From: Spiroplasma diminutum CUAS-1
GTDB lineage: Bacteria > Bacillota_I > Bacilli_A > Mycoplasmatales > Mycoplasmataceae
DNA length: 64,000 bases
Reading direction: 5' to 3'
Assembly (NCBI RefSeq): GCF_000439455.1
Contig: NC_021833.1
Span: forward strand, 124,001 to 188,000
In this document: one piece after another, positions 1 through 64,000 of the stretch
How positions within the stretch are numbered: position 1 is the first letter of the stretch
Layout of the letters: each line of letters starts with the position of its first letter
Position numbers and translations under genes: made by a program
Notes under the pieces: generated by a model
Databases searched by the model: none
What the model saw: only the letters and a program-made list of their open reading frames with translations
Told to the model about the DNA's origin: nothing

Positions 1-1665
1 TGAATTAGTGCAAATGAAATATATTCAACAGCAAAAAAAAGTTTTAGAAGATCTGCAATAACAAGTTTAGCATTAGTTACACTAACTGCTATTTTTTATC
101 CATTATATGCAGGGGTAAGTGCTAATGGTAATATATTTAATCCAAATAGTTGAAAAGGTATTGGTCTAATATTAACAGGAGCAGAAAAGGGTTTCGCTCC
201 GTATTGAATGTTAATGTTTGTTGCTCTAATATTTGGGACTAAGAATTTTGTTTCTGCTTTTTGATTTAGTGTTTATGAAACAATAATAATAGCCGATAAT
301 AAAAATGTTATTAGAAGAATTACTATTTTGTTCTCAGATATTCTAGTAAGTGGTCTTACATTTTATTTACTTGCAACAGTTGAAAATCCAATATTACCTT
401 TTATTCCAACATTACTTTACTCTCCAATAAAGGGTTTATTAATTTATATGTATGTTAAAAAGAAATATTTATGATTAAAATATTACAGAGATTTTAATAG
501 TTTTAAATTGAATACAACCACATCAAAAATAACATGATCTAATTTAGGTTCAACTTTATTATTGAATTCTGATATAGCTATTGCTTCAATTATATTAGGA
601 CTTAGTGTTTCTTCTACTCTATCACTTTATTTAGTTGTAGCACTAAATGTTAGATTGATTATGACAAACTTTGTTGTTTCTTTTAGAGAATTCTTTGTTA
701 CTTTAGTTGCTAAAAGAGGAAGAATTGGCTGAGAAAGTTATACAAAGTACGAGCTTTATACATATTTAATTGCTGCATTTACATTTATCAATATGTCAAT
801 TTTATCTCCATATTTTGTAAGCGCATTATATGCAAAAAATATTGTCATTGATTCAGCTGATGTTTGAAATAGAAACGCTTTTGAATTTATGTTTTATACA
901 CCAAACTTTTCAATACTTTATGGAGCAATTACTGCCTTTACAATACTTTGTGATGGTCAAATGACTCTTATTCAAGCAAAGGGAAGATATGGAGAGGTAT
1001 CAAAATTTCAAAATATTATAGGAATTATTTATATAATTGGGGCAGTCTTAATAACTTTTATTTTGGTAACATCAAAAGTTGGTGGAGAGTATACATTAGT
1101 GGTTGGTATTATAAGTATGTACACTGTTAAATTAGTATCCTTAATAATTAGATATAGTTATTTATGAATCTATGTTTGAAAATATGTTACTTATAATTCA
1201 ACTAAGAAAAATGTTTTAAATAACTTTTTAATTCTTATAATACCAATAATTTTGAGTGCAATATTAAATGTTTTATTTATTAGTAAAAAATTGAATATTG
1301 AAAAATCAACAGATCCTTCTGCGCATATTGCACCATTAATTGCTCTATTCTTTACAACAATTTTCGTTTCAATGACATTGTTAATATTATTTTCTTACAT
1401 TTTAAATGCAAAAGCATTTAATGGTATTATAAGAAATCTACCAATAGTTCAAAAAATTGTAACAAATAGATCCTCAGAACAAAGAAAAAAAAGATTTGAA
1501 GAATATGGTATAGATGTAGATGGAATTGTTGATAAAGGAAATCAAATTTCACATGCTATGTATGGTATTGAAGATAGTTCATTAAATAGTGAAATTCTTA
1601 ATGAATCAACAGAAATTAGCATAAATCCTAAAAGTGAAAATATTTTTGTTTTAAAAGGTAAGTAA
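1..1665 (+). CDS. Polytopic membrane protein, flippase-like (5' end outside window)
   Basis: The reading frame is open from the first base, so the start lies upstream; 554 residues are visible. TGA codons at base 1 and at several other points are read as Trp. The protein has many hydrophobic segments (roughly twelve or more membrane spans) and ends in a hydrophilic tail of about 75 residues that is probably cytoplasmic. The overall pattern of paired helices with short basic loops resembles MOP-superfamily flippases (Wzx/MviN-like), but I see no diagnostic motif. It is followed by its own terminator and then by a second large membrane protein, which could be functionally linked. Capsule or glycolipid export is only an inference. 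Confidence 0.6.
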
Positions 1666-1690
1666 AATCGATTTTATCGATTTTTTTTAT
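1664..1690 (+). terminator. Rho-independent terminator
   Basis: A 7-bp perfect stem AATCGAT/ATCGATT with loop TTT is followed by a run of T. It directly follows the stop codon of the flippase-like gene. Confidence 0.85.
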
Positions 1691-1748
1691 TTAATTTTAA
1701 GGAATAGTTTAATACTTTCAAGGTGCTATAATTTAGAAAGGTGAAAAT

Positions 1749-3362
1749 ATGGTAAATACTTCAATTTTTATTGCTTTAGGAATAGCAATGTTATATCTGT
1801 TTATGTTTTATACATCAGGTTTAATAATTACTGAATTATTCAAATTTAGAATAAAAAATTATTTTGTAGCAATAGCTACAGGTTTTTTTAGTTATTTTAC
1901 TTTTATTTCAGTTGCAACTTTCCCATTACAATTAATATCAGTTCTCCCATATGTTTTCTTTGTATATTATATTTTCGCAATATCAATTATTTATTTAATA
2001 TTCTGTTTTACTTTTACTAGATTTTGATTAAATACAAATTTCTTCAAAATAGATTCTTTAATATTCATTATGGTTGTTGGTATTTTTGTTGTAATTGATT
2101 ATGCTTCAATTGAATATATAACAAATGAGAATTTTAGTAGACATAAAAACACATTAGCTATTTTATATTGATTAAAAGATAATCCAGTATCATTTTTTAA
2201 TGATTCAACTTTATTTAACTTTTTAGGGTTTAAACCTTTTCAAGGTTGATATACTTTCCAATTATCTACAATAATAATGGTAGATGCTCAACCATATCAA
2301 TATAGAGATTTAATAATACCGTTATTAATTATTTTAGATGCCTTTTTAATCACATCAATATTATTTATATTTTATGAGTCATTTTCAATTAATGAAAAGA
2401 TATGAACTAGAATAAGAATATTCATATTAAGTTTATTAGTTTTTATTATTACAAGAGTTATTTTTTGATATTTCAACTACTCTATATTTGGAGGAGAAAT
2501 GATTTTAATTTATCTAATTATGTATGCAACAACAATGCTTCTTAGATATACAAGCTCAAATATTAGAGAAAGATTTAATCCTATTTTTGTAGGTATTGTT
2601 CTTGGAGGTTATATCTCATTTTCATGAGATAGTTCATATCAAATTTTGTTCTTAGTATATGCATTTGTATTTGCAATACAAAGAAAATTTAATCAGAACT
2701 TTACAAAGGATGTTTTACAAATCGCTATTTTTCCTTTAATTGGATTTATTTTTTATAACATTATTTTAAATTTATATTTACAAGCAATTATATTTGGTGG
2801 AATTTTATTATTAATGTTTTTAACATCATATTTAATGAATAAAAGATATAGCTTTGTTGCTAAATTTGAATTATTTTTAGAAAGTAGAAGTATATTTACA
2901 ATACTTTTAGTACCAATATTTTTTATGACTTTATCAACTGCTTTTATTTTGGCATTTAATGAAAATGTTCTATCAGAAAAATATAATTCATTAAATATTT
3001 TATATTTATGATTATCAATAATTAAAAATAATATTGCCAGACAATTTCTGACATTCGTATTATCTATGTTTTTATTAGCTGGATCTTTTGTTTGAATTTT
3101 CTTTAGAAAAAGAATTAAATGTAGTGCTTTTTCAAATATAGTAGATTTATTTCTTATAAGTTATTTAACATTTTATAATCCTATATCTGTTAGATTTATA
3201 AGTGTTTTCTATCCTAAAATGTTTGAAACAAATGGTATTGTTTTAATAGTTTTACTATTAACAACTTTAAATACTATTCCATACTCATTTAGTAGAAAAA
3301 GAACCGACCAGTTATTAAATGAAACTGTTGTAATAAAAAAATATTCAAGAATTAATTTTTAA
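1749..3362 (+). CDS. Large polytopic membrane protein of unknown function
   Basis: The 537-residue protein starts at an ATG preceded by an AGAAAGGTG ribosome binding site 6 bases upstream. Reading TGA as Trp joins what otherwise looks like separate fragments. It is hydrophobic nearly throughout, with perhaps 12-14 membrane spans and short basic loops. A soluble-looking stretch around residues 120-190 contains several aromatic and charged residues and may be an external loop. I recognise no transporter or glycosyltransferase motif. The next gene, ligA, begins 11 bases after the stop without a terminator, so ligA and the gat genes may be co-transcribed with it. Confidence 0.7.
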
Positions 3363-3373
3363 TAAGGAGAATT

Positions 3374-5368
<1,995 letters not shown>

Positions 5369-5369
5369 T

Positions 5370-5660
5370 ATGAAAATCAATTTAGAAATTTTAAATGAGC
5401 TTCAAGAAGAAGCAATGTTAGATTTATCACAAGAAGAACTTGAAAATATTCTTAAGTATGAAAATGAAATACTTAAAAAATTTGAAAAAGTATTGGCAAT
5501 AAATACTGATAATGTAATGGAACTACATTATCCATTTGAAATTCAATCAAATACTTTACGAGAAGATGATGAAACTAATGTTCTATCAAAAAATGATATA
5601 TTGAGTAATGCTCCAAGTACTAATGGTGATTTTATAACTATAACAAAGGTGGTAAAATAA
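5370..5660 (+). CDS. gatC: Asp/Glu-tRNA amidotransferase subunit C
   Basis: GatC is the small scaffolding subunit of the GatCAB complex, which converts Glu-tRNA(Gln), and in many bacteria Asp-tRNA(Asn), to the amide forms. The 96-residue protein has the typical N-terminal helix pair (LDLSQEELENILKYENEILKKFEKV) and a poorly conserved C-terminal half. Assignment leans on position: it sits between ligA and gatA with one-base gaps on both sides, a common mollicute and Bacillus arrangement. Confidence 0.88.
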   Translation: MKINLEILNELQEEAMLDLSQEELENILKYENEILKKFEKVLAINTDNVMELHYPFEIQSNTLREDDETNVLSKNDILSNAPSTNGDFITITKVVK

Positions 5661-5661
5661 T

Positions 5662-7131
5662 ATGGATTTTAAAAATACTACATTAAAAGAAATACATAAT
5701 AAATTAGTTAATAAAGAAATTACACCATTAGAATTAGTAAAGCAAACTTTAGAGGTTTCAAAAAAAGAATTAAATAGCAATTTTTTAATTACTCTTTGTG
5801 AAAATGAAGCTTTAAAATCTGCACAAGAATTAGAAGATAAAGTTGATATAAATAATATTTTGTCAGCAATCCCTTTTATTCATAAAGATAATATTTCAAC
5901 AAAAGGTATTTTAACTACAGCTGGATCAAAAATTTTATCAAATTATATTCCCTCATTTGATGCAACTATTGCAACAAAATTTAAAGATGCAAAATCAATT
6001 TTAATTGGTAAAGCAGCATTAGATGAATTATCAATGGGAGGAACTGGATTATTTTCATTTAATGGTGAAGTTAGAAATCCATATGATAATGAGAGAATAG
6101 TTGGTGGAAGCTCAAGTGGTAGTGCATATGCAGTTGCAAAAGGTATCGTTCCTTTTGCAACTGGAGGAGATACTGGAGATTCAATTAGAAAACCTGCTAG
6201 TTTCAATGGTATTGTTGGATTTAAACCAACTTATGGATCAATTTCAAGATATGGAGCAATACCATATGCGCCAAGTTTAGATCATTTGGGATTCTTTACA
6301 AATAATGTTGAGGATTTAGCCTATCTTTGTGAAGCAACATATGAAAAGGATATTAAAGACTTTACTTCAATTGAAAATAATCATGAATTCATAAAAAATA
6401 TAAATTCAGTTGATAAGAAAATAAAATTTGGTTATATAAAACAAGTTGATGACATAATTGAAGGTCAATTGGCAAAAGAGTATAAAAAAATGTATGGTAT
6501 TTTAAAAAATGAAGGTCATGAAGTTGTTGAATTAGACTTTAATGAAGACTTATTAAAAGCAATTCCTGCAACATACATGATGATTTCTTTTGCAGAGGGT
6601 GTTTCTTCAAATTATAATTTGGATGGAATTAAATATGGAATTAGAGCTAATGGAAAAGATTATAAGGAAATAATTAAAAATTCAAGAACTCAGGCTTTTG
6701 GCGAAACTGTTAAGAGAAGATTTATTATTGGTAGTTATCAATTAAAATCAGAAAATCAAGAATTACTTTTAGCTAAATCAAAAAAAGTAAGAAGGTTAAT
6801 AGTAGAAGAAATTGAAAGATTATATCAAAAAGTTGATATATTGATTTTGCCTCCAACTATTAAACCAGCTCCAACTGTTAAGGAAGTTTATGGTGTTGAT
6901 ATAGAACAACAAAAAAATGAAAATAATTCTTTTATTGATGATTTATTAATTCTTGCAAATTTTAATGGTATGCCATCTATTACTATTCCTTTTGTTAAAG
7001 AAGACAATATGCCAATTGGTATAAATTTAAATGCAAAACCAAAAGAGGATTTAAAAGTTTTACAAGCAGCAAAATATTTGGAACAAATAATTAATGATAA
7101 TTTTAGACAAGTAGGTGATTTTAATGAATAA
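5662..7131 (+). CDS. gatA: Glutamyl-tRNA(Gln) amidotransferase subunit A
   Basis: GatA is the glutaminase/amidase subunit that supplies ammonia to GatB. The 489-residue protein has the amidase signature: the catalytic Lys in HKDNISTKG, the cis-Ser in GGSSSGSAYAVA, and the nucleophilic Ser in DTGDSIRKPASF. In most family members the latter reads DTGGSIR, so the Gly-to-Asp change before the nucleophile is unusual, though the Ser itself is kept. It is one base downstream of gatC and overlaps gatB by 8 bases, consistent with translational coupling in one operon. Confidence 0.95.
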   Translation: MDFKNTTLKEIHNKLVNKEITPLELVKQTLEVSKKELNSNFLITLCENEALKSAQELEDKVDINNILSAIPFIHKDNISTKGILTTAGSKILSNYIPSFDATIATKFKDAKSILIGKAALDELSMGGTGLFSFNGEVRNPYDNERIVGGSSSGSAYAVAKGIVPFATGGDTGDSIRKPASFNGIVGFKPTYGSISRYGAIPYAPSLDHLGFFTNNVEDLAYLCEATYEKDIKDFTSIENNHEFIKNINSVDKKIKFGYIKQVDDIIEGQLAKEYKKMYGILKNEGHEVVELDFNEDLLKAIPATYMMISFAEGVSSNYNLDGIKYGIRANGKDYKEIIKNSRTQAFGETVKRRFIIGSYQLKSENQELLLAKSKKVRRLIVEEIERLYQKVDILILPPTIKPAPTVKEVYGVDIEQQKNENNSFIDDLLILANFNGMPSITIPFVKEDNMPIGINLNAKPKEDLKVLQAAKYLEQIINDNFRQVGDFNE

Positions 7132-8563
7132 TTTTGAAGTAATTATAGGTATTGAAAATCACGTTGAATTAAAGACAAATTCTAAAATGTTTGGATTAGG
7201 ACCAGTAACATATGGAGAAATTCCAAATTCACAAGTATCTGAAGTTGATATGGGTTATCCAGGAACTTTACCTTCTGTTAACAAAGAAGGTGTTAGACTT
7301 GCTTTACTTGCTTGTAATGCATTAAATATGCAAATAGATCCGCTTTTAAGATTTGATAGAAAGAATTATTTCTATCCAGATTTAGTAAAGGGTTACCAAA
7401 TTACTCAACAATTTTTTCCAATTGGACAAGAGGGAAAATTAGAAATTACTTTAGAAGATGGAACAATAAAAATAATTGAAATTGAAAGACTTCATATTGA
7501 AGAAGATACTGCAAAACAAACTCATAAAGATGATTTAACTTATATTGATTACAATAGAAGTGGTGTTGGACTTGTTGAAATAGTTTCAAAGCCATTAATT
7601 AGAAGTGCATTTGAAGCAGTTGAATATGTAAATCAATTGAGAGAAATTTTATTATTCTTGGGAGTAAGCGATGTAAAAATGAATGAAGGTTCATTGAGAT
7701 GTGATATAAATATTTCTCTAAGACCATATGGTTATGATGGTTTTGGTCCAAAAGTTGAAATTAAAAATTTAAATTCTTTAAGTAATGTTAAAAAATCAAT
7801 TGAATTTGAAATTAAAAGACAATCAAAAATACTATTATCTGGAGGAGAAATTGATCAAGAAACTAGAAGATTTGATGAAGCATCTCAAGAAACTGTTTTA
7901 ATGAGAAAAAAAGTTAATGCAGTAGATTATAAATATTTTAGAGAACCTAATATTTTTCCTATTATGCTTGAACAAAAGTGAATTAACGAAGTAGTTAATA
8001 ATTCTCCTGAATTAGCAAGCAAAAAAAGAAAAAAATATACTAGCGAATATAATTTATCATTAGATGATACAAATTATATTCTTTCAGATTTAGCTCTTGT
8101 AAAATTTTTTGAAGAAGCAATTTTGTTAGGTTCTGACCCAAAAAAAATTGCAAATTATTTAATAACTGATATTAAAGCTTTATTAAATAAAGATGGAATT
8201 GAAATAAAGGATTCAAAAATAAAGCCTAAAGATATACACGAAATTATTTCTATGTTAGACGAAGGATTAATTTCTTCAAAACATGTAAAAACAATTCTTC
8301 CAATAGCTTTTGAATCAGAAAAAGATATTAAATCAATAACAGAAGAAAATAACTTAAAGTTAATTTCAAATGTAAATGAAATAAGAGATATTTTAATTCC
8401 GATAGTTGAACAAAATTTAGATTTAATAAAAGAACAATACGAACAAAGACCAGAAAGAATTGAAAAAACTTTAATGGGACAACTTATGAAAGAAACAGGT
8501 GGAAATGTTAATCCAACTGTTGCAACAGAAGTAATTGTTGAATTGATTAAAAATAGTTTATAA
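7124..8563 (+). CDS. gatB: Aspartyl/glutamyl-tRNA amidotransferase subunit B
   Basis: GatB phosphorylates the misacylated tRNA carboxylate and transfers ammonia to it. The protein has 479 residues with the family signature near the N terminus (GIENHVELKTNSKMFG, VDMGYPGTLPSVN) and a C-terminal YqeY-like domain ending in the tRNA-binding tail (KETGGNVNPTVATEVI). I prefer the ATG at 7124, which has an AGGTGAT site upstream, over an in-frame GTG nine bases earlier that lies inside this site. An in-frame TGA near residue 286 is Trp. It is the last gene of the lig-gat run and ends at a bidirectional terminator. Confidence 0.95.
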
Positions 8564-8594
8564 AAAAATGCTAATATTAGTTAGCATTTTTTTA
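8561..8594. terminator. Bidirectional terminator between gatB and ktrA
   Basis: The inverted repeat AATGCTAA/TTAGCATT is flanked by an A run and a T run, so it works in both directions. It overlaps the ktrA stop codon. Confidence 0.88.
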
Positions 8595-9287
8595 TTCTTC
8601 AATTTCTTGTTCACCTCTAATTTTTAGAACAAGATCATTTACAACATTATTTTTTGCATATACTCCAAGAATGTCTCCCTCTTTAAGAATTGTATATTCA
8701 TCAGGAAGTATTGTCTTACCATTTCTTTTAATTTGAATTATATTAAAGTCTTTATTTGAAATTAATCCTGCATCAAAGATTGACTTATCAATAATATCTT
8801 CTTCGTAAACAGTAATACTTGTAAAGACGTATTCATTATCAATTGACTGTACTTCACTTTCAATATCAAAAAGTGATTTTGTAGCAACCATTTTTCCTGT
8901 TATAACATCTGGAATAATTACTTTGTCTTCTTCTAAACCAAGAGCTAAAAGTATTCTTTTATGTCTTTCATCTCTTGCTTTAACAATTATATTTTCCACA
9001 CCTAAGTCGATTAAGTTTAATACTGTTAAAATACTTGATTCCATATTTCCACCAAAACAAACGATTACTCCATCATATTGAGATATACCATTTTTTTCAA
9101 GCGCATTTTTATTTGTAGCATCTAAAACTATTCCTTCAACAGATTCAAATTGATTTATATGTAAATTCAATCTCTCTTCATCATAATCAAATATTTTAAT
9201 AAGTTGTTTTTTTTCATCAAGTGTTTGTGCAACTGATAGTCCAAAGTAGTTTGCTCCAAATATAGCAAAACTTTTTTTTCTAGCCAT
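8592..9287 (-). CDS. ktrA: Potassium uptake regulatory subunit KtrA/TrkA
   Basis: This cytoplasmic ring-forming protein gates the potassium channel subunit in response to nucleotides. It has 231 residues: an RCK_N Rossmann domain (FAIFGANYFGLSVAQTL, acidic residue at the end of strand 2) and a C-terminal RCK_C/TrkA_C domain from about residue 140. The usual GxGxxG turn is GANYFG here, keeping only the last glycine spacing. The gene diverges from ktrB, the membrane partner, across a 90-bp region that carries two back-to-back -10 boxes. Confidence 0.93.
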   Translation of the reverse strand: MARKKSFAIFGANYFGLSVAQTLDEKKQLIKIFDYDEERLNLHINQFESVEGIVLDATNKNALEKNGISQYDGVIVCFGGNMESSILTVLNLIDLGVENIIVKARDERHKRILLALGLEEDKVIIPDVITGKMVATKSLFDIESEVQSIDNEYVFTSITVYEEDIIDKSIFDAGLISNKDFNIIQIKRNGKTILPDEYTILKEGDILGVYAKNNVVNDLVLKIRGEQEIEE

Positions 9288-9314
9288 ATTAATACCAACT
9301 TTCTAGCTCTTTAA

Positions 9315-9347
9315 ATTATACAACTCTTTTCAGGTTTAATGTATAAT
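9315..9347. promoter_or_regulatory. Divergent promoters for ktrA and ktrB
   Basis: The 90-bp gap has a TATAAT on the minus strand (9315-9320) facing ktrA and a TATAAT on the plus strand (9342-9347) facing ktrB. The -35 boxes are weak. The two -10 boxes are 21 bases apart, so the promoters probably interfere or share control. Confidence 0.6.
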
Positions 9348-9377
9348 TTAATGTAGATTTGAAAGAGGTTAATTTTT

Positions 9378-11036
9378 ATGAAAAATTCTTCAAAAGATGA
9401 AAAAGATAATATAAAAAAGAAATCTTTTAAAAAGAAAAAAGATCTTAAAAATAACAATGAAAAGTTTTTTTATAAATTAAAAAATTGATGACCTTTTTCA
9501 AGGGTTAGTGGAAAAATAATAATGGCATATCTAATTGCAATCATAACAGGTGGTTTTTTATTATCAATTCCAGGAATTGTAAAGGACCCAGAGAATCATT
9601 GAGATTTCATAACAGGAATGTTTACAGCATCTAGTGCAATTTCAGATACAGGAATAACAATGATTCAAACAAATACGGGTTATTCTTTTATGGGGCAATT
9701 GTTAATAATTATAATGTGTCAAATTGGAGGAATTGGAATTCTTACAATTAAAATTACTCTTTTAGTAATGATTGGAAGAAAAGTTTCTTTAGATGATCAG
9801 AATATAGCTCAAACAGAGAGAGGTAATAACAGTTTATCCAATACAGTAGAAATGATAAAAGATGCTTTTATATTTTTATTATCTTTAGAATTAATTGGTT
9901 CAATTGTTTTGTTTTTTGGATTTTATTTTACTCCAATTTCTTTGAGTGGAACTGTTGAATTAGATCCTAATTCAGTTACAAGTCCATATAATGATTTTGG
10001 AAAATCACTTTGAGCTGCAATTTTTCACTCAATTAGTGCAACAAATAATGCAGGTTTTGATATTATAAGTGGAAATTCTTTGGTTCCTTATAATCAAGGA
10101 AATTCTCATGCATATTTAATACAAATTACCTTTTTATTACAATGAGTTATTGGTGGGCTTGGTTATCCAACATATCATGATATTAAAAAGAAAATAAAAG
10201 CTAGAAGAGAAGGAAAAAAAGTTAAATTCTCTTTATTTACAAAGTTAAATTTTATTACTTATATTACACTGTTTATTTTGGGACCAATATTAGTTTTTTT
10301 AACAGAATATTTAACTGTTGAAAACAGTCAAATTCTATTAAATGGCTATTATCTTGATAAAGAAGTACTTTCAGAAAAAAGTGGAGAAATTATAAAGACA
10401 AAAGTATGAGTATCTGATGGATGAAAACCCACTCATGTTTGAATGATGGATTTAATATTTAATGTCTCTTCAACTAGAAATGCAGGTTTTGCAACAGTTG
10501 ATGTAAATAGTTTTACAGCTGGAAGTAAGTATTTATTATCAATTTGAATGTTTATTGGAGCTGCACCTTCTTCAACAGCGGGGGGAATTAGGACTACAAC
10601 TTTTGCAATATGTGTATTGGCAATATTCTCAATTATGAGAAATAAAAAATCAGTTGAAGCATTTAAAAGAAAAATTCCAGATGAAACAGTTAAACGAGCA
10701 TTTGCAGTAGTATTTATTTCATTCTTTATAGTTATAACAAGTATTTTTGTTGTTTATTTAGATAGTAATAAAATGTTATATGGAACAGATACAACAGAAC
10801 ATACTGAAGCTACTATAATTAAACTTATAATGTATGTATGTAGTGCCTTTGGAACTGTTGGTTTTCAACCATTTCCAAATGAACAGATTATACAATTAGG
10901 TGTATTGAGTAAAATCATGTTAGTTATAACAATGTTTATAGGTCAACTTGGTATTTCAAATACACTACTTGCTTTTGTAAAACAAAAAAACAAGCAAAAT
11001 TACGGGTTCTTAGAAGAAGAAGTTACAATTGGATAA
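9378..11036 (+). CDS. ktrB: Potassium uptake channel subunit KtrB/TrkH
   Basis: This membrane subunit conducts potassium, probably with sodium coupling, and partners with KtrA. The protein has 552 residues. Four pore loops are visible with filter-like motifs: TASSAISDTGIT, SATNNAGFDI, STRNAGFATV and CSAFGTVGFQP. The N-terminal 35 residues are very rich in Lys and Asn and precede the first membrane span. The ATG at 9378 follows an AGAGG site. Several TGA codons are read as Trp. The gene ends at a clear terminator. Confidence 0.93.
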
Positions 11037-11063
11037 AAAAATGAACTATTAAGTTCTTTTTTT
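11034..11063 (+). terminator. Terminator of ktrB
   Basis: A GAACT/AGTTC stem extended by A/T pairs is followed by seven T. It begins at the ktrB stop codon. Confidence 0.8.
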
Positions 11064-11113
11064 ATCTTTATTCAAAACTTTTTATAAGCCAATAATAATG
11101 GGCATATAAAAGA

Positions 11114-11152
11114 TACTTTAAATATATAAGTTTGACTTATATATTTAAAGTA
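11114..11152 (+). promoter_or_regulatory. Perfect 18-bp inverted repeat in the leader of the P2-type ATPase
   Basis: Stems at 11114-11131 and 11135-11152 match perfectly with a three-base loop (TTG). No T run follows, so it is not a standard terminator. It ends 43 bases before the ATPase start. A second smaller palindrome (AAGATTT/AAATCTT, about 11169-11183) adjoins the ribosome binding site. It could be a protein operator or a leader hairpin that responds to ions or blocks read-through. Confidence 0.6.
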
Positions 11153-11195
11153 GTATGATTTAGTGGTTAAGATTTTAAATCTTTGAGGTGAATAA

Positions 11196-13931
11196 ATGAA
11201 TACAAATATTAATGAAAATAAAGAGGAACTTGTAGACTCCAAGACTCTGAGTTTGGATCAAGAGTGATACAAACTTTCTAATAAAAAAATTTGTAGTGTT
11301 TTAGAAACGAATCCAGAAACTGGATTAACTGACAGAGAAGCTAAAATAAGACTTGAAAAATATGGAAGAAATAATCTGCCTAAAAGTAAAAAGCCAAATT
11401 GATTTGTAATATTTTTGAAAAGTTTTTTAGACCCACTTAGTTTAATTATGATTTTATCAGGTCTAGTATCAGGGTTGGTAGCTATTACCTCTCAAAAAAT
11501 TGAAACAGTTGATATAACAGGATTAGTTATTATTTCAATAATAGTATTAACTAACTCAATTATTGCAACTGTTCAAGAAGTTAAGTCACTAAATCAAGTT
11601 GCGCATTTAAATGAAAATAAACAAACAGCAATTGTTTTAAGAAATTCAAAAAAGACGGAAATAGATATTGAAGAATTAGTTCCTGGAGATATAATTTTTG
11701 TTAATTCTGGTGGATTTGTTCCTGCAGATACAAGAATTATAGATAACCAATTATTAAAAATTGATGAATCTGCTCTAACTGGTGAAAATGAGCCAGTTAA
11801 GAAAATATCAGATTCAATTAAAGAACAAAACTTAATGTTAGGTGATCAAAAAAATATAGCATTTATGTCAACTTTAGTACTTGAAGGTAAAATGATGGGT
11901 GTTATTTTTGGAACTGGTCAAGATTCAGAAATTGGAAAAATTGCTACAAAAATTAGTTCACATAAACCAGAAAAAACACCTTTAGAAAGAAAAGTTACTC
12001 ATTTAACTGCAACTATTGGTTTAGCATCAATAATATTGGGTTTAATTTTATTTTTAACTTCATTCTTTTTATTAACAGATGAAAATTCAAAAACTATTAA
12101 AGAATTATTAGTGATTTCAGTTTCTGCTGCAATATCTTTAATTCCTGAATCTCTAACAATAATAGTAAAAATCTGTTTAATGGTAGCAACTAAAAAGATG
12201 GCTAAAAAGAATGTTATTATTAAAAATCCAAAATCAATCGAAACATTGGGAAATGTTAATGTAATTTGTTCAGATAAAACAGGAACATTAACTCAAAACA
12301 AAATGACAGTTGATAAAATATTTATTGACTTCAAAGAAATGGACTATAAAGATTTTGAAAAAAATAAATATAAAGAATTAATAAATTGTATTACATTATG
12401 TAGTGATGCAATTGTTGAAAAAGAAAAAATAGGTAGTGCAACTGAGATAGCAACAATAGATTTTATTAAGAAATTTGAAATTGACTATAAAAAAATGCGC
12501 TTAATACATGAAAGATTTGATGAAATACCTTTTGACTCAAAAAGAAAACTTATGACAACTTTAAATGAAGTCGAAAGTAGAAAAATGGTTTATGTAAAAG
12601 GAGCAGTAGATTATTTATTAGATATTTGTACTAATAAATTAATAAATGGAAAAATAACACCACTTACTCAAGAAGATAAGCAAATAATTCAAGATCAATT
12701 ATATAGTTTTGCAAAAAGGGGATTAAGAGTACTTGGTTTTTCTCAAAAGGACATAACAGAAAATAAAGAAAAATATGAATCTAATCTTACTTTCTTGGGT
12801 TGTGTTGCAATAATTGACCCACCAAGAGAAGAAGTAAAAGCATCAATTGAAGAAGCGAAAAAAGGTGGAATTCGTGTAATTATGATTACAGGTGATCATA
12901 AAATAACAGCTTTTGAAATTGCTTCAAGACTAGGTATTGCAGATAACAATTTTGATGGTGTTTTAACAGGTCAAGATATTAATGAATTATCAAATGAGCA
13001 ATTAAAAGAAAGATTAAAGAGAACAAATGTTTTTGCAAGAGTTAATCCAGAACATAAGGCGTTAATTGTTGAATTATTACAAGAAGAAAACAATATTGTA
13101 GCAATGACAGGTGATGGAGTAAACGACTCACCAAGTTTAGTAAAAGCAGATATTGGTATATCAATGGGAATAACTGGTACTGAAGTTGCAAAAGGTGTAA
13201 GTGATGTTATTCTTGCAGATGACAATTTTAAAAGTATTATTTCTGGAGTTAATTCAGGAAGAAATGTTTATGAGAAAATTAAATACTCAATTTCATTTTT
13301 AATTGCAGCAAATATTAGTCAAATATTAACACTATTATTAATCTTAATAATTAATAAGGATATCGCTTTAAACTCAGTTAATATTTTATTTCACATTTTT
13401 ATTATTGAAACAATAGTTGCAGTTCCGATTGGTATGCAAAAAGAGAGAAGAGGAGTAATGAAAAATCCACCTCCAACTCACAAAAGGGAAAGTTTATTAA
13501 AAGGAATCACATTACAAATTATTATAACTACTCTATTCAATACTTTATTCGCTGTATTAAACTATGAAATAGCAATATTATGATTTGGAAGTGATGCAAA
13601 AGAATTTGCAAAAACAGGAGTTTATATTGCAATTATGTTTTCACCAATTTTTTACTCATTGCTGTATAATAATTTCTTTCTTCCGATTAAAACAACAAAG
13701 GATTTAAAAGAAATTGATAAATATAGACCAAATAAATGATTATTAATTTTAATGTTGGTTGCATTTATAACAACAACATTAACGCTAATACCTATTGAAA
13801 CTATTAATGAATTTTTTGATTTTAAAACAAAAGGATTAAATCCTATTTTGGCTATAATATTTTTTATAAATTCTTTATTACCAACAGTATGTATTTATTT
13901 AACTTATAAATTAATACTAAAATTTATTTAA
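11196..13931 (+). CDS. P-type cation-transporting ATPase (P2 family)
   Basis: The 911-residue membrane pump has the full P-type core. The actuator loop is DESALTGENEPV, the phosphorylated Asp is residue 360 in CSDKTGTLTQNKM, the N-domain has the KGA motif, and the hinge is MTGDGVNDSPSL. Helix M4 reads IPESLTIIV, close to the PE(G/S)L motif of Ca2+ and Na+/K+ pumps (P2A/P2C-like) and unlike the MgtA-type at 30398. The transported ion cannot be fixed from sequence; Ca2+ or Na+ export is most likely. The ATG at 11196 follows GAGGTG. It sits directly after the potassium uptake gene, consistent with monovalent or divalent cation homeostasis. Confidence 0.92.
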
Positions 13932-13932
13932 T

Positions 13933-13970
13933 ATAAAACAAAAGGCACTTTTTAGTACCTTTTGTTTTAT
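13933..13970 (+). terminator. Terminator of P2-type ATPase
   Basis: The stem ATAAAACAAAAGG/CCTTTTGTTTTAT is perfect over 13 bp and starts two bases after the stop codon. The 3' arm is T-rich. Confidence 0.85.
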
Positions 13971-14017
13971 AAAAATATATAATTTATTACTAATAGCTGT
14001 CTAAAGAGGAGGACATT

Positions 14018-15838
14018 ATGGAAGATTTTGAATTTGAAGCTAGTGGAGGAAAGTTTGTTAAAACTTTGTTTTACTATTTTATAAAAGAATGAAAATTATC
14101 AATTGCAATGTTAATCAATTGTATAGTTATTGTAATCTTAGCATTACTTTTACCAATATTAACTTTTCAAATGACTGGAGCCATTACACAAGAAACTTAT
14201 AATACTGGAAAAAATATAATAACAGATATTTGAACTAATGATTGAAAACTATTAGTTTATATATCAATTGCTGTAGTTATAATATATTGCATATTTTCAT
14301 ATATATATGATTATTTAGCTTTTATTCTTGGAAGAAGAATTGAAATAAGTTTAAGAAATAGATGTTTAGAAAATTTAGTTAGACAAGATATTTCATACTA
14401 TTCAGATAAAAAAATTGGAGAGATTTTAACTAAAATAGTATCTGATACCCAAATAGTTGGAGATCAAGCTGTTCAAGTACCATTACAATTTGGTTTATCA
14501 TTTTTTGAAATAATTGGCGCTACAATTTTGATGTATATTTTAAGTTGACAATTAGCAACAGTAACATTTGCGACATTTGCTATAATTATGATTCTTATGA
14601 TGATTTGTTTTTTTGCAACAAGAAAAAAAGTAAGTAAAGTTAGAGAAAGTATTACTGAAATAAATGGTAACGTAACAGATAGAATTGCAACTGTAAGACT
14701 AATTAAATCAGCAGGAACAGAAAATTATGAAACTGAAAGATTTAAAGAAGTACATAAAGATTTTTATAATAAATCAAAAAAAGTTGGTTCAAGACTTGCT
14801 CTTATGTTAACAATAATGTGAGGTGGAATATTTGTACTTCAATTCTCTACAGTAGTTAGTGCAATGTTGATATATGGTCAAGCAACTCAAGAAATTGCAA
14901 AAGAATTTTTTCAAACTACTTTTGCATCTTATAACTTAGCACAAGGTTTAATGTTAGCACCGCTGTTTAATATAATGGCAGCCTTATTTGGTTTAGCACA
15001 AGCATCTGTTGCATCACAAAGAGTTGATGATACAATAAATTCTAAATCAATATTGGATCCTCATTACTACGATGGAGAAATTATCGAATCTATTAAGGGA
15101 GATATTGAATTCAAAGGAGTTGAATTTGAATATCCTGAAAAACCAGGTAAAGTAATTCTACCTAAATTTGATTTTAAATTTGAAGAAGGAAAATCCTATG
15201 CGTTTGTTGGTGAAACAGGTAGTGGTAAATCAACAATTGCAAAATTATTATTAAGATTTTATGATCCATCAAAAGGTTCAATAATTATTAATGGAAATAC
15301 AAATTTAAAAGATGTTAAGTTATCAACTTACTTAAATCATGTTGGTTATGTTGAACAAGATCCACAGATTTTATATGGTGATGTTTTTGAAAATGTTAGG
15401 TATGGTTCATTTGATGCTACTGATGAAGAAGTAATTCAAGCATGTCAAAAGGCTGAATTACATGAATTAGTAATGACATGACCAGGACAATATGAAACTA
15501 TACTTGGTGAGCGTGGTTTTTTATTAAGTGGTGGACAAAAACAGAGATTAATTATTGCAAGAATGTTTTTAAAAAACCCAGAGTTACTAATTTTAGATGA
15601 AGCTACAAGTGCTTTGGATAATATTGTAGAAAAAGAAATTCAAGCAAAGTTAGATACTTTAATGAAAGGTAGAACAACTGTAACTATAGCTCATAGATTG
15701 AGTACTATTAAAAATGCAGATGAAATTATTGTTTTGGGAGCAAATGGTAAAGGTATTGTTCAAAGAGGTAAATTCAATGAATTAAAAAATCAACCAGGAC
15801 ATTTCCAACAATTATATAAAGCAGGATTAATAGATTAA
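14018..15838 (+). CDS. ABC exporter, fused membrane and ATPase domains (MsbA/MdlB type)
   Basis: The 606-residue protein couples an N-terminal six-helix exporter domain (about residues 25-330) to a C-terminal ATPase. The ATPase shows Walker [10 protein letters not shown] at about 398-406, the Q loop (EQDPQIL), the LSGGQKQR signature, Walker [13 protein letters not shown] and the switch His in AHRLSTI. All catalytic residues are present, so it can act as a homodimer. The substrate is unknown; lipid or drug export is typical of the family. It stands alone between two terminators, with an AGAGGAGG site before its ATG. Confidence 0.93.
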
Positions 15839-15840
15839 AT

Positions 15841-15871
15841 AAAAAAATAAACATTCTTGTTTATTTTTTTT
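15841..15871 (+). terminator. Terminator of ABC exporter gene
   Basis: AAAAAAATAAACA pairs with TGTTTATTTTTTT across the loop TTCT. It lies two bases after the stop codon. Confidence 0.85.
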
Positions 15872-15900
15872 ATTTTTTTTGCAAAAAATGAAAAAAAATA

Positions 15901-15930
15901 TTGATTTTAATAATATTAATATGCTATTAT
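15901..15930 (+). promoter_or_regulatory. Promoter of the Asn-Glu-Val-Thr tRNA cluster
   Basis: A TTGATT -35 box and a TATTAT -10 box (with TG upstream) are separated by 18 bases. The predicted start is about 15-20 bases before the first tRNA. Confidence 0.65.
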
Positions 15931-15952
15931 GAATAGGTAGAAATCTATCTAT

Positions 15953-16028
15953 GGCTTTTTAGCTCAGTTGGTAGAGCAACCGGCTGTTAACCGGTTGGTC
16001 GCAGGTTCGAGTCCTGCAAAAGCCGCCA
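15953..16028 (+). tRNA. tRNA-Asn (GTT)
   Basis: A complete cloverleaf is visible with acceptor GGCTTTT/AAAAGCC, anticodon loop CTGTTAA, T loop TTCGAGT and encoded CCA. It is the first of four closely spaced tRNAs. Confidence 0.96.
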
Positions 16029-16035
16029 TTATAAT

Positions 16036-16111
16036 GGCCTGTTGGTGAAGCGGTCAACACACACGGTTTTCATCCGTGCACACACGGGTTCGAACCCCGT
16101 ACAGGCTACCA
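16036..16111 (+). tRNA. tRNA-Glu (TTC)
   Basis: The anticodon stem CACGG/CCGTG holds the loop TTTTCAT, giving anticodon TTC. The T arm is ACGGGTTCGAACCCCGT and CCA is encoded. Confidence 0.95.
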
Positions 16112-16130
16112 TTATTTCTATTTTTTTTCT

Positions 16131-16206
16131 GGAGTGTTAGCTCAGTTGGGAGAGCTCCTGCCTTACAAGCAGGCGGTCGGCGGTTCGAGCCCGTCACACT
16201 CCACCA
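16131..16206 (+). tRNA. tRNA-Val (TAC)
   Basis: Acceptor GGAGTGT pairs with ACACTCC. The anticodon loop CTTACAA gives TAC, and CCA is encoded. Confidence 0.95.
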
Positions 16207-16214
16207 TTTTTTTT

Positions 16215-16290
16215 GCTGATGTGGCTCAATTGGCAGAGCAACTGACTTGTAATCAGTAGGTTGTAGGTTCAAGTCCTATCATCAGCACCA
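16215..16290 (+). tRNA. tRNA-Thr (TGT)
   Basis: Acceptor GCTGATG pairs with CATCAGC. The anticodon loop CTTGTAA gives TGT, and CCA is encoded. Confidence 0.95.
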
Positions 16291-16302
16291 CGCAAGAAAT
16301 TA

Positions 16303-16328
16303 CCAACCATAAAAGGTTGTTTTTTTAT
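16303..16328 (+). terminator. Terminator of first tRNA cluster
   Basis: CAACC/GGTTG forms a short stem around an A-rich loop and is followed by seven T. Confidence 0.75.
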
Positions 16329-16366
16329 TGCTAAATATATGTATTATATAAGTAGGGAGTACAAGG

Positions 16367-16741
16367 ATGAAAAAAAATCTATCTTTAATTGCTTATATTT
16401 CAATTAGTATATCTTTCATTTGTCAAATTTTAGTAATTAGTTTAGTTAAACCAATTTATTTAAAATTGAATAAAAATGAACTAGATCAATTAGTGTATAT
16501 AATAATAGTTTTATCAGCTATGATTTTATTAATTTTTGGAGTTATTACTTTAATATTACTTATTAAAAATACAGTCAAATCAACTTTTATTGGATCAATA
16601 ATTTTAATTACTTTGGGAGTATTATTAATACCTACCATCTTTTCATATACATGAATATTTGGAATTATTAATATAATTTGTGGAGTTATAATGATAATAA
16701 TTGGTTCAATTCATTTGAAAACTACAAGAGAATACCTATAA
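16367..16741 (+). CDS. Small four-helix membrane protein of unknown function
   Basis: The 124-residue protein is almost wholly hydrophobic, with four predicted membrane spans at about residues 7-29, 42-64, 70-92 and 95-115, and a basic N terminus (MKKNLS). A TGA near residue 96 is read as Trp, which adds the last helix. I recognise no family; such small membrane proteins are common in mollicutes. It lies between two tRNA groups with its own ribosome binding site and no close partner gene. Confidence 0.65.
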
Positions 16742-16766
16742 TACTTGTAAAATTTTATTTAACTAT

Positions 16767-16794
16767 TTGAATAAAATAAAAAAAATGTTATTAT
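16767..16794 (+). promoter_or_regulatory. Promoter of tRNA-Lys/tRNA-Leu
   Basis: TTGAAT and TATTAT are separated by 16 bases, ending 17 bases before tRNA-Lys. Confidence 0.5.
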
Positions 16795-16811
16795 AAATTT
16801 GTTATTTTATT

Positions 16812-16887
<76 letters not shown>

Positions 16888-16892
16888 TTCAT

Positions 16893-16977
16893 CCGGAATT
16901 GGCGGAATTGGCAGACGCACCAGACTTAGGATCTGGCGTGGTAACACGTGGGGGTTCAAGTCCCTTATTCCGGACCA
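16893..16977 (+). tRNA. tRNA-Leu (TAG)
   Basis: This 85-base tRNA has a long variable arm (GCGTGGTAACACGT region) as expected for Leu. Acceptor CCGGAAT pairs with ATTCCGG and the anticodon loop CTTAGGA gives TAG. Confidence 0.94.
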
Positions 16978-16986
16978 TAAAGAAAT

Positions 16987-17013
16987 TTAAATCACGAAAG
17001 TGATTTTTTTTTA
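16987..17013 (+). terminator. Terminator after tRNA-Leu
   Basis: AAATCAC/GTGATTT closes a GAAA tetraloop and is followed by nine T in total. Confidence 0.88.
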
Positions 17014-17030
17014 TTTGTGATTATTTTTTA

Positions 17031-17059
17031 TTGCAATTATAAAAAAAGTGTTATATATT
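17031..17059 (+). promoter_or_regulatory. Promoter of the uracil permease leader transcript
   Basis: TTGCAA and TATATT are separated by 17 bases. The predicted start is about 20 bases before the leader ORF. Confidence 0.5.
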
Positions 17060-17086
17060 TATTTTTAAGAAAAGTTTGGAGAAATT

Positions 17087-17188
17087 ATGAAAAATATTAA
17101 CCTATTTACAAAAGTTAATAAAGTAAAATTGAGAACATCTTTTGTTTCTCAAACTTTTCAATTTTCTAAATTATTTATATTTAATTAA
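17087..17188 (+). CDS. Candidate leader peptide of uracil permease (33 aa)
   Basis: A short ORF with a good GGAGA site ends in TAA exactly at the foot of the following terminator hairpin. The peptide begins MKNINLFTKVNK and is rich in Phe, Ser and Lys. The RNA from the middle of the ORF to its stop is very rich in U. It lies within the 5' leader of the uracil permease, 58 bases before that start. The layout resembles enterobacterial pyrL, where UTP-dependent pausing keeps a ribosome close to RNA polymerase and prevents termination. Function is inferred from layout only. Confidence 0.5.
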   Translation: MKNINLFTKVNKVKLRTSFVSQTFQFSKLFIFN

Positions 17189-17217
17189 TCAACCATTTTA
17201 TTGGTTGATTTTTTTTG
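17188..17217 (+). terminator. Terminator/attenuator before uracil permease
   Basis: TCAACC/GGTTGA with an eight-base loop is followed by eight T. It separates the leader ORF from the permease, and no second promoter is evident after it, so read-through is probably regulated. Confidence 0.75.
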
Positions 17218-17246
17218 TAAATTTTTAGATATAGAAGGAGATACAA

Positions 17247-18638
17247 ATGGAAACAAATGGAAAAATAGATTTAGTTTTAGAACCTCATCAAAGACCCAAG
17301 AATTTTGGTCAATGAGCAATTCTTTCTATACAACATGTATTTGCTATGTTTGGAGCAACAGTATTGGTACCTATTGTAATTAACCAATTAGCAAATGATA
17401 ATGTAATAAATATATCAATGGCTTTATTTTGTTCAGGCTTTGGAACATTAATTTATATAGCCTTAACTATGGCAAAGGTACCTATTTACTTAGGAAGTAG
17501 TTTTGCATATATGACAGTATTGGGGATGAATTGAACTCAATGAGGAAACTCAATATTTATTGGAGTATTTGGAGTTGGAATAGTTTATATAATTATGGGT
17601 TTTATAATTCACTGAACAGGAGTTAAATGAATTAAAAAAGCATTTTCTCCAATAGTTGTAGGACCAATTATTATTACAATTGGTTTAAGTGCTGTACCAA
17701 GTGCTTTACAAAATATTGGTTTTGTTGCAGCTGATATTGGAAAAACTAATGCATGAGGAAACTATCCACAATGACTTGCAATATTAATTGGAGTTATTAC
17801 TTTTTTAGTAGCTGCAATATGTATGTTAAAAGCAAAAAGTTTTATAAAAGTAATACCAATACTTATGGCATTAGTGATAGGTTACGTTTTATGTTTAATT
17901 TTACATTTTAGTCTTATAAAGACTGGTTATAGAATTGTTGATATTCAGTATATAACAAATACTAAGGATTGAGAGTGATATCCAAGTTTTAAAAAAATAT
18001 GAGATGTAAATCCTTCAACAATTGGTCCTGCTTTAGTTGCAATTGTTCCAATATCTTTAGTTACAATGGTTGAACATTTAGGTGATCATATCAATATTGG
18101 AACTATGACTGGAAGAGATTTCATTAAAAACCCAGGAATAAGTAAAACATTAATTGCAGATGGTGTGGCAATGAGTCTTGCTGGGTTAATTGGTGGACCT
18201 GCAAATGCAACATATGCTGAAAATACAAGTGTAGTTGGTTTAACAAAAGTTGCAAGTGTTTGAGTAACAGGGCTTGCTGCAATATTTGCAATATGTATGA
18301 GTTTTATAGCGCCTGTAAATCAAATAATAAGAATGATTCCAGCACCTGTAATGGGTGGAATAAGTTTAATGTTATTTGGTATGATTGCTTCTAATGGAAT
18401 AAAAATTATGCTTGATGCAAAAATTGATTTAAAGAACGCAAAAAATCTTGTTGTTATATCTGTAATACTTGCAATTGGGGTTGGAATGTCAATTATGCAA
18501 AAAGATATTAATTTGGGATCATTTCATATAACAGGCTTATTCCTAGCAACATTTTCAGGGGTTTGCTTAAACTTATTGTTACCAGAACATGATAATCTTG
18601 GAATTCTTAGCATATTTAAAAGAAAAAATAATTTATAA
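17247..18638 (+). CDS. pyrP: NCS2-family uracil permease (PyrP/UraA type)
   Basis: This 463-residue transporter imports uracil with protons, feeding pyrimidine salvage, which mollicutes depend on. The family pattern is clear: QHVFAMFGATVLVP in the first helix, the substrate-site Glu in MVEHLGDHINIG, and NATYAENTSVVGLTKV close to the UraA NTTYGENIGVM motif. About 14 spans are expected. The ATG at 17247 has an AGAAGGAG site. Many TGA codons are Trp. Xanthine or another base is a possible substrate, but the motifs favour uracil. Expression is likely controlled by the upstream leader ORF and attenuator. Confidence 0.9.
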
Positions 18639-18689
18639 TATAAATCTTGATTTAAGTAATAGAAAATATAAAAATAATAAATAAAACAA

Positions 18690-18715
18690 TAGTTGTAAGT
18701 TTTTACTTTCAACTA
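18690..18715. repeat. 11-bp imperfect inverted repeat downstream of pyrP
   Basis: TAGTTG-T-AAGT and ACTT-T-CAACTA pair with one T-T mismatch around a TTTT loop. No T run follows. It lies in a 213-bp gap and its role is unknown. Confidence 0.4.
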
Positions 18716-18763
18716 GCTATATAATTTTAACTATTACAAGTATTTAATAATAAAGAATTAAAA

Positions 18764-18789
18764 AGAGATTCATTATTGAATCTTTTTTT
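18764..18789 (+). terminator. Terminator between pyrP and HAD phosphatase gene
   Basis: AGATTCA/TGAATCT closes a TTAT loop and is followed by seven T. It lies 125 bases after the pyrP stop. Confidence 0.8.
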
Positions 18790-18851
18790 ATTCAAACATA
18801 TAAAAGTAATCTATTGCTTTATAATCAATATTAGTAAATTGAGGTGAAAGT

Positions 18852-19685
18852 ATGAAATTAAAGGATAATGTTATTATTTTTTCAGATTTAGATGGTACTG
18901 CACTTGGGAGTAATCATGAATTTAGTGATTTTACAAAAGATATAGTTAAAAAAGTTTATGAGAAAAATTATTACTTTATTCCAGTTACTGCAAGATGTAC
19001 AAAAGATACATTTGAACAGCAATCAAAATACTTAGAATTAGATAAATTAAATGGCATTGCAGCTGCCAACAATGGAACACATATTTATGATTTCAAAACT
19101 AAAAAATGAATAAAACAAGAGTATATTTCAAGGGAAGTTCTAAAAGAAATATTTGAAATAACATTTGGAAAAATTGGAAAATATAAAGTTCATTTTATTG
19201 GAGATGACATATATTATGTATATGGTGAAGGTGAAAATTCTAGATATTGAAGTGATGTAATGAAAATTGACTATAAAGTAGTTGAATCATTTGAAGAAAT
19301 TGATAAAAGAATAAATCACATAACTATTATTTTGGAAAAAAATACAACTGAAAATAGTATTCAAGAATTTTATAAAGATTTTTTTCCAATAACCAATGAA
19401 CTTGATATAATCAAATATACAGATAGAGTTTATGAATTAGCAATTAAAGGTATTCATAAAGGATCTGTAGTTAAAGAAATTATAAACCATCTAGGTTTAG
19501 ATAAATCAAATACAACAACTTTTGGATTTGGTGATAGTTTTAACGATTTTGAGTTAGCTGCGCAAGTAGATAACTTTGTAGCAATGGAAAATGGTTTAGA
19601 TGAACTAAAAGAAAAAGCAGCATATGTAACAAAAACAAATGATGAAAATGGTGTTGCTGAATTTATAAAAGAAAATATATTATAA
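18852..19685 (+). CDS. Cof-type HAD-family phosphatase
   Basis: The 277-residue cytoplasmic protein belongs to the Cof/YidA group of HAD hydrolases, which dephosphorylate sugar phosphates and flavin-related compounds. Motif I (FSDLDGT, nucleophile Asp) is at the N terminus and motifs III/IV (K in the cap-distal region and GFGDSFNDFELA) near the C terminus, so it is probably active. The substrate is not predictable. The start has GAGGTG. It is 13 bases upstream of trxA and likely shares its transcript. A TATAAT lies about 27 bases upstream of the start. Confidence 0.85.
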
Positions 19686-19698
19686 GGAGAATTTAAAA

Positions 19699-20004
19699 AT
19701 GGCAGTAAAAGTAATAAACACAGTAGAAGAATTTGAACAAGAAATTGCAAAAGAAGCAACAGTAGTTGATTTTTATGCAGAATGATGTGGACCATGTAAA
19801 ATGTTTGCACCAATATTTGATATAACTTCAAATGAAGAAACAAATGTAAACTTTATTAAAGTAGATACAGATAAATTACAAGAAGTAGCATTAAAATATA
19901 ACGTTATGTCTATTCCAACAATCATAATGTTTAAAGATGGAGAAGTTGTTAAACAAAATAGTGGTTTTATGCCAAAAGATATTTTAAAACAATTTGTTAA
20001 ATAG
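19699..20004 (+). CDS. trxA: Thioredoxin
   Basis: The 101-residue redox protein reduces disulfides and supports ribonucleotide reductase and peroxide defence. The active site WCGPCK has Cys 30 and Cys 33, and the cis-Pro loop (MSIPT) is present. It is in a cluster of two HAD phosphatase genes with good AAGGAG site. A matching reductase was not identified with certainty; the flavin enzyme at 62889 lacks the CxxC of thioredoxin reductase. Confidence 0.96.
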
Positions 20005-20017
20005 GGGGTATAAAGTA

Positions 20018-20833
20018 TTGATAAAGTTAATAGCGCTTGATATAGATGGCACTTTGGTAAAAAGAAAAAATATTGTATCAAAAATAAATATTAAAGCCAT
20101 AACAGAGGCAAGAAAAAAAGGTATTAAAATTTGTATTGCAACTGGAAGAAATATAACAAGAGCTAAAAAAGTTGCAAAAGCTATTGGTATAGATGTAAAT
20201 CAAGAGTATCTTATAAGTTTAAATGGTGGAGCAACTTTTAAATATGATGAAAATGCTAAGCCAATATTAATTGAAGAGCATTTATTCACATTAGAAGACT
20301 TTAAGTTAATTTATGATAATGCTAAAGAAAATAATTTAAGTTCTTTTAGTTATGCAAAAGATCCCAATATTGCATATGTTCTTAAGAAAGATTTATTTAC
20401 ATATGTTTTAAAAAAATATTCTCATAGAAAACTTGTTAAGTATGATAGAAATAAAATTAAAGATACGTCATATAAAATTGTTGTTTATGGAAAACCAAAA
20501 GGAATTTCTAATCTTAAAGAAGCATTAAAAGAAAAAGAATTCGAAATGTTTTCTTGAAGTTATGTTCCACATTCATCAAATATTGAAATAAATCCTAAGG
20601 GAGTAGATAAATTATATTCATTACAAAATATTGCAAAGAAATATAATATTAAACCTGAAGAAATAATGTATTTTGGTGATAGTGATAATGACAAAAGAGC
20701 AATAGAATGAGTTGGACAAGGAATAGCAATGGGAAACTCAAAAAAACATTTAAAAGAACTTGCAAAAGATGCAACAAAAACAAATAAAAGACATGGTGTA
20801 GGATACTGAATTAAAAAAGAAGTATTGGTATAG
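20018..20833 (+). CDS. Cof-type HAD-family phosphatase
   Basis: The 271-residue protein begins [11 protein letters not shown] (motif I) and carries motif [16 protein letters not shown] near the C terminus. I choose a TTG start at 20018, since an AGGGGG site lies 9 bases upstream and the TTG places the catalytic Asp at the usual distance from the N terminus; an upstream in-frame start would lie inside trxA. It is the third gene of the HAD-trxA-HAD cluster. Substrate unknown; several paralogues per genome are normal in mollicutes. Confidence 0.83.
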
Positions 20834-20847
20834 TAATTTAAGGGTAA

Positions 20848-20893
20848 AAAATTGAGGGTAAAAAGTTTTTTTATAACCTCAATTTTATTTTTT
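20848..20893 (+). terminator. Terminator after HAD-trxA-HAD cluster
   Basis: AAAATTGAGG pairs perfectly with CCTCAATTTT around a T-rich 19-base loop, followed by a T run. Confidence 0.78.
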
Positions 20894-20962
20894 TCAATTT
20901 GATAATTTACTAGATAGACTTAAAAATTAGGGTAAATAATTTTATTTCATTAAGGAGATAAA

Positions 20963-23380
20963 ATGAAAAGTAAGTCAAAAACTATAATATTATCATTATT
21001 ATCATTTATAGTAATAAGTTCAATAATTGCAACAACTTTATTGATCATTATCAATCAAAATAATAATATTGCGCGTTTAAAAAAGGGTGCAGTTTGACAA
21101 ACAGGACCTATGAAAAATAAAGATAAAACAGAGCTTAAAGATGAAAGTGAATTGTCATATTTTTTTGGTGAAACTGAATTTAATTATGCAACCTATAAAA
21201 AGGAAAAGGATGTTTATTCTTTTTATGGAGATGAAAATAATGTTAAAAGAACAAAAATATATAATAAACAAATAAATCTATGAAAAAATGATGTTTATGA
21301 AGAACAATTAGTTTTATTTAAAAATGTGAATACAGATAATGTAAAAAATTTAAAAATAGAATTAATTGAAGAAAATCCAAATATTGAAGTTACTGCAAAC
21401 ATTATTAATTATATTGAGAATAATAATACAACAATTGCAAATAATGATTTAATTCCATTAGGAGAGTTCTACACTTTTGATGAAATAACAAATGAAAATC
21501 AAATAGAAAATATGAATTTAAGTTTTCAACCTGTACTTTTAAGATATATTTCAAAAACTAATACAGGTCAGGGAACATTAAAATTTAAAGTATCATATGA
21601 AATTAATGATATAAACAAATTTTTTTACTTTAATAAGAATTATAAGATAAGTAATGAATTAGAATATAAAACTTCTGAATTTGGATCAAGTGCAATGTTC
21701 TTTCCAAATACGTCTTCCAAATTTATTTTAAAGAATTTGAATGATGTAGTTACAAAAAGAAAAATAATTTATAAACAAGAAGATAATATAGATTTTGAAG
21801 ATTATGAATTACTTTGAAAAATTATTAAAAAGGAAAATCCTTTACTACCAATTGATTCAAAAGTTTATAATGTAGAAGAAAAAAATGGTGATATGATAGT
21901 TTGATTAAAATCTGATTCCTATAAATATGTAACATCAGCAGGACAACAAATCGATTTTATTAATATTACTTTTGAAAAGGATAAAAAAACTTTTCAAATC
22001 ACTAATGAACTCTTAGCAAAAGAATCTAAAGCTACAAAGATTATTAATACACAATCATTTGATATTATTGATGATGTAGAAAAGACATTACCAAGGTATC
22101 TATCACAGAATAGTAAAGTCACAAGAAATAATATATTAGGTAGAAAATTGGAAGACATGTCAAAACGTTCTAATTATGAAAGCATATCTGTACCAAACTT
22201 TGGTTTAGGAAATTTTATAAAATATGTCTTTGAACCAAATGAAAATGAATTAAATGTTGTTAATCATTTTATGGGCGATACATTAGAAGAAATATTTGAA
22301 AATACAAAAAATAAGGGTAAATGAGTTTTAGATTTTCAAGTATTTGATAGGTATTTAAAATTTTTAAAAGAAAGTAAAGTAAAAAATATTTTAATACCAA
22401 TAGGTTCAAGAGGATCTTCAAATATGTTTAACTTTTATGTAAAGGATTCAGATAAAAAAGCTTATCAAATTTCTGCAAATAGCTTATATGTTAATAAATA
22501 TGGAAAAATTACTCCTGATGGAATTTCAATAATAGAACAAATGATTCCACTTTTAAGAGACCAATTAGCTGAGCATGCCAATTTAAATAAAGACATATAT
22601 GAAGATATGAATATATATTATTCTTATGATGAATTTTCATCTGAAGTAAATAACTTATCAATTGATATTTTCAAAAATATTAATGAACAATATAAAAACT
22701 TTTGAAAAAATCATCTATATGGTGGATGAGAATTTAAATTGGAATCAGAAGATTATGAAGGACTTGTAAAAGGTTTAGATGTTTATGATTATGTTACTTT
22801 ACAACAAAGAGAATTTATTTATGAATTTAGTAAGAATTCAAAAAAACAAAATGATCTAATAAAGTATTTTAATAAGAGAAATGATGAAAATAAGATTACT
22901 CATATTTATTCTTCTTGAAATAATTATCCTGCAACATATTTAAATAGTAATGGCTTTGAAATGCTTTGAGCAATGCTATATTCAAATAAAATTGGAGCCC
23001 ATGGTTATGATAGATATCAAGTAGATGGATATCAAAATGATATTTCTCTTGATCAAAAAGTTTTAAATCCTACAAAAGAACCAGGTGATTCATTTTATTT
23101 ATATCCAGGTAACGAAGAAGAAATGTTTGATAGTTTAAGATATATTAATATTGTTAAAGGGATAAACTTAGTTAATAAAAGTAAACAAATTTTATTAGAA
23201 AATCCAAATTTTAAAGAATATATGGAGATATTACAGTTTATAACAGTTGATGAAGATAGATACTTAGATGAAAAATGAAATCTTGATTATTATGATAAGG
23301 GTGGAACATTGTATGAAAAGAGCCTCTCTGGTCAATCTACATATATTAATTGATTAATAAAAAATTATAAGTTTAAATAA
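20963..23380 (+). CDS. Membrane-anchored DUF4091/GH123-like surface protein
   Basis: The 805-residue protein has an N-terminal signal anchor (basic MKSKSK then about 22 hydrophobic residues) without a lipobox, so the rest is probably extracellular. The C-terminal half resembles DUF4091 (related to GH123 beta-N-acetylgalactosaminidases). There is a YYSYDEF segment near residue 556 where the family has its Asp-Glu pair, a YSSWNNYPATYL region, and GDSFYLYPG at about 708 followed by SLRYINIVKGI, matching the family's GDSFLVYPG...SIRWEALREGIED. If correct it could trim host glycans. The nearby nagB (57603) would fit use of amino sugars, but that link is inference. It stands alone between two terminators. 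Confidence 0.65.
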
Positions 23381-23411
23381 AGACCATATTTAGTGGTTTT
23401 TATTTTTTTTA
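23376..23411 (+). terminator. Terminator of DUF4091-like gene
   Basis: AATAAAGACCA pairs with TGGTTTTTATT around a seven-base loop, followed by T. It overlaps the stop codon. Confidence 0.8.
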
Positions 23412-23476
23412 AATTTAGAAAAAAATAAAAATTATATATATAATTATCTTATGAAAAACAACAAAGGAGAATTACT

Positions 23477-23602
23477 ATGAAATTGCAAAGTATAATAAAT
23501 ATAAATCAATATTTAATTTCTGAATGATTTAATGTAGTAATAACTCGTGTTGAATGATTTGAGAAGGTTTTAGAGACCGAAATGCTCCTCCTGATTGCGT
23601 AA
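23477..23602 (+). CDS. Candidate leader peptide of the polyamine transporter (41 aa)
   Basis: The ORF starts at an ATG after an AAAGGAG site and contains two TGA (Trp) codons. It ends Leu-Leu-Leu-Ile-Ala with a TAA stop that lies inside the left arm of a hairpin. The last codons are CTC CTC CTG ATT GCG, which are rare in this AT-rich genome and suggest selection on the RNA. It ends 57 bases before potA. I infer a regulatory leader; a genuine small protein is the alternative. Confidence 0.5.
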
Positions 23603-23651
23603 TGAATTAATTAAAATTACGCGTTAAAAATTTAATATTTTTTTAGAGGAG
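23585..23651 (+). promoter_or_regulatory. Putative SD-sequestering structure before potA
   Basis: CTCCTC (23585-23590) can pair with GAGGAG (23646-23651), which is the potA ribosome binding site. Nested inside is a perfect 7-bp hairpin GCGTAAT/ATTACGC (23597-23603 and 23616-23622). The leader stop codon lies in the left arm, so a ribosome at the end of the leader would open the structure and free potA. Structure inferred by eye. Confidence 0.5.
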
Positions 23652-23659
23652 AACATACA

Positions 23660-24718
23660 ATGAACAACAACAATAATATTTTAGAGATTAGAAATCTTAC
23701 TAAAAGTTATGATGGAAAAGTTGTTTTAAAAGGTGTTAGTTTTAATGTTAAAGAAGGGGAATTTATAACTCTTCTTGGACCATCTGGATGTGGAAAAACA
23801 ACTACTTTAAATATCATTGGAGGTCGTGAAAAACAAGACTCTGGTGAACTTTTATTTGAAAGTAAAGATTTAACTCCTATTCCAAGTAATAAAAGACAAA
23901 TTAACACAATCTTTCAAAACTATGCTCTTTTCCCTCATTATGATGTTTATGACAATATTGCATATGGACTTAGAATCAAAAAAACAAAAGAGGATTTAAT
24001 AGCTAAAGAAGTAATGCAATATATTAAGAAATTTTCATTAGAAGGTATGGAAAACAAAAGAGTTCACGAACTAAGTGGTGGGCAAAAGCAACGTGTTGCA
24101 ATTGCAAGAGCTCTTATTTTGAAACCAAAAATATTACTTTTAGATGAACCAATGTCAGCTCTTGACGTTCAATTAAGAAAAAGAATGCAAGATGAATTAA
24201 AAGAATTGCAAGAAGAAATTGGTATTACTTTTATTCTTGTAACTCATGATCAAGAAGAAGCTTTAACTTTAAGTGACAGAATAGTTGTTATGAATAATGG
24301 TTCAATACAACAAATTGGAAGTCCAGAAGAAATTTATAATGAACCAGAGAATACATGAGTGGCCAACTTTATTGGTGTATCAAATGTTATTTCTGATGGT
24401 GAATTTATAAAGGATTTAAAAGTTAAATTTGATGATAAGGAATTTGACTGTACAGATAAAGGGTTTGGAGAAAACGAAAAAAATATTGATATTGTTTTAA
24501 GACCAGAAGATCTTAAAATTCTTGAACCTAATAAAGGATTCTTTAATGGTATTGTTGAAAACATTATCTTTAAAGGAGTGCACTATGAAATAACTATTAA
24601 AACTGAAAATAGATTATATACAGCACACACTACTGAATTCCATGATTTTGATAAAGAAGTTTCTATTAAATGAAATCCAGAAGATTTACATATTATGTGA
24701 AAAGAAATAGATGAATAA
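23660..24718 (+). CDS. potA: Spermidine/putrescine ABC transporter ATPase
   Basis: The 352-residue ATPase drives polyamine import. Walker [11 protein letters not shown] starts at residue 40; the Q loop (FQNYALFPH), signature ([16 protein letters not shown]), Walker B ([12 protein letters not shown]) and switch His (VTHDQEEA) are all present. The C-terminal regulatory beta domain ([10 protein letters not shown]) is typical of PotA/MalK. Two TGA codons near the C terminus and one mid-gene are Trp. The stop overlaps potB by 8 bases, indicating coupling. The start at 23660 follows AGAGGAG. Confidence 0.95.
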
Positions 24719-25718
24719 TTTAGATAATCAAAAAGACATTATTGAAATTCAAAATAATGTTGAAGTTGAAAAAGAATTAGACGATATTGAAGATATTGAA
24801 TCTGAAGGAATGGAAATAGAAATAGAAATACCAAAAATCAAATTAAAAGATAAAGTAGCAGATTTTAAAATAGTAAAAGGATTTAGAGGAAAAGTTTGAC
24901 CTATATTGCTACCATTTATGGTAGTAATGGGATTTTTAGTTGTACTTCCATTATTGGGAATTGTTATATTCTCAATTGTTGAAGCAACTGGAAATAGTAT
25001 AAAGTTTAAATTAGACTTTTCAAACTTTGTGAAACTATTAACATCAGGATCAATTCTGTATGTATTATTTTTATCTTTACTTTATGCATTTGTTGCAAGC
25101 ATCATTTGTGTTGCTTGTGCATATCCAATTGCCTTAATAATGGCACAATTAAAAAATAAGCTTTTAGCTAAAAACGTATGAGTTTTAGTTACTTTGCCAA
25201 TATGAATAAGTATGATTTTAAAAATACTTGGATTAAGAAGTTTATTTTTAGTTATCTCACCAACAATTTTAGGAACACCAATTGCAGTTATAATTGGGAT
25301 GGTTTATATGTTTTTACCATTTGCAATTTCTCCAATTTATAATGCAATTGAAAATCAAGATAGAAACTATTATTTAGCTGCACTTGATTTAAAAGCAAGT
25401 AAGTCAAAAGCATTTTGACATACAACATTTAGACAATCACTTCCAGGAATATTTGCAGGATTTACATTAGTTTTAATTCAAGCTGCAACATCATTATTGA
25501 TTGTTAGATATATGGGTGATGGAAAAATAAACTTAATAACAACAATTATTGAAAATTACTTCTTTAGAGGTACAGACTTCACTTTTGGAGCAACAATTGC
25601 CATTGTTTTGGCATTACTTTTATTTGCAATTATGGGAATTATGAAATTAATTTCAAATAAATTTGAAGTAAGGGGGTCAAAAAAATGAAAAAATTCATCA
25701 AATCAAGTTATTTCTTAA
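24711..25718 (+). CDS. potB: Spermidine/putrescine ABC transporter permease PotB
   Basis: This membrane subunit forms one half of the polyamine channel. It has 335 residues with a long acidic N-terminal extension of about 60 residues (rich in Glu, Asp, Ile), then six predicted spans and the EAA loop near residue 220 (AALDLKASKSKAFWHTTFRQSLPGI). The TGA at 25686 is Trp, so the protein continues to TAA at 25716 and overlaps potC by 34 bases, more than is usual in this operon. Confidence 0.92.
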
Positions 25719-28700
25719 TAATGATGTTATTCATTTATGCACCAATTGCTGTAATGATTACATTTTCATTTAACTCTGGAAATAGTGTAAGTAGTTGAAG
25801 TGGATTTAGTCTTTCATGATACAGTTCACTTATAAAAAACTCACCATTTATGAAATCAATTACAGTTTCTTTATTTGTAGCTATGGTATCTACTTTAATA
25901 TCATTGCTAATTGGAATGATGGCTGTTGTTGGTTTGACAAAAATTAGAAAAAGAAGTGCTGATAACTGAGTTAGAATTGCAAATATACCATTAGTAAATG
26001 CAGATGTTATTACAGCTGTTGGACTAATGTTATTGTTTGTATTAGCTGGTCTAAAGTTTGGAATTATAACTTTAATAGCAGCACACGTTTCTTTTAACGT
26101 GCCTTATGTAATTATTACAGTACTACCATTTATGAACAGAATTGATAAAAATATATTAGAAGCATCAAAAGATCTTGGAGGAAATCAAAGACAAACTTTC
26201 TATAAAGTAGTTCTTCCAATATTAACTCCATGTATTATTACTGCTGCTGCAATATGTTTTGCAATGAGTTTTGATGATTTTATTATTTCCTATTTTACTG
26301 GTGGAGGACAAACTAACGTATCTACTTTTATATATACTGCAAAAAGAATGCAACCATATATAAATGCTTTCGGTACATTATTAGTAGCTTCTATTATATT
26401 TATAGTTTTAATTTGAAATATAATTCAAATTTCTTTACAAAGATCAAAAGAAATTAAACATCAAATTAAAAAAGGTGAATACAAAATTAAATTAATAAGT
26501 AAAATTGAAAATGAAATTAAATATTTACAAAGTTGTTTATCAACTGGAACAAGAACACAAAAAACAAAAAACTTAAAATTACTTGTTCAATATAAAATGT
26601 TAAGATTACAAATTAGATTATTAAATAATAAAGATAATAATAAAAAAATAAGTAAACTTGAATGAAAAAAAGAACTAATTTCATCAGAAATTAGAGTTGA
26701 AAAAAGATACTTTACAATATTTAAAAAATTGAACATTAAAAAATCTCAAATTGAATTAAAAATTGAAAAAATGACAAGTGAGAAAAAAATTAAAAAATTT
26801 GAGCAAGTTTTACATAAATTGGATAGAAAAATTAATAAATATGAAAAAGAAATTGAATGAATTAATGAAAGAAATGAACACGATAAAGAAAGATCTTTAG
26901 AAATTGGACAACAAGTAATTAATTTAAAAGAAGAACTTTCTGGATTAGAAAATCCAAGTGCAAAAGATATTTCTTGATACAACAAAAGGATTAAAACTCT
27001 TTCTATAAAAAGAGACAGTTTACTTGAAGGAAGAAACCAATATAAATTAAGAATGACTATTGAAAAACTTGCTTTAATTAAAAAAGAAACTGAAGAAAAA
27101 ACAAGAGCTAAATATGAACAATTAAATACAATGAAAGCAAAAGTATTTAGAAAAGTTTCATTAGTAGACTCAATTGATAAACAAATTTCTTTATTAGATA
27201 AAAACCAAGCAAACTATAATGAAAAGCTTTTTGATCTAAAAAAATTAAGAGATGAAAAATTAAAAGAAGCAACAGATTCTATTAATTCAAAATTATCTAA
27301 CAAAGAAGAAAAATTAAATAAAGTTAACAGCTATGTAAAATCTAAAAAGGATAAATATTTCCCTGATGTTTTAGAAGAAACATATGTTCCTAAGTCAAAT
27401 AGATGAATTAAAAGAAACTGAAAACAACTTACAATGGGAACAGCACTTTTAACATCATTTTCATTATTAACAACTGCTTATATAATGAACAATATTTATG
27501 ATTTAGTTGTTGGAAATTGAGGAAGTTATATTGATCCAGAATTAATAACAGAATTTGAAAAGGAAACTGGATATAAAGTAAACTATCAACAGTATGATTC
27601 AAATGAATCTTTATACAATAAATCATATACTTTTAACTATGATATTATGGTTCCAAGTGATTATATGGTTGAAAAATTTGCAACAGAAGGGGCTTTACAG
27701 AGAATTGACTGATGTAGAGTTGAGAATATTAAAAGTCCAATAGAAGTTGATTGCCCTTCACCTGAAAAATTAATTTATCAGGAAAATGAATATGAATTGA
27801 CTTACAATGAAGCAATTGAAGAAGCTCATAGATTACACAAATTCACAGATGCAGAAGGTGATGAAGCTAATCTATTAAATTACTCAATTCCATGATTATG
27901 GGGAGATGTAAGAATTGTTTTCAATATTGGTGAAATGAAAAATGATAAATTTGTTGAAAATAAAGAATTAATAGATTTTTTAAACCAACATGAAGGATTA
28001 TTAGAGCCTATTGAAAACAATGATAATGAATTTTATAAAATTAAGCAAGATAAATTATCATGAAATATTCTTTGAGAAGCCGCAGAAAAAGGATTTAATT
28101 TGGCATTAAATGAAGATCCTAAAAATGTATTTATGTATGGTTTTGAAAAATTATATGGAAATGTTGAAGCAGTTGAAGGATTACAAGTAGATGGTAAGAC
28201 ATTATCAAAACAACAACAAATAGATAATGTATCAGCTGAAATTAAAAATTTAGTAAGCAAAAGAAATGTCGGTTTATATGGAGACCAGTTACTAGATAAA
28301 GTTCATGAAAGAGACTTTGATATTGCTGTTATGTATAATGGAGATTTAATTTATGCTACTCAAGATGATTATGAAAGTGAAGTTGAAACTGAAGATAGTT
28401 TATTTAAAATAAGTGATGAATTAAACACCATTAATAATTTTAAATTCACAACTTTATCTGCAGTTCCAAGAGCAAAACTTGCAAATAGTACAGAAGATAA
28501 ATCCGAATCAACAAACTTATGAAGTGATAATTTAGTTATTTCAAGTATGAATAGACATTTAGATGCAACGTATGCATTTATAAACTTTATGTATAGTAGA
28601 GAATCTCAAGAAGCACTTGTTGATGAAACAGGTATGCCAACAGGGTTTCAAGAAATACTAGATTATGGAACAGAAAAGGGAGATGAATGAGCTAAATGAT

Positions 28701-28795
28701 TTATACCAGAAAAAGGTAATTCATTCAGCTTTGATGAAAAGTTTGATAATTATTTAGTTGATAAATTTAATCAAATTATTTCAACAAAACACTAA
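25685..28795 (+). CDS. potC: PotC-coiled-coil-PotD fusion: polyamine permease joined to its binding protein
   Basis: The 1036-residue protein begins with a PotC permease (residues 1 to about 250, six spans, EAA loop EASKDLGGNQRQTFYKVVLP). A highly charged Lys/Glu-rich region follows (about 255-575), predicted to be long coiled coil. A further membrane span (about 584-604) leads to a PotD-like substrate-binding domain to the end (NWGSYIDPELITEFEKETGYKVNYQQYDSNE...). The layout tethers the binding domain outside the cell, which replaces the free periplasmic protein. Fusions of PotC and PotD are known in mollicutes; the coiled coil would lie in the cytoplasm and has no known job. The ATG at 25685 has an AAGGGGG site. 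Confidence 0.9.
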
Positions 28796-28796
28796 T

Positions 28797-28828
28797 TAAA
28801 AAAAACACCATAGGGTGTTTTTTTAATT
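28797..28828 (+). terminator. Terminator of pot operon
   Basis: AAAAAACACC pairs with GGTGTTTTTT around an ATAG loop, with a long T run. Confidence 0.88.
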
Positions 28829-28848
28829 TAATTACAAAAGACATTATA

Positions 28849-28879
28849 TTTACAAAATATTTATTTTTTTTAGTATAAT
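28849..28879 (+). promoter_or_regulatory. Promoter of tRNA-Cys
   Basis: A TATAAT at 28874-28879 lies 13 bases before the tRNA; a weak TTTACA -35 box sits 19 bases upstream. Confidence 0.5.
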
Positions 28880-28891
28880 CATTTAAGTAAT

Positions 28892-28966
28892 GGTACCATA
28901 GCCAAGAGGCTAAGGCATGGGACTGCAACTCCCTGATCGTCGGTTCGACTCCGACTGGTACCTCCA
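28892..28966 (+). tRNA. tRNA-Cys (GCA)
   Basis: Acceptor GGTACCA pairs with TGGTACC. The anticodon loop CTGCAAC gives GCA, and CCA is encoded. Confidence 0.95.
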
Positions 28967-28978
28967 TTAAAGAAATTT

Positions 28979-29003
28979 AGAGTAAAAATTTACTCTTTTT
29001 TTT
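28979..29003 (+). terminator. Terminator after tRNA-Cys
   Basis: AGAGTAAA/TTTACTCT stem with a two-A spacer is followed by a T run. Confidence 0.78.
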
Positions 29004-29053
29004 ATTTTTTGGAAAAACTATACATATTCGTTTTTTATTTGCTATAATAAATA

Positions 29054-29103
29054 TTGTCAATTTTGTATAAAATTGACAAAAAAATCGCAAAATGTAATAT
29101 AAT
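29054..29103 (+). promoter_or_regulatory. tRNA-operon promoter with overlapping perfect palindrome
   Basis: TTGACA (29073-29078) and TATAAT (29098-29103) form the promoter of the nine-tRNA cluster, with a 19-base spacer. A perfect inverted repeat of 11-bp arms (TTGTCAATTTT/AAAATTGACAA, loop GTAT, 29054-29079) covers the -35 box. This looks like an operator, or a second overlapping -35 box on the opposite strand. Confidence 0.6.
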
Positions 29104-29129
29104 ATTTTTGGTTGTTTTCACACAAAAAT

Positions 29130-29206
29130 GCGCCCTTAGATCAATTGGATAGATCGTTTGACTACGGATCAAAAGGTTAGGGGTTCGAGTCCCTTAGGGC
29201 GCGCCA
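29130..29206 (+). tRNA. tRNA-Arg (ACG)
   Basis: Acceptor GCGCCCT pairs with AGGGCGC. The anticodon loop CTACGGA gives ACG, and CCA is encoded. First of nine clustered tRNAs. Confidence 0.95.
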
Positions 29207-29247
29207 TTATTGAGAGCAATCATGAATATTATTAAATATTCATACTT

Positions 29248-29324
29248 CGGGAAGTGGCTCAGCTTGGTAGAGCATTCGGTTTGGGACCGAAGGGTCGCAG
29301 GTTCGAATCCTGTCTTCCCGACCA
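29248..29324 (+). tRNA. tRNA-Pro (TGG)
   Basis: Acceptor CGGGAAG pairs with CTTCCCG. The anticodon loop TTTGGGA gives TGG, and CCA is encoded. Confidence 0.95.
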
Positions 29325-29351
29325 TTTATAATTTAATATTTTTTATTATAT

Positions 29352-29427
29352 GGGCCCGTAGCTCAGCTGGGAGAGCACCTGCCTTGCACGCAGGGGGTCG
29401 ACGGTTCGATCCCGTTCGGGTCCACCA
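29352..29427 (+). tRNA. tRNA-Ala (TGC)
   Basis: Acceptor GGGCCCG pairs with CGGGTCC with one G-U pair. The anticodon loop CTTGCAC gives TGC, and CCA is encoded. Confidence 0.95.
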
Positions 29428-29432
29428 TATAT

Positions 29433-29509
29433 GGCGGGGTAGCTCAGCTGGTTAGAGCGCTCGGCTCATACCCGGGAGGTCAAGAGTTCAAGTCTCTTCC
29501 CCGCTACCA
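29433..29509 (+). tRNA. tRNA-Met (CAT), elongator
   Basis: The anticodon loop CTCATAC gives CAT. The body (GGCGGGGTAGCTCAGCTGG and the ATACCCG segment) resembles Bacillus elongator tRNA-Met rather than the initiator or the lysidine-modified Ile tRNA. Confidence 0.8.
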
Positions 29510-29535
29510 TATATTTTATTGTTTTTTATTATTTT

Positions 29536-29612
29536 GGACCTTTAGCTCAGTTGGTTAGAGCATCCGGCTCATAACCGGATGGTCATTGGTTCGAGTCCAA
29601 TAAGGTCCACCA
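29536..29612 (+). tRNA. tRNA-Ile2 (CAT, lysidine type) probable
   Basis: The anticodon is CAT, but the acceptor GGACCTT and overall body resemble the Bacillus minor tRNA-Ile, whose C34 is changed to lysidine by TilS so that it reads AUA. AUA is abundant in this genome. A Met identity cannot be excluded. Confidence 0.75.
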
Positions 29613-29653
29613 TCATTGACTCTAGTTAGATCATGAGGGGGCAAACAAAATAC

Positions 29654-29746
29654 GGAAGATTACCCAAGCCTGGCTGAAGGGGTCGGTCTTGAAAACCGAG
29701 AGTCGGGGAAACCCGAGCGGGGGTTCGAATCCCTCATCTTCCGCCA
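29654..29746 (+). tRNA. tRNA-Ser (TGA)
   Basis: This 93-base class II tRNA has a long variable arm (GTCGGGGAAACCCGA). The anticodon loop CTTGAAA gives TGA, and CCA is encoded. Confidence 0.95.
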
Positions 29747-29753
29747 TTTTTAT

Positions 29754-29829
29754 CGCGGGGTGGAGCAGTTGGTAGCTCGTCGGGCTCATAACCCGAAGGC
29801 CGTAGGTTCAAGTCCTGCCCCCGCAACCA
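29754..29829 (+). tRNA. tRNA-fMet (CAT), initiator
   Basis: The first base C faces A at position 72, and the anticodon stem ends in the GGG/CCC pairs; both are initiator hallmarks. The loop CTCATAA gives CAT. Confidence 0.93.
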
Positions 29830-29832
29830 TTT

Positions 29833-29909
29833 GGCCCCATAGCGAAGTTGGTTATCGCGCCTCCCTGTCACGGAGGAGATCACGGGTTCGAGTCCCGTTG
29901 GGGTCGCCA
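29833..29909 (+). tRNA. tRNA-Asp (GTC)
   Basis: Acceptor GGCCCCA pairs with TGGGGTC with one G-U pair. The anticodon loop CTGTCAC gives GTC, and CCA is encoded. Confidence 0.95.
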
Positions 29910-29914
29910 TTTAT

Positions 29915-29990
29915 GGTTTTGTAGCTCAGTTGGTAGAGCAATTGATTGAAGCTCAATGTGTCGGCGGTTCAACTCCGTCCAAAACCACCA
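29915..29990 (+). tRNA. tRNA-Phe (GAA)
   Basis: Acceptor GGTTTTG pairs with CAAAACC. The anticodon loop TTGAAGC gives GAA, and CCA is encoded. Confidence 0.95.
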
Positions 29991-30004
29991 TTATTTGAAA
30001 ACTA

Positions 30005-30028
30005 GCGTCATAAAGTGACGTTTTTTTA
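30005..30028 (+). terminator. Terminator of nine-tRNA cluster
   Basis: CGTCA/TGACG with a five-base loop is followed by seven T. Confidence 0.8.
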
Positions 30029-30059
30029 TTGAAAATATTATAAAAAAATCTAATTTTTA

Positions 30060-30088
30060 TTGAATTTTAAAATTTAATATCTTATAAT
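30060..30088 (+). promoter_or_regulatory. Promoter of tRNA-Ile
   Basis: TTGAAT and TATAAT are separated by the ideal 17 bases, ending 13 bases before the tRNA. Confidence 0.7.
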
Positions 30089-30101
30089 TATTATTGTTTT
30101 A

Positions 30102-30178
<77 letters not shown>

Positions 30179-30192
30179 TTTAGAAAATTTAG

Positions 30193-30213
30193 CATCCTTT
30201 TGGGTGTTTTTTT
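30193..30213 (+). terminator. Terminator after tRNA-Ile
   Basis: GCATCC/GGGTGT forms a short stem (two G-U pairs) around TTTT, followed by seven T. Confidence 0.6.
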
Positions 30214-30227
30214 ATATTTAAAGTAGG

Positions 30228-30233
30228 TATAAT
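30228..30233 (+). promoter_or_regulatory. -10 box of the mgtA leader transcript
   Basis: A TATAAT lies about 27 bases before the leader ORF and just after the tRNA terminator; the -35 box is not clear. Transcription should begin near 30240, at the edge of the attenuator structure. Confidence 0.5.
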
Positions 30234-30248
30234 AAAAAGAGTGAAAAG

Positions 30249-30364
30249 AGGTGGTAAATATGAGTATTCCTTCCGTCGAGCAGTTATACAATTTAATTAA
30301 TAAAAATGCGGTAAGAAGTATTGCTAATTTACCACCTATTTTTGTATTATCAAAATAGGTTTTT
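30249..30364 (+). promoter_or_regulatory. Two mutually exclusive hairpins in the mgtA leader (attenuator)
   Basis: AGGTGGTAAAT (30249-30259), which contains the leader ribosome binding site, is perfectly complementary to ATTTACCACCT (30327-30337). The second arm overlaps by four bases a terminator hairpin ACCTATTTT/AAAATAGGT (30334-30342 and 30352-30360) followed by five T. Only one of the two can fully form. The leader ORF runs through both. This is the expected architecture of a translation-coupled transcription attenuator. Confidence 0.65.
30260..30358 (+). CDS. Candidate leader peptide of mgtA (32 aa)
   Basis: The ORF begins MSIPSVEQLYN after a strong AGAGGTGG site and ends in TAG inside the 3' arm of a terminator hairpin. 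It contains Pro at residue 4 and a Leu-Pro-Pro run at 24-26, whose codons (30329-30337) form the overlap of the two competing hairpins. It precedes a Mg2+ ATPase gene by 39 bases. Enterobacterial mgtA also has a Pro-containing leader (mgtL) whose translation falters at low Mg2+. The shared logic is striking; a homologous origin is not claimed. Confidence 0.6.
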   Translation: MSIPSVEQLYNLINKNAVRSIANLPPIFVLSK

Positions 30365-30397
30365 AAGTTAGCTTTCATAAATAAGGAGAACGATGTT

Positions 30398-33085
30398 ATG
30401 AAAACTAAGAAAAAAATAAATAATAATTATAATAATCAAATCGCTGAGTTTGTAAAATTAGATCAAACTCAAACATTAAAAAAATTAGAAGTTTCAAATT
30501 TTGGATTATCTGAAACTGAAGTTAAAAATCAAAAAGAAAAATTTGGAGACAACTCATTAAAAGAAAAAAAATTTAATTATGTACTCTCTTTTATAAAATC
30601 ATTTTTTAGTCCATTTAATTTAATATTAATAATAATTGATACATTTAGTTTTTATCAATATACAAGTGCAGAAACTAGGGAACCATCAGACTTAGTAGGA
30701 GCATTATTAGTTTTAACAATGATTATAATAAGTGGAACAATTTATTTTGTTCAGGAAATAAGAGCATTTAATGTTATTAAGAAAATGACTTATGAAAATA
30801 AACAAACATCAAAAGTAATTAGAGATGTAGACTTTAAAGTTAAAGATATTGATAATGCAAATTCAATTAAACTTATTAAAGAAAACGATCAAATTGAAAA
30901 CTCACAGTTAGTACCTGGAGATTTAATTTATGTTTCTAATGGAGACTTAATTCCAGCTGATGTAAAAGTTATTTGATCAAATAATTTATATTTGAATCAA
31001 TCATCTTTAACAGGAGAATCATTTCCTGTTCAAAAGAAAATTACTAATGCAAGAGAAAGTTATTTAGAATATGAAAACATTTGTTACATGGGAACAGAAG
31101 TTGTATCTGGTTCAGCACTATGTATAGTAATTCAAACTGGAGAAAAAACTTACTTTTCTGCAATAAATGATAAAGTCACAGAAAAAAGGGGAAAAAACTC
31201 TTTCGAAAAAGGTATTTGAAAAATAACAATGTTATTAATATCATTTATGTTAGCAGTAACACCAATTGTTTTTTTAGTATTTGGTTTAAGACCAGGAGAA
31301 CTTGATGATAAATGATTTGCAGCAGCAATGTTTGCAATTTCAATTGCAGTTGGATTAACTCCAGAAATGTTGCCAGTAATTGTTACTGCAAATCTTTCAA
31401 GAGGATATTCAAAGATTAAAAAAGAAAATGTAATAGTTAAAAATTTAAATGCTGTTCAAAATATGGGAGCTATTGATATCTTATGTACAGATAAAACTGG
31501 AACAATTACAAGTGGTGAAATTAATTTAGACCATGTATTTGATATAAAAGGTCAAAAAAATGAAATGATTGAACATGTTTTATATTTAAACAGTTATTTC
31601 CAAACTGGATTCCAAAATCCAATTGATCAAGCCGTACTATTGAGTAAAAAAATAAGTACACCAAATTTAGATGAATATTCAAAAGAATGAGAAGTTCCAT
31701 TTGACTTCCAAAGAAAAATTCTTTCAGTAATATTAACTAAAAATGGAGAAAAAGAAATTTTTACAAAAGGTGCTATTGAAGAAGTATTAAAAGTATGTAA
31801 CCGTATTTATATTAATGGAGAAATAGTAAAACTTACTCAAGATCATATTGATAAAATTATTAAAAAATCTGATGATTATAATAATGACGGATTTAGAGTA
31901 ATAGGAATTGCTCACAATCATTTAGAAGATGAAGATATAGAACAAGATTTAATTTTTTATGGTTTTGGAACTTTCTTTGATGAGCCAAAGAAAACTTCAA
32001 AAAAAATAATAAAAGAATTAGCTCAAAAAGGAATTTCAACTAAAGTTTTAACTGGGGATAATGAAGTTATTACAAGATCTATTTGTTCAAAAGTAGATTT
32101 TAAAATTGAAAAACTATATTCTGGAAAAGAAATTGAAGTAATGACTGAAGAGCAATTACATAAAGCTGTAAAAAGAGGAAATGTATTTGTTAAATTAAGC
32201 CCAATTCATAAATCAATAATTATCAGAGCCTTAAAAGAACAAGGACACGTTGTTGGATTTATGGGTGATGGAATAAATGATGCACCAGTATTAAGAGAAG
32301 CAGATGTTGCTATATCATTTGATGAAGCATCAAATATAGCAAAAGAAGCAGCAGATATTATTTTAATGGAAGAATCATTACTTCCAATTAGTCACGCTGT
32401 TCATGAAGGAAGAGTATCTTTGGCAAATATATTAAAATATATTAAAGTAACTATTGCTTCTAACTTTGGAAATGTTTTAAGTGTTCTTGTTGCCTTGTTC
32501 TTAACTATGGCAGAGCCAATGCAACCATTGCACTTACTAACTCAAAACTTACTTTATGATATAGTAATGTTTGCTTTCATCTTTGATAAAGTTGATAGCA
32601 AGTTTACCGATAAACCAAGACCATTAAGAACAAAAAATATTATATGGTTTACTATAATTAATGGTCCAGTGAGTTCTATATTTGATATTGCAACATTTTT
32701 AGTTCTATTATATGGATATAAAACTGTACAACCAGGAATAACTGGTGGTGGAGATATAGGAAATATTGCTCAATTCAATGGTAGTTGATTTGTTGTTGGT
32801 TTAATGACACAAACTGCAGTTATGCAAATGTATAGAACTGAAAAAATTCCATTTATTCAATCAAATGGATCATGACAAGTTACAAGTTCAACAATATTTG
32901 TCTGTTCAATGGCAGTAATAGTTCCCTATGGGTTTATGAGTATTCCTGAAATTAGTGAAGGAATGAAAATGGCAAGACCTGAATGAAGTTTCTTACCAAT
33001 TGCTTTGGGATTTGTTGTAGCTTATATGTTTTTAGCTCAGGCTGTAAAAATGTTGTATATTAAAATATTTAAAGAGTGATTATAA
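30398..33085 (+). CDS. mgtA: Magnesium-transporting P-type ATPase MgtA
   Basis: This 895-residue P3B-type ATPase imports Mg2+ down its gradient under Mg2+ limitation. Family-specific motifs are present: AVGLTPEMLPVIVTANLSRGY in the M4 region and FDFQRKILSV in the N domain. The phosphorylated Asp is residue 365 in CTDKTGTIT, and the hinge is GFMGDGINDAPVL. The ATG at 30398 is chosen because AAGGAG lies 10 bases upstream; an ATG five bases earlier is out of frame. Regulation by the upstream leader ORF and attenuator is likely. Confidence 0.93.
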
Positions 33086-33086
33086 T

Positions 33087-33118
33087 AAAAAACTTGAACC
33101 TTTGTTCAAGTTTTTTAT
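33087..33118. terminator. Bidirectional terminator after mgtA
   Basis: AAAAAACTTGAAC pairs with GTTCAAGTTTTTT around CTTT. It serves mgtA and the convergent lipoprotein gene. Confidence 0.88.
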
Positions 33119-33120
33119 TT

Positions 33121-33837
33121 CTAGTTATCAAATAACAATGTTATTGATTCTTCAACAAGAGAATTCTCAAATTTAATGTTTATATAAAAAAGATAGAATC
33201 CCTTTAATAACTTTTTGCTGATATCATTTATTTTAATGGTAAGGGTTTTATTTTCACTATCAGAGTAAGCTCATATTCTTATATACTTCTCACAATCATT
33301 TTTTTCCATTTCTCCACACATTTCTCGCTCTGAAGAATAAGTCATTTCTCCTAACAATTTGTTATAGCCATCTTCTTGTAAAATAGCACTATTCATTTCG
33401 TATCTTATATGAGGAGAAGGGCTTAATGGATTTTGAAAAATATCATTTTCTAAACTATATTTATATGGACCCTTAGGAGGAGTTTTAATTATATCTGCAA
33501 ATATTTTCCCCTTCCCAATAGATTTTTGTCCTATAACATTTATTTGTGCTGAACCAACTTTTTTTAGAGATTTAATTTTTATTTCATTTCCATTTACAGA
33601 TGCTTCAATATAATCTCTTGAATCATCTTCATATTCGAGTGTAACTGATTTAACTTTTTCTAAATTTAGAATTCTAACTGTTGCCTCTAATGATTCTTCA
33701 TTTGCAATATCTAATGTAACTCTATTAGAAGATAAAAGCACTCATCCTAAGTCCTTTCTAAAAAGAGTACAACTTGATACAAACATAATTAAAAACATTG
33801 ATAGTAATATAAAAATTAGGTATATTGATTTTTTCAT
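33121..33837 (-). CDS. Putative surface lipoprotein
   Basis: The 238-residue protein has a classic lipoprotein signal: MKKS, a hydrophobic run, and a lipobox VSSC with Cys at about residue 24. The mature part is a soluble domain rich in beta-strand-like segments with no recognised family; two extra Cys lie in the C-terminal third (CGEMEKNDCEK). A TGA after residue 188 is Trp, and the protein runs on to TAG. It diverges from the unknown gene at 33937 and is likely anchored on the outer face of the membrane. Confidence 0.72.
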
Positions 33838-33936
33838 TCTTTCTTTATTCGTCCTTCTTCATTTATATTATAAAATATATTTACTTTTTTAAAAATAAAA
33901 TACAAAATATTTTTGAAAGAAAGAAAAAGTAAAAAA

Positions 33937-34923
33937 ATGTTAAAAATATTTTTATCAATGCTTAATATAACAGCAACTAATCAAGTTCAAACAATAGTTC
34001 AAATATCAAATTTAAATATTCAAAACTTCATAAGTACTTATAAATTAAATGTAAACACCTTAAATGTAGAACCTTTAAATATAAAACTAGTAAATGAGGA
34101 AGACGACTTAGAAGTAATTAGAGGAGAGGTTTTTAGTGAATTGATTACTCAAAATGAAAATAATGAAATAATTGAAGAAATTCCTATGTCTATGTTATTT
34201 CAACCAGAGGAATGAAAATTTCAAAGTATGAATTATAAAAAGCCGAATGAGGGCGAAACTTTAATATATAATTCAAAATCTATTGCTACACCAGGAAATA
34301 TAAGATATAGTGGGGTCTTTAAATTTACTGTATTTTTAAAAAATAAAAAAAATGTGACCATTCCTGAAGAAATTTCATTATCAGGTGAAAACAATGATAT
34401 AGTAGTCGATACAATTATAGATACTAAAGATAGGTGAAAGGGAAAAAACGGAGAATTAATCAATATAAAACTTAATAAATATGGTATTAATAACAAAAAA
34501 GATTTAGAAAGTAATTACTCTCAAGTTAACATAAACTATAATTTTAAACATGAAGATAATTCTAGACATGGTGCAGGTGTTATTCAAAATAGTACTAATG
34601 TAACAAAAACTTTATCTTTAAAAGACGTTCTTGCTCATAATAAATTTACATATCCAGATTATATTTATGATGAGCAAACCGAAAAAATTTATGATGATCA
34701 TTGAGAATTGAAATTTGAAAATGGATTAATAGAAAGATACAAAAAACAGTATACACAAAATAAAATTTGAGCTTTCTATGTTATAGATACAATATATAGT
34801 GAGCAATCTAACTCAATTTCTATAAGAAGTACTACTATTGCTGGAAAATGAAGAAGTGGTGCAAATCAAGCGAATGTACACTCAAAATTAACAACTAAAA
34901 TAAATAAAATAACTATAAAATAA
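33937..34923 (+). CDS. Uncharacterised protein, possibly secreted
   Basis: The 328-residue protein is Asn/Ile/Lys-rich with predicted beta structure. The first residues (MLKIFLSMLNITATN) form a short hydrophobic stretch that could be a weak or decayed signal peptide; an in-frame TTG 24 bases upstream would add a basic MKERKSKK before it and improve the signal. The start is therefore uncertain. No lipobox Cys or family is recognised. It lies divergently to a lipoprotein gene and ends at a very long terminator hairpin. Confidence 0.6.
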
Positions 34924-34925
34924 TT

Positions 34926-34979
34926 AAATTTGGATAAAATAGAACTACAAATAAAGTAGTTTTTATTTTATCCAAATTT
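34926..34979 (+). terminator. Unusually long terminator-like hairpin
   Basis: A perfect 15-bp outer stem (AAATTTGGATAAAAT/ATTTTATCCAAATTT) encloses a second stem CTAC/GTAG with flanking A/T pairs. Total stem length exceeds 20 bp. The T run lies inside the hairpin, so it may be two nested elements. Confidence 0.65.
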
Positions 34980-35052
34980 CTAATAGTAAATAAGTTTTAA
35001 TACTAATAAATAAATAATGTAAAATAATAAAGTTGATAAAAGAGGTAATAAT

Positions 35053-37470
35053 ATGGAATTTTCACATAAAGCAATAGAAAAGAAATGACAAAAATTTTGG
35101 GAAGAAAATAATACATTTAAAACAACAAGTGATAAAGATAAAAAGGCCTATATACTTGATATGTTTCCATATCCAAGTGGAGCGGGACTTCATGTAGGGC
35201 ACCCAAAAGGTTACACTGCAACAGATGTTTTTGCAAGAATGAGAAGAATGCAACAATATGATGTTCTTCATCCAATTGGATGAGATGCATTTGGTCTTCC
35301 TGCTGAACAATATGCATTAAAAACAGGAAATGATCCTAGAGAATTTACAGCAAAAAATATTATTACATTTAGAAATCAATTAAAAAAACTTGGATTTAGT
35401 TATGACTATAATAAAGAAGTTAATACAAGTGATCCAAATTACTATAAAATTACTCAATGAATATTTCAACAACTTTATAAAAAAGGATTAGCAGAGATAA
35501 GAGAAGCTAATGTAAACTGATGTGAAGGATTAGGAACTGTTCTTGCAAATGAAGAAGTAATTTTGGAAAATGGAAAAATGGTTTCTGAAGTTGGTGGCTT
35601 TGAAGTTATAAAGAAACCAATGAAACAATGAGTTTTAAAAATTACTAAATATGCAGATAGATTACTTGAAGGATTAGATGATTTAGATTGACCAAGCTCT
35701 GTTAAGGAACTTCAAAAAAATTGAATTGGAAAATCTGAAGGAGTTATTTTAAACTTTGATGTAAAAGATATTAATGAAAAAGTTGAAGTATTTACAACAA
35801 GAGCAGATACTATTTTTGGTGTTTCATATGTTGTACTCGCTCCTGAAAATAACTTAGTTTTAAAATTAACTACTGATGAAAATAAACAAAAAGTTGAAGA
35901 ATATATTTCTCTAACTAAAACAAAAACTGATGTTGAAAGACAAGATGATTCAAAGGAAAAAACAGGTGTTTTTACAGGAAGTTATGTAATAAATCCAATT
36001 ACAAATGAATTATTACCAGTATGAACAGCAGATTATGTTTTAAATGACTATGCAACGGGAGCTGTAATGGCAGTTCCTGCTCATGATGAACGCGATTGAA
36101 AATTTGCAAAGAAATATGAATTACCAATTAAATATGTTTTGGAAACAAAAGATGAATCAAAAGCATTTGTTGGTGAATCAACTTTAATTAATTCAGATTT
36201 TTTAAATGGATTAAATAGATTTGAAGCAATTAATTTAGTTGTTGAAAAACTAAAAAAAGAAAATAAAGCTAAAAAACAAATTAACTATAAATTAAGAGAT
36301 TGATTATTTTCAAGACAAAGATTTTATGGAGAACCATTTCCAATAATATTTTTAGAAGATGGACAGATTGCATTAATTGATGAAAAAGATCTTCCATTAG
36401 AATTACCAAAGACTGATTATATTAAACCATCAGGAACAGGTGAATCACCATTGGCAAATTTAACTGATTGAGTAAATATTGAATTTAATGGTCAAAAGGC
36501 AAAAAGAGAAACAAATACAATGCCTCAATGAGCAGGTAGTTGTTGATACTATTTGGCATATATTTTAACAACAAGCCCAAATAATTTGGTAGATATTAAT
36601 TCACAAGAAGCAATGGAATTATTTAAAAAATGATTACCAGTAGATTTATATATTGGTGGTCAAGAACACGCAGTTCTTCATTTGTTATATGCAAGATTTT
36701 GACATCAAGTATTATTTGACTTAAAAATTGTTCCTACAAAAGAACCATTTCAAAAATTAATTAATCAAGGAATGATTTTAGCAGATAATGGAGAAAAAAT
36801 GAGTAAATCAAAAGGGAATGTAATTAATCCCGATGATATTATTGAGTCACATGGAGCAGATACTTTAAGGCTATATGAAGTATTTATGGGACCATTAGAA
36901 GCTTCACTTCCTTGAAGTTTTAAAGGTCTTGATGGAGCTAGAAAATGACTTGATCGAGTTTATAGAATGATTGAAAATATTGAATTAACAGATCAAAATA
37001 ATGGAAATTTAGACTTTATTTATAATGATGTAGTTAAGAAAGTCACTCAAATGATTGAAGATTGCAAATTTAATACTGCTGTTTCACAACTAATGATGTT
37101 TGTAAATGCTGTATATAAAGAAGAAAAACCAGTATATAAAGTATATATTTTAAACTTTATTAAAATGCTTTCAATCTTTACGCCACATTTAGCAGAAGAA
37201 TTATGATTTAAAACTGGAAATAAAGAAACTGTATGTCTACAAATTTGACCAGTTCATGATGAATCAAAATTATCACTTTCAACAGTTGTTATTGCTGTTC
37301 AAATTAATGGTAAATTAAGAGGAACTTTTGAAGTTGATAAGGGAACTGATAAAGAAGAATTGATTAGTTTAGCTAAAAAATTAGATAATATAAAAGAACA
37401 AATCGAAGGAAAGCAAATTATTAAAGAAATTGCAGTTCTAGATAAAATTGTAAATATTGTTATAAAGTAA
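35053..37470 (+). CDS. leuS: Leucyl-tRNA synthetase
   Basis: The 805-residue class I synthetase charges tRNA-Leu. The HIGH-type motif appears in [14 protein letters not shown] near residue 40, the CP1 editing domain follows ([30 protein letters not shown]), and [10 protein letters not shown] is near residue 582. The Trp residues are mostly encoded by TGA. The start follows AGAGGTAAT. It is a single-gene unit with its own terminator. No T-box was found upstream. Confidence 0.97.
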
Positions 37471-37501
37471 GAGAACTATTAATAAAATAGTTCTCTTTTT
37501 A
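37470..37501 (+). terminator. Terminator of leuS
   Basis: GAGAACTA/TAGTTCTC with a nine-base loop is followed by five T. Confidence 0.82.
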
Positions 37502-37505
37502 TAAA

Positions 37506-37533
37506 TTGCTTTATAAATTTAAAGGAATATAAT
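37506..37533 (+). promoter_or_regulatory. Promoter of ferritin-like gene
   Basis: TTGCTT and TATAAT are separated by 16 bases. The start codon lies 25 bases downstream. Confidence 0.55.
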
Positions 37534-37558
37534 AAAACTATTCCAAGGAGGATTTAAA

Positions 37559-38083
37559 ATGGATAAATTAATTTTAAGTAATCTTCAAGATTATATTAAT
37601 GAACACATTAAAATGCAGTTTAAATGTTTTAATTTAAGTAAAAAATGTGATGAAATGGGTTACCCAGGATTTACACATTTCTTTCAAGTTCAAGCTCAAG
37701 ATGAGTTCTTACATCAAAGAAGAATTATGAATTATCTTTTAGATAAAGGTGAAAATTATGAAATATCTTTAATTGAAGTGGATAAACCCCAATTAAATAC
37801 TATAGAAGATATTTTAAAAGAATATATTAAATGTAGAAGTCATTTTGCTAAAATAACTGATGAATTTACAAATAATGCTAAAGAAAAAGCAGATTTTACT
37901 ACTGTTAAATTTTATGAATGATTTGCAATTGATTTCTTTGAAGAAATCTCAGAAACAAATGACTTATTAGACTGAATAAAAATGTCAAATGGTAACCACT
38001 ATGCAATAGATAAAAAAGTATCTACAAGAGAAAATCCAGATACACTAGCAGTAGTTGATCCATTTGCACCACATAAAGATTAA
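37559..38083 (+). CDS. Ferritin-like protein
   Basis: The 174-residue helical protein matches bacterial non-haem ferritin: MGYPGFTHFFQVQAQDEFLHQRRIMNYLLDKG follows the family pattern of GxxGFAxFFxxQAxEExxHAxKIxxYLxxRG, keeping the Glu and His that bind iron. The N-terminal Glu of the ferroxidase centre (normally in NEQxNxEL) is replaced, reading NEHIKMQF. The later Glu pair is only partly kept (EEISETNDLLDWI). It may therefore store iron or bind DNA with reduced oxidase activity. It is a single gene with an AAGGAGG site. Confidence 0.82.
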
Positions 38084-38112
38084 AAAATCAGCCACATTGG
38101 TTGATTTTTTAA
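38082..38112 (+). terminator. Terminator of ferritin-like gene
   Basis: AAAAATCA and TGATTTTT form the stem, with inner CC/GG pairs around ACATT, followed by T. Confidence 0.75.
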
Positions 38113-38164
38113 TTGTCTAAAAATGTTATAATAATAAAAGTGTAATTATAAGGGAGATAAGTCT

Positions 38165-41100
38165 ATGTCAAATATTATTGAAAATAATGGAACAAAAGAA
38201 ATAATTTTAGATTTCTCCTTTTTACAAAATGTACAATTTAAAGAAAATCCAGCCACTTTAGATCAAATAATAGAGCAACTTGATATTAAAGGAGTTAAAA
38301 CTTGCCAAGAATTTCAAAATTTTTTAAAAAACTCATTAGCCAAAAAATCTTTCATTTGCTTATTGGATGATAAAACACATCAATTTTCTAAAAAAGATAA
38401 AAGCAAAACTGCTTATAATGGAATTATAAGAATGGAATTAGATTCAAAGAATCAATCATTATTACCAGAAGGAACCTATTTAGGATTTTATGTAAATATT
38501 GATACAAAAAATGCGGGACTTACAATTAGTTCAATTTTTATGACTAGATTAAAAAGTGCTGCTCAGGAATTTGAAACAATTATTAAAGAATCACATATAT
38601 TGATAATAAGAAATCAGGGACAAATAAAAGATGATGAAATAATTAGAAGGAATGTATTAAACTCTTCTAATATAGGAGAAATTGGTAGACTACTTTCAAC
38701 ATTTGAAGAAGAAAAAGAAAAATGACTCAATTTTTTGGAATTTAGTGAGAATTTATTAAAATTGGAAAGAAAAAAATCTCTTCCTTATCTTGGAGTAAGT
38801 ATCTTAAAAGTTATCAAAATAGATAAAATTCATTTTAATAATCATCTTATTCAATTAGAAGTAAAAGAATTAAAATCAAAAACTTTTAAATATCTATTTT
38901 CAAATTCAGAAAACATATTGAGAAGTAACGATATACCATTTGAATTTTCAAATATTATAACTTTAGATTTATTAGTTGATGATTTAGAAAAAGTAAACAA
39001 AATTAAAAAAACAAAGGAATTATCTTTAGTTCCAATAAAAATGAATAAAAACATTATTACAACTCATGATTTAATTAAAAATATTCATGATATTTTTGAT
39101 TTTAATTTTGAAAGAACAAACGATTTTAAAAATGTAATAAATCTTGGAACAATGCTTGGCACAAGTGATGAAGAAATGAATTTTCAAACTTATTGAATAA
39201 AAAATAATAAAACTATTTTTTTAGGAGAAAATAAAGAACTTGAATATTTATTAAAAAAGAATCCAAATGAGATGCAGGAATGAAAAATTAAAAAAATGAG
39301 TTTTGAAATTGAACAAGATTTTGATCAAGCAATTTTCAACTTGCAAAATAATATTGATTCTCTTGCAACTGGATATATTGCATATACAGGAATAGGTGAA
39401 GATGTTCTAATTGAAAGATATAAACAAGTTATAAAAAAAATATCAGATGGTAATACAAAAAATCCGTACTTAGTAAATTATTTATTTAATACAAGACTTG
39501 TTGAACTCTCTGAACTCTCAGATGATATTTCAATTGAAGATAAAGATTTTGAATTTAATTTAAATTCAGAACAAAAAGAGGCAGTTAGAAAAGCTATTAA
39601 TACAAAAGATATTTTTATTTTACAAGGTCCACCAGGTACTGGTAAGACACAAGTAATTTGTGAAATTATTAATCAATTATCAAAACTGAATAGAAAAATT
39701 TTATTATCAAGTCAAAATCACGAAGCTATTAAAAATGTTGTTGATAGATTACCAATAGATCCTAATTTAAATAAAATTAGATTAACAAATCAAATTAATT
39801 TAAAAACTCAAGTTTCAAATAATTATTCACCTGATAGAGTACTTTACAATTATTATAAAGCAATTGGTAAAAGAGCATTTGATGATATGAAAAATGATGA
39901 AAGTTCTATCAAAGAATTCCAAGATTATAAAAATAATTTAGAGCAGCTTATTAATGCTAATAAAAGTTTTCATCAAAACAATAGTCAAATAAGAGAAATT
40001 CAAGATAAAATTAATAATCTTAATGAAAAAATTGTTTCATTAAAACAAAACAATCTGGATAAAATAAAACATAAAAATTATTTAAAAGAAGAATTAATAA
40101 ATATTGAAAACTTAATTGAAGCATTAAACACAAAGGAATTTGAAGCGATTATAAATGTATCTGATAAACTATTAGATTGCTATAAACAATCTATTGAATT
40201 TGATTTAAACAATTTTGTATATACATATTTAAACTTTGAACCAAGTGATTTTTCAAATATATATCTTTTAATTAAAGAAATTGCTAATGAAATTTATTTT
40301 AAAAATAATATATTTTTAGAAATAAAAGACTCAAAAAATAATGTAAATAAATATAAAAGAACTGCTGAATTTGAATTAGCAGAAAAAGAAGAAAGTAAAA
40401 TTTTAGGTTTGGAGCAATTACTCAAAACAGATTTGAAATTGAATGAACTTAATAAAATTTTTGACTTTTTCACTTTAAGTTTAAAGAATTTGAAGTTAGA
40501 AATTGAAATTGATTTACAAAAAGAAAATGAAAATCAATATTCTGATGTAGAACTTTCAACTTTTGAAATTCATAAAAATGAATTGACTGTTACAAAAAAC
40601 AATTTAAGTGAAAATGCTGGATCTAATTCAAAAGAATTAAGAGAGCTTATAAAAATTGTGAATAATAAATTTAATTTAAATTTAGGATTAACTGATATTG
40701 ATTTAGAAGAACAAGTGAAAGTAGAATTAAGTAATCTTGAAAATAAATTAAAAAATAGTAAAGAAAGAAAAGAAAACTTTTCTGAAATATATACTCAATT
40801 AATTACCTATTTGAATAATAATTATAAGATTACAAGCAATTTTGAAGAAGAATTAGCATCAAAAGATTTTTCAGGACAAATGTTTAAAGATAGTCAAAGA
40901 TATATCCAAACTATTTTAGATAATTTAGTTAATGTCTATTCTATGACTTTAACTTCTACAAATTTATTTAAGTTTAATAAAGATAACTTTGCATCAAAAT
41001 TAGGATTAGAAGAATTGAATCTTAGAAATATGGATGTAGATGTAGTAATTATTGACGAAGCTTCAAAAGCAACAATACTTGAAATCTTGATGCCACTAAT

Positions 41101-42025
41101 TTATGGAAAATCTCTAATTCTTGTGGGGGACTATAGACAACTTCCACCAATTTTAAAATTACAACCTGGAGATGTTGATGAAGTAAATAAATATTTTAAC
41201 AAAGATTATAATTATAATTTAATGTATGAACTTTTAGATGAATCTGCATTTAAAAAATTAATTTCTGCAAAAAATAAATCCATTACTTCTATATTAAAAA
41301 CTCAATACAGAAGTCACGAACAAATAATGGAAATCGTTAATAAATTTTATGATGGTTATTTAAAAGTTGAACCACAAGTAAGTGATCAAAAGAGACATGA
41401 TCTTGTTATTACAAATGCTAATCATAAAGAAATAATTAACTCAAGAAGTTCAGTCTACTGAGTAGACTCAACATATAATACAAATGACGAAATTAATTAT
41501 GAGCAAGGTGAAGATTTTTCAACTAGTTTATTTAATGAATTAGAAATTAGTTTAACAAAAAAACTTTTAGAAAAAATTGACAAAGAGGTTTTAAATAAAA
41601 AATCAAAACTAAGACCAAGTGTTGCAATAATAAGTTTTTATGGATTACATGTTAATAAATTAAAAAGAGAAATTAAAATCAGTAAATTCAAAAATATAGA
41701 TATTACAATAAATACAGTTGATGATTTTCAAGGTAAAGAAGCAGATTACGTGCTAGTTAATATGGTGAGAAATCCAGAAAAACTTTCAACAAAATCAGGG
41801 AGAGATTTTCTAAAAAAATATGAAAGAATAAATGTTGCTTTTTCAAGAGCTAGAGAATTATTAATAATAATTGGTGCTCAAAGAGCTGTTACAGATATAA
41901 CAGTAAAAATACCAACTATTGAAGATCCTAATGTTTCAAATAGTCATCAAGTATATGCTGATATAATTTCAAAATTAGATTTTGAGAATTGTTTATTGGA
42001 AGCAAAAGAAATAATGGAGGAATAA
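38165..42025 (+). CDS. Very large SF1 (UPF1-type) helicase with coiled-coil insert
   Basis: The 1286-residue protein has an unrecognised N-terminal region (about 1-440), then Walker A GPPGTGKT at 488-495. A Glu/Asn/Lys-rich, probably coiled-coil insert of about 420 residues follows. Walker B/motif II is DEAS at 964-967, then GDYRQLPPIL (motif III), TQYRSHEQI (motif IV region), VDDFQGKEADYVL (motif V) and ERINVAFSRARE (motif VI). All catalytic motifs are present, so it should hydrolyse ATP and move on RNA or single-stranded DNA. DEA-S and QLPP are UPF1/Dna2-type features. It heads a five-gene run with 2-9 base gaps. The ribosome binding site is AAGGGAG. Confidence 0.88.
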
Positions 42026-42028
42026 AAA

Positions 42029-44296
42029 ATGATATTTAATAAAATAGAAATTCTATATGATAAAGTCTATTTACCTTTAAAAATTAAATATTCAGAAATC
42101 AGAAAACCAACGTTTATGGAATTTTTGATTTTATTAATAATTATTGATCATCCTTCAAAAGAAAAGAATATTAAAATAATTCTTAAAGAAGATTTTAATA
42201 TTTCAAATCAAGTTTTATTTGAAAGAGCTTTAAGAGATTTAATAAACTTTAAAGTAGTAGAAGTAAATAAAACTAAAGCTGGGATTGGCTTACTAAATAT
42301 GAATACGTCAATTGATAACTTTATAATTGATCAAAAAATTAAAGAGGAATTTAAAAAGGGAACCTATACAATTTCTCATGATAATAAATTTCAAGATGTT
42401 AAATATTTTAGTGACCCAGTATTAAATTCGAGTGAAATTTTAAAAGACATTAACTGAAAAAAAAGAATAAATGAATTAAAATTTAGTCATAAAATAGAAA
42501 TTGAAAAAAATTTCTCTATTGAAAAGGGAACAATTATTAATTCTGCTAAAGATTTTGTTAAGAATAAGCCAGAAATTTTTGGTGATGATGCTTTTCTAAA
42601 AGATCTTATCTTAGAAGATCAAGAATCAATTAGTGATATAAATAACATTAATCGATTTTTAAAAACAGAATCAATAGCAATAGAAGGATGGCTTGAAATT
42701 TTTGAAAATGGAGCTTTCAAATTAAAAACTGAAGATAAATCGTTTGATGACTATTTAAGAAAAAGACCAAATATTTCTTTGGAAATATTAAAAAGTGTTG
42801 CTATTAAATATGATGAAAAAATTAAGAAAATATTTAGACCAGAAAGTTCAAATTTTAATGAAAATGATTTTATATCTTCACCAGATTTAATATCAAATTT
42901 AAATATTAAAACAAATTATAATTTACTACTTGTTAATGACCAGTTTATAGTAAATGATAATGAATTTATAAAAAACAAGGACTTAGCAAAAAACATTGAA
43001 ATTATCATATTTTATAATTCAAAGAGAAATAATAAAATTATTAATTCAATTGATAATAAATTGATTTTCTATGTTGGTTATATTGAAAATTTAATATTAC
43101 AGCAAAATACTTTTATGTACTTTGATTCAAAGAATACTTTAAATGGATTTTTAATTGCAAATAAGAATATTGAAAATATTGATATAAATATACCTGTTGT
43201 ATATTCATTTAAAAATAATTCAAATCAAATCAAATTATCAAATTTATTTGAAAATAATATAAAAGAAGCAGTAGATACTTTTGAAGAATGTTTGCTTGAC
43301 AGTGATTACGAAACTGCAATGAATATTTATTTTGTTTTACAAAGAATAGGATTAGAAGCAGAGGTATCTTTAACTCTTACAAATTATTTAGCAAAAACAA
43401 TTGATAGCGGGACAAACTATTCAAATATGAGGGATTACTTAATAAAATTTGAAGATAGAAACTTGATATTAATTTTAGAAAAAGTTGTAAAAGATCTCAT
43501 TATAAAAATTTCAAAGGATAGAACAGATGATGAACTTTTTGAAATTATTAGTAATTATAAATTTATAGACTCAAAAAATATCTTAGAAATATTCAATAAA
43601 ATTGAAATAAAAGATAATATTGAAAATATTTATAGAATAAATAATTTCTTATCAAAAATGTCAATTGATGGATGAAAATTCAATATTAGAAACTCGCTAA
43701 TTATATTAACAAATTATTTTAAAAATAATAATAGATCAGAAATGTTTGAGGAAACTAAATATAATTCAGATGTTTGAGCACAAAATGCAAATACCCTAAA
43801 TATTATTGGAAGAATAACAAAAGAACTTTATATGTCTAACTATAAATTTGTAGAGGATAACTATAAAATAATGTTAGATTCAATTATAGATTTAATTGGT
43901 AATTCATTAGATATAAACAATTTTGAAAGTTATCTTATAAATTTATCAGATTCTTTAATTGATTTTTACAAAAATTACTATAAATATAAAAGTGAACAGT
44001 TTGCAACAATAACAGAAGATATGATTGAATATAAAATACAGCTATTAGCAGGAAATTATATAAATAAAATTGAAGATAAACTTAATGATTTAATAGATAA
44101 AAATATTTTAAATATGCCAATTGAGTTAAAATTAGAATGAATTAAAAATGTAAAAAATGATTCTAAGCAAGTGGATAAAATTTTAAAGGGTAATGAAAAA
44201 AACTATAGAAAAGCATTAAACATTATATTTGGTAAAAAGAAAGAATATAGTAGTTCTGATTTAACTAAATATATAAATATTTTTGGAGGAAAATAA
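42029..44296 (+). CDS. Uncharacterised 755-aa protein of the helicase/AAA+ operon
   Basis: No family is recognised. The protein is soluble, predicted mostly alpha-helical, and begins three bases after the helicase stop with a GGAGG site. The first 80 residues contain a helical segment (FMEFLILLIIIDHPS) that looks buried rather than membrane-spanning and could be a winged-helix-like fold (NISNQVLFERALRDLINFKVVEV). The region around 290-390 has alternating hydrophobic strands. The C-terminal third is helical. Four TGA codons are Trp. Its position implies that it works with the helicase and AAA+ protein. Confidence 0.75.
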
Positions 44297-44298
44297 TT

Positions 44299-45396
44299 AT
44301 GAGTATGACAGCTGAAGAAATTTTAATAAATTGTGAAAAACAATTTTCATTTATTAAAAAAGATATAGATGTTTTAATAAAATATATAAAAGAATTATTA
44401 GTACATTGTAATCAAATTGATAATTCAGGGTTTTATCAAAATCAAATAAATGAATTATTAGAGAAAATTAATAAAGAACAAATTGATTTGGCTCAAAATA
44501 CTTATGAAAGAGAATTATCATCTGATACTCATGTAGCAATTGAAACATATCATGAAATTCAAAGATATGCAGAAAGAAAAAGAGAAAGTATTGCTGATTT
44601 TAAAGCTCAAGTATATAGTTTTAAAAGAGATGTTTTAATTAAAGAACAAGAAAATATATTAAAGTCCTTAGATAAAAATAGTTTTGATGATTTAGAAATA
44701 GTTAGAAATGACTTAATTGCAAAGTATAAAGACGACGAAGACAAAATACTAATAAGAAATATTTTTGATCAAAATCATCATTATCTAATAAACTTCAGAG
44801 GAGAAAAACTATATAATTTCATTTTTGAAAAATTGAAACATATAAAAGCATCCAATAAATCTATATCAAAAGAAATAATTGCAAAATCAATAGATTTATA
44901 TAGTGAGGATAGAGATCTTGTTGAAGCTATTAGAGATGAATCTCAATTGTTTATGAATTTAGATAATAATGGAAATTTTCAAGAAAATGCAAAGCAGTAT
45001 TTTATTAAGTCATCTAAATTAGCAGAACAAGAGGCTGTCAGAAAAGATAATGTAATTAAGATAGTGAAAGCCATTAGAGAAGTTGGATATGTTGTAAATG
45101 AAGAAAATATAAGAAGAATTCAAGAAAAAAATATGATTCTAATTCACGGAGAAAAACTAACAGGCGAAACAGCAGACTTTGCTGTAAAATTAGATGGAAG
45201 TTTTGTTTATAATTGAGAAGGCTTTGAAGGTCACGAACATGATGAAGATGCACAAGCTTTTCTTAATAAGCTTAAAGAATTTAACTTGCATTCAAGTGAC
45301 GAATTCAATAAACAATATAGAGAACCAAAATATATTGCAAAAAATAAGCAAATATTTAAAAATAAAAATAATTCAAATTCAAATTCAAATAGATAG
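44299..45396 (+). CDS. Uncharacterised coiled-coil protein of the helicase/AAA+ operon
   Basis: The 365-residue protein is highly charged and helical. Residues 1-130 and 150-260 look like coiled coil; a compact globular segment follows (GYVVNEENIRRI...IHGEKLTGETADFAVKLDGSFVYNWEGFEGHEHDEDAQAFLNKL), and the tail is Asn/Ser-rich (NNSNSNSNR). The FEGHEHDEDA region has clustered His and acidic residues that could bind metal. It is two bases downstream of the preceding gene. A role as an adaptor or substrate receptor for the AAA+ protein is inference. Confidence 0.75.
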
Positions 45397-45405
45397 GTGA
45401 GAAAT

Positions 45406-47214
45406 ATGAGTGTAAAAAGAGAATTAAATCAGTTAAAAAATTTAATTGGAATTAAAAAGGCAGTTATAATTGAAGGAAATATAGACGATATTTATGAATT
45501 CGAGGGAAAATATATAAATATCCATGAAATTGTAATGAATATATTTGAGCAAAAAAAATATTCAGATAAATTTATTTTTGATCAAAATTCAGGGCTAAAA
45601 GGTAAAAAGATATCTAATTTAATTTTGACCTCAAATGATTCTCATCATGGAGAATCAGTTGCAAATGAATTTGATGATTTATTTGGTGGTGGAGATAATG
45701 ATAAACCAAATAAAGATGAATTAAAACTAAAAAAACCAATTGAATTTTTTTCAATACTTAATAAAAACATTAATAGAGAAGATGAAAGAAAAATTGGTTT
45801 TGTTGCCGATTATACAAATTTTGTTTTCAGTGATCAAGGTTTAGATGTTGATGATAGAGCTGTTCTTACAGAATTCTCAAAAACTTTAAAGGAATCAAAT
45901 TTTTCTATAGCAAGAATTGATGAATTAACAAATTGTATTATATTTTTAACTAAAAAAATTAATCAATTACCGCCAAGTTTATATTTAGATAATCCTGAAA
46001 TTATTATTTCAACTTTGCCTAAACCAAGTAGAGAAGAAAGAAAGCAATTTTTATCTACAATTAAATCAAGAATACAAGTAACAGATATTTCAACAGAATT
46101 TGATAACATTATTGATGCCACTGAGGGGTGAACTTTAAAAGAATTATCTCATTTTGCAAAATTTAGCTGTAATTTTGAAACTCCTATCACTTTCAATAAG
46201 ATGTTTAACATATATAATTATGGTGAAAAAACTTCTCCATGAGAAGAATTAAGCTACGATAAAATGTTAACAATTAAGAATGAACTATCTTCAAAAGTAA
46301 TCGGACAAGATGAAGCAGTTGAAAAAGTATCAAAAGTAATTTATAAAGCATATACAGGTTTAACTGGAATTACTTATTCAGCAAAAAGAAGTAAACCAAA
46401 AGGTACCTTATTTTTTGTTGGACCAACTGGAACTGGTAAAACAGAACTTGCAAAAGCAATTACTACTTTCTTGTTTAACGATGAAGCAAATCTTATTCGA
46501 TTTGATATGTCTGAATATGGACAAGATAATGCTGATCAAAAATTAATTGGAGCACCTCCAGGATATGTTGGATTTGAAGGTGGAGGTCAATTAACAAATT
46601 CAGTAAAGGAAAAACCTTTTTCTGTAATTCTTTTTGATGAAATTGAAAAAGCAAGTCCAAAAATATTTGATAAGTTTTTACAAATATTAGAGGATGGAAG
46701 ACTGACAGATAATACTGGACAAACAGTAAGTTTTAGTGAATCATTTATTATTTTTACATCAAATATTGGTGCAGCTGAAGTTAATCCAAATCAAAGTACG
46801 CAAGAAGTTCATAATGAATTTATTAAAAAGGTTCAAGAGCATTTTACAAATGAATTAAACAGACCAGAACTTTTGGGAAGATTTGGAAATAATATAGTTC
46901 CTTTTAATTTTATTAAAGATTTAAGTTTAAAATCAAAAATAATTCGTCAAAAAGTTAAACCAATTCAAATAGCAATTTATGAAAAATATAAAGCAGAATT
47001 ACACATTGATTTAAATGATCAAAATATTATTGGAATAATGCTTAAAAATGCTGATGAAAGAAGAGGAGGAAGAGATGTATTGAACTCTCTTGAAACTAAT
47101 TTAGTAGATCCTTTATCTGAATTCATTTTTGAAAACTTAAAAAATATAAAACCTGGAACAAAGATTTTAACTTCAACTAGTGAAGGAAAAATAGTATTTA
47201 ACATAAATGGCTAA
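45406..47214 (+). CDS. ClpB-like AAA+ ATPase with degenerate N-terminal half
   Basis: The 602-residue protein has one complete AAA+ module of the ClpA/B second-domain type: VIGQDEAVEKVSKVIYKA, Walker A GPTGTGKT at 339-346, GAPPGYVGFEGGGQLT (pore loop), Walker B ILFDEIEKA with Asp 411/Glu 412, sensor FTSNIG, arginine finger region ELLGRF and a C-terminal small domain. The first 290 residues look like a second AAA+ fold without Walker A; they carry GNIDDIYEF and a Gly/Asp-rich loop (DDLFGGGDND). I prefer ATG 45406 (AGGTGAG site) over the GTG nine bases earlier. It should act as an unfoldase or remodeller. It overlaps the radical SAM gene by 8 bases. Confidence 0.9.
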
Positions 47215-47803
47215 TTTAAATCTTAGCAAGTTTTTGATGAACAGTGAAATAGAAGGTCCGGGAATTAGATTTATTATTTGATTTCAAGGATGTAACATTG
47301 GATGCAAGGGTTGTTCTAATCAAGAACAACTTTCATTAGAGAAAAAAATGTTTATGCCCAATGAATTTATATATGAGAAGATTTTAGAAGCAAAAGAAAT
47401 ATTTAATATTGAAGGTGTAACATTAATTGGAGGAGAACCATTTCTTCAACCTGATGGATTAAAAGAACTTGTTATTTGATGTCAAAATAACGATTTAACA
47501 GTAATATGTTTTACAGGATACATTTATGAACAAATGATTGAAGAACATAAGGAAATCTTAGAAAATATAGATATTTTAATTGATGGACCTTTTATTATGA
47601 AACTTTTAGATAAAAATAGAAGACTGATAGGAAGTAAAAATCAAAGAGTTATAAAAATCACAGATAAATATAAAGATTGTGATTATTTTGAACAACCACA
47701 CTCAGAAGTTGAAATACAACTTTATAATGATAGATTATCGATGAATGGTGATGGTGTTATATTTGATAATGAAAATGGAGAATTTAATTTTAAAATAAAG
47801 TAG
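47207..47803 (+). CDS. NrdG-like radical SAM enzyme
   Basis: The 198-residue protein has the radical SAM cluster motif CNIGCKGC near residues 29-36 and the GGEP motif (LIGGEPFLQP) that binds the methionine amine of SAM. Size and layout match activating enzymes of anaerobic ribonucleotide reductase and pyruvate formate-lyase. No glycyl-radical partner is encoded in the window. It overlaps the AAA+ gene by 8 bases, so it is translated with it and probably serves that operon. The first codons are inside the previous gene; the ATG at 47207 is the only plausible start before the FQGCN motif. Confidence 0.85.
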
Positions 47804-47814
47804 AGGAATAAAAT

Positions 47815-47874
47815 ATGAACTATTTATTTACAAGTATGGTAAATTTCTTTTCCCAAATCTCTTTTACAAAATAA
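47815..47874 (+). CDS. Candidate leader peptide of the downstream membrane protein (19 aa)
   Basis: A 19-codon ORF starts 11 bases after the radical SAM stop with a TAGAGGA site. Its last codons lie in the left arm of a hairpin that can pair with the ribosome binding site of the next gene, which starts 19 bases after the leader stop. The peptide is Phe/Ser/Thr-rich (MNYLFTSMVNFFSQ...). Layout suggests translational attenuation; function is inferred. Confidence 0.45.
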   Translation: MNYLFTSMVNFFSQISFTK

Positions 47875-47886
47875 AAGAGAGGGGAA
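47849..47886 (+). promoter_or_regulatory. Hairpin able to hide the SD of the 47894 gene
   Basis: CTCTTTT (47859-47865) pairs with AAAAGAG (47873-47879). TTTCCC just upstream pairs with GGGGAA (47881-47886) after a small internal loop. The right arm contains the AGAGGGG ribosome binding site of the downstream gene. Confidence 0.5.
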
Positions 47887-47893
47887 TTAGAAG

Positions 47894-49729
47894 ATGAAAA
47901 CTAAAGATAATCAGAAAAATGCAATTTTTGATCTTACTACAACTGCAATGATAGTTGCTTTTGGTATAAGTCTAAGATTAATTTTTTCTTCAATACCAGG
48001 AGTAGATTTAACTTTAATTGTAATTTTAATAACAGGTTTATATTTTAAGGCGAGCATTTCATTTATTTCGACTTTGGGGATTTCTGTATTAAGTTTGCTT
48101 GTGCCCACGGAATTGATATTTATACTAAGCTCAGTAATTATTTATATATTATTAAATATACTTATTATTTTTTTAAAAAGTTTATTTCTTAAAAATAAAT
48201 CTATTCTTTATATCCTTATGCCTGTAGTTGCATTAATGATATCAACTTTATATTTAATAATTTCAATTTTAGTGTATGGCAAGACAGAAGGATATTCTTT
48301 ATATTTATTAAAATTACATCAAGCATATATTATTTTTTTTGTGTACTGTGTAATAACTTATTTGTTTTTAAAACAAATTGAAAATATTCTTATTAAAATG
48401 GAAGATCGATATCCTACGATATTTAATAATAAATTTAAAAGTTATATAGAAAGTAAGGAAGAATATATGATAAAAGTAAGTGATAAAAAATCAAATTATA
48501 ATATTCAATTAGCATCAATGATTATATCGATGATGTTATTAACTATTTATTTCGCATTTGTACCTTATAAAATGATTACTTTCTTTAATGATATAAATTA
48601 TTTAGCTGCAATTATTATTGTTCCAATATTAATGTTATTTATTACTCCTACATGAATGAAATTGGCAAAAAAAATTGGAAATTTTAAGGTACTAAAATTA
48701 AATTCAATTGGATTATTATTTGCTATTATTTTTACATTTAGTTCATTTGCAACTACAAAATATAGTTTAAGTTTGGGATTAATTTTTTCAGGACTAATTT
48801 TATTTGGAATCTTTATAGCAGGATTTTTACCAATAAATATTGAATTGATTAAAAGTTATGAGAAAAGAAATAACTTAAAAAATAAAACTTCAAAATATAA
48901 TTCTATTTTTGCCTTTTTATTATTACCAATACCATTTACTCTTGATTACTTTACTAAAAGTACATATGTATTATTATTTCTAATGGCTGTTGTTATTATA
49001 ATAATTTGCTTGCTTTTCTTTAATAAAAACATAATGTCTGAAAGAAATGTTTTAAATATTAATAGAGATTCTTTTAAAACACTTAAAAAAAATAAGAAGT
49101 TTTTTGCAGAAGTGTTTGTACAAAACTATTTTATAGGTTTCTTTAAGTTCTTAGATTGGTCGCTGGTTCTATTCTATTTTATTGTATTTAATAAAAATCA
49201 AATTAATATTAGTTCCCAAGTAGAAAATGGATATGTTGTTTTATTTTTAGTTATAGGATTCTTATTAAAATATATAGCACAAGCTATATTTTCAAATTTG
49301 AAATTTAAAAATAATAATTTAAACAGAATTGCTATGACTACAACAATAATATCTGTTTTACTATTTGTAGTTTTTCTTTCACTATGTTATACATTGAATT
49401 TTGAAAATAAAACTAATATATATTATTTATTACTTACAATATTAATGTTCATTTTTGGATCATCGTATTCATTGATTGAAAAAACCAAGGCAAAGAGATT
49501 TAGATTAATTGTATCAGAGGAAGAATTTTCTCTGGCAATGATAATTGACCACGTAATGGGTAATGCTTTCTTTTCTTTAATCATTGCAATTATATTTTTT
49601 GCAACAATATTATTAGCAAAAGTAACTTTATTAAGTTTAATAATTTTGATGTCTATATTTGTATTCATAGCTTTAATCTTATTAATAATAAATATTTCAT
49701 TAAAAAATAAATATAAAAAAGAGAACTAA
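47894..49729 (+). CDS. Large membrane protein with ECF-S-like N terminus and MFS-like remainder
   Basis: The 611-residue protein has about 16 membrane spans. The first 160 residues (AMIVAFGISLRLIFSSIPGVDLTLIVILITGLYF) resemble the substrate-binding S component of ECF vitamin transporters. After a charged cytoplasmic linker (about 170-205) come roughly ten to twelve further spans in an arrangement reminiscent of MFS transporters. The TGA at the 48653 region is Trp and joins the two halves. The neighbours folD and fhs suggest folate or a related cofactor as substrate. Family assignment is tentative. Its stop codon overlaps that of the convergent folD. Confidence 0.6.
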
Positions 49730-49743
49730 AGGTTCTCTTTTTT
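49715..49743. terminator. Bidirectional terminator between membrane gene and folD
   Basis: GAGAAC/GTTCTC with flanking A and T runs surrounds the overlapping stop codons of the two convergent genes. Confidence 0.85.
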
Positions 49744-50571
49744 ATTATATAAATTAAAGGTATTTTGTAATAAACAAGAAATTGTCATTGGACCAACTCC
49801 TCCAGGAACTGGAGTTATAAATTTTACTTTATCCTTTACATTATCAAAATCAACATCTCCACAGTATTTACCATCTAAAAAATTTGCTCCAACATCAATT
49901 AAAGTCATATCCCTATTTACAAAATCTTCTGTAATTAATTTCGCAGATCCAGCTGCACTGATTAAAATGTCTGCTGTCTTGCAAATTTCACTTAGTTTTT
50001 TTGTCTTTGTATTACAAACTGTAACAGTTGCAGATTTATTTATTAACATATTTGCAAGTGGCTTTCCAACAATATTGCTTCTACCAATAATTACAATATT
50101 TGCTCCAATAAGATTAATTTTTTTTCATTCTAAAAGCTTAATAATTCCAAATGGTGTTGCAGGAAAGATGTTGCTGTTATTAAGCATTACATTTCCCAAA
50201 GTTATTGGACTAAAACCATCGGCATCTTTTGAAGGATCAATAGTATCTGTTATTATTTTCTCATTTAATTGATTAGGTAGAGGTAATTGAACTATTATTC
50301 CATCGACATTTTTGTTTTCATTTAATTTTCTAATTTCTTCTATTAATTTTTCTTCTATTATATTTTCTTCGAATTTAAGTAATTCACCAATTATTCCAAC
50401 TTTATTACAGGCATTTAATTTATTTTTTATATATTTATTACTTGCAAGATTATCACCAACTTGAATTATCATCAATTTGGGTTTTCTTTTTGTCTTTATT
50501 TGCTCTATACTAATTTTAAGATTAGTATTTAATTCTTGAGCATATAATTTACCATCAATTATATTGTTCAT
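49726..50571 (-). CDS. folD: Methylenetetrahydrofolate dehydrogenase/cyclohydrolase
   Basis: This 281-residue bifunctional enzyme interconverts 5,10-methylene-, methenyl- and 10-formyl-tetrahydrofolate with NADP. The catalytic Lys is residue 51 in NKYIKNKLNAC, the nucleotide motif is VIIGRSNIVGKP, and the C-terminal signature PGGVGPMTISCLLQ is present. A TGA between the two halves is Trp. It diverges from fhs across 43 bp, so the two one-carbon genes are likely co-regulated. Confidence 0.96.
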
Positions 50572-50614
50572 GTTTTAAATCCTTTCTAAACAAGATATTC
50601 TAAAGGTGATTATA

Positions 50615-52177
50615 ATGGAAAAAATATTAAAAGTATTAGATAAACTTAAAATTGATGAAAATGATTTTGAATTTTATGGAAAAAATATAGCAAAAATCAA
50701 TTATGAAAAATATATGAATAATAAAAAAGGTAAATTAATATTAATGACTTCAATTAATCCAACTCCAGCTGGAGAAGGAAAAACAACAACTGCAATTGGA
50801 CTTGCAGATGGATTAAATTACATTGGTAAAAATACAATTTTGGCTTTGAGAGAACCAAGTTTGGGTCCTGTCTTTGGAAGAAAGGGAACTGCAACGGGTG
50901 GAGGAGAAAGTGAGGTTGTTCCAATGGCGGATATTAATCTTCATTTTACAGGAGACTTTCATGCTATTACAACAGCAAATAATTTGATTTCCGCCCAAAT
51001 TGATTCAGAAATTTATTGAAATACAGATTTAAACATTGATCCAAATCGAATTGTATGAAAAAGATGTTTAGATTTAAATGATAGAGCTTTAAGACAAACT
51101 GAAATAAAAATTAATTCTAAAATTTCTAGACTAGAAGAATTTACTATTACTGCTGCAAGTAATATGATGACAATTTTAAGTCTTTCAAAAAGTATTGAAG
51201 ATTTAAGAATTAGATTAGACAATTCTCTGATTGCATACGATAAAAAAAATAAGGAAATATATTTAAAGGAATTAAATATTACAGGTTCATTAATGGCAAT
51301 ACTTAAAAATGCAGTTAATCCTAATTTGGTTCTAACTAAATATGATACTCCAACTTTAATTCATTGTGGTCCTTTTGCAAATATTGCAACAGGTACTAAT
51401 TCAATAATTTCTACTAATTTAGGATTAAGTTTAGCAGACTATTGTATTGTAGAGTCAGGTTTTGGAAGTGACTTAGGATTTGAGAAATACATGAATGTTA
51501 TAAATGAAGATAATGATTTAATTCCAGATTGTACTGTTATGGTTGTAACACTAAGAGCTTTAAACTTACACAAAGATTTTGATAATAACTTTGATCATTT
51601 AAATAAACATTTAAAACATATTAGACAATATAACTTAAATTTAATTGTAGCTATAAACTTTATTGAGGGAGACAATGAAGAACAATTGGATATATTAAAA
51701 GAATGATTAAATAATAACAATTATTCTTGGGAAATGAATGAAGCATTTACAAAAGGAGCAAAAGGAGCTGAAAATTTAGCTAAGAAAGTTGCTGAAATTT
51801 GTGATTTCACTCAAAATATTAATAGATTAATAAATAAAAATGATCAGATTGAAGACAAAATTGAAAAAGTTGTTAAAAACTTTTATTATTTAGATAATTT
51901 TATATTAAGTAACGAAGCAAAAGAAAAAATAGAAGAAATTAAAAATACAGAGTATAAAAATTTACCAATTTGTATGGTTAAATCTTCAAATTCAATTGAT
52001 GGAAATGATAATAATGAAACAAATTATGAATTAGTTATTAAAAATGTTTCTGTAAATAGTGGAGCAAAATTTATATTGGCCTTCACAAATAATGTCATGA
52101 GTATGCCAGGATTAAATAAGACTCCAAATTCAAAAGATATTGATTTAGAAAATGGATTAGTAACAGGCTTAAAATAA
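50615..52177 (+). CDS. fhs: Formate-tetrahydrofolate ligase
   Basis: The 520-residue enzyme makes 10-formyl-tetrahydrofolate from formate and ATP, providing the formyl group for initiator tRNA and purines. The P-loop-like motif [14 protein letters not shown] has its Lys at residue 56, and [26 protein letters not shown] is typical of the family. It is about 35 residues shorter than most homologues. The ATG at 50615 follows AAAGGTGAT; a GTG nine bases upstream lies in that site. It ends at a strong terminator. Confidence 0.95.
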
Positions 52178-52205
52178 AAAATGGACTTTAGTCCATTTTT
52201 TTTAC
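52175..52205 (+). terminator. Terminator of fhs
   Basis: AAAAAATGGACT pairs with AGTCCATTTTTT around TT and is followed by more T. Confidence 0.88.
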
Positions 52206-52335
52206 CTATGGTTATAGGTATTTTTAATATAACACTTATAATATTCTTCCTAAATATAAAATAATATTAAGAATAATTTTCTAATAATTTATAAATTTTT
52301 TAGAGATTATTCTAAATTAAGAAGGGGAAAAAAGA

Positions 52336-53889
52336 ATGGGTATTATAAAAAAATCAAATCAGTCAAAATATTATCAAGACTGTAGGGTTTTAAGAGAATC
52401 TGTTGGTGGAATAAAAAATATAGATTCTATAAATAGATGTTCTACAAGAATTAGAATTAAATTAAATGATATATCAAAATTTAATCCTAATAAGTTAGAA
52501 GAATCAACAATTTTTAAAAAATACATTATAAAAGATAATATTGTTCAATTTTTAGTCTCAGGAGAAATTGAACAAATAACAATAGATTTCATTAAATCAC
52601 TAAAAATATCATATGATTCAATACCAAATGACTTTGATATCAATGTTACGAAAAAGGATGGTACATTTAAAAAATTGACAGATGGTATAGCAATAATAAT
52701 GAAACCAATAATACCATTACTAATAACTTTAGCCATTGTATCTACATTTTCAAATATGTTCAATGGAATTGATTTTGGTTCAGGTACTTTAGCAGATACA
52801 AGCACATTTACAAAAATAGTTGGAAATATGCTTCAAATGCTTCAAGAAGCATTAAATCTGGCTTTTTCAATTTTGATTCCATGATCAATATTTAAATTAT
52901 TAAAGGGAAGTCAAGCAATCGGAATATCTTTAGGAGTTGTATTGTGTTTTTCACAACTGGAAAACATTACAGTTATAATGAAAGATAGCAGTGCAATATT
53001 TCAATGACCTTTTTCATTCTTGGGAGAGGGTAAAACAGGCTATCCATGAAAAATATCATTTGAAGGACAAATTCTACCTTTAGTTGGTATTAGTTTCTTT
53101 GCAGTTTATTTAGAAAGAATATTTACAAAGAAAAATATTCCTGTTTTTAAAGAAATGATTGCAATACCAATGATCACAATTATTTCTTTCTTTGTTGCAA
53201 TATTAATTATTGCTCCAATTGGAGTTATTGTGACATATGGAATAAATCAAGGTATGTTATGAGCAACAACACATTACATTGCCAAATTTATTTTTAATCC
53301 ATTATTTGCAATCACATTGCCTTGAATGGTAGTAACAGGGTTTATTCAAATATTTGTTGTTGTAAATATGCAACAAGCAACAACATTTGGGGGTACAACA
53401 ATTATGCCTATGTTTACACAATTAAACATAGCAGTTGCTACAAGTGTACTTGCAACTTCAATTATAAATTGAAATAACAAAGAACTTAGATCAGTGTCAA
53501 TTCCTGCTTATTCATTAGCATATATTAGCGGATCAACTGAACCTGCATTGTTCGGAGTTGGTCTAAGATTCTTATATCCAACAATTGCTGCAAGTATTGG
53601 AGCTGTATTTGGTGTAATAATTACAACTTTTTCTGGAATTGCTTGTACATTGGGAAATGCTTCATTGTTAGTTTTTCTTTCAATTACTATGAAAGCGGAT
53701 GTTTTAGAAAAACTAAATATAAATCCAATAAGTGGGGGGCCATATTTATGAATGGCAATAGCAATTGTGGGTACTTTTATAGTGACATTTTTATCAACAA
53801 TGATATTATCTAGAATAAAATACTTTAAAAATATTAATGATACAGTTTTAGAAAGAGATTTTGGAGGACAAATTAATGAAGTTAAATAA
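52336..53889 (+). CDS. PTS sucrose-type IIBC component
   Basis: The 517-residue permease imports and phosphorylates a sugar. The IIB domain (1 to about 95) has its phosphorylated Cys at residue 35 (NRCSTRIRIKL); the IIC domain (about 115-500) has roughly ten spans and motifs such as SGSTEPALFGVGLRFLYP, which are typical of the glucose/sucrose superfamily. No IIA domain is attached, so a IIA from elsewhere must supply the phosphate. Overlap of 14 bases with the sucrose-6-phosphate hydrolase gene makes sucrose the likely substrate. Trehalose or a beta-glucoside is less likely. Confidence 0.88.
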
Positions 53890-55324
53890 AGAAATAATAT
53901 GAAATAGAATTGATCAACATAAAAAAGAAGATATACAGAAAGCAAATGATTTAGTTTCAAGTGATAAATATTATAGACCAACTTATCATATTGCTCCACC
54001 CAATGGTCTTTTAAATGACCCAAATGGGCTGCTATTTAAAGATGGACAACATTATATTCACTATCAATGAAGTCCCTTACAACCATATCATGGTTATAAA
54101 CATTGAATGTTAGTTAAAACAAAAGACTTTGTAAACTATAAAGACTTAGGTGTTTCTATTATTCCTAATATAGAGGATGAAATTCATGGAGCCTTTTCAG
54201 GCTCTGCATTTGAAGAAAAAAATGGAGATGTAACAATTTACTATACAGGAAATATCGAAGATGGTAATGGAACAATGTTAAAAGAAGTTCAAATTGCTGC
54301 AGACTTTAAAGATGAAAAAGTTATTAATAAAAGAACTGTTGTTAAACATGACGAAACACTATTTACAGCACATGCAAGAGACCCTAAAATATTTGAGTAC
54401 AAAGGGGAACAATATATGATTTTTGGTGCTCAATGTAAAACTGATTTGAAAGGTGGACTTGTATTTTATAAAAAAACAAATAAAGATGAATTTATATTCG
54501 ACAGAATAATAAAACCTTCTTTAAATGAAAATTATGGTCATATGTGAGAATGCCCAAACTTAGACTTTATTGATAATAAATATTTATTCTTTATGTCAGC
54601 TGAAGGTTGATTTAATGAAAATGATAGATATGAATTAAATGGTTCTAGAAATGTTGTTTATACAATACTTGAAGATCTAGATTTTGATAATTCAAAATTA
54701 AATGAAAAAGAAGTACTTAAAATGTTAGATTATGGTCATGATTATTATGCACCTCAAACTTATTGAGCAAATAATAAACTTGTTTCAATTGCATGATTAG
54801 GAGCTGTTGATGTTCAATATCCAACTGATGTATATTCATGACATTCAATGTTAACCATTCCAAGAGAAATGAATATAGTAAATAATAAATTAATTCAAAA
54901 ACCATATAGTGAATTTAAGAAAAATGTTCTTGAAAATACTAAAAATGTATCTTTAAATGAATTTAAAATCAATAAGGCTATTCATTTTGAATTTGAATTA
55001 GAAGGAAACTTAGTAATGGAAATATTGAATGATCAAAATGAAAAAATAGAAATTAAATTTGATAATAATGAAATTGTTTTAGATAGAAGTAAACAAACAG
55101 AATCACCAACATGGGATTATGAGACTACAAGACAAGCAAAAAGAATTTATGAAAAACAAATAGTTGAAATTTATATAGATTCTTCATCAATTGAAATTTT
55201 CTGTAATAACTATGAAACAACATTTACATCAAGATTTTTCATAAAAGATTTTAATAAAATAACTTTTAGTAGAGAAATAGAATTAAAAGTTTCTGAAGTT
55301 AAATCAATGATATTAAATAAATAA
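53876..55324 (+). CDS. scrB: Sucrose-6-phosphate hydrolase (GH32)
   Basis: The 482-residue enzyme cleaves sucrose-6-phosphate to glucose-6-phosphate and fructose. The GH32 nucleophile Asp is residue 48 in GLLNDPNG, the transition-state Asp is in HARDPK, and the acid/base Glu is in WECPNLDF. A C-terminal beta-sandwich domain follows. The start overlaps the PTS gene and has a TTTTGGAGGA site. With the PTS permease it forms a complete sucrose uptake and cleavage unit; no fructokinase is adjacent. Confidence 0.93.
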
Positions 55325-55331
55325 GAGAAAT

Positions 55332-55361
55332 AAAAAAATGGATTAAAATCCATTTTTTTAT
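55332..55361. terminator. Bidirectional terminator after scrB
   Basis: AAAAAAATGGATT pairs with AATCCATTTTTTT. It lies between the convergent scrB and nox genes. Confidence 0.88.
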
Positions 55362-55364
55362 TTA

Positions 55365-56723
55365 TTATTTTTTAAAGTAATTTAAACCCAATACTTGTAA
55401 ACTTGCTAATGTAATAAAGTTATATGGCTTATTGAAATGAGGCAAGAAGAATATATCAACTAATGGTAATTCATCAATTGTTAATCCTTTTTGAATTCCT
55501 AAAGCAAACATGTACATTACTTCAGTATGATTATTTATTGATGCAACTTGTGCTCCAATAATTCTTCTTGATTCTTTTTCTCAAATAACTTTTAATCATA
55601 CATCTTTGTAAGTTGACATGAATTCTGGTCTATCTGAGTCTTTAAACATTACTTCTTCTGCATCAATTCCAAAACGTTTACATGCTTCCATTGAAATACC
55701 AACTGATGCCATTTTTCATCCAAATACTTCAATACCATTTGCTCCAGTAAATCCAGGACTTTGTAATTCGTTTCCTTTTACAATATTTGCAGCAGCTAAG
55801 ATACCTGTTCTAACAGCTGTAGTTGCTAGAGCAATTTGTGTATCTTTTTTCATTGAACAGTTATAAACTTGTGCACAATCACCAACAGCATAAATATCTT
55901 GGTTTGAAGTTTGCATAAATTCATTTGTTTTAATTGCTCCTCTTTCATCAAGATCAATTACACCTTTTAGTAAAGATGTTTGAGGAACAACACCAACAGA
56001 GAATACAACATAGTCAACTTCAATTTCACCTTTATCAGTAATTACTTTTGTAACTTTTCCATTAACACCTTCGAATTTAACTACTTTTTGTCCAAGTGCT
56101 AAATTAACACCTTTTTCTTTCATAGTTTCTTCAACTAATCCTGTAAATTCACTATCATAATATACAGGCATAATTCTGTCTGCTATATCAATTAATGATA
56201 CTTGTTTATTATTTTCAACAAAAGCATCAACTAATTCTACACCAATATATCCTGCTCCAACAATAGCAACTTTTTTAATTTCTGGATTATCATTTGCAGC
56301 TTTGATAACTTTAGCATGGTGGAAGTTTTTGCAAATTTGAACACCTTCTAAGTCAATTCCTTCAATTGGAGGGAAAATTGGTCAAGTTCCTGAAGCTATA
56401 ACTAATTTATCAAAGTTATCATCAAATTCTTCACCAGTTTTTAAGTTTTTAACTCTAACAGTTTTTTTCTCTGCATCTATACCAACTCATTGATGCTCCA
56501 TTTTTACATTAATATTTTCACCAGCAAGAATTTCAGGTGAAGCATAAAATAAACCATTTGGATCTTTAACTTCTCCTCTAACTCATAATGCTATTCCACA
56601 ACCTAAAAATGATATATTGTCATTTTGGTCGTAAGTTGTAATTTCCATATTTGGATCTAATCTTCTTAGGGTTCTAACAGCTGTTGTACCAGCATGATTA
56701 GTTCCTATAACTATTGTCTTCAT
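55365..56723 (-). CDS. nox: NADH oxidase, water-forming
   Basis: The 452-residue flavoprotein reoxidises NADH with oxygen, which maintains glycolytic NAD+ and removes oxygen. The N-terminal FAD motif starts VIGTNHAGTTAV, the redox-active Cys is residue 42 in SFLGCGIALW, the NADH-binding motif is VAIVGAGYIGVELVDAF, and the second FAD site is IYAVGDCAQV. All hallmarks of H2O-forming Nox are present. Trp codons are TGA. The gene is alone on the minus strand between scrB and an unknown gene. Confidence 0.93.
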
Positions 56724-56848
56724 TTTATTTGCTCCTTTATCTTTTTACATTATAATAATATATGAATTGAGAGATAAATATTAAAGAATTGGAAAATTTT
56801 CTTTAATACTTATTAAATAATAAAAAAATTTTAAGAGGTGAATAGATT

Positions 56849-57574
56849 ATGTTTTTAAGAATAAATGGAGATATTAATTATTATCTTAAAAGATCAAATT
56901 TCATTGAATACTTTGATGAGCATAATCTATCTCGAAAAACTAAATGATATATAAAAAGTATTGAAAGAAAAGTAAATGATAAAAGTGCATTTACTTATTT
57001 TAAATATTGAATATTATGAAGATGAATTAATTTGAATTTTAAATTATCAGAAAGTTTTATAATCAAATTAAATAAGAATGTAAAAAAATTAGGTTTATCT
57101 TTAACTTCTAAAGAAGAGAGATTCATAAGAGATATTCAAGAATTAGTTTTTAATTCTTGAAGGCCTTTAAAAGAGTTGCCAGTTAGATTTAAATTAGAAA
57201 AAAAAGAAAAGGTTAATTTAATACAAACAGGTTTAAATATACACAATTATAATCCAGAAAAAACTGATAATAAATTAAGTTTGATTGGTAAATACGATTG
57301 TTATTTTTCGAATAACAATATTTATATAACTGATAACAAGCAAAAGGTTTTTAAAATAATTAAAAATAGCTCAATAACTAATGTTTATATTGAGACATTC
57401 GGTATTGTTGTTGAAACAAATAAACATAAATATTTATTTAGGGGTAAAAATAGATTGTTAACATATGTATTACTTCAAAGAATGATACCTAGATTAAATT
57501 TAAAAATTGAAGCAATAAATGATTTATATAACTATTTTGATTTTTGAAATAAATTAATATCAAAAATTAGTTAG
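56849..57574 (+). CDS. Uncharacterised 241-aa protein upstream of nagB
   Basis: The protein is basic and soluble-looking, with three Trp codons (all TGA) clustered at residues 66-73 (YWILWRWINLNFKL), a short aromatic helix that might touch the membrane. The second half has beta-strand-like segments (SNNNIYITDNKQKVFKIIKNSSITNVYI...HKYLFRG) that could form a PH- or GRAM-like fold. I recognise no family. It is 28 bases upstream of nagB, so it probably shares a transcript. The start follows AAGAGGTG. Confidence 0.65.
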
Positions 57575-57602
57575 AATATATTTATAACAGGAGATAAGTA
57601 AT

Positions 57603-58328
57603 ATGAAAATTATAAAAATTTTAGACAACAATGAAGCTGGAAAAATAGTAAGTGATTTAATTTTAGATGAAGTTAAAAGTAATAAGAATGTTATATTAGG
57701 TCTTGCAACAGGTAGTTCACCAATAACAACATATGAAAATATTATAAATAAAACAAAAGATCAAAATATTGATTGAAGTAATGTAATTACATTTAATTTG
57801 GATGAATATAAGGGTCTTGAATCAGATCATAACCAATCATATAGATATTTTATGAATAATCAGTTATTTAATCATATCAATATTAAAAAAGAAAATACTT
57901 TTGTACCAAGTGGTTTAATTGATTCAGATAATGAAGCTCAAAAGTATGATGAATTAATAGCTCAAAAAGGTGGAATAGATTTACAACTCCTTGGATTGGG
58001 TATTAATGGACATGTTGGTTTTAATGAACCAGGAAGTGATTTTGAGGGTTTAACTTCAATAGTTAATTTAACAAAGTCAACAATAGAAGCTAATTCAAGA
58101 TTCTTTGAAAATGAAAGTGATGTTCCAACACAAGCAATTTCAATGGGATTGAAATCAATTATGAATGCTAAGAAAATTATTTTAATTGCAACTGGTGAAG
58201 CAAAAGCAGAAGCTGTTAAAAATTTAATTGAGGGACCAATTTCAAAAGATTGACCTTGTTCAATATTATTGAATCATAATGATGTTACAGTTGTTATTGA
58301 TGAACAAGCTGCAAAATTATTAAAATAA
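57603..58328 (+). CDS. nagB: Glucosamine-6-phosphate deaminase
   Basis: The 241-residue enzyme converts glucosamine-6-phosphate to fructose-6-phosphate and ammonia, feeding amino sugars into glycolysis. Motifs are LGLATGSSPITTYE (phosphate loop), TFNLDEYKGL (catalytic Asp) and LGLGINGHVGFNEPG (catalytic His region). The length matches the short Gram-positive form. It precedes tpiA, and an unknown gene lies 28 bases upstream. Together with a possible extracellular glycosidase (20963) it could support amino-sugar use. Confidence 0.95.
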
Positions 58329-58360
58329 AAATAAAATCCTTTTAAGGATTTTTTATTTTA
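58329..58360 (+). terminator. Terminator of nagB
   Basis: AAAATCC/GGATTTT around a six-base loop is followed by a T-rich stretch. Confidence 0.8.
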
Positions 58361-58425
58361 AATAATTTGCAACATTATAATATGGTGTAAAATCATATAG
58401 TAAAACACTAGAGGAGTATATAAAT

Positions 58426-59175
58426 ATGAGAAAACAAATTATTGTGGGAAACTGAAAAATGTTTAAAACAAATTCACAGGCAATTGAATTTATTAAATCA
58501 GTAGATTCAAAAGTTAAAGCAGATGAAAATATAATAGCAGGTATTGCTGTACCTTCAATTATGTTAAGCGATGTTCAAAAAGTTGCAAAAAATATAGTTA
58601 TTTCAGCACAAAACTGTTATTTTGAACAAGAAGGAGCATTTACTGGTGAAATATCAGTTCCAATGTTACAAGATTTAGGAATTAAATATGCAGTTATTGG
58701 TCATTCAGAAAGAAGAGATATCTTTGGAGAAACTGATGAAATGATTAACAACAAAGCTAAAGCATTATTAGCAGCAAGTATTACACCAATTTTATGTTGT
58801 GGAGAAAGCTTAAAAACTTATGAAGATGGAACAACTATTGATTGAGTTAAATCACAAATAACAAAAGGATTTGAAGGAATCTCAGCAGATGATGCAAAAA
58901 AAGTTGTAATAGCTTATGAACCAATTTGAGCTATTGGAACAGGGAAAGTTGCAACCCCAGAAATTGCACAAAATGTATGTAAAGAGATTAGAGATATTAT
59001 CAAAAATATTTATAATCAAAATGTTGCAGACGAAATATTAATTCAATATGGTGGAAGTGTTAAACCTGAAAATATCAAAGACATCTTAGATCAAACTGAC
59101 ATAGATGGTGCACTAGTTGGTGGAGCTTCATTAATTGAAGATTCATACTTAGGATTAGTAAACTATAAAGGTTAA
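58426..59175 (+). CDS. tpiA: Triose-phosphate isomerase
   Basis: The 249-residue enzyme interconverts dihydroxyacetone phosphate and glyceraldehyde-3-phosphate. GNWKMF holds the catalytic Lys, His 93 is in VIGHSERRD, Glu 165 is in AYEPIWAIGTGK, and the phosphate loop GGSVKPEN is present. It is followed closely by a HAD phosphatase and gpmI, forming a glycolytic operon. The start follows AGAGGAG. Confidence 0.97.
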
Positions 59176-59185
59176 TTAGAATTAG

Positions 59186-60007
59186 ATGAGTTATAAAATA
59201 TTAGCTCTAGATATGGATGGTACCACTTTTAAATCATTAGATGATATAGTAATGGAAAATGTAGAACCTATCAATCAAGCAATCAAAAACGGTGTTAAAG
59301 TAGTTTTTGTAACAGGAAGACCTATACATACAAAAATGAATAGATTAGATCTATTTAATTTTGACAATGATGGAGCTCTTTTTGCTGCATTTAACGGAGC
59401 ATTGATTTATGATTTGAAAAATAATGAAGCAATTGATGCAAATCCAATAGATAAGGAAACTGCTTTAAAAGCATTTGAGCTTTTAAAATTAGATGAAGAT
59501 TTTAAAGAAATAGAACTTTGAGCATATACTGTTGATGACAAACTAAGTTATATCAATATGCCTATAAGTCAGGGTAAAATTTTAAAACATGAAGTCAATT
59601 TCTTTGATTATGAACCAGTAGTTTTTGATTCTACTAATATGGAAATGTTAGATTGTCATAAAATATTAACTATGAATACAAATATGAAATATGTAAATAA
59701 ACTAAGAGAAATAGGTTTAGAAGTTAGTTGAACTGAGGGATCTCTTGCAGGAGAAATTACTAAAAAAGGTATCAATAAAAAATATGCTCTAGAATTTTTA
59801 TCAAAAAAATTCTCAATAGATAAGGAAGAAATTTTAGCCATGGGTGATGGAGCAAATGATGTTCCTATGTTTGAATTTGCAGGGCTTTCAATAGCGCCAG
59901 CAAATGCCCATGATGAAATTAAAGAAAAAGCAAAAGAAGTTTCTGAATACACAAATTTAGAAGGTGCAGTTGCTAAAGCAATTAATAAATATATATTAGG
60001 AGAATAA
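59186..60007 (+). CDS. Cof-type HAD-family phosphatase in tpiA-gpmI operon
   Basis: The 273-residue protein has motif I LALDMDGTTF, motif II FVTGR, and motif IV AMGDGANDVPMFEFAG, so it should be active on small phosphates. It lies 10 bases after tpiA and two bases before gpmI, a conserved spot between glycolytic genes in related mollicutes. A sugar-phosphate clearing role is plausible. The ribosome binding site is weak (AGAATTAG), so translation may depend on coupling to tpiA. Confidence 0.87.
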
Positions 60008-60009
60008 CA

Positions 60010-61596
60010 ATGAAAACAAAAAAACCAGTAGTATTGGCAATATTAGATGGGTGAGGACTTGCAGAAAATGGAACAGGAAATGCAGTTTTTCAAGCTAATA
60101 TGAAATTTGTAGAAAGTCTTAAAAAAGAATATCCATGAGCAGCATCACATGCGAGTGGAGAATGAGTTGGACTACCAGAAGGACAAATGGGTAATTCAGA
60201 AGTTGGACATATTCATTTAGGAGCAGGAAGAATTAAATATGAATCATTATCATTAATTAATAAAGCAATTAATGATAATAATTTTGATTCAAATGAAGAA
60301 ATTCAAAAAGCTATCAAAAATTCATTAGATAAAAATAGTGCTTTCCACATTATGGGATTATTTTCTGATGGTGGGGTGCATTCACATATGAATCATATGT
60401 TTGCAACTTTTAAAGCCGCTGCAAAAGCAGGAGTAAAAGAAATTTATGTTCATTTGTTTACAGATGGAAGAGATACAAAACCAACTGTAGCATTAGACTA
60501 CTTAGAAAAATTAAATAATTTATTTGCAGAATATAATGTTGGACAAGTAGGTTCAATTTCAGGTAGATTCTTTTCAATGGATAGAGATAAAAGAATGGAA
60601 AGAGTTGCTGAAGGATACAAATCAATGGTTGATAGAAATTGTGAAAATTCATTCAATGATCCAGCAACATATATTCAAAGTCAATATGATTTAGGAAAAG
60701 ATGATGAGGGAATTCTTCCAGCATATAATTTAAATTGTGCAAATGGTTATATTAAAGAAAATGATACAGTAGTATTTGCAAACTTTAGACCAGATAGAGC
60801 TATTCAAATGGCAAGTACATTTACAAACCATGATTATGCAGCTTGAAGTGATGAAGTATTTAACGGTTTAACTTTCTTAGGAGATAAAATTTATTTCTTA
60901 TGTATGATGGAATATTCAGATTCAGTTAAATCAAATCATATTGCATTTAAATCAATAGAGGTTATTAATGGTTTGGGAGAATGACTAAGTAAAAAAGGTT
61001 ATAGACAATTAAGAATTGCTGAAACTGAAAAAATTGCTCATGTTACTTTCTTCTTTGATGGTGGAAAAGATTACTTTAAAAATGGTTTGGCAACTCCAGA
61101 AGAAATTAAATTAGAGGGAGCTGCAATTGATCTAATTGCATCACCAAAAGTAGCAACTTATGATTTGAAACCTGAAATGTCAGCTGTTGAAATTACAGAT
61201 CAATTAATTAAAAGAATTGACTCAGAAGAATTTGATTTAATTGTATTGAACTATGCAAATTGTGACATGGTAGGACATACTGGTGTTTTAGATGCAGCAA
61301 TCAAAGGTGTAAAAACTTTGGATGAACAATTGAAAAGAGTTTATGAAGCTTGTGAAGCTCATGGTGCCACTATGATTATTACAGCAGATCACGGAAATGC
61401 TGAAGTAATGATTGATGGAGAAGGTGGGCCAAATAAGAAACATACAAGCCAACCAGTTCCAATTATCATTACAGATAAAACAATTAAAATGAGAACTAAG
61501 AATGCAGCAATTGCAGATGTTGCTCCAACAATTTTAGATATTTTAGGTGTTGAAATTCCTCAAGAAATGACACAACCTTCTTTAATTGAAAAATAA
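60010..61596 (+). CDS. gpmI: 2,3-bisphosphoglycerate-independent phosphoglycerate mutase
   Basis: The 528-residue manganese enzyme converts 3- to 2-phosphoglycerate in glycolysis. Metal Asp is in VLAILDGWG, the phosphorylated Ser is residue 63 in GQMGNSEVGH, and ADHGNAEVM provides further metal ligands. Trp codons are a mix of TGG and TGA. It is the last gene of the tpiA operon and ends at a bidirectional terminator. Confidence 0.97.
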
Positions 61597-61630
61597 AAAA
61601 ATACCTTCTATATATTAGAAGGTATTTTTT
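61595..61630. terminator. Bidirectional terminator after gpmI
   Basis: AAAAATACCTTCT pairs with AGAAGGTATTTTT. The stop codon of the convergent membrane gene lies within the hairpin. Confidence 0.88.
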
Positions 61631-62816
61631 TATTTAAATATATTTTTTCATAAATCAGTGGAAGTAAAATTATCACTGAAGCAAAATAGAAATTAAGTGC
61701 AAATAAACTGGACATTACTGTTGTTATAAAATTTAAAGTTGGATTATTGTAAACATTTGTTATTTTTAAAATTGTAAATACTATTGAGGATATATTAAAT
61801 AATAAAATTATTATGTATAAGAATAGATACATAAAATCATATAGTACAGAGTTTTTATCACTAAAATTATATTTATCAATGTCAGTTAACTTGTAAATTG
61901 CCAAAGAAATGAAAATTGCACTTAAAAGTATTGTTATTATTCCCAATACTTTTTCTTCTTTAGTAGTTGAGAATACATTTCTCTCTTTTTTACTTTTTTC
62001 CTTTATACATAAATTGTTTAGTCATATCATAAAATATTGACATAGAACTATTAAGAATAGACAGAAAATTGTACCTGTTGTTAATAGTTCAATTCCATTT
62101 TTAACATTAGGATTAAAAAAGAAATAAGGTGTTGAGAATATACCAATTTTACTATTATCATCTTCTAATAATTTTATTACTCATTCATATTTATCTTCTA
62201 ATCAAAGTTGCTCTTTTGCAGAAATTTGATTTAAAAAGTAATCACTTCCAAGCTTGTTCATTATTGTCATTCTAATAATTACAAATAGTAAATAAAATAT
62301 TGGATAAATTCAACCAATTAGTAATTCCTTTTTATAAAAACTAGCTATATCTATTTTTTCTTTTTTTATAAAAACAAAGAAGTAAGTCATTGCAATAATA
62401 TAAGTTACTAAATGAGTTGTAACAGTTATAAATCATTTAATAAATGTATTATAAACATTTGCATAAGAAACCAAGGGATTTGAATTTATGTCTTGATTTG
62501 AAAGTGTTCCAGTTAAAGCAGATCAAAACAATCCCATTGTTAAAGTAAAATAACTTAAAAAATTTATTCAAGCAATTTTTCCAGGTTTTCATAAACCTCA
62601 TTTACCATCTAAAGCAACAAATAAAAAGAAAATAAAAAACATTCAATTTGTTTGAGTTGTTCAAAAACTCATATCTGCAAAAATTCTATTATATCAGTTA
62701 AAAACATGATATCTTGGAGCTGGATCTAATTGAGCCATAACAGCAGATAAAACTAAAAAGGCAAAAAAGTAAATGAAAAAAATATATCAGCTAATTATTT
62801 TTAATTTTCTTTTCAT
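61608..62816 (-). CDS. Eight-or-more-span membrane protein, possibly MAGa3780/Pr6Pr-like
   Basis: The 402-residue protein has about eight to ten membrane spans. The start at 62816 gives MKRKLKIISWYIFFI, a typical first span. Residues 30-75 (DPAPRYHVFNWYNRIFADMSFWTTQTNWMFFIFF) resemble the yFTxQSN pattern of Pr6Pr-type proteins and of a membrane protein family described in mycoplasmas. That likeness is from memory and not certain. Trp is encoded mostly by TGA. It is downstream of a flavin reductase on the same strand, with a terminator between them. Confidence 0.65.
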
Positions 62817-62858
62817 AAAATCCTCGTATTTTCAATCCTTTTTATTATAAATTAATTA

Positions 62859-62890
62859 AAATAAAAAAGCATTTTTACAAATGCTTTTTT
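62859..62890 (-). terminator. Terminator of the flavin reductase gene
   Basis: AAAAAAGCATTT pairs with AAATGCTTTTTT. It overlaps the stop of the reductase and precedes the membrane gene on the minus strand. Confidence 0.8.
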
Positions 62891-63869
62891 ATCAACCATT
62901 ATTGACTACTTTTCTATCTTTAATTATTTTTTCAATGTTTATTACAGCTTGCATTGCTTCATAAGCACATGAAACTAAATTTCTTACTTTCGTTTCATAA
63001 ACACAACAATCTCCTGCAGCATATATTCCTTGAACAGAGGTTTCCATTTTATAATCAACTTCAAACCTATTTAGTTTATTGATTTTTAAATCTAAATTCT
63101 CAAATTTTTCTTTTTCAATAGTTTGTCCGAATTGAACAATAATTGAATCAAATTCTAATTCTAATTCTTCTTTTGATTCAATACCAACTATTTTCAATTT
63201 TTTTGCAATATATTCATCTTCTTGAGAAATACTTACAAAATTATAAGGTGTTAAAAAATTAATATTATTATTTCTTGCTTGTTCAATACTTGCTGGCTTT
63301 GCTCTAAATTCATCTCTTCTGTGAATTATAGAAACACTTTTAGCAATTCCTGTAAGCTCATTTGCTCAATCTAAAGAAGAATCTCCACCACCAAAAATTA
63401 ATACATTATGATCTTTAAAACCTTGTATATTTGTAACTGAATAAAAAATATTATCATAGAGTTTTTCAACTAATTGCATTGGTTTAAAAACTCCAATACC
63501 ATCTGTAAATAATATTCTCTTATATTTTTTTACTTCTCTATTAGAAAACTTCACTTCAAATCAATTAATGTGTTTTTCATCTTCAGGTTCAATAGCTTTA
63601 ATTTCTAAAACATATATATTATATGTTATCTTTATATTTTCATCTTCTTTTTTAATTGCTTCAAACATTTTATCCATAGCTTCTTGTGCTTGAATTTTTG
63701 GAATTGCTGGGAAATTATAAATATATTTTTCAGGATAATATGTTGAAACTTGCCCACCATATGTATCTTTTGCTTCTACAACATCTCCAGTTAATTTTAA
63801 ATCTGCTGCCATTTTTCAAGCATATAGGCCAGCAGAACCACAACCAATTATTAAAATATCTTTAATCAT
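62889..63869 (-). CDS. Ferredoxin-NADP+ reductase type flavoprotein (TrxB-like, no CxxC)
   Basis: The 326-residue protein has the FAD motif DILIIGCGSAGLYAA-like at its start, the NADPH motif VLIFGGGDSSLDWA and the C-terminal ATGD-like IYAAGDCCVY. The disulfide CATC of thioredoxin reductase is absent; the corresponding region reads FTDGIGVFKPMQLV, as in YumC-type ferredoxin/flavodoxin-NADP+ reductases. It likely reduces a small electron carrier. Several TGA codons are Trp, including the last residue. It diverges from the partial gene at the window end. Confidence 0.82.
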
Positions 63870-63937
63870 ATAATTGCCCTCCAAAATAATGCAAAATCAT
63901 TATATCATATATACATATATGTAAAGGAGAATTGGCA

Positions 63938-64000
63938 ATGAGAATTGAAGTTAATAATATTGAAGAATTAAATAAAGTAAGCTCATTTATTGGCAATAAA
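63938..64000 (+). CDS. Start of an unidentified gene (3' end outside window)
   Basis: An ATG with an AAAGGAG site begins an open frame of 21 visible codons (MRIEVNNIEELNKVSSF). This is too short to identify. It diverges from the flavin reductase gene across 68 bp. Confidence 0.5.
   Translation, partial: MRIEVNNIEELNKVSSFIGNK

Follow-up and report, generated by a model that had tools for sequence, protein, structure and literature searches.

A leader ORF in front of the Mg2+ transporter gene mgtA

The region upstream of mgtA in Spiroplasma diminutum CUAS-1 raises the question of how Mg2+ uptake can be controlled in the absence of Rho and, for this family, also of an M-box; the literature searched offered no proposed mechanism. 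The locus was analyzed within a window, i.e., the whole stretch of 64,000 nucleotides from positions 124,001 to 188,000 of contig NC_021833.1, and all coordinates refer to this window. The following elements form the framework of the locus:

30228-30233, + strand: presumed promoter, a -10-like TATAAT named from its sequence, 3' of the tRNA-Ile terminator
30260-30358, + strand: leader ORF of 32 codons, from ATG at 30260 to TAG ending at 30358 (MSIPSVEQLYNLINKNAVRSIANLPPIFVLSK)
30398-33085, + strand: mgtA, Mg2+-translocating P-type ATPase of 895 amino acids (genetic code 4; TIGR01524)

The promoter region was alignable with that of relatives in a DNA search, and the transcript of the mgtA leader would start at about position 30240. 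The downstream gene had been named as an Mg2+ ATPase in a preliminary description of this DNA, which was made from its letters, and this naming is borne out by a score of 848 bits against the equivalog TIGR01524 (cut-off of 611). The same description had reported a 32-codon ORF whose Shine-Dalgarno (SD) region is complementary to a site near its own end. This pairing is indeed perfect over 11 bases (30249-30259, AGGTGGTAAAT, with 30327-30337, ATTTACCACCT), and it extends further than was described, given that codons 1-6 pair also with 30308-30322. The position of the Leu-Pro-Pro codons was read directly and agrees as well (codons 24-26, TTA CCA CCT at 30329-30337). At the other end of the ORF, codons 4-6 are CCT TCC GTC, and the peptide begins with MSIPSVEQ. 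The whole leader folds with -26.7 kcal/mol (z of -2.8), and 2 of 200 shuffled sequences folded as well.

The leader stop is separated from the mgtA start by 39 bases in the window, and the two ORFs share a frame. Read-through of the leader stop into mgtA was rejected as a candidate, because the corresponding ORFs of one relative (G006) are out of frame. Two ATG codons in different frames are present at the mgtA start (ACGATGTTATGAAA, 30393-30400), an arrangement that is conserved in most close relatives. Elsewhere in the window (25685-28795), a 1036-residue ORF resembles a fusion of a PotC-like polyamine ABC permease and a PotD-like binding protein, as named by reading the sequence.

Conservation of the leader across the family

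A search with the 32-residue leader peptide gave matches before mgtA in eight other genomes of the same genus. DNA and mgtA-protein searches were followed by reading of the upstream regions. Of the 60 family genomes, 49 proved to have an SD-preceded leader ORF ahead of mgtA, among them every one of the 20 from the genus; no leader was recognized at the mgtA copies examined in the other 11 genomes. The peptide start MSIPS is found in most of the genus and in three other genera. Further leaders begin, e.g., with MSPLS, MASSPLP, MATSPLP, or MLGQQEQSG, and several of them contain Asp/Glu-x-Pro-Glu-Ser stretches. The leader SD, the start, and the early codons are among the best-conserved parts of the element.

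A strict-pattern scan of named genomes yielded 14 matches, one of them in Spiroplasma sp. TIUS-1 and the others in unrelated organisms. No second gene with the same leader was found in the genome, in which the pattern AGGTGRTA-N0-6-ATG-N9-TCC occurs once. In genus g8, four genomes (G072, G026, G034, and G073; loci L111, L118, L119, and L122) carry mgtA paralogues, one copy with an MLGQQEQSG/MLVQQEQSG leader and another without a recognized leader.

Four segments with alternative pairings

Many orthologous leaders were read, and they have in common a series of alternative pairings, A:X, X:Y, and Y:Z. Segment X is found towards the 3' end of the leader ORF, Y in the interval that separates the leader stop from the mgtA SD, and Z corresponds to the ribosome binding site (RBS) and start of mgtA. 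The segments of the focal genome are as follows:

30249-30278, + strand: segment A (1), leader SD and codons 1-6, partner of X/A'
30308-30337, + strand: segment X and A' (2), with 30308-30322 pairing with codons 1-6, 30327-30337 with the leader SD, and 30323-30331 with Y
30364-30380, + strand: segment Y (3), with TAAGTTAGC as partner of X and TTAGCTTTCATAA as partner of Z
30383-30408, + strand: segment Z (4), with the mgtA SD AAGGAG (30383-30388) in a loop and the start region TTATGAAAACTAA (30396-30408)

RNAduplex energies of the three pairings were compared with those of dinucleotide shuffles (p<=0.05) in 31 representatives, which as species are not independent of each other. A:X surpassed the shuffles in 29 of them (mean z of -4.3) and X:Y in 22 (mean z of -3.3), while Y:Z did so in 10 and is statistically weak (mean z of -1.4). 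In a cross-species test, each species' segment was combined with the following segment taken from other species, in 5000 permutations. The cognate means were -22.1 versus -15.1 kcal/mol for A:X, -15.6 versus -8.4 kcal/mol for X:Y, and -9.5 versus -7.4 kcal/mol for Y:Z, and for each pairing 0 of 5000 permutations reached the cognate value. Examples of cognate X and Y partners are AGTGCTAATTT with AAATTAGCGCT (G004), ACTGATTTATCA with TGATAAATTGGT (G036), and GGGAGTGC with GCACTCTC (G018).

Covariation in related genomes had been put forward as a check on the complementarity. Among eight close aligned sequences, the lower A:X helix keeps 87 of 87 countable pairs, and all eight substituted cells preserve the pairing. 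Sequence comparison and folding show A:X and X:Y to be conserved helices, and the architecture of the switch is well supported by comparison. In the focal genome, X:Y displaces mainly the outer part of Y:Z, and the probability of the Y:Z core stays at 0.92.

Ribosome position and accessibility of the mgtA RBS

The effect of a ribosome on these pairings was calculated with the ribosome modeled as a hard block, leaving kinetics and cotranscriptional folding aside. In this model, an initiating ribosome on the leader lowers the opening energy of the mgtA RBS in 27 of 32 species, and the mean gain at initiation is 3.4 kcal/mol, versus -0.6 kcal/mol if the sequence separating A from Z is shuffled. 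With codons 1-8 in the P site, the mean gains are 3.4, 3.6, 3.8, 3.6, 3.1, 2.3, 1.4, and 0.6 kcal/mol, respectively, and they are about zero at later positions. A second ribosome queued ten codons behind the first is predicted to create a second opening window at codons 11-13. For the focal RBS, the opening energy decreases from 9.3 kcal/mol without a ribosome to 6.2 kcal/mol at initiation and to 4.1-4.5 kcal/mol at codons 2-4. Little or no opening effect was calculated for four genomes (G004, G005, G032, and G082).

The preliminary description had located the decisive event at the opposite end of the leader. It proposed that ribosomes slowed at Pro25-Pro26 under low Mg2+ block a terminator and thereby allow transcription of mgtA. 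The putative terminator is the following stem:

30335-30359, + strand: stem T (-7.3 kcal/mol), CCTATTTT at 30335-30342 with AAAATAGG at 30352-30359, followed by TTTTT at 30360-30364

Several observations agree with this proposal. Codons and stem are located as described, the stem is about as stable as the tRNA-Ile terminator (-7.5 kcal/mol), and a ribosome at codons 22-32 abolishes stem T in the model. However, the stem has only five U and was not called as a terminator by a consensus scan. Its pairs are kept in six of eight close aligned sequences (with a double change in G008 and a mismatch in G013), and it is largely gone in G001, G003, G009, and G004. The U-run comprises four to five residues or, as in G008, is broken. 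The stem occurs in close relatives only and is not conserved as a terminator. Nor is the proposed stall site conserved: the leader end reads LPP in only 4 of 20 genomes of the genus and LPL, LPS, LSL, or otherwise in the remainder; in close relatives with LPL, LPS, or LSL, the pairing is retained through G-U wobbles.

A slow ribosome at Pro25/Pro26 would furthermore leave mgtA locked, given an opening energy of 8.6-8.7 kcal/mol there, compared with 9.3 kcal/mol for the ribosome-free RNA; the RBS opens only for positions at the start and at codons 2-4. Stem T has a probability of 0.77 in the modeled nascent RNA if a ribosome occupies the leader start and of 0.01 if none is present, and A:X alone already precludes it, with no ribosome needed. 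Since the stem forms together with a start-bound ribosome, its sign as a terminator would oppose that of the RBS switch. The combination of a Pro-Pro stall and a terminator was accordingly rejected as a general mechanism, as neither recurs and the RBS stays closed, and the proposal as it was made for this locus has very little probability. We prefer to regard stem T, on the basis of the model, as a likely apical extension of the X:Y stem that supports the switch; it is possibly a weak terminator.

Early codons and tRNA supply

Codon usage, which was drawn from the window and the mgtA genes, points to an unusual composition of the leader start. The codon UCC is found between codons 2 and 15 in 28 of 31 leaders and accounts for 31 of 434 early leader codons, versus 14 of 26902 codons in the mgtA genes of 30 genomes, which corresponds to a 132-fold enrichment over mgtA usage. 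Among the later leader codons, UCC occurs once in 476. The early Pro codons are CCT, CCG, or CCC and not the usual CCA. The genome gave 29 tRNA matches, with tRNA-Ser(UGA) as the sole reader of UCN and tRNA-Pro(UGG) as the sole reader of CCN. UCC must hence be decoded by superwobble, of which a tRNA-Ser(UGA) is capable according to work on plastids (PMC3499367).

The occurrence of UCC was also counted by frame: frame 0 holds 31 cases, frame 2 holds 25, most of them NNT-CCN ahead of Pro, and frame 1 holds 0, so that conservation of the codon and of an RNA motif is not cleanly separated. In several species the UCC codon is partly base-paired, and RNA pairing may thus account for some of its conservation. 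In G072 and G082, UCC lies outside the predicted windows. In view of the base pairing and the ambiguous frame distribution, we infer rather than observe that these codons are slow. A more specific idea is that Mg2+ is sensed by decoding itself, such that superwobble reading of start-proximal codons (UCC, but also GUC/GCC/CUC/CCC and non-CCA Pro codons) by the single U34 tRNAs available in these reduced genomes would be slowed at low Mg2+ and the paused ribosome would open mgtA. We regard it as unlikely, and no other case is known to us in which superwobble codons act in cis-regulation to sense an ion.

Proposed switch and alternative explanations

The mgtA leader is, in our judgment, probably a four-segment translational attenuator of the trp/erm type, in which slow early elongation of the leader would turn mgtA on, presumably at low Mg2+. 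If no ribosome is present at the leader start, or if the ribosome has moved past about codon 8, A:X and Y:Z would pair and keep the RBS and start of mgtA closed. A ribosome that is at the leader start or whose P site holds one of codons 1-6 would cover A, X:Y would pair, and the mgtA RBS would be freed. Low Mg2+ as the presumable signal would slow or abort elongation over the first codons. The slow stretch might be P4-S5(UCC)-V/A6 in S. diminutum and, in other genera, Pro/acidic stretches such as DSPES or EPEPGE, most of which include UCC, and ribosomes may dwell or keep reloading at the leader start without running through X. In leaders with a slow stretch at codons 12-14, the start would be occupied by a queued second ribosome.

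The connection to Mg2+ is drawn from mgtA itself, from the precedent of mgtL, in which inefficient leader elongation at low Mg2+ raises mgtA (PMC11552253, PMC11282234), and from the M-box that precedes mgtA in a different family of the order but is absent here. This distribution suggests that the M-box and the leader switch substitute for each other as Mg2+ devices between families.

The calculated opening is also compatible with a switch that needs no stall, in which mgtA opening tracks leader initiation and reports ribosome supply or the melting of A:X at low Mg2+ instead of slow codons. An initiating ribosome alone yields nearly full opening, and the leader SD itself is sequestered in A:X. 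Nevertheless, we consider this rather unlikely, because the conserved MSIPS/UCC and Pro/acidic stretches would be left unexplained and because low Mg2+ should lower initiation, upon which mgtA would close. An RNA that senses Mg2+ directly, with the ORF being of minor importance, would be in line with the strong conserved structure and with the M-box that a different family carries at this position. It is nonetheless improbable: apart from the helices no conserved aptamer-like core was seen, and the leader SD, start, and early codons are highly conserved. A search of the window against Rfam returned tRNAs only, and the M-box RF00380 was absent from 60 of 60 genomes of the family; a known riboswitch was rejected on these grounds.

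The leader could finally serve ordinary translational coupling and merely help ribosomes to reach mgtA without any regulation. The short distance between leader stop and mgtA start would suit this explanation, as would the proposal that leader ORFs raise downstream translation (PMC4833913). Yet it predicts neither covarying, competing A:X, X:Y, and Y:Z pairings nor a position-dependent opening of the RBS, and it is very improbable.

Comparison with known systems

An M-box (RF00380, 109-134 bits) is located directly upstream of mgtA at loci L169, L170, L173, and L175 (G086, G098, G090, and G058) in another family of the order. The ykoK-type M-box thus shares gene and position with the leader of S. 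diminutum, which differs in the lack of a match to the model and in a proposed mechanism that requires leader translation. Unrelated short uORFs precede mgtA at L167, L177, L179, L182, and L185 (G040, G147, G158, G112, and G042) in other families. Their peptides (MTDSDSIYNN, MDPWSCLFNLK, MDLWSCIYIL, MKKPDGERSY, and MEVQSSDRSW) are accompanied by SD or RBS complementarities with a different switch logic; that of A-X-Y-Z was seen partly in G040 and G112, not in G147, G158, and G042, and clearly in none of them.

An attenuator with an intrinsic terminator is characterized by a conserved hairpin with a U-run, which does not apply to stem T. The trp-type attenuators share with the proposed switch the logic of 1:2, 2:3, and 3:4 pairings that is set by the position of the ribosome, whereas here segment 4 is an RBS instead of a terminator and a run of codons for a single amino acid is missing. 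The erm/cat type (ermC class) is similar in that a leader ribosome held early frees the downstream RBS via alternative hairpins, which are predicted in the present case, with Y:Z as the weaker one. The differences are that no drug is involved, the signal presumably being Mg2+, and that the leader SD itself is part of segment 1.

As in mgtL, a short ORF precedes an Mg2+ ATPase gene of the same kind, the RNA has two alternative structures, control is proposed to depend on how efficiently the leader is translated, and leaders of several genera contain proline and acidic residues. In contrast, mgtL acts by Rho-dependent termination, and the predicted output here is the release of the mgtA RBS. The genome search for Rho gave only weak matches below the cut-off, which we take to be ATPase paralogues, and as Rho was not found, a mechanism of the mgtL type would be unavailable. 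Peptide and RNA sequences are also unlike those of mgtL, and the N-terminal Pro/acidic motif of the EPDP type is absent from the focal peptide MSIPSVEQ, with DSPES and EPEPGE found in other genera only. Of the preliminary interpretation, the leader ORF, which is conserved, the mutually exclusive pairings, and an mgtL-like role of leader translation are supported; this role would have evolved apart from the Rho-dependent system of enterobacteria, in line with the subthreshold Rho matches and the absence of the M-box. The element is family-wide, has no Rfam match, and implies a simple mgtA switch whose bases can be tested, and its natural sequence variants make the sensing of low Mg2+ by ribosomes accessible to experiments. 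If the proposed switch is true, the leader would represent an mgtL counterpart that arose by convergence and has the initiation of translation as its output.

Follow-up and report, generated by a model that had tools for sequence, protein, structure and literature searches.

What do five adjoining genes do together when one encodes a helicase, one a Clp-like AAA+ protein, one a radical SAM enzyme and two encode proteins that match no family? The question is raised by the locus at positions 38165-47803 of a 64,000-nucleotide window (the whole stretch of DNA analysed) from Spiroplasma diminutum CUAS-1. This genome decodes TGA as Trp, and under translation table 4 the locus holds exactly five long ORFs, head to tail on the forward strand: g1 (38165-42025, 1286 aa), g2 (42029-44296, 755 aa), g3 (44299-45396, 365 aa), g4 (45406-47214, 602 aa from the ATG, with a GTG at 45397 adding 3 aa) and g5 (47207-47803, 198 aa). 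A table 11 reading of the same region gives many broken ORFs and was rejected as misleading. The first-pass annotation had described five co-directional genes with no terminator among them, and both points were confirmed: the gaps are 3 (g1-g2), 2 (g2-g3) and 9 bases (g3-g4), g4 and g5 overlap by 8 bases, and a forward-strand scan found no terminator-like site inside the block. Shine-Dalgarno-like stretches precede g2 (GGAGG), g3 (GGAGG) and g4 (AGGTGAG). Upstream, positions 38084-38164 of the forward strand were judged by eye to contain a presumed terminator hairpin, an extended -10-like element, TGTTATAAT, with TATAAT at 38127-38132, and the g1 ribosome-binding site, with GGGAG preceding the ATG. 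The A/T-rich hairpin at about 38084-38110, which carries a run of T, presumably terminates the preceding ferritin-like gene; its G-C pairs are too few for the terminator scan. The terminator and TATAAT noted earlier are both visible, but promoter-like matches in the region number 105 against 106.5 in shuffled sequences and, with no such excess, the promoter itself is not evidence.

Profile searches bore out the families proposed at first pass, namely an SF1 helicase, a ClpB-like AAA+ protein, a radical SAM enzyme and two unknowns. The helicase g1 is of the UPF1/SMUBP2 type, with a core at about 460-1256 that carries a long insert and has all its motifs intact (GPPGTGKT, DEAS, GDYRQLPP, QYRSH, FQGKE, SRAR), while no domain was assigned to its N-terminal ~450 aa. 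In g4, roughly the first 280 aa form a domain that lacks Walker A, followed by one active-looking D2-type domain that shares Walker A/B, the pore loop (GYVG) and the arginine finger with ClpB/ClpC. Unlike these, g4 has neither the ClpB N nor the M domain, D1 is replaced by the domain without Walker A, and the protein, with its single Walker A, matches the ClpB model only at 553-852 of 853. The N-terminal domain is possibly a degenerate AAA, which is a guess, since the comparison with FtsH is weak (E 0.008; controls 0.3-0.5). The radical SAM protein g5 has the size and motifs of the NrdG/PFL-activase type, including an intact CxxxCxxC cluster motif with invariant C29, C33 and C36; unlike NrdG it has no NrdD partner beside it, and its score against the curated NrdG model (104 bits) falls below the cut-off of 126. 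Catalytic motifs in g1, g4 and g5 are conserved across relatives. Neither g2 nor g3 of the window matched a protein family, and Foldseek returned no confident match for either, only helical-repeat or chance ones. By architecture, g3 combines a long helical or coiled-coil part with a small C-terminal alpha/beta domain bearing a conserved LDG...Y...D, and g2 has an N-terminal domain, then a region of mixed alpha/beta structure, and is purely helical in its C-terminal half. Pfam searched at high E-value identified neither the g2 C-termini nor the g4 N-terminal domain.

The sampled genomes of the host genus carry the five genes in this order, as do related genera. The arrangement also occurs on plasmids from Polaromonas, Acinetobacter, Moellerella, Photobacterium and Leisingera and on a contig of IMG/VR, where it lies behind a serine recombinase, so that conserved order spans Mollicutes, three classes of Proteobacteria and one viral-database contig. 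Among 72,556 plasmid records, 10 encode g3 and all ten also encode g1; these ten include all nine records holding at least 80% of g1. Homologues scattered without co-occurrence were looked for and not found. The block is thus a real system conserved across phyla, and its presence in the same order on mobile DNA of unrelated bacteria points to one uncharacterised machine. Several plasmid copies lie near ArdA, a restriction subunit, integrases or transposases, and at locus L193 a serine recombinase and an HTH gene adjoin. Mobile carriage holds for these relatives, not for the window copy, which occupies a conserved chromosomal site: g3 is present in 20/20 genomes of the host genus and 38/60 of the host family (entire genera of relatives with small genomes lack it), leuS or folD flanks the block in most genus genomes, and the operon appears to be fixed on the chromosome there. 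With dN/dS of 0.04-0.27, the genes are under purifying selection. One genus genome, G013 (L043), has broken frames: g1, g2 and g5 are split there, but the neighbouring ferritin is also shortened, which makes decay no more probable than sequencing error.

None of 399 sampled Pseudomonadota genomes contained g3, the most specific marker of the system, in a search that may miss distant g3 yet recovered all known carriers tested. AAA+ relatives at 1e-85 occurred in 7 of the same 399, one of which (G106, a partial match) may be ClpB, and complete E. coli genomes held no copy, only Clp proteins or nothing. A contig scan with the AAA+ alignment was dominated by ClpB/ClpC; only L070-L077 are informative, and its counts are not meaningful.

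The closest described relative is Mokosh type I, in which an MkoA helicase is directly followed by MkoB. Here an MkoA-related SF1 helicase directly precedes a protein whose N-terminal domain appears to resemble that of MkoB. Window g1 matches the PADLOC MkoA model at 3.3e-93 over its helicase part, and in the helicase tree the proteobacterial rows of the five-gene type (type I here) adjoin MkoA, with weak support (67/81). The relation of g2 to MkoB appears weaker and confined to the N-terminal domain: at family level hhalign gives 93% and E 3e-7, the Spiroplasma-type rows alone give 2-8%, and the PADLOC MkoB model matches 2 of 29 g2 proteins (best 1.1e-5, in Acinetobacter) and not that of the window. 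Unlike Mokosh type I, the five-gene block has no Ser/Thr kinase on its helicase (no Pkinase match on window g1), whereas a kinase is seen in L177 and L179. PLD nuclease is likewise seen in L177, L178 and L190, while PLDc matches are absent from window g2 and five proteobacterial g2, and a PIN domain or no nuclease stands instead. PIN_4 ends four of the five proteobacterial g2 at 1e-19 to 1e-24 and the fifth at 3e-6; window g2 and all Spiroplasma-type g2 lack it, and no other recognisable nuclease was found in window g2. Finally, Mokosh type I consists of two genes, and here three more (g3, AAA+ and radical SAM) are co-conserved, none of which was seen beside the two-gene Mokosh loci examined. 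The nearest helicases without g3-g5 belong to such MkoA-MkoB loci on cyanobacterial plasmids, one of which is surrounded by genes of toxin-antitoxin and type I restriction systems. By eye, an HEPN-like RNxxxH lies close to the C-terminal end of the L193 g2.

We therefore hold, with a little more confidence than doubt, that the five genes form one jointly inherited nucleic-acid surveillance system that would be related to Mokosh without being a member of it. Overall, the locus is best read as Mokosh-related surveillance machinery, extended by an unfoldase/radical module and fixed in the host genus, and its relation to an anti-virus defence system is probable on the homologies above. The earlier suggestion of one machine stood as far as unity and conserved order go, and that of antiviral defence gained a link through the MkoA/MkoB relation, the PIN domain of proteobacterial g2 and the plasmid- and recombinase-linked carriage; the anti-phage function we infer. 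The UPF1-like helicase g1 would load on foreign or abnormal RNA (or RNA:DNA), with g2 riding on it as effector subunit, ending in a PIN ribonuclease in proteobacteria. As g2 of the window lineage has no nuclease, the bound RNA would there more likely be blocked or remodelled than cleaved by g2. The ClpB-type hexamer of g4 might act on g2, g3 or a protein bound to ribosomes or RNA, and by threading or remodelling this partner it might switch the complex or reset it; g3 would be its adaptor, and NrdG-like g5 might modify a partner, most simply g4 at a conserved glycine before D2. RNA as the target, and which protein threads and which modifies what, we infer. Against this reading stand the fixed chromosomal locus in the block's own genus, which is unusual for a defence cassette, the absence of a recognisable nuclease from window g2, and an MkoB relation that is weak for the window sequence alone.

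A second reading is a domesticated system for RNA or ribonucleoprotein quality control or stalled-translation rescue that began as a mobile defence cassette and shed its nuclease when tamed, which we consider unlikely though worth serious attention. Occurrence throughout the genus and in much of the family, the absence from whole small-genome genera, the leuS or folD flank, strong purifying selection and the missing PIN of all Spiroplasma-type g2 would suit it; plasmid-borne orthologues elsewhere and family members that live without the block do not, nor does g2, the fastest-evolving gene (dN/dS up to 0.27, with 18-25% identity to proteobacterial g2), as expected of a part under conflict. Considerably less probable is a plasmid-maintenance or competitor-killing system resembling toxin-antitoxin pairs, in which the PIN protein would be the toxin and the remaining genes would control it. 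PIN domains are common in toxins, relatives are plasmid-borne, and although no classical antitoxin gene was seen, g3 or g4 could keep the PIN protein inactive; however, a set of nine kilobases with three enzymes driven by nucleotides or SAM is too large for such a pair, and a chromosomal lineage retains the five genes without PIN. A role in glycyl-radical or anaerobic metabolism, in which g5 activates a glycyl-radical enzyme and its neighbours are accessory, is highly improbable. The NrdG/PFL activase models are indeed closest to g5, and activation of this kind was named at first pass among the known roles of small radical SAM enzymes; but the NrdD of the host genome adjoins its own NrdG away from the block and is the sole PF01228 match there, and the block encodes no glycyl-radical domain, so that g5 is unlikely to serve mainly to activate a free-standing glycyl-radical enzyme. 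Moreover, the block is kept in Acinetobacter and Polaromonas, which are strict aerobes. No support was found for chance adjacency or for a loose cluster of functionally unconnected genes, and both are refuted by the same order in distant phyla and the co-occurrence of g1 and g3 on plasmids.

The AAA+ and radical SAM genes recur as a pair beside other helicases. The type III loci (Rhizobium, Bradyrhizobium, Burkholderia; Clostridia with kinase, FHA and PP2C) have the same AAA+ family, usually the same radical SAM family and an SF1 helicase nearby. They differ in a separate AAA+ tree clade (100/99), in distant helicases of DUF4011/Hhe/PDC-S37 type and in that no g2 or g3 was detected; no published description of this AAA+/radical SAM set was found. 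In the four-gene type II mollicute loci (L062-L065) the order is the same (helicase, 460-700 aa, 330 aa, AAA+); the helicase and AAA+ genes are homologous to g1 and g4 of the five-gene block and the 330-aa gene weakly so to g3, but the radical SAM gene is missing and the AAA+ lacks P192 and G276. Type II is nested inside type I in the AAA+ tree, and the radical SAM gene was therefore probably lost. The glycine lies in the peptide NIYNYGEKTSPWE, directly ahead of the D2 domain, and its codon is at 46222-46224 of the forward strand (g4 residue 273 counted from the ATG and 276 counted from the GTG). None of 49 AAA+ proteins from the two radical SAM-bearing groups departs from it, and it is lost in 4 from loci without that gene; this loss comes from one clade, and divergence costs other clades 0-5 invariant columns. 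G276 is a candidate site of radical SAM modification.

A more far-reaching version, which we put forward only tentatively, is an undescribed immune machine in which a Clp-type unfoldase, armed or licensed by the radical SAM enzyme through a radical, or a modification made by radical chemistry, on the glycine before D2, would drive a UPF1-like helicase whose ribonuclease subunit can be exchanged; several helicase systems would share the unfoldase/radical pair as a transferable module, and the host-genus copy would be domesticated. If so, a protein-unfolding motor and radical chemistry would join helicase-nuclease defence, a coupling we did not find described, and a defence-type cassette would be fixed across a genus of small genomes. 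One glycine would give a sharp target for an orphan NrdG-like enzyme, and NrdG-like genes beside Clp-like genes could be annotated and no longer left as 'activases' or 'hypothetical'. The five-gene combination, not recognised as described at first pass, was not found in the openly accessible literature either. Matches to other defence systems were partial: Dodola DolB and PDC-M37B (PADLOC) match g4 in the Clp-type AAA+ core only and have different partners, and g5 gives weak PADLOC matches (1e-8) to the prokaryotic viperin pVip.

The genome of S. diminutum CUAS-1 is a single contig of 945,296 bases (~25% G+C; the window covers bases 124001-188000) in which TGA is read as tryptophan (table 4). 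Under this code, the five same-strand genes proposed in the first-pass annotation, with their gaps and final overlap, were exactly reproduced as plus-strand reading frames: gene 1 at 38165-42025, gene 2 at 42029-44296, gene 3 at 44299-45396, gene 4 at 45406-47214, and gene 5 at 47207-47803, with gaps of 3, 2 and 9 bases and a terminal overlap of 8 bases. Upstream of gene 1 lies a ferritin-like gene; gene 5 is followed by a membrane protein gene in the same orientation and then by folD, which is encoded on the other strand. Several relatives lack the membrane gene or have folD directly after gene 5 (e.g. locus L036), so the block ends at gene 5. The gene 1 product belongs to the UPF1/SMUBP2/Sen1 group of SF1 helicases (Pfam AAA_11/AAA_12), with Sen1 and SMUBP-2 as best PDB matches, and it also matches MkoA, the helicase of the anti-phage system Mokosh, at 3e-93. 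Gene 4 has a single ClpB/ClpC D2-type AAA+ domain, and the ~280 residues before it contain no Walker A motif. Gene 5 encodes a radical SAM protein of 198 residues nearest to NrdG, and genes 2 and 3 gave no family match in single-sequence searches. Orthologues throughout keep the helicase motifs GPPGTGKT, DEA/VS and SRA and the CxxxCxxC of gene 5, and those of gene 4 keep GPTGxGKTE, FDEIEKA, the GYVG pore loop and RPELL(G/N)R with single conservative exceptions. Elsewhere in the genome, an NrdD-like gene is accompanied by an NrdG-like gene of its own (L030:926-3195, genome bases ~531,900-534,100), which makes the gene 5 product a second NrdG-like protein.

All 20 genus genomes have an orthologue of gene 4, and so do members of other genera in the family; genes 1, 2, 3 and 5 adjoin it in unchanged order in the genus loci read. 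The exception is genome G013, where reading frames are broken and genes 1, 2 and 5 are in pieces (L043); its ferritin-like neighbour is also shortened, so an assembly error is possible. Gene 3, the most specific marker of the block, is present in 38 of 60 family genomes (own genus 20/20; other genera g8 13/14, g12 3/3, g6 and g9 one each) and absent from seven other genera among the 60 genomes scanned, many with very small genomes. Insertions separate genes 3 and 4 in some g8 genomes; in one of this genus (G059), gene 3 (C1:114914-116008) and gene 4 (C1:172396-174210) are ~56 kb apart and both open, so insertion or rearrangement can break the block while its genes stay open. Flanking leuS or folD in most genus genomes points to vertical descent. 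In comparisons with four relatives, genes 4 and 5 showed dN/dS values of 0.04-0.11, genes 1 and 3 of 0.12-0.23 and gene 2 of 0.17-0.27.

Outside Mollicutes, tblastn of gene 4 against 72,556 plasmid records led to plasmids of Polaromonas (L021), Acinetobacter (L022), Moellerella (L023), Leisingera (L024) and Photobacterium (L029) carrying all five genes in identical order, several with integrases, transposases, ArdA or restriction-related genes nearby. Gene 3 gave ten matches in the plasmid records, six being near-identical Moellerella plasmids, and the same ten records topped a separate gene 1 search (nine covering at least 80% of its length), followed only by five more distant helicases. On an IMG/VR contig (L193), the whole set also stands behind genes for a large serine recombinase and a helix-turn-helix protein. 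Identities between window and proteobacteria of 36-40% (gene 4), 32-38% (gene 5), 25-30% (gene 1), 20-29% (gene 3) and 18-25% (gene 2) mark these copies as old. Profile comparison confirmed orthology for genes 1, 3, 4 and 5 (98.5-100%) and, for gene 2, over ~130 residues at the N-terminus (77%, E 2e-5); wrong-gene controls scored 0.1%. Directly after the block, Acinetobacter plasmid pNDM1_010055 continues with genes for a small AAA ATPase, another radical SAM protein (328 aa) and a hypothetical protein (L022:14679-16661), possibly another unit, and two adjoining radical SAM genes lie just upstream of the Photobacterium block on the opposite strand (L029:1398-3466).

In the gene 2 family, the N-terminal domain resembles the N-terminus of MkoB, the partner of MkoA (hhalign 93%, E 3e-7, whole family); the Acinetobacter protein matches the PADLOC MkoB model at 1.1e-5, and the rows from Spiroplasma and its relatives alone fall below significance. 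Proteobacterial gene 2 proteins carry a C-terminal PIN nuclease (PF13638; four match at 1e-19 to 1e-24, the Leisingera protein at 3e-6) at the position where Mokosh has a PLD nuclease, and the alignment shows this region missing from all proteins of the Spiroplasma group. On the IMG/VR contig, gene 2 ends in RKTRNSLIHP, HEPN-like by eye and not recognised as HEPN by Pfam. The structure predicted for the gene 2 protein of the window (mean pLDDT 88.5) begins with long beta strands and a helix-turn-helix-like segment, passes into a mixed region and is entirely helical in its second half; Foldseek gave no confident match for it. We read gene 2 as a probable exchangeable effector subunit. The first two proteins seem drawn from the parts list of Mokosh, but by the features tested the set is not a Mokosh system, having five genes and neither kinase nor PLD.

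The anatomy of the set suggests that the helicase would recognise nucleic acid, with gene 2 as effector subunit, while the unfoldase (gene 4) would remodel a partner and a radical modification might license or tune the unfoldase or that partner. The target would be RNA, given the UPF1-type relatives of the helicase and the PIN domain, and the Mokosh relation and mobile carriage suggest an anti-phage function. Fixation in the genus and absence of PIN would also fit a system turned, in the window lineage, to cellular RNA or ribosome quality control, which we consider a less likely reading but a real possibility.

The truly unusual part of the set is its unfoldase/radical module; neither the five-gene set nor the AAA+/radical SAM module was found described in the accessible literature, with most subscription papers outside its scope. 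Outside the block, the nearest helicases are the MkoA proteins encoded by two-gene Mokosh loci that cyanobacterial plasmids carry; one of these loci is located among toxin-antitoxin and type I restriction genes. Four mollicute loci (L062-L065) follow the block's order: a helicase gene comes first, then genes for proteins of 460-700 and 330 aa, and last an AAA+ gene. They have no radical SAM gene. Homology to the block is clear for genes 1 and 4, weak for gene 3 and only marginal for gene 2. In a third group, the AAA+ gene, often with a radical SAM gene, lies beside very large DUF4011/Hhe/PDC-S37-type helicases or, among Clostridia, has kinase, FHA and phosphatase genes as neighbours. In the AAA+ tree, this group branches separately (100/99) and the loci without radical SAM fall among the five-gene loci (94/91). 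The AAA+/radical SAM pairing therefore seems to predate the five-gene set, and the four-gene loci have probably lost their radical SAM gene.

The four-gene loci offer a lead on the enzyme's target. Among 49 AAA+ proteins from the two groups where the radical SAM gene occurs (it was not seen in every third-group locus), 77 columns are invariant, of which 72 are kept in all four proteins from radical-SAM-less loci and only P192 and G276 (605-residue numbering) are lost in all four. These four form one clade on a long branch, and other AAA+ clades lose 0-5 invariant columns. NrdG-type enzymes abstract hydrogen from a glycine, and G276 (window bases 46222-46224, plus strand, within NIYNYGEKTSPWE, just before D2) is therefore the obvious candidate, a lead rather than proof. 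Two of the four genomes lack a PF13353 gene altogether, and the other two (G001, G003) carry a complete five-gene set elsewhere. Away from its five-gene locus, genome G016 encodes two Clp-like AAA+ proteins related to gene 4 in neighbouring genes (606 and 634 aa; L066:8266-11965).
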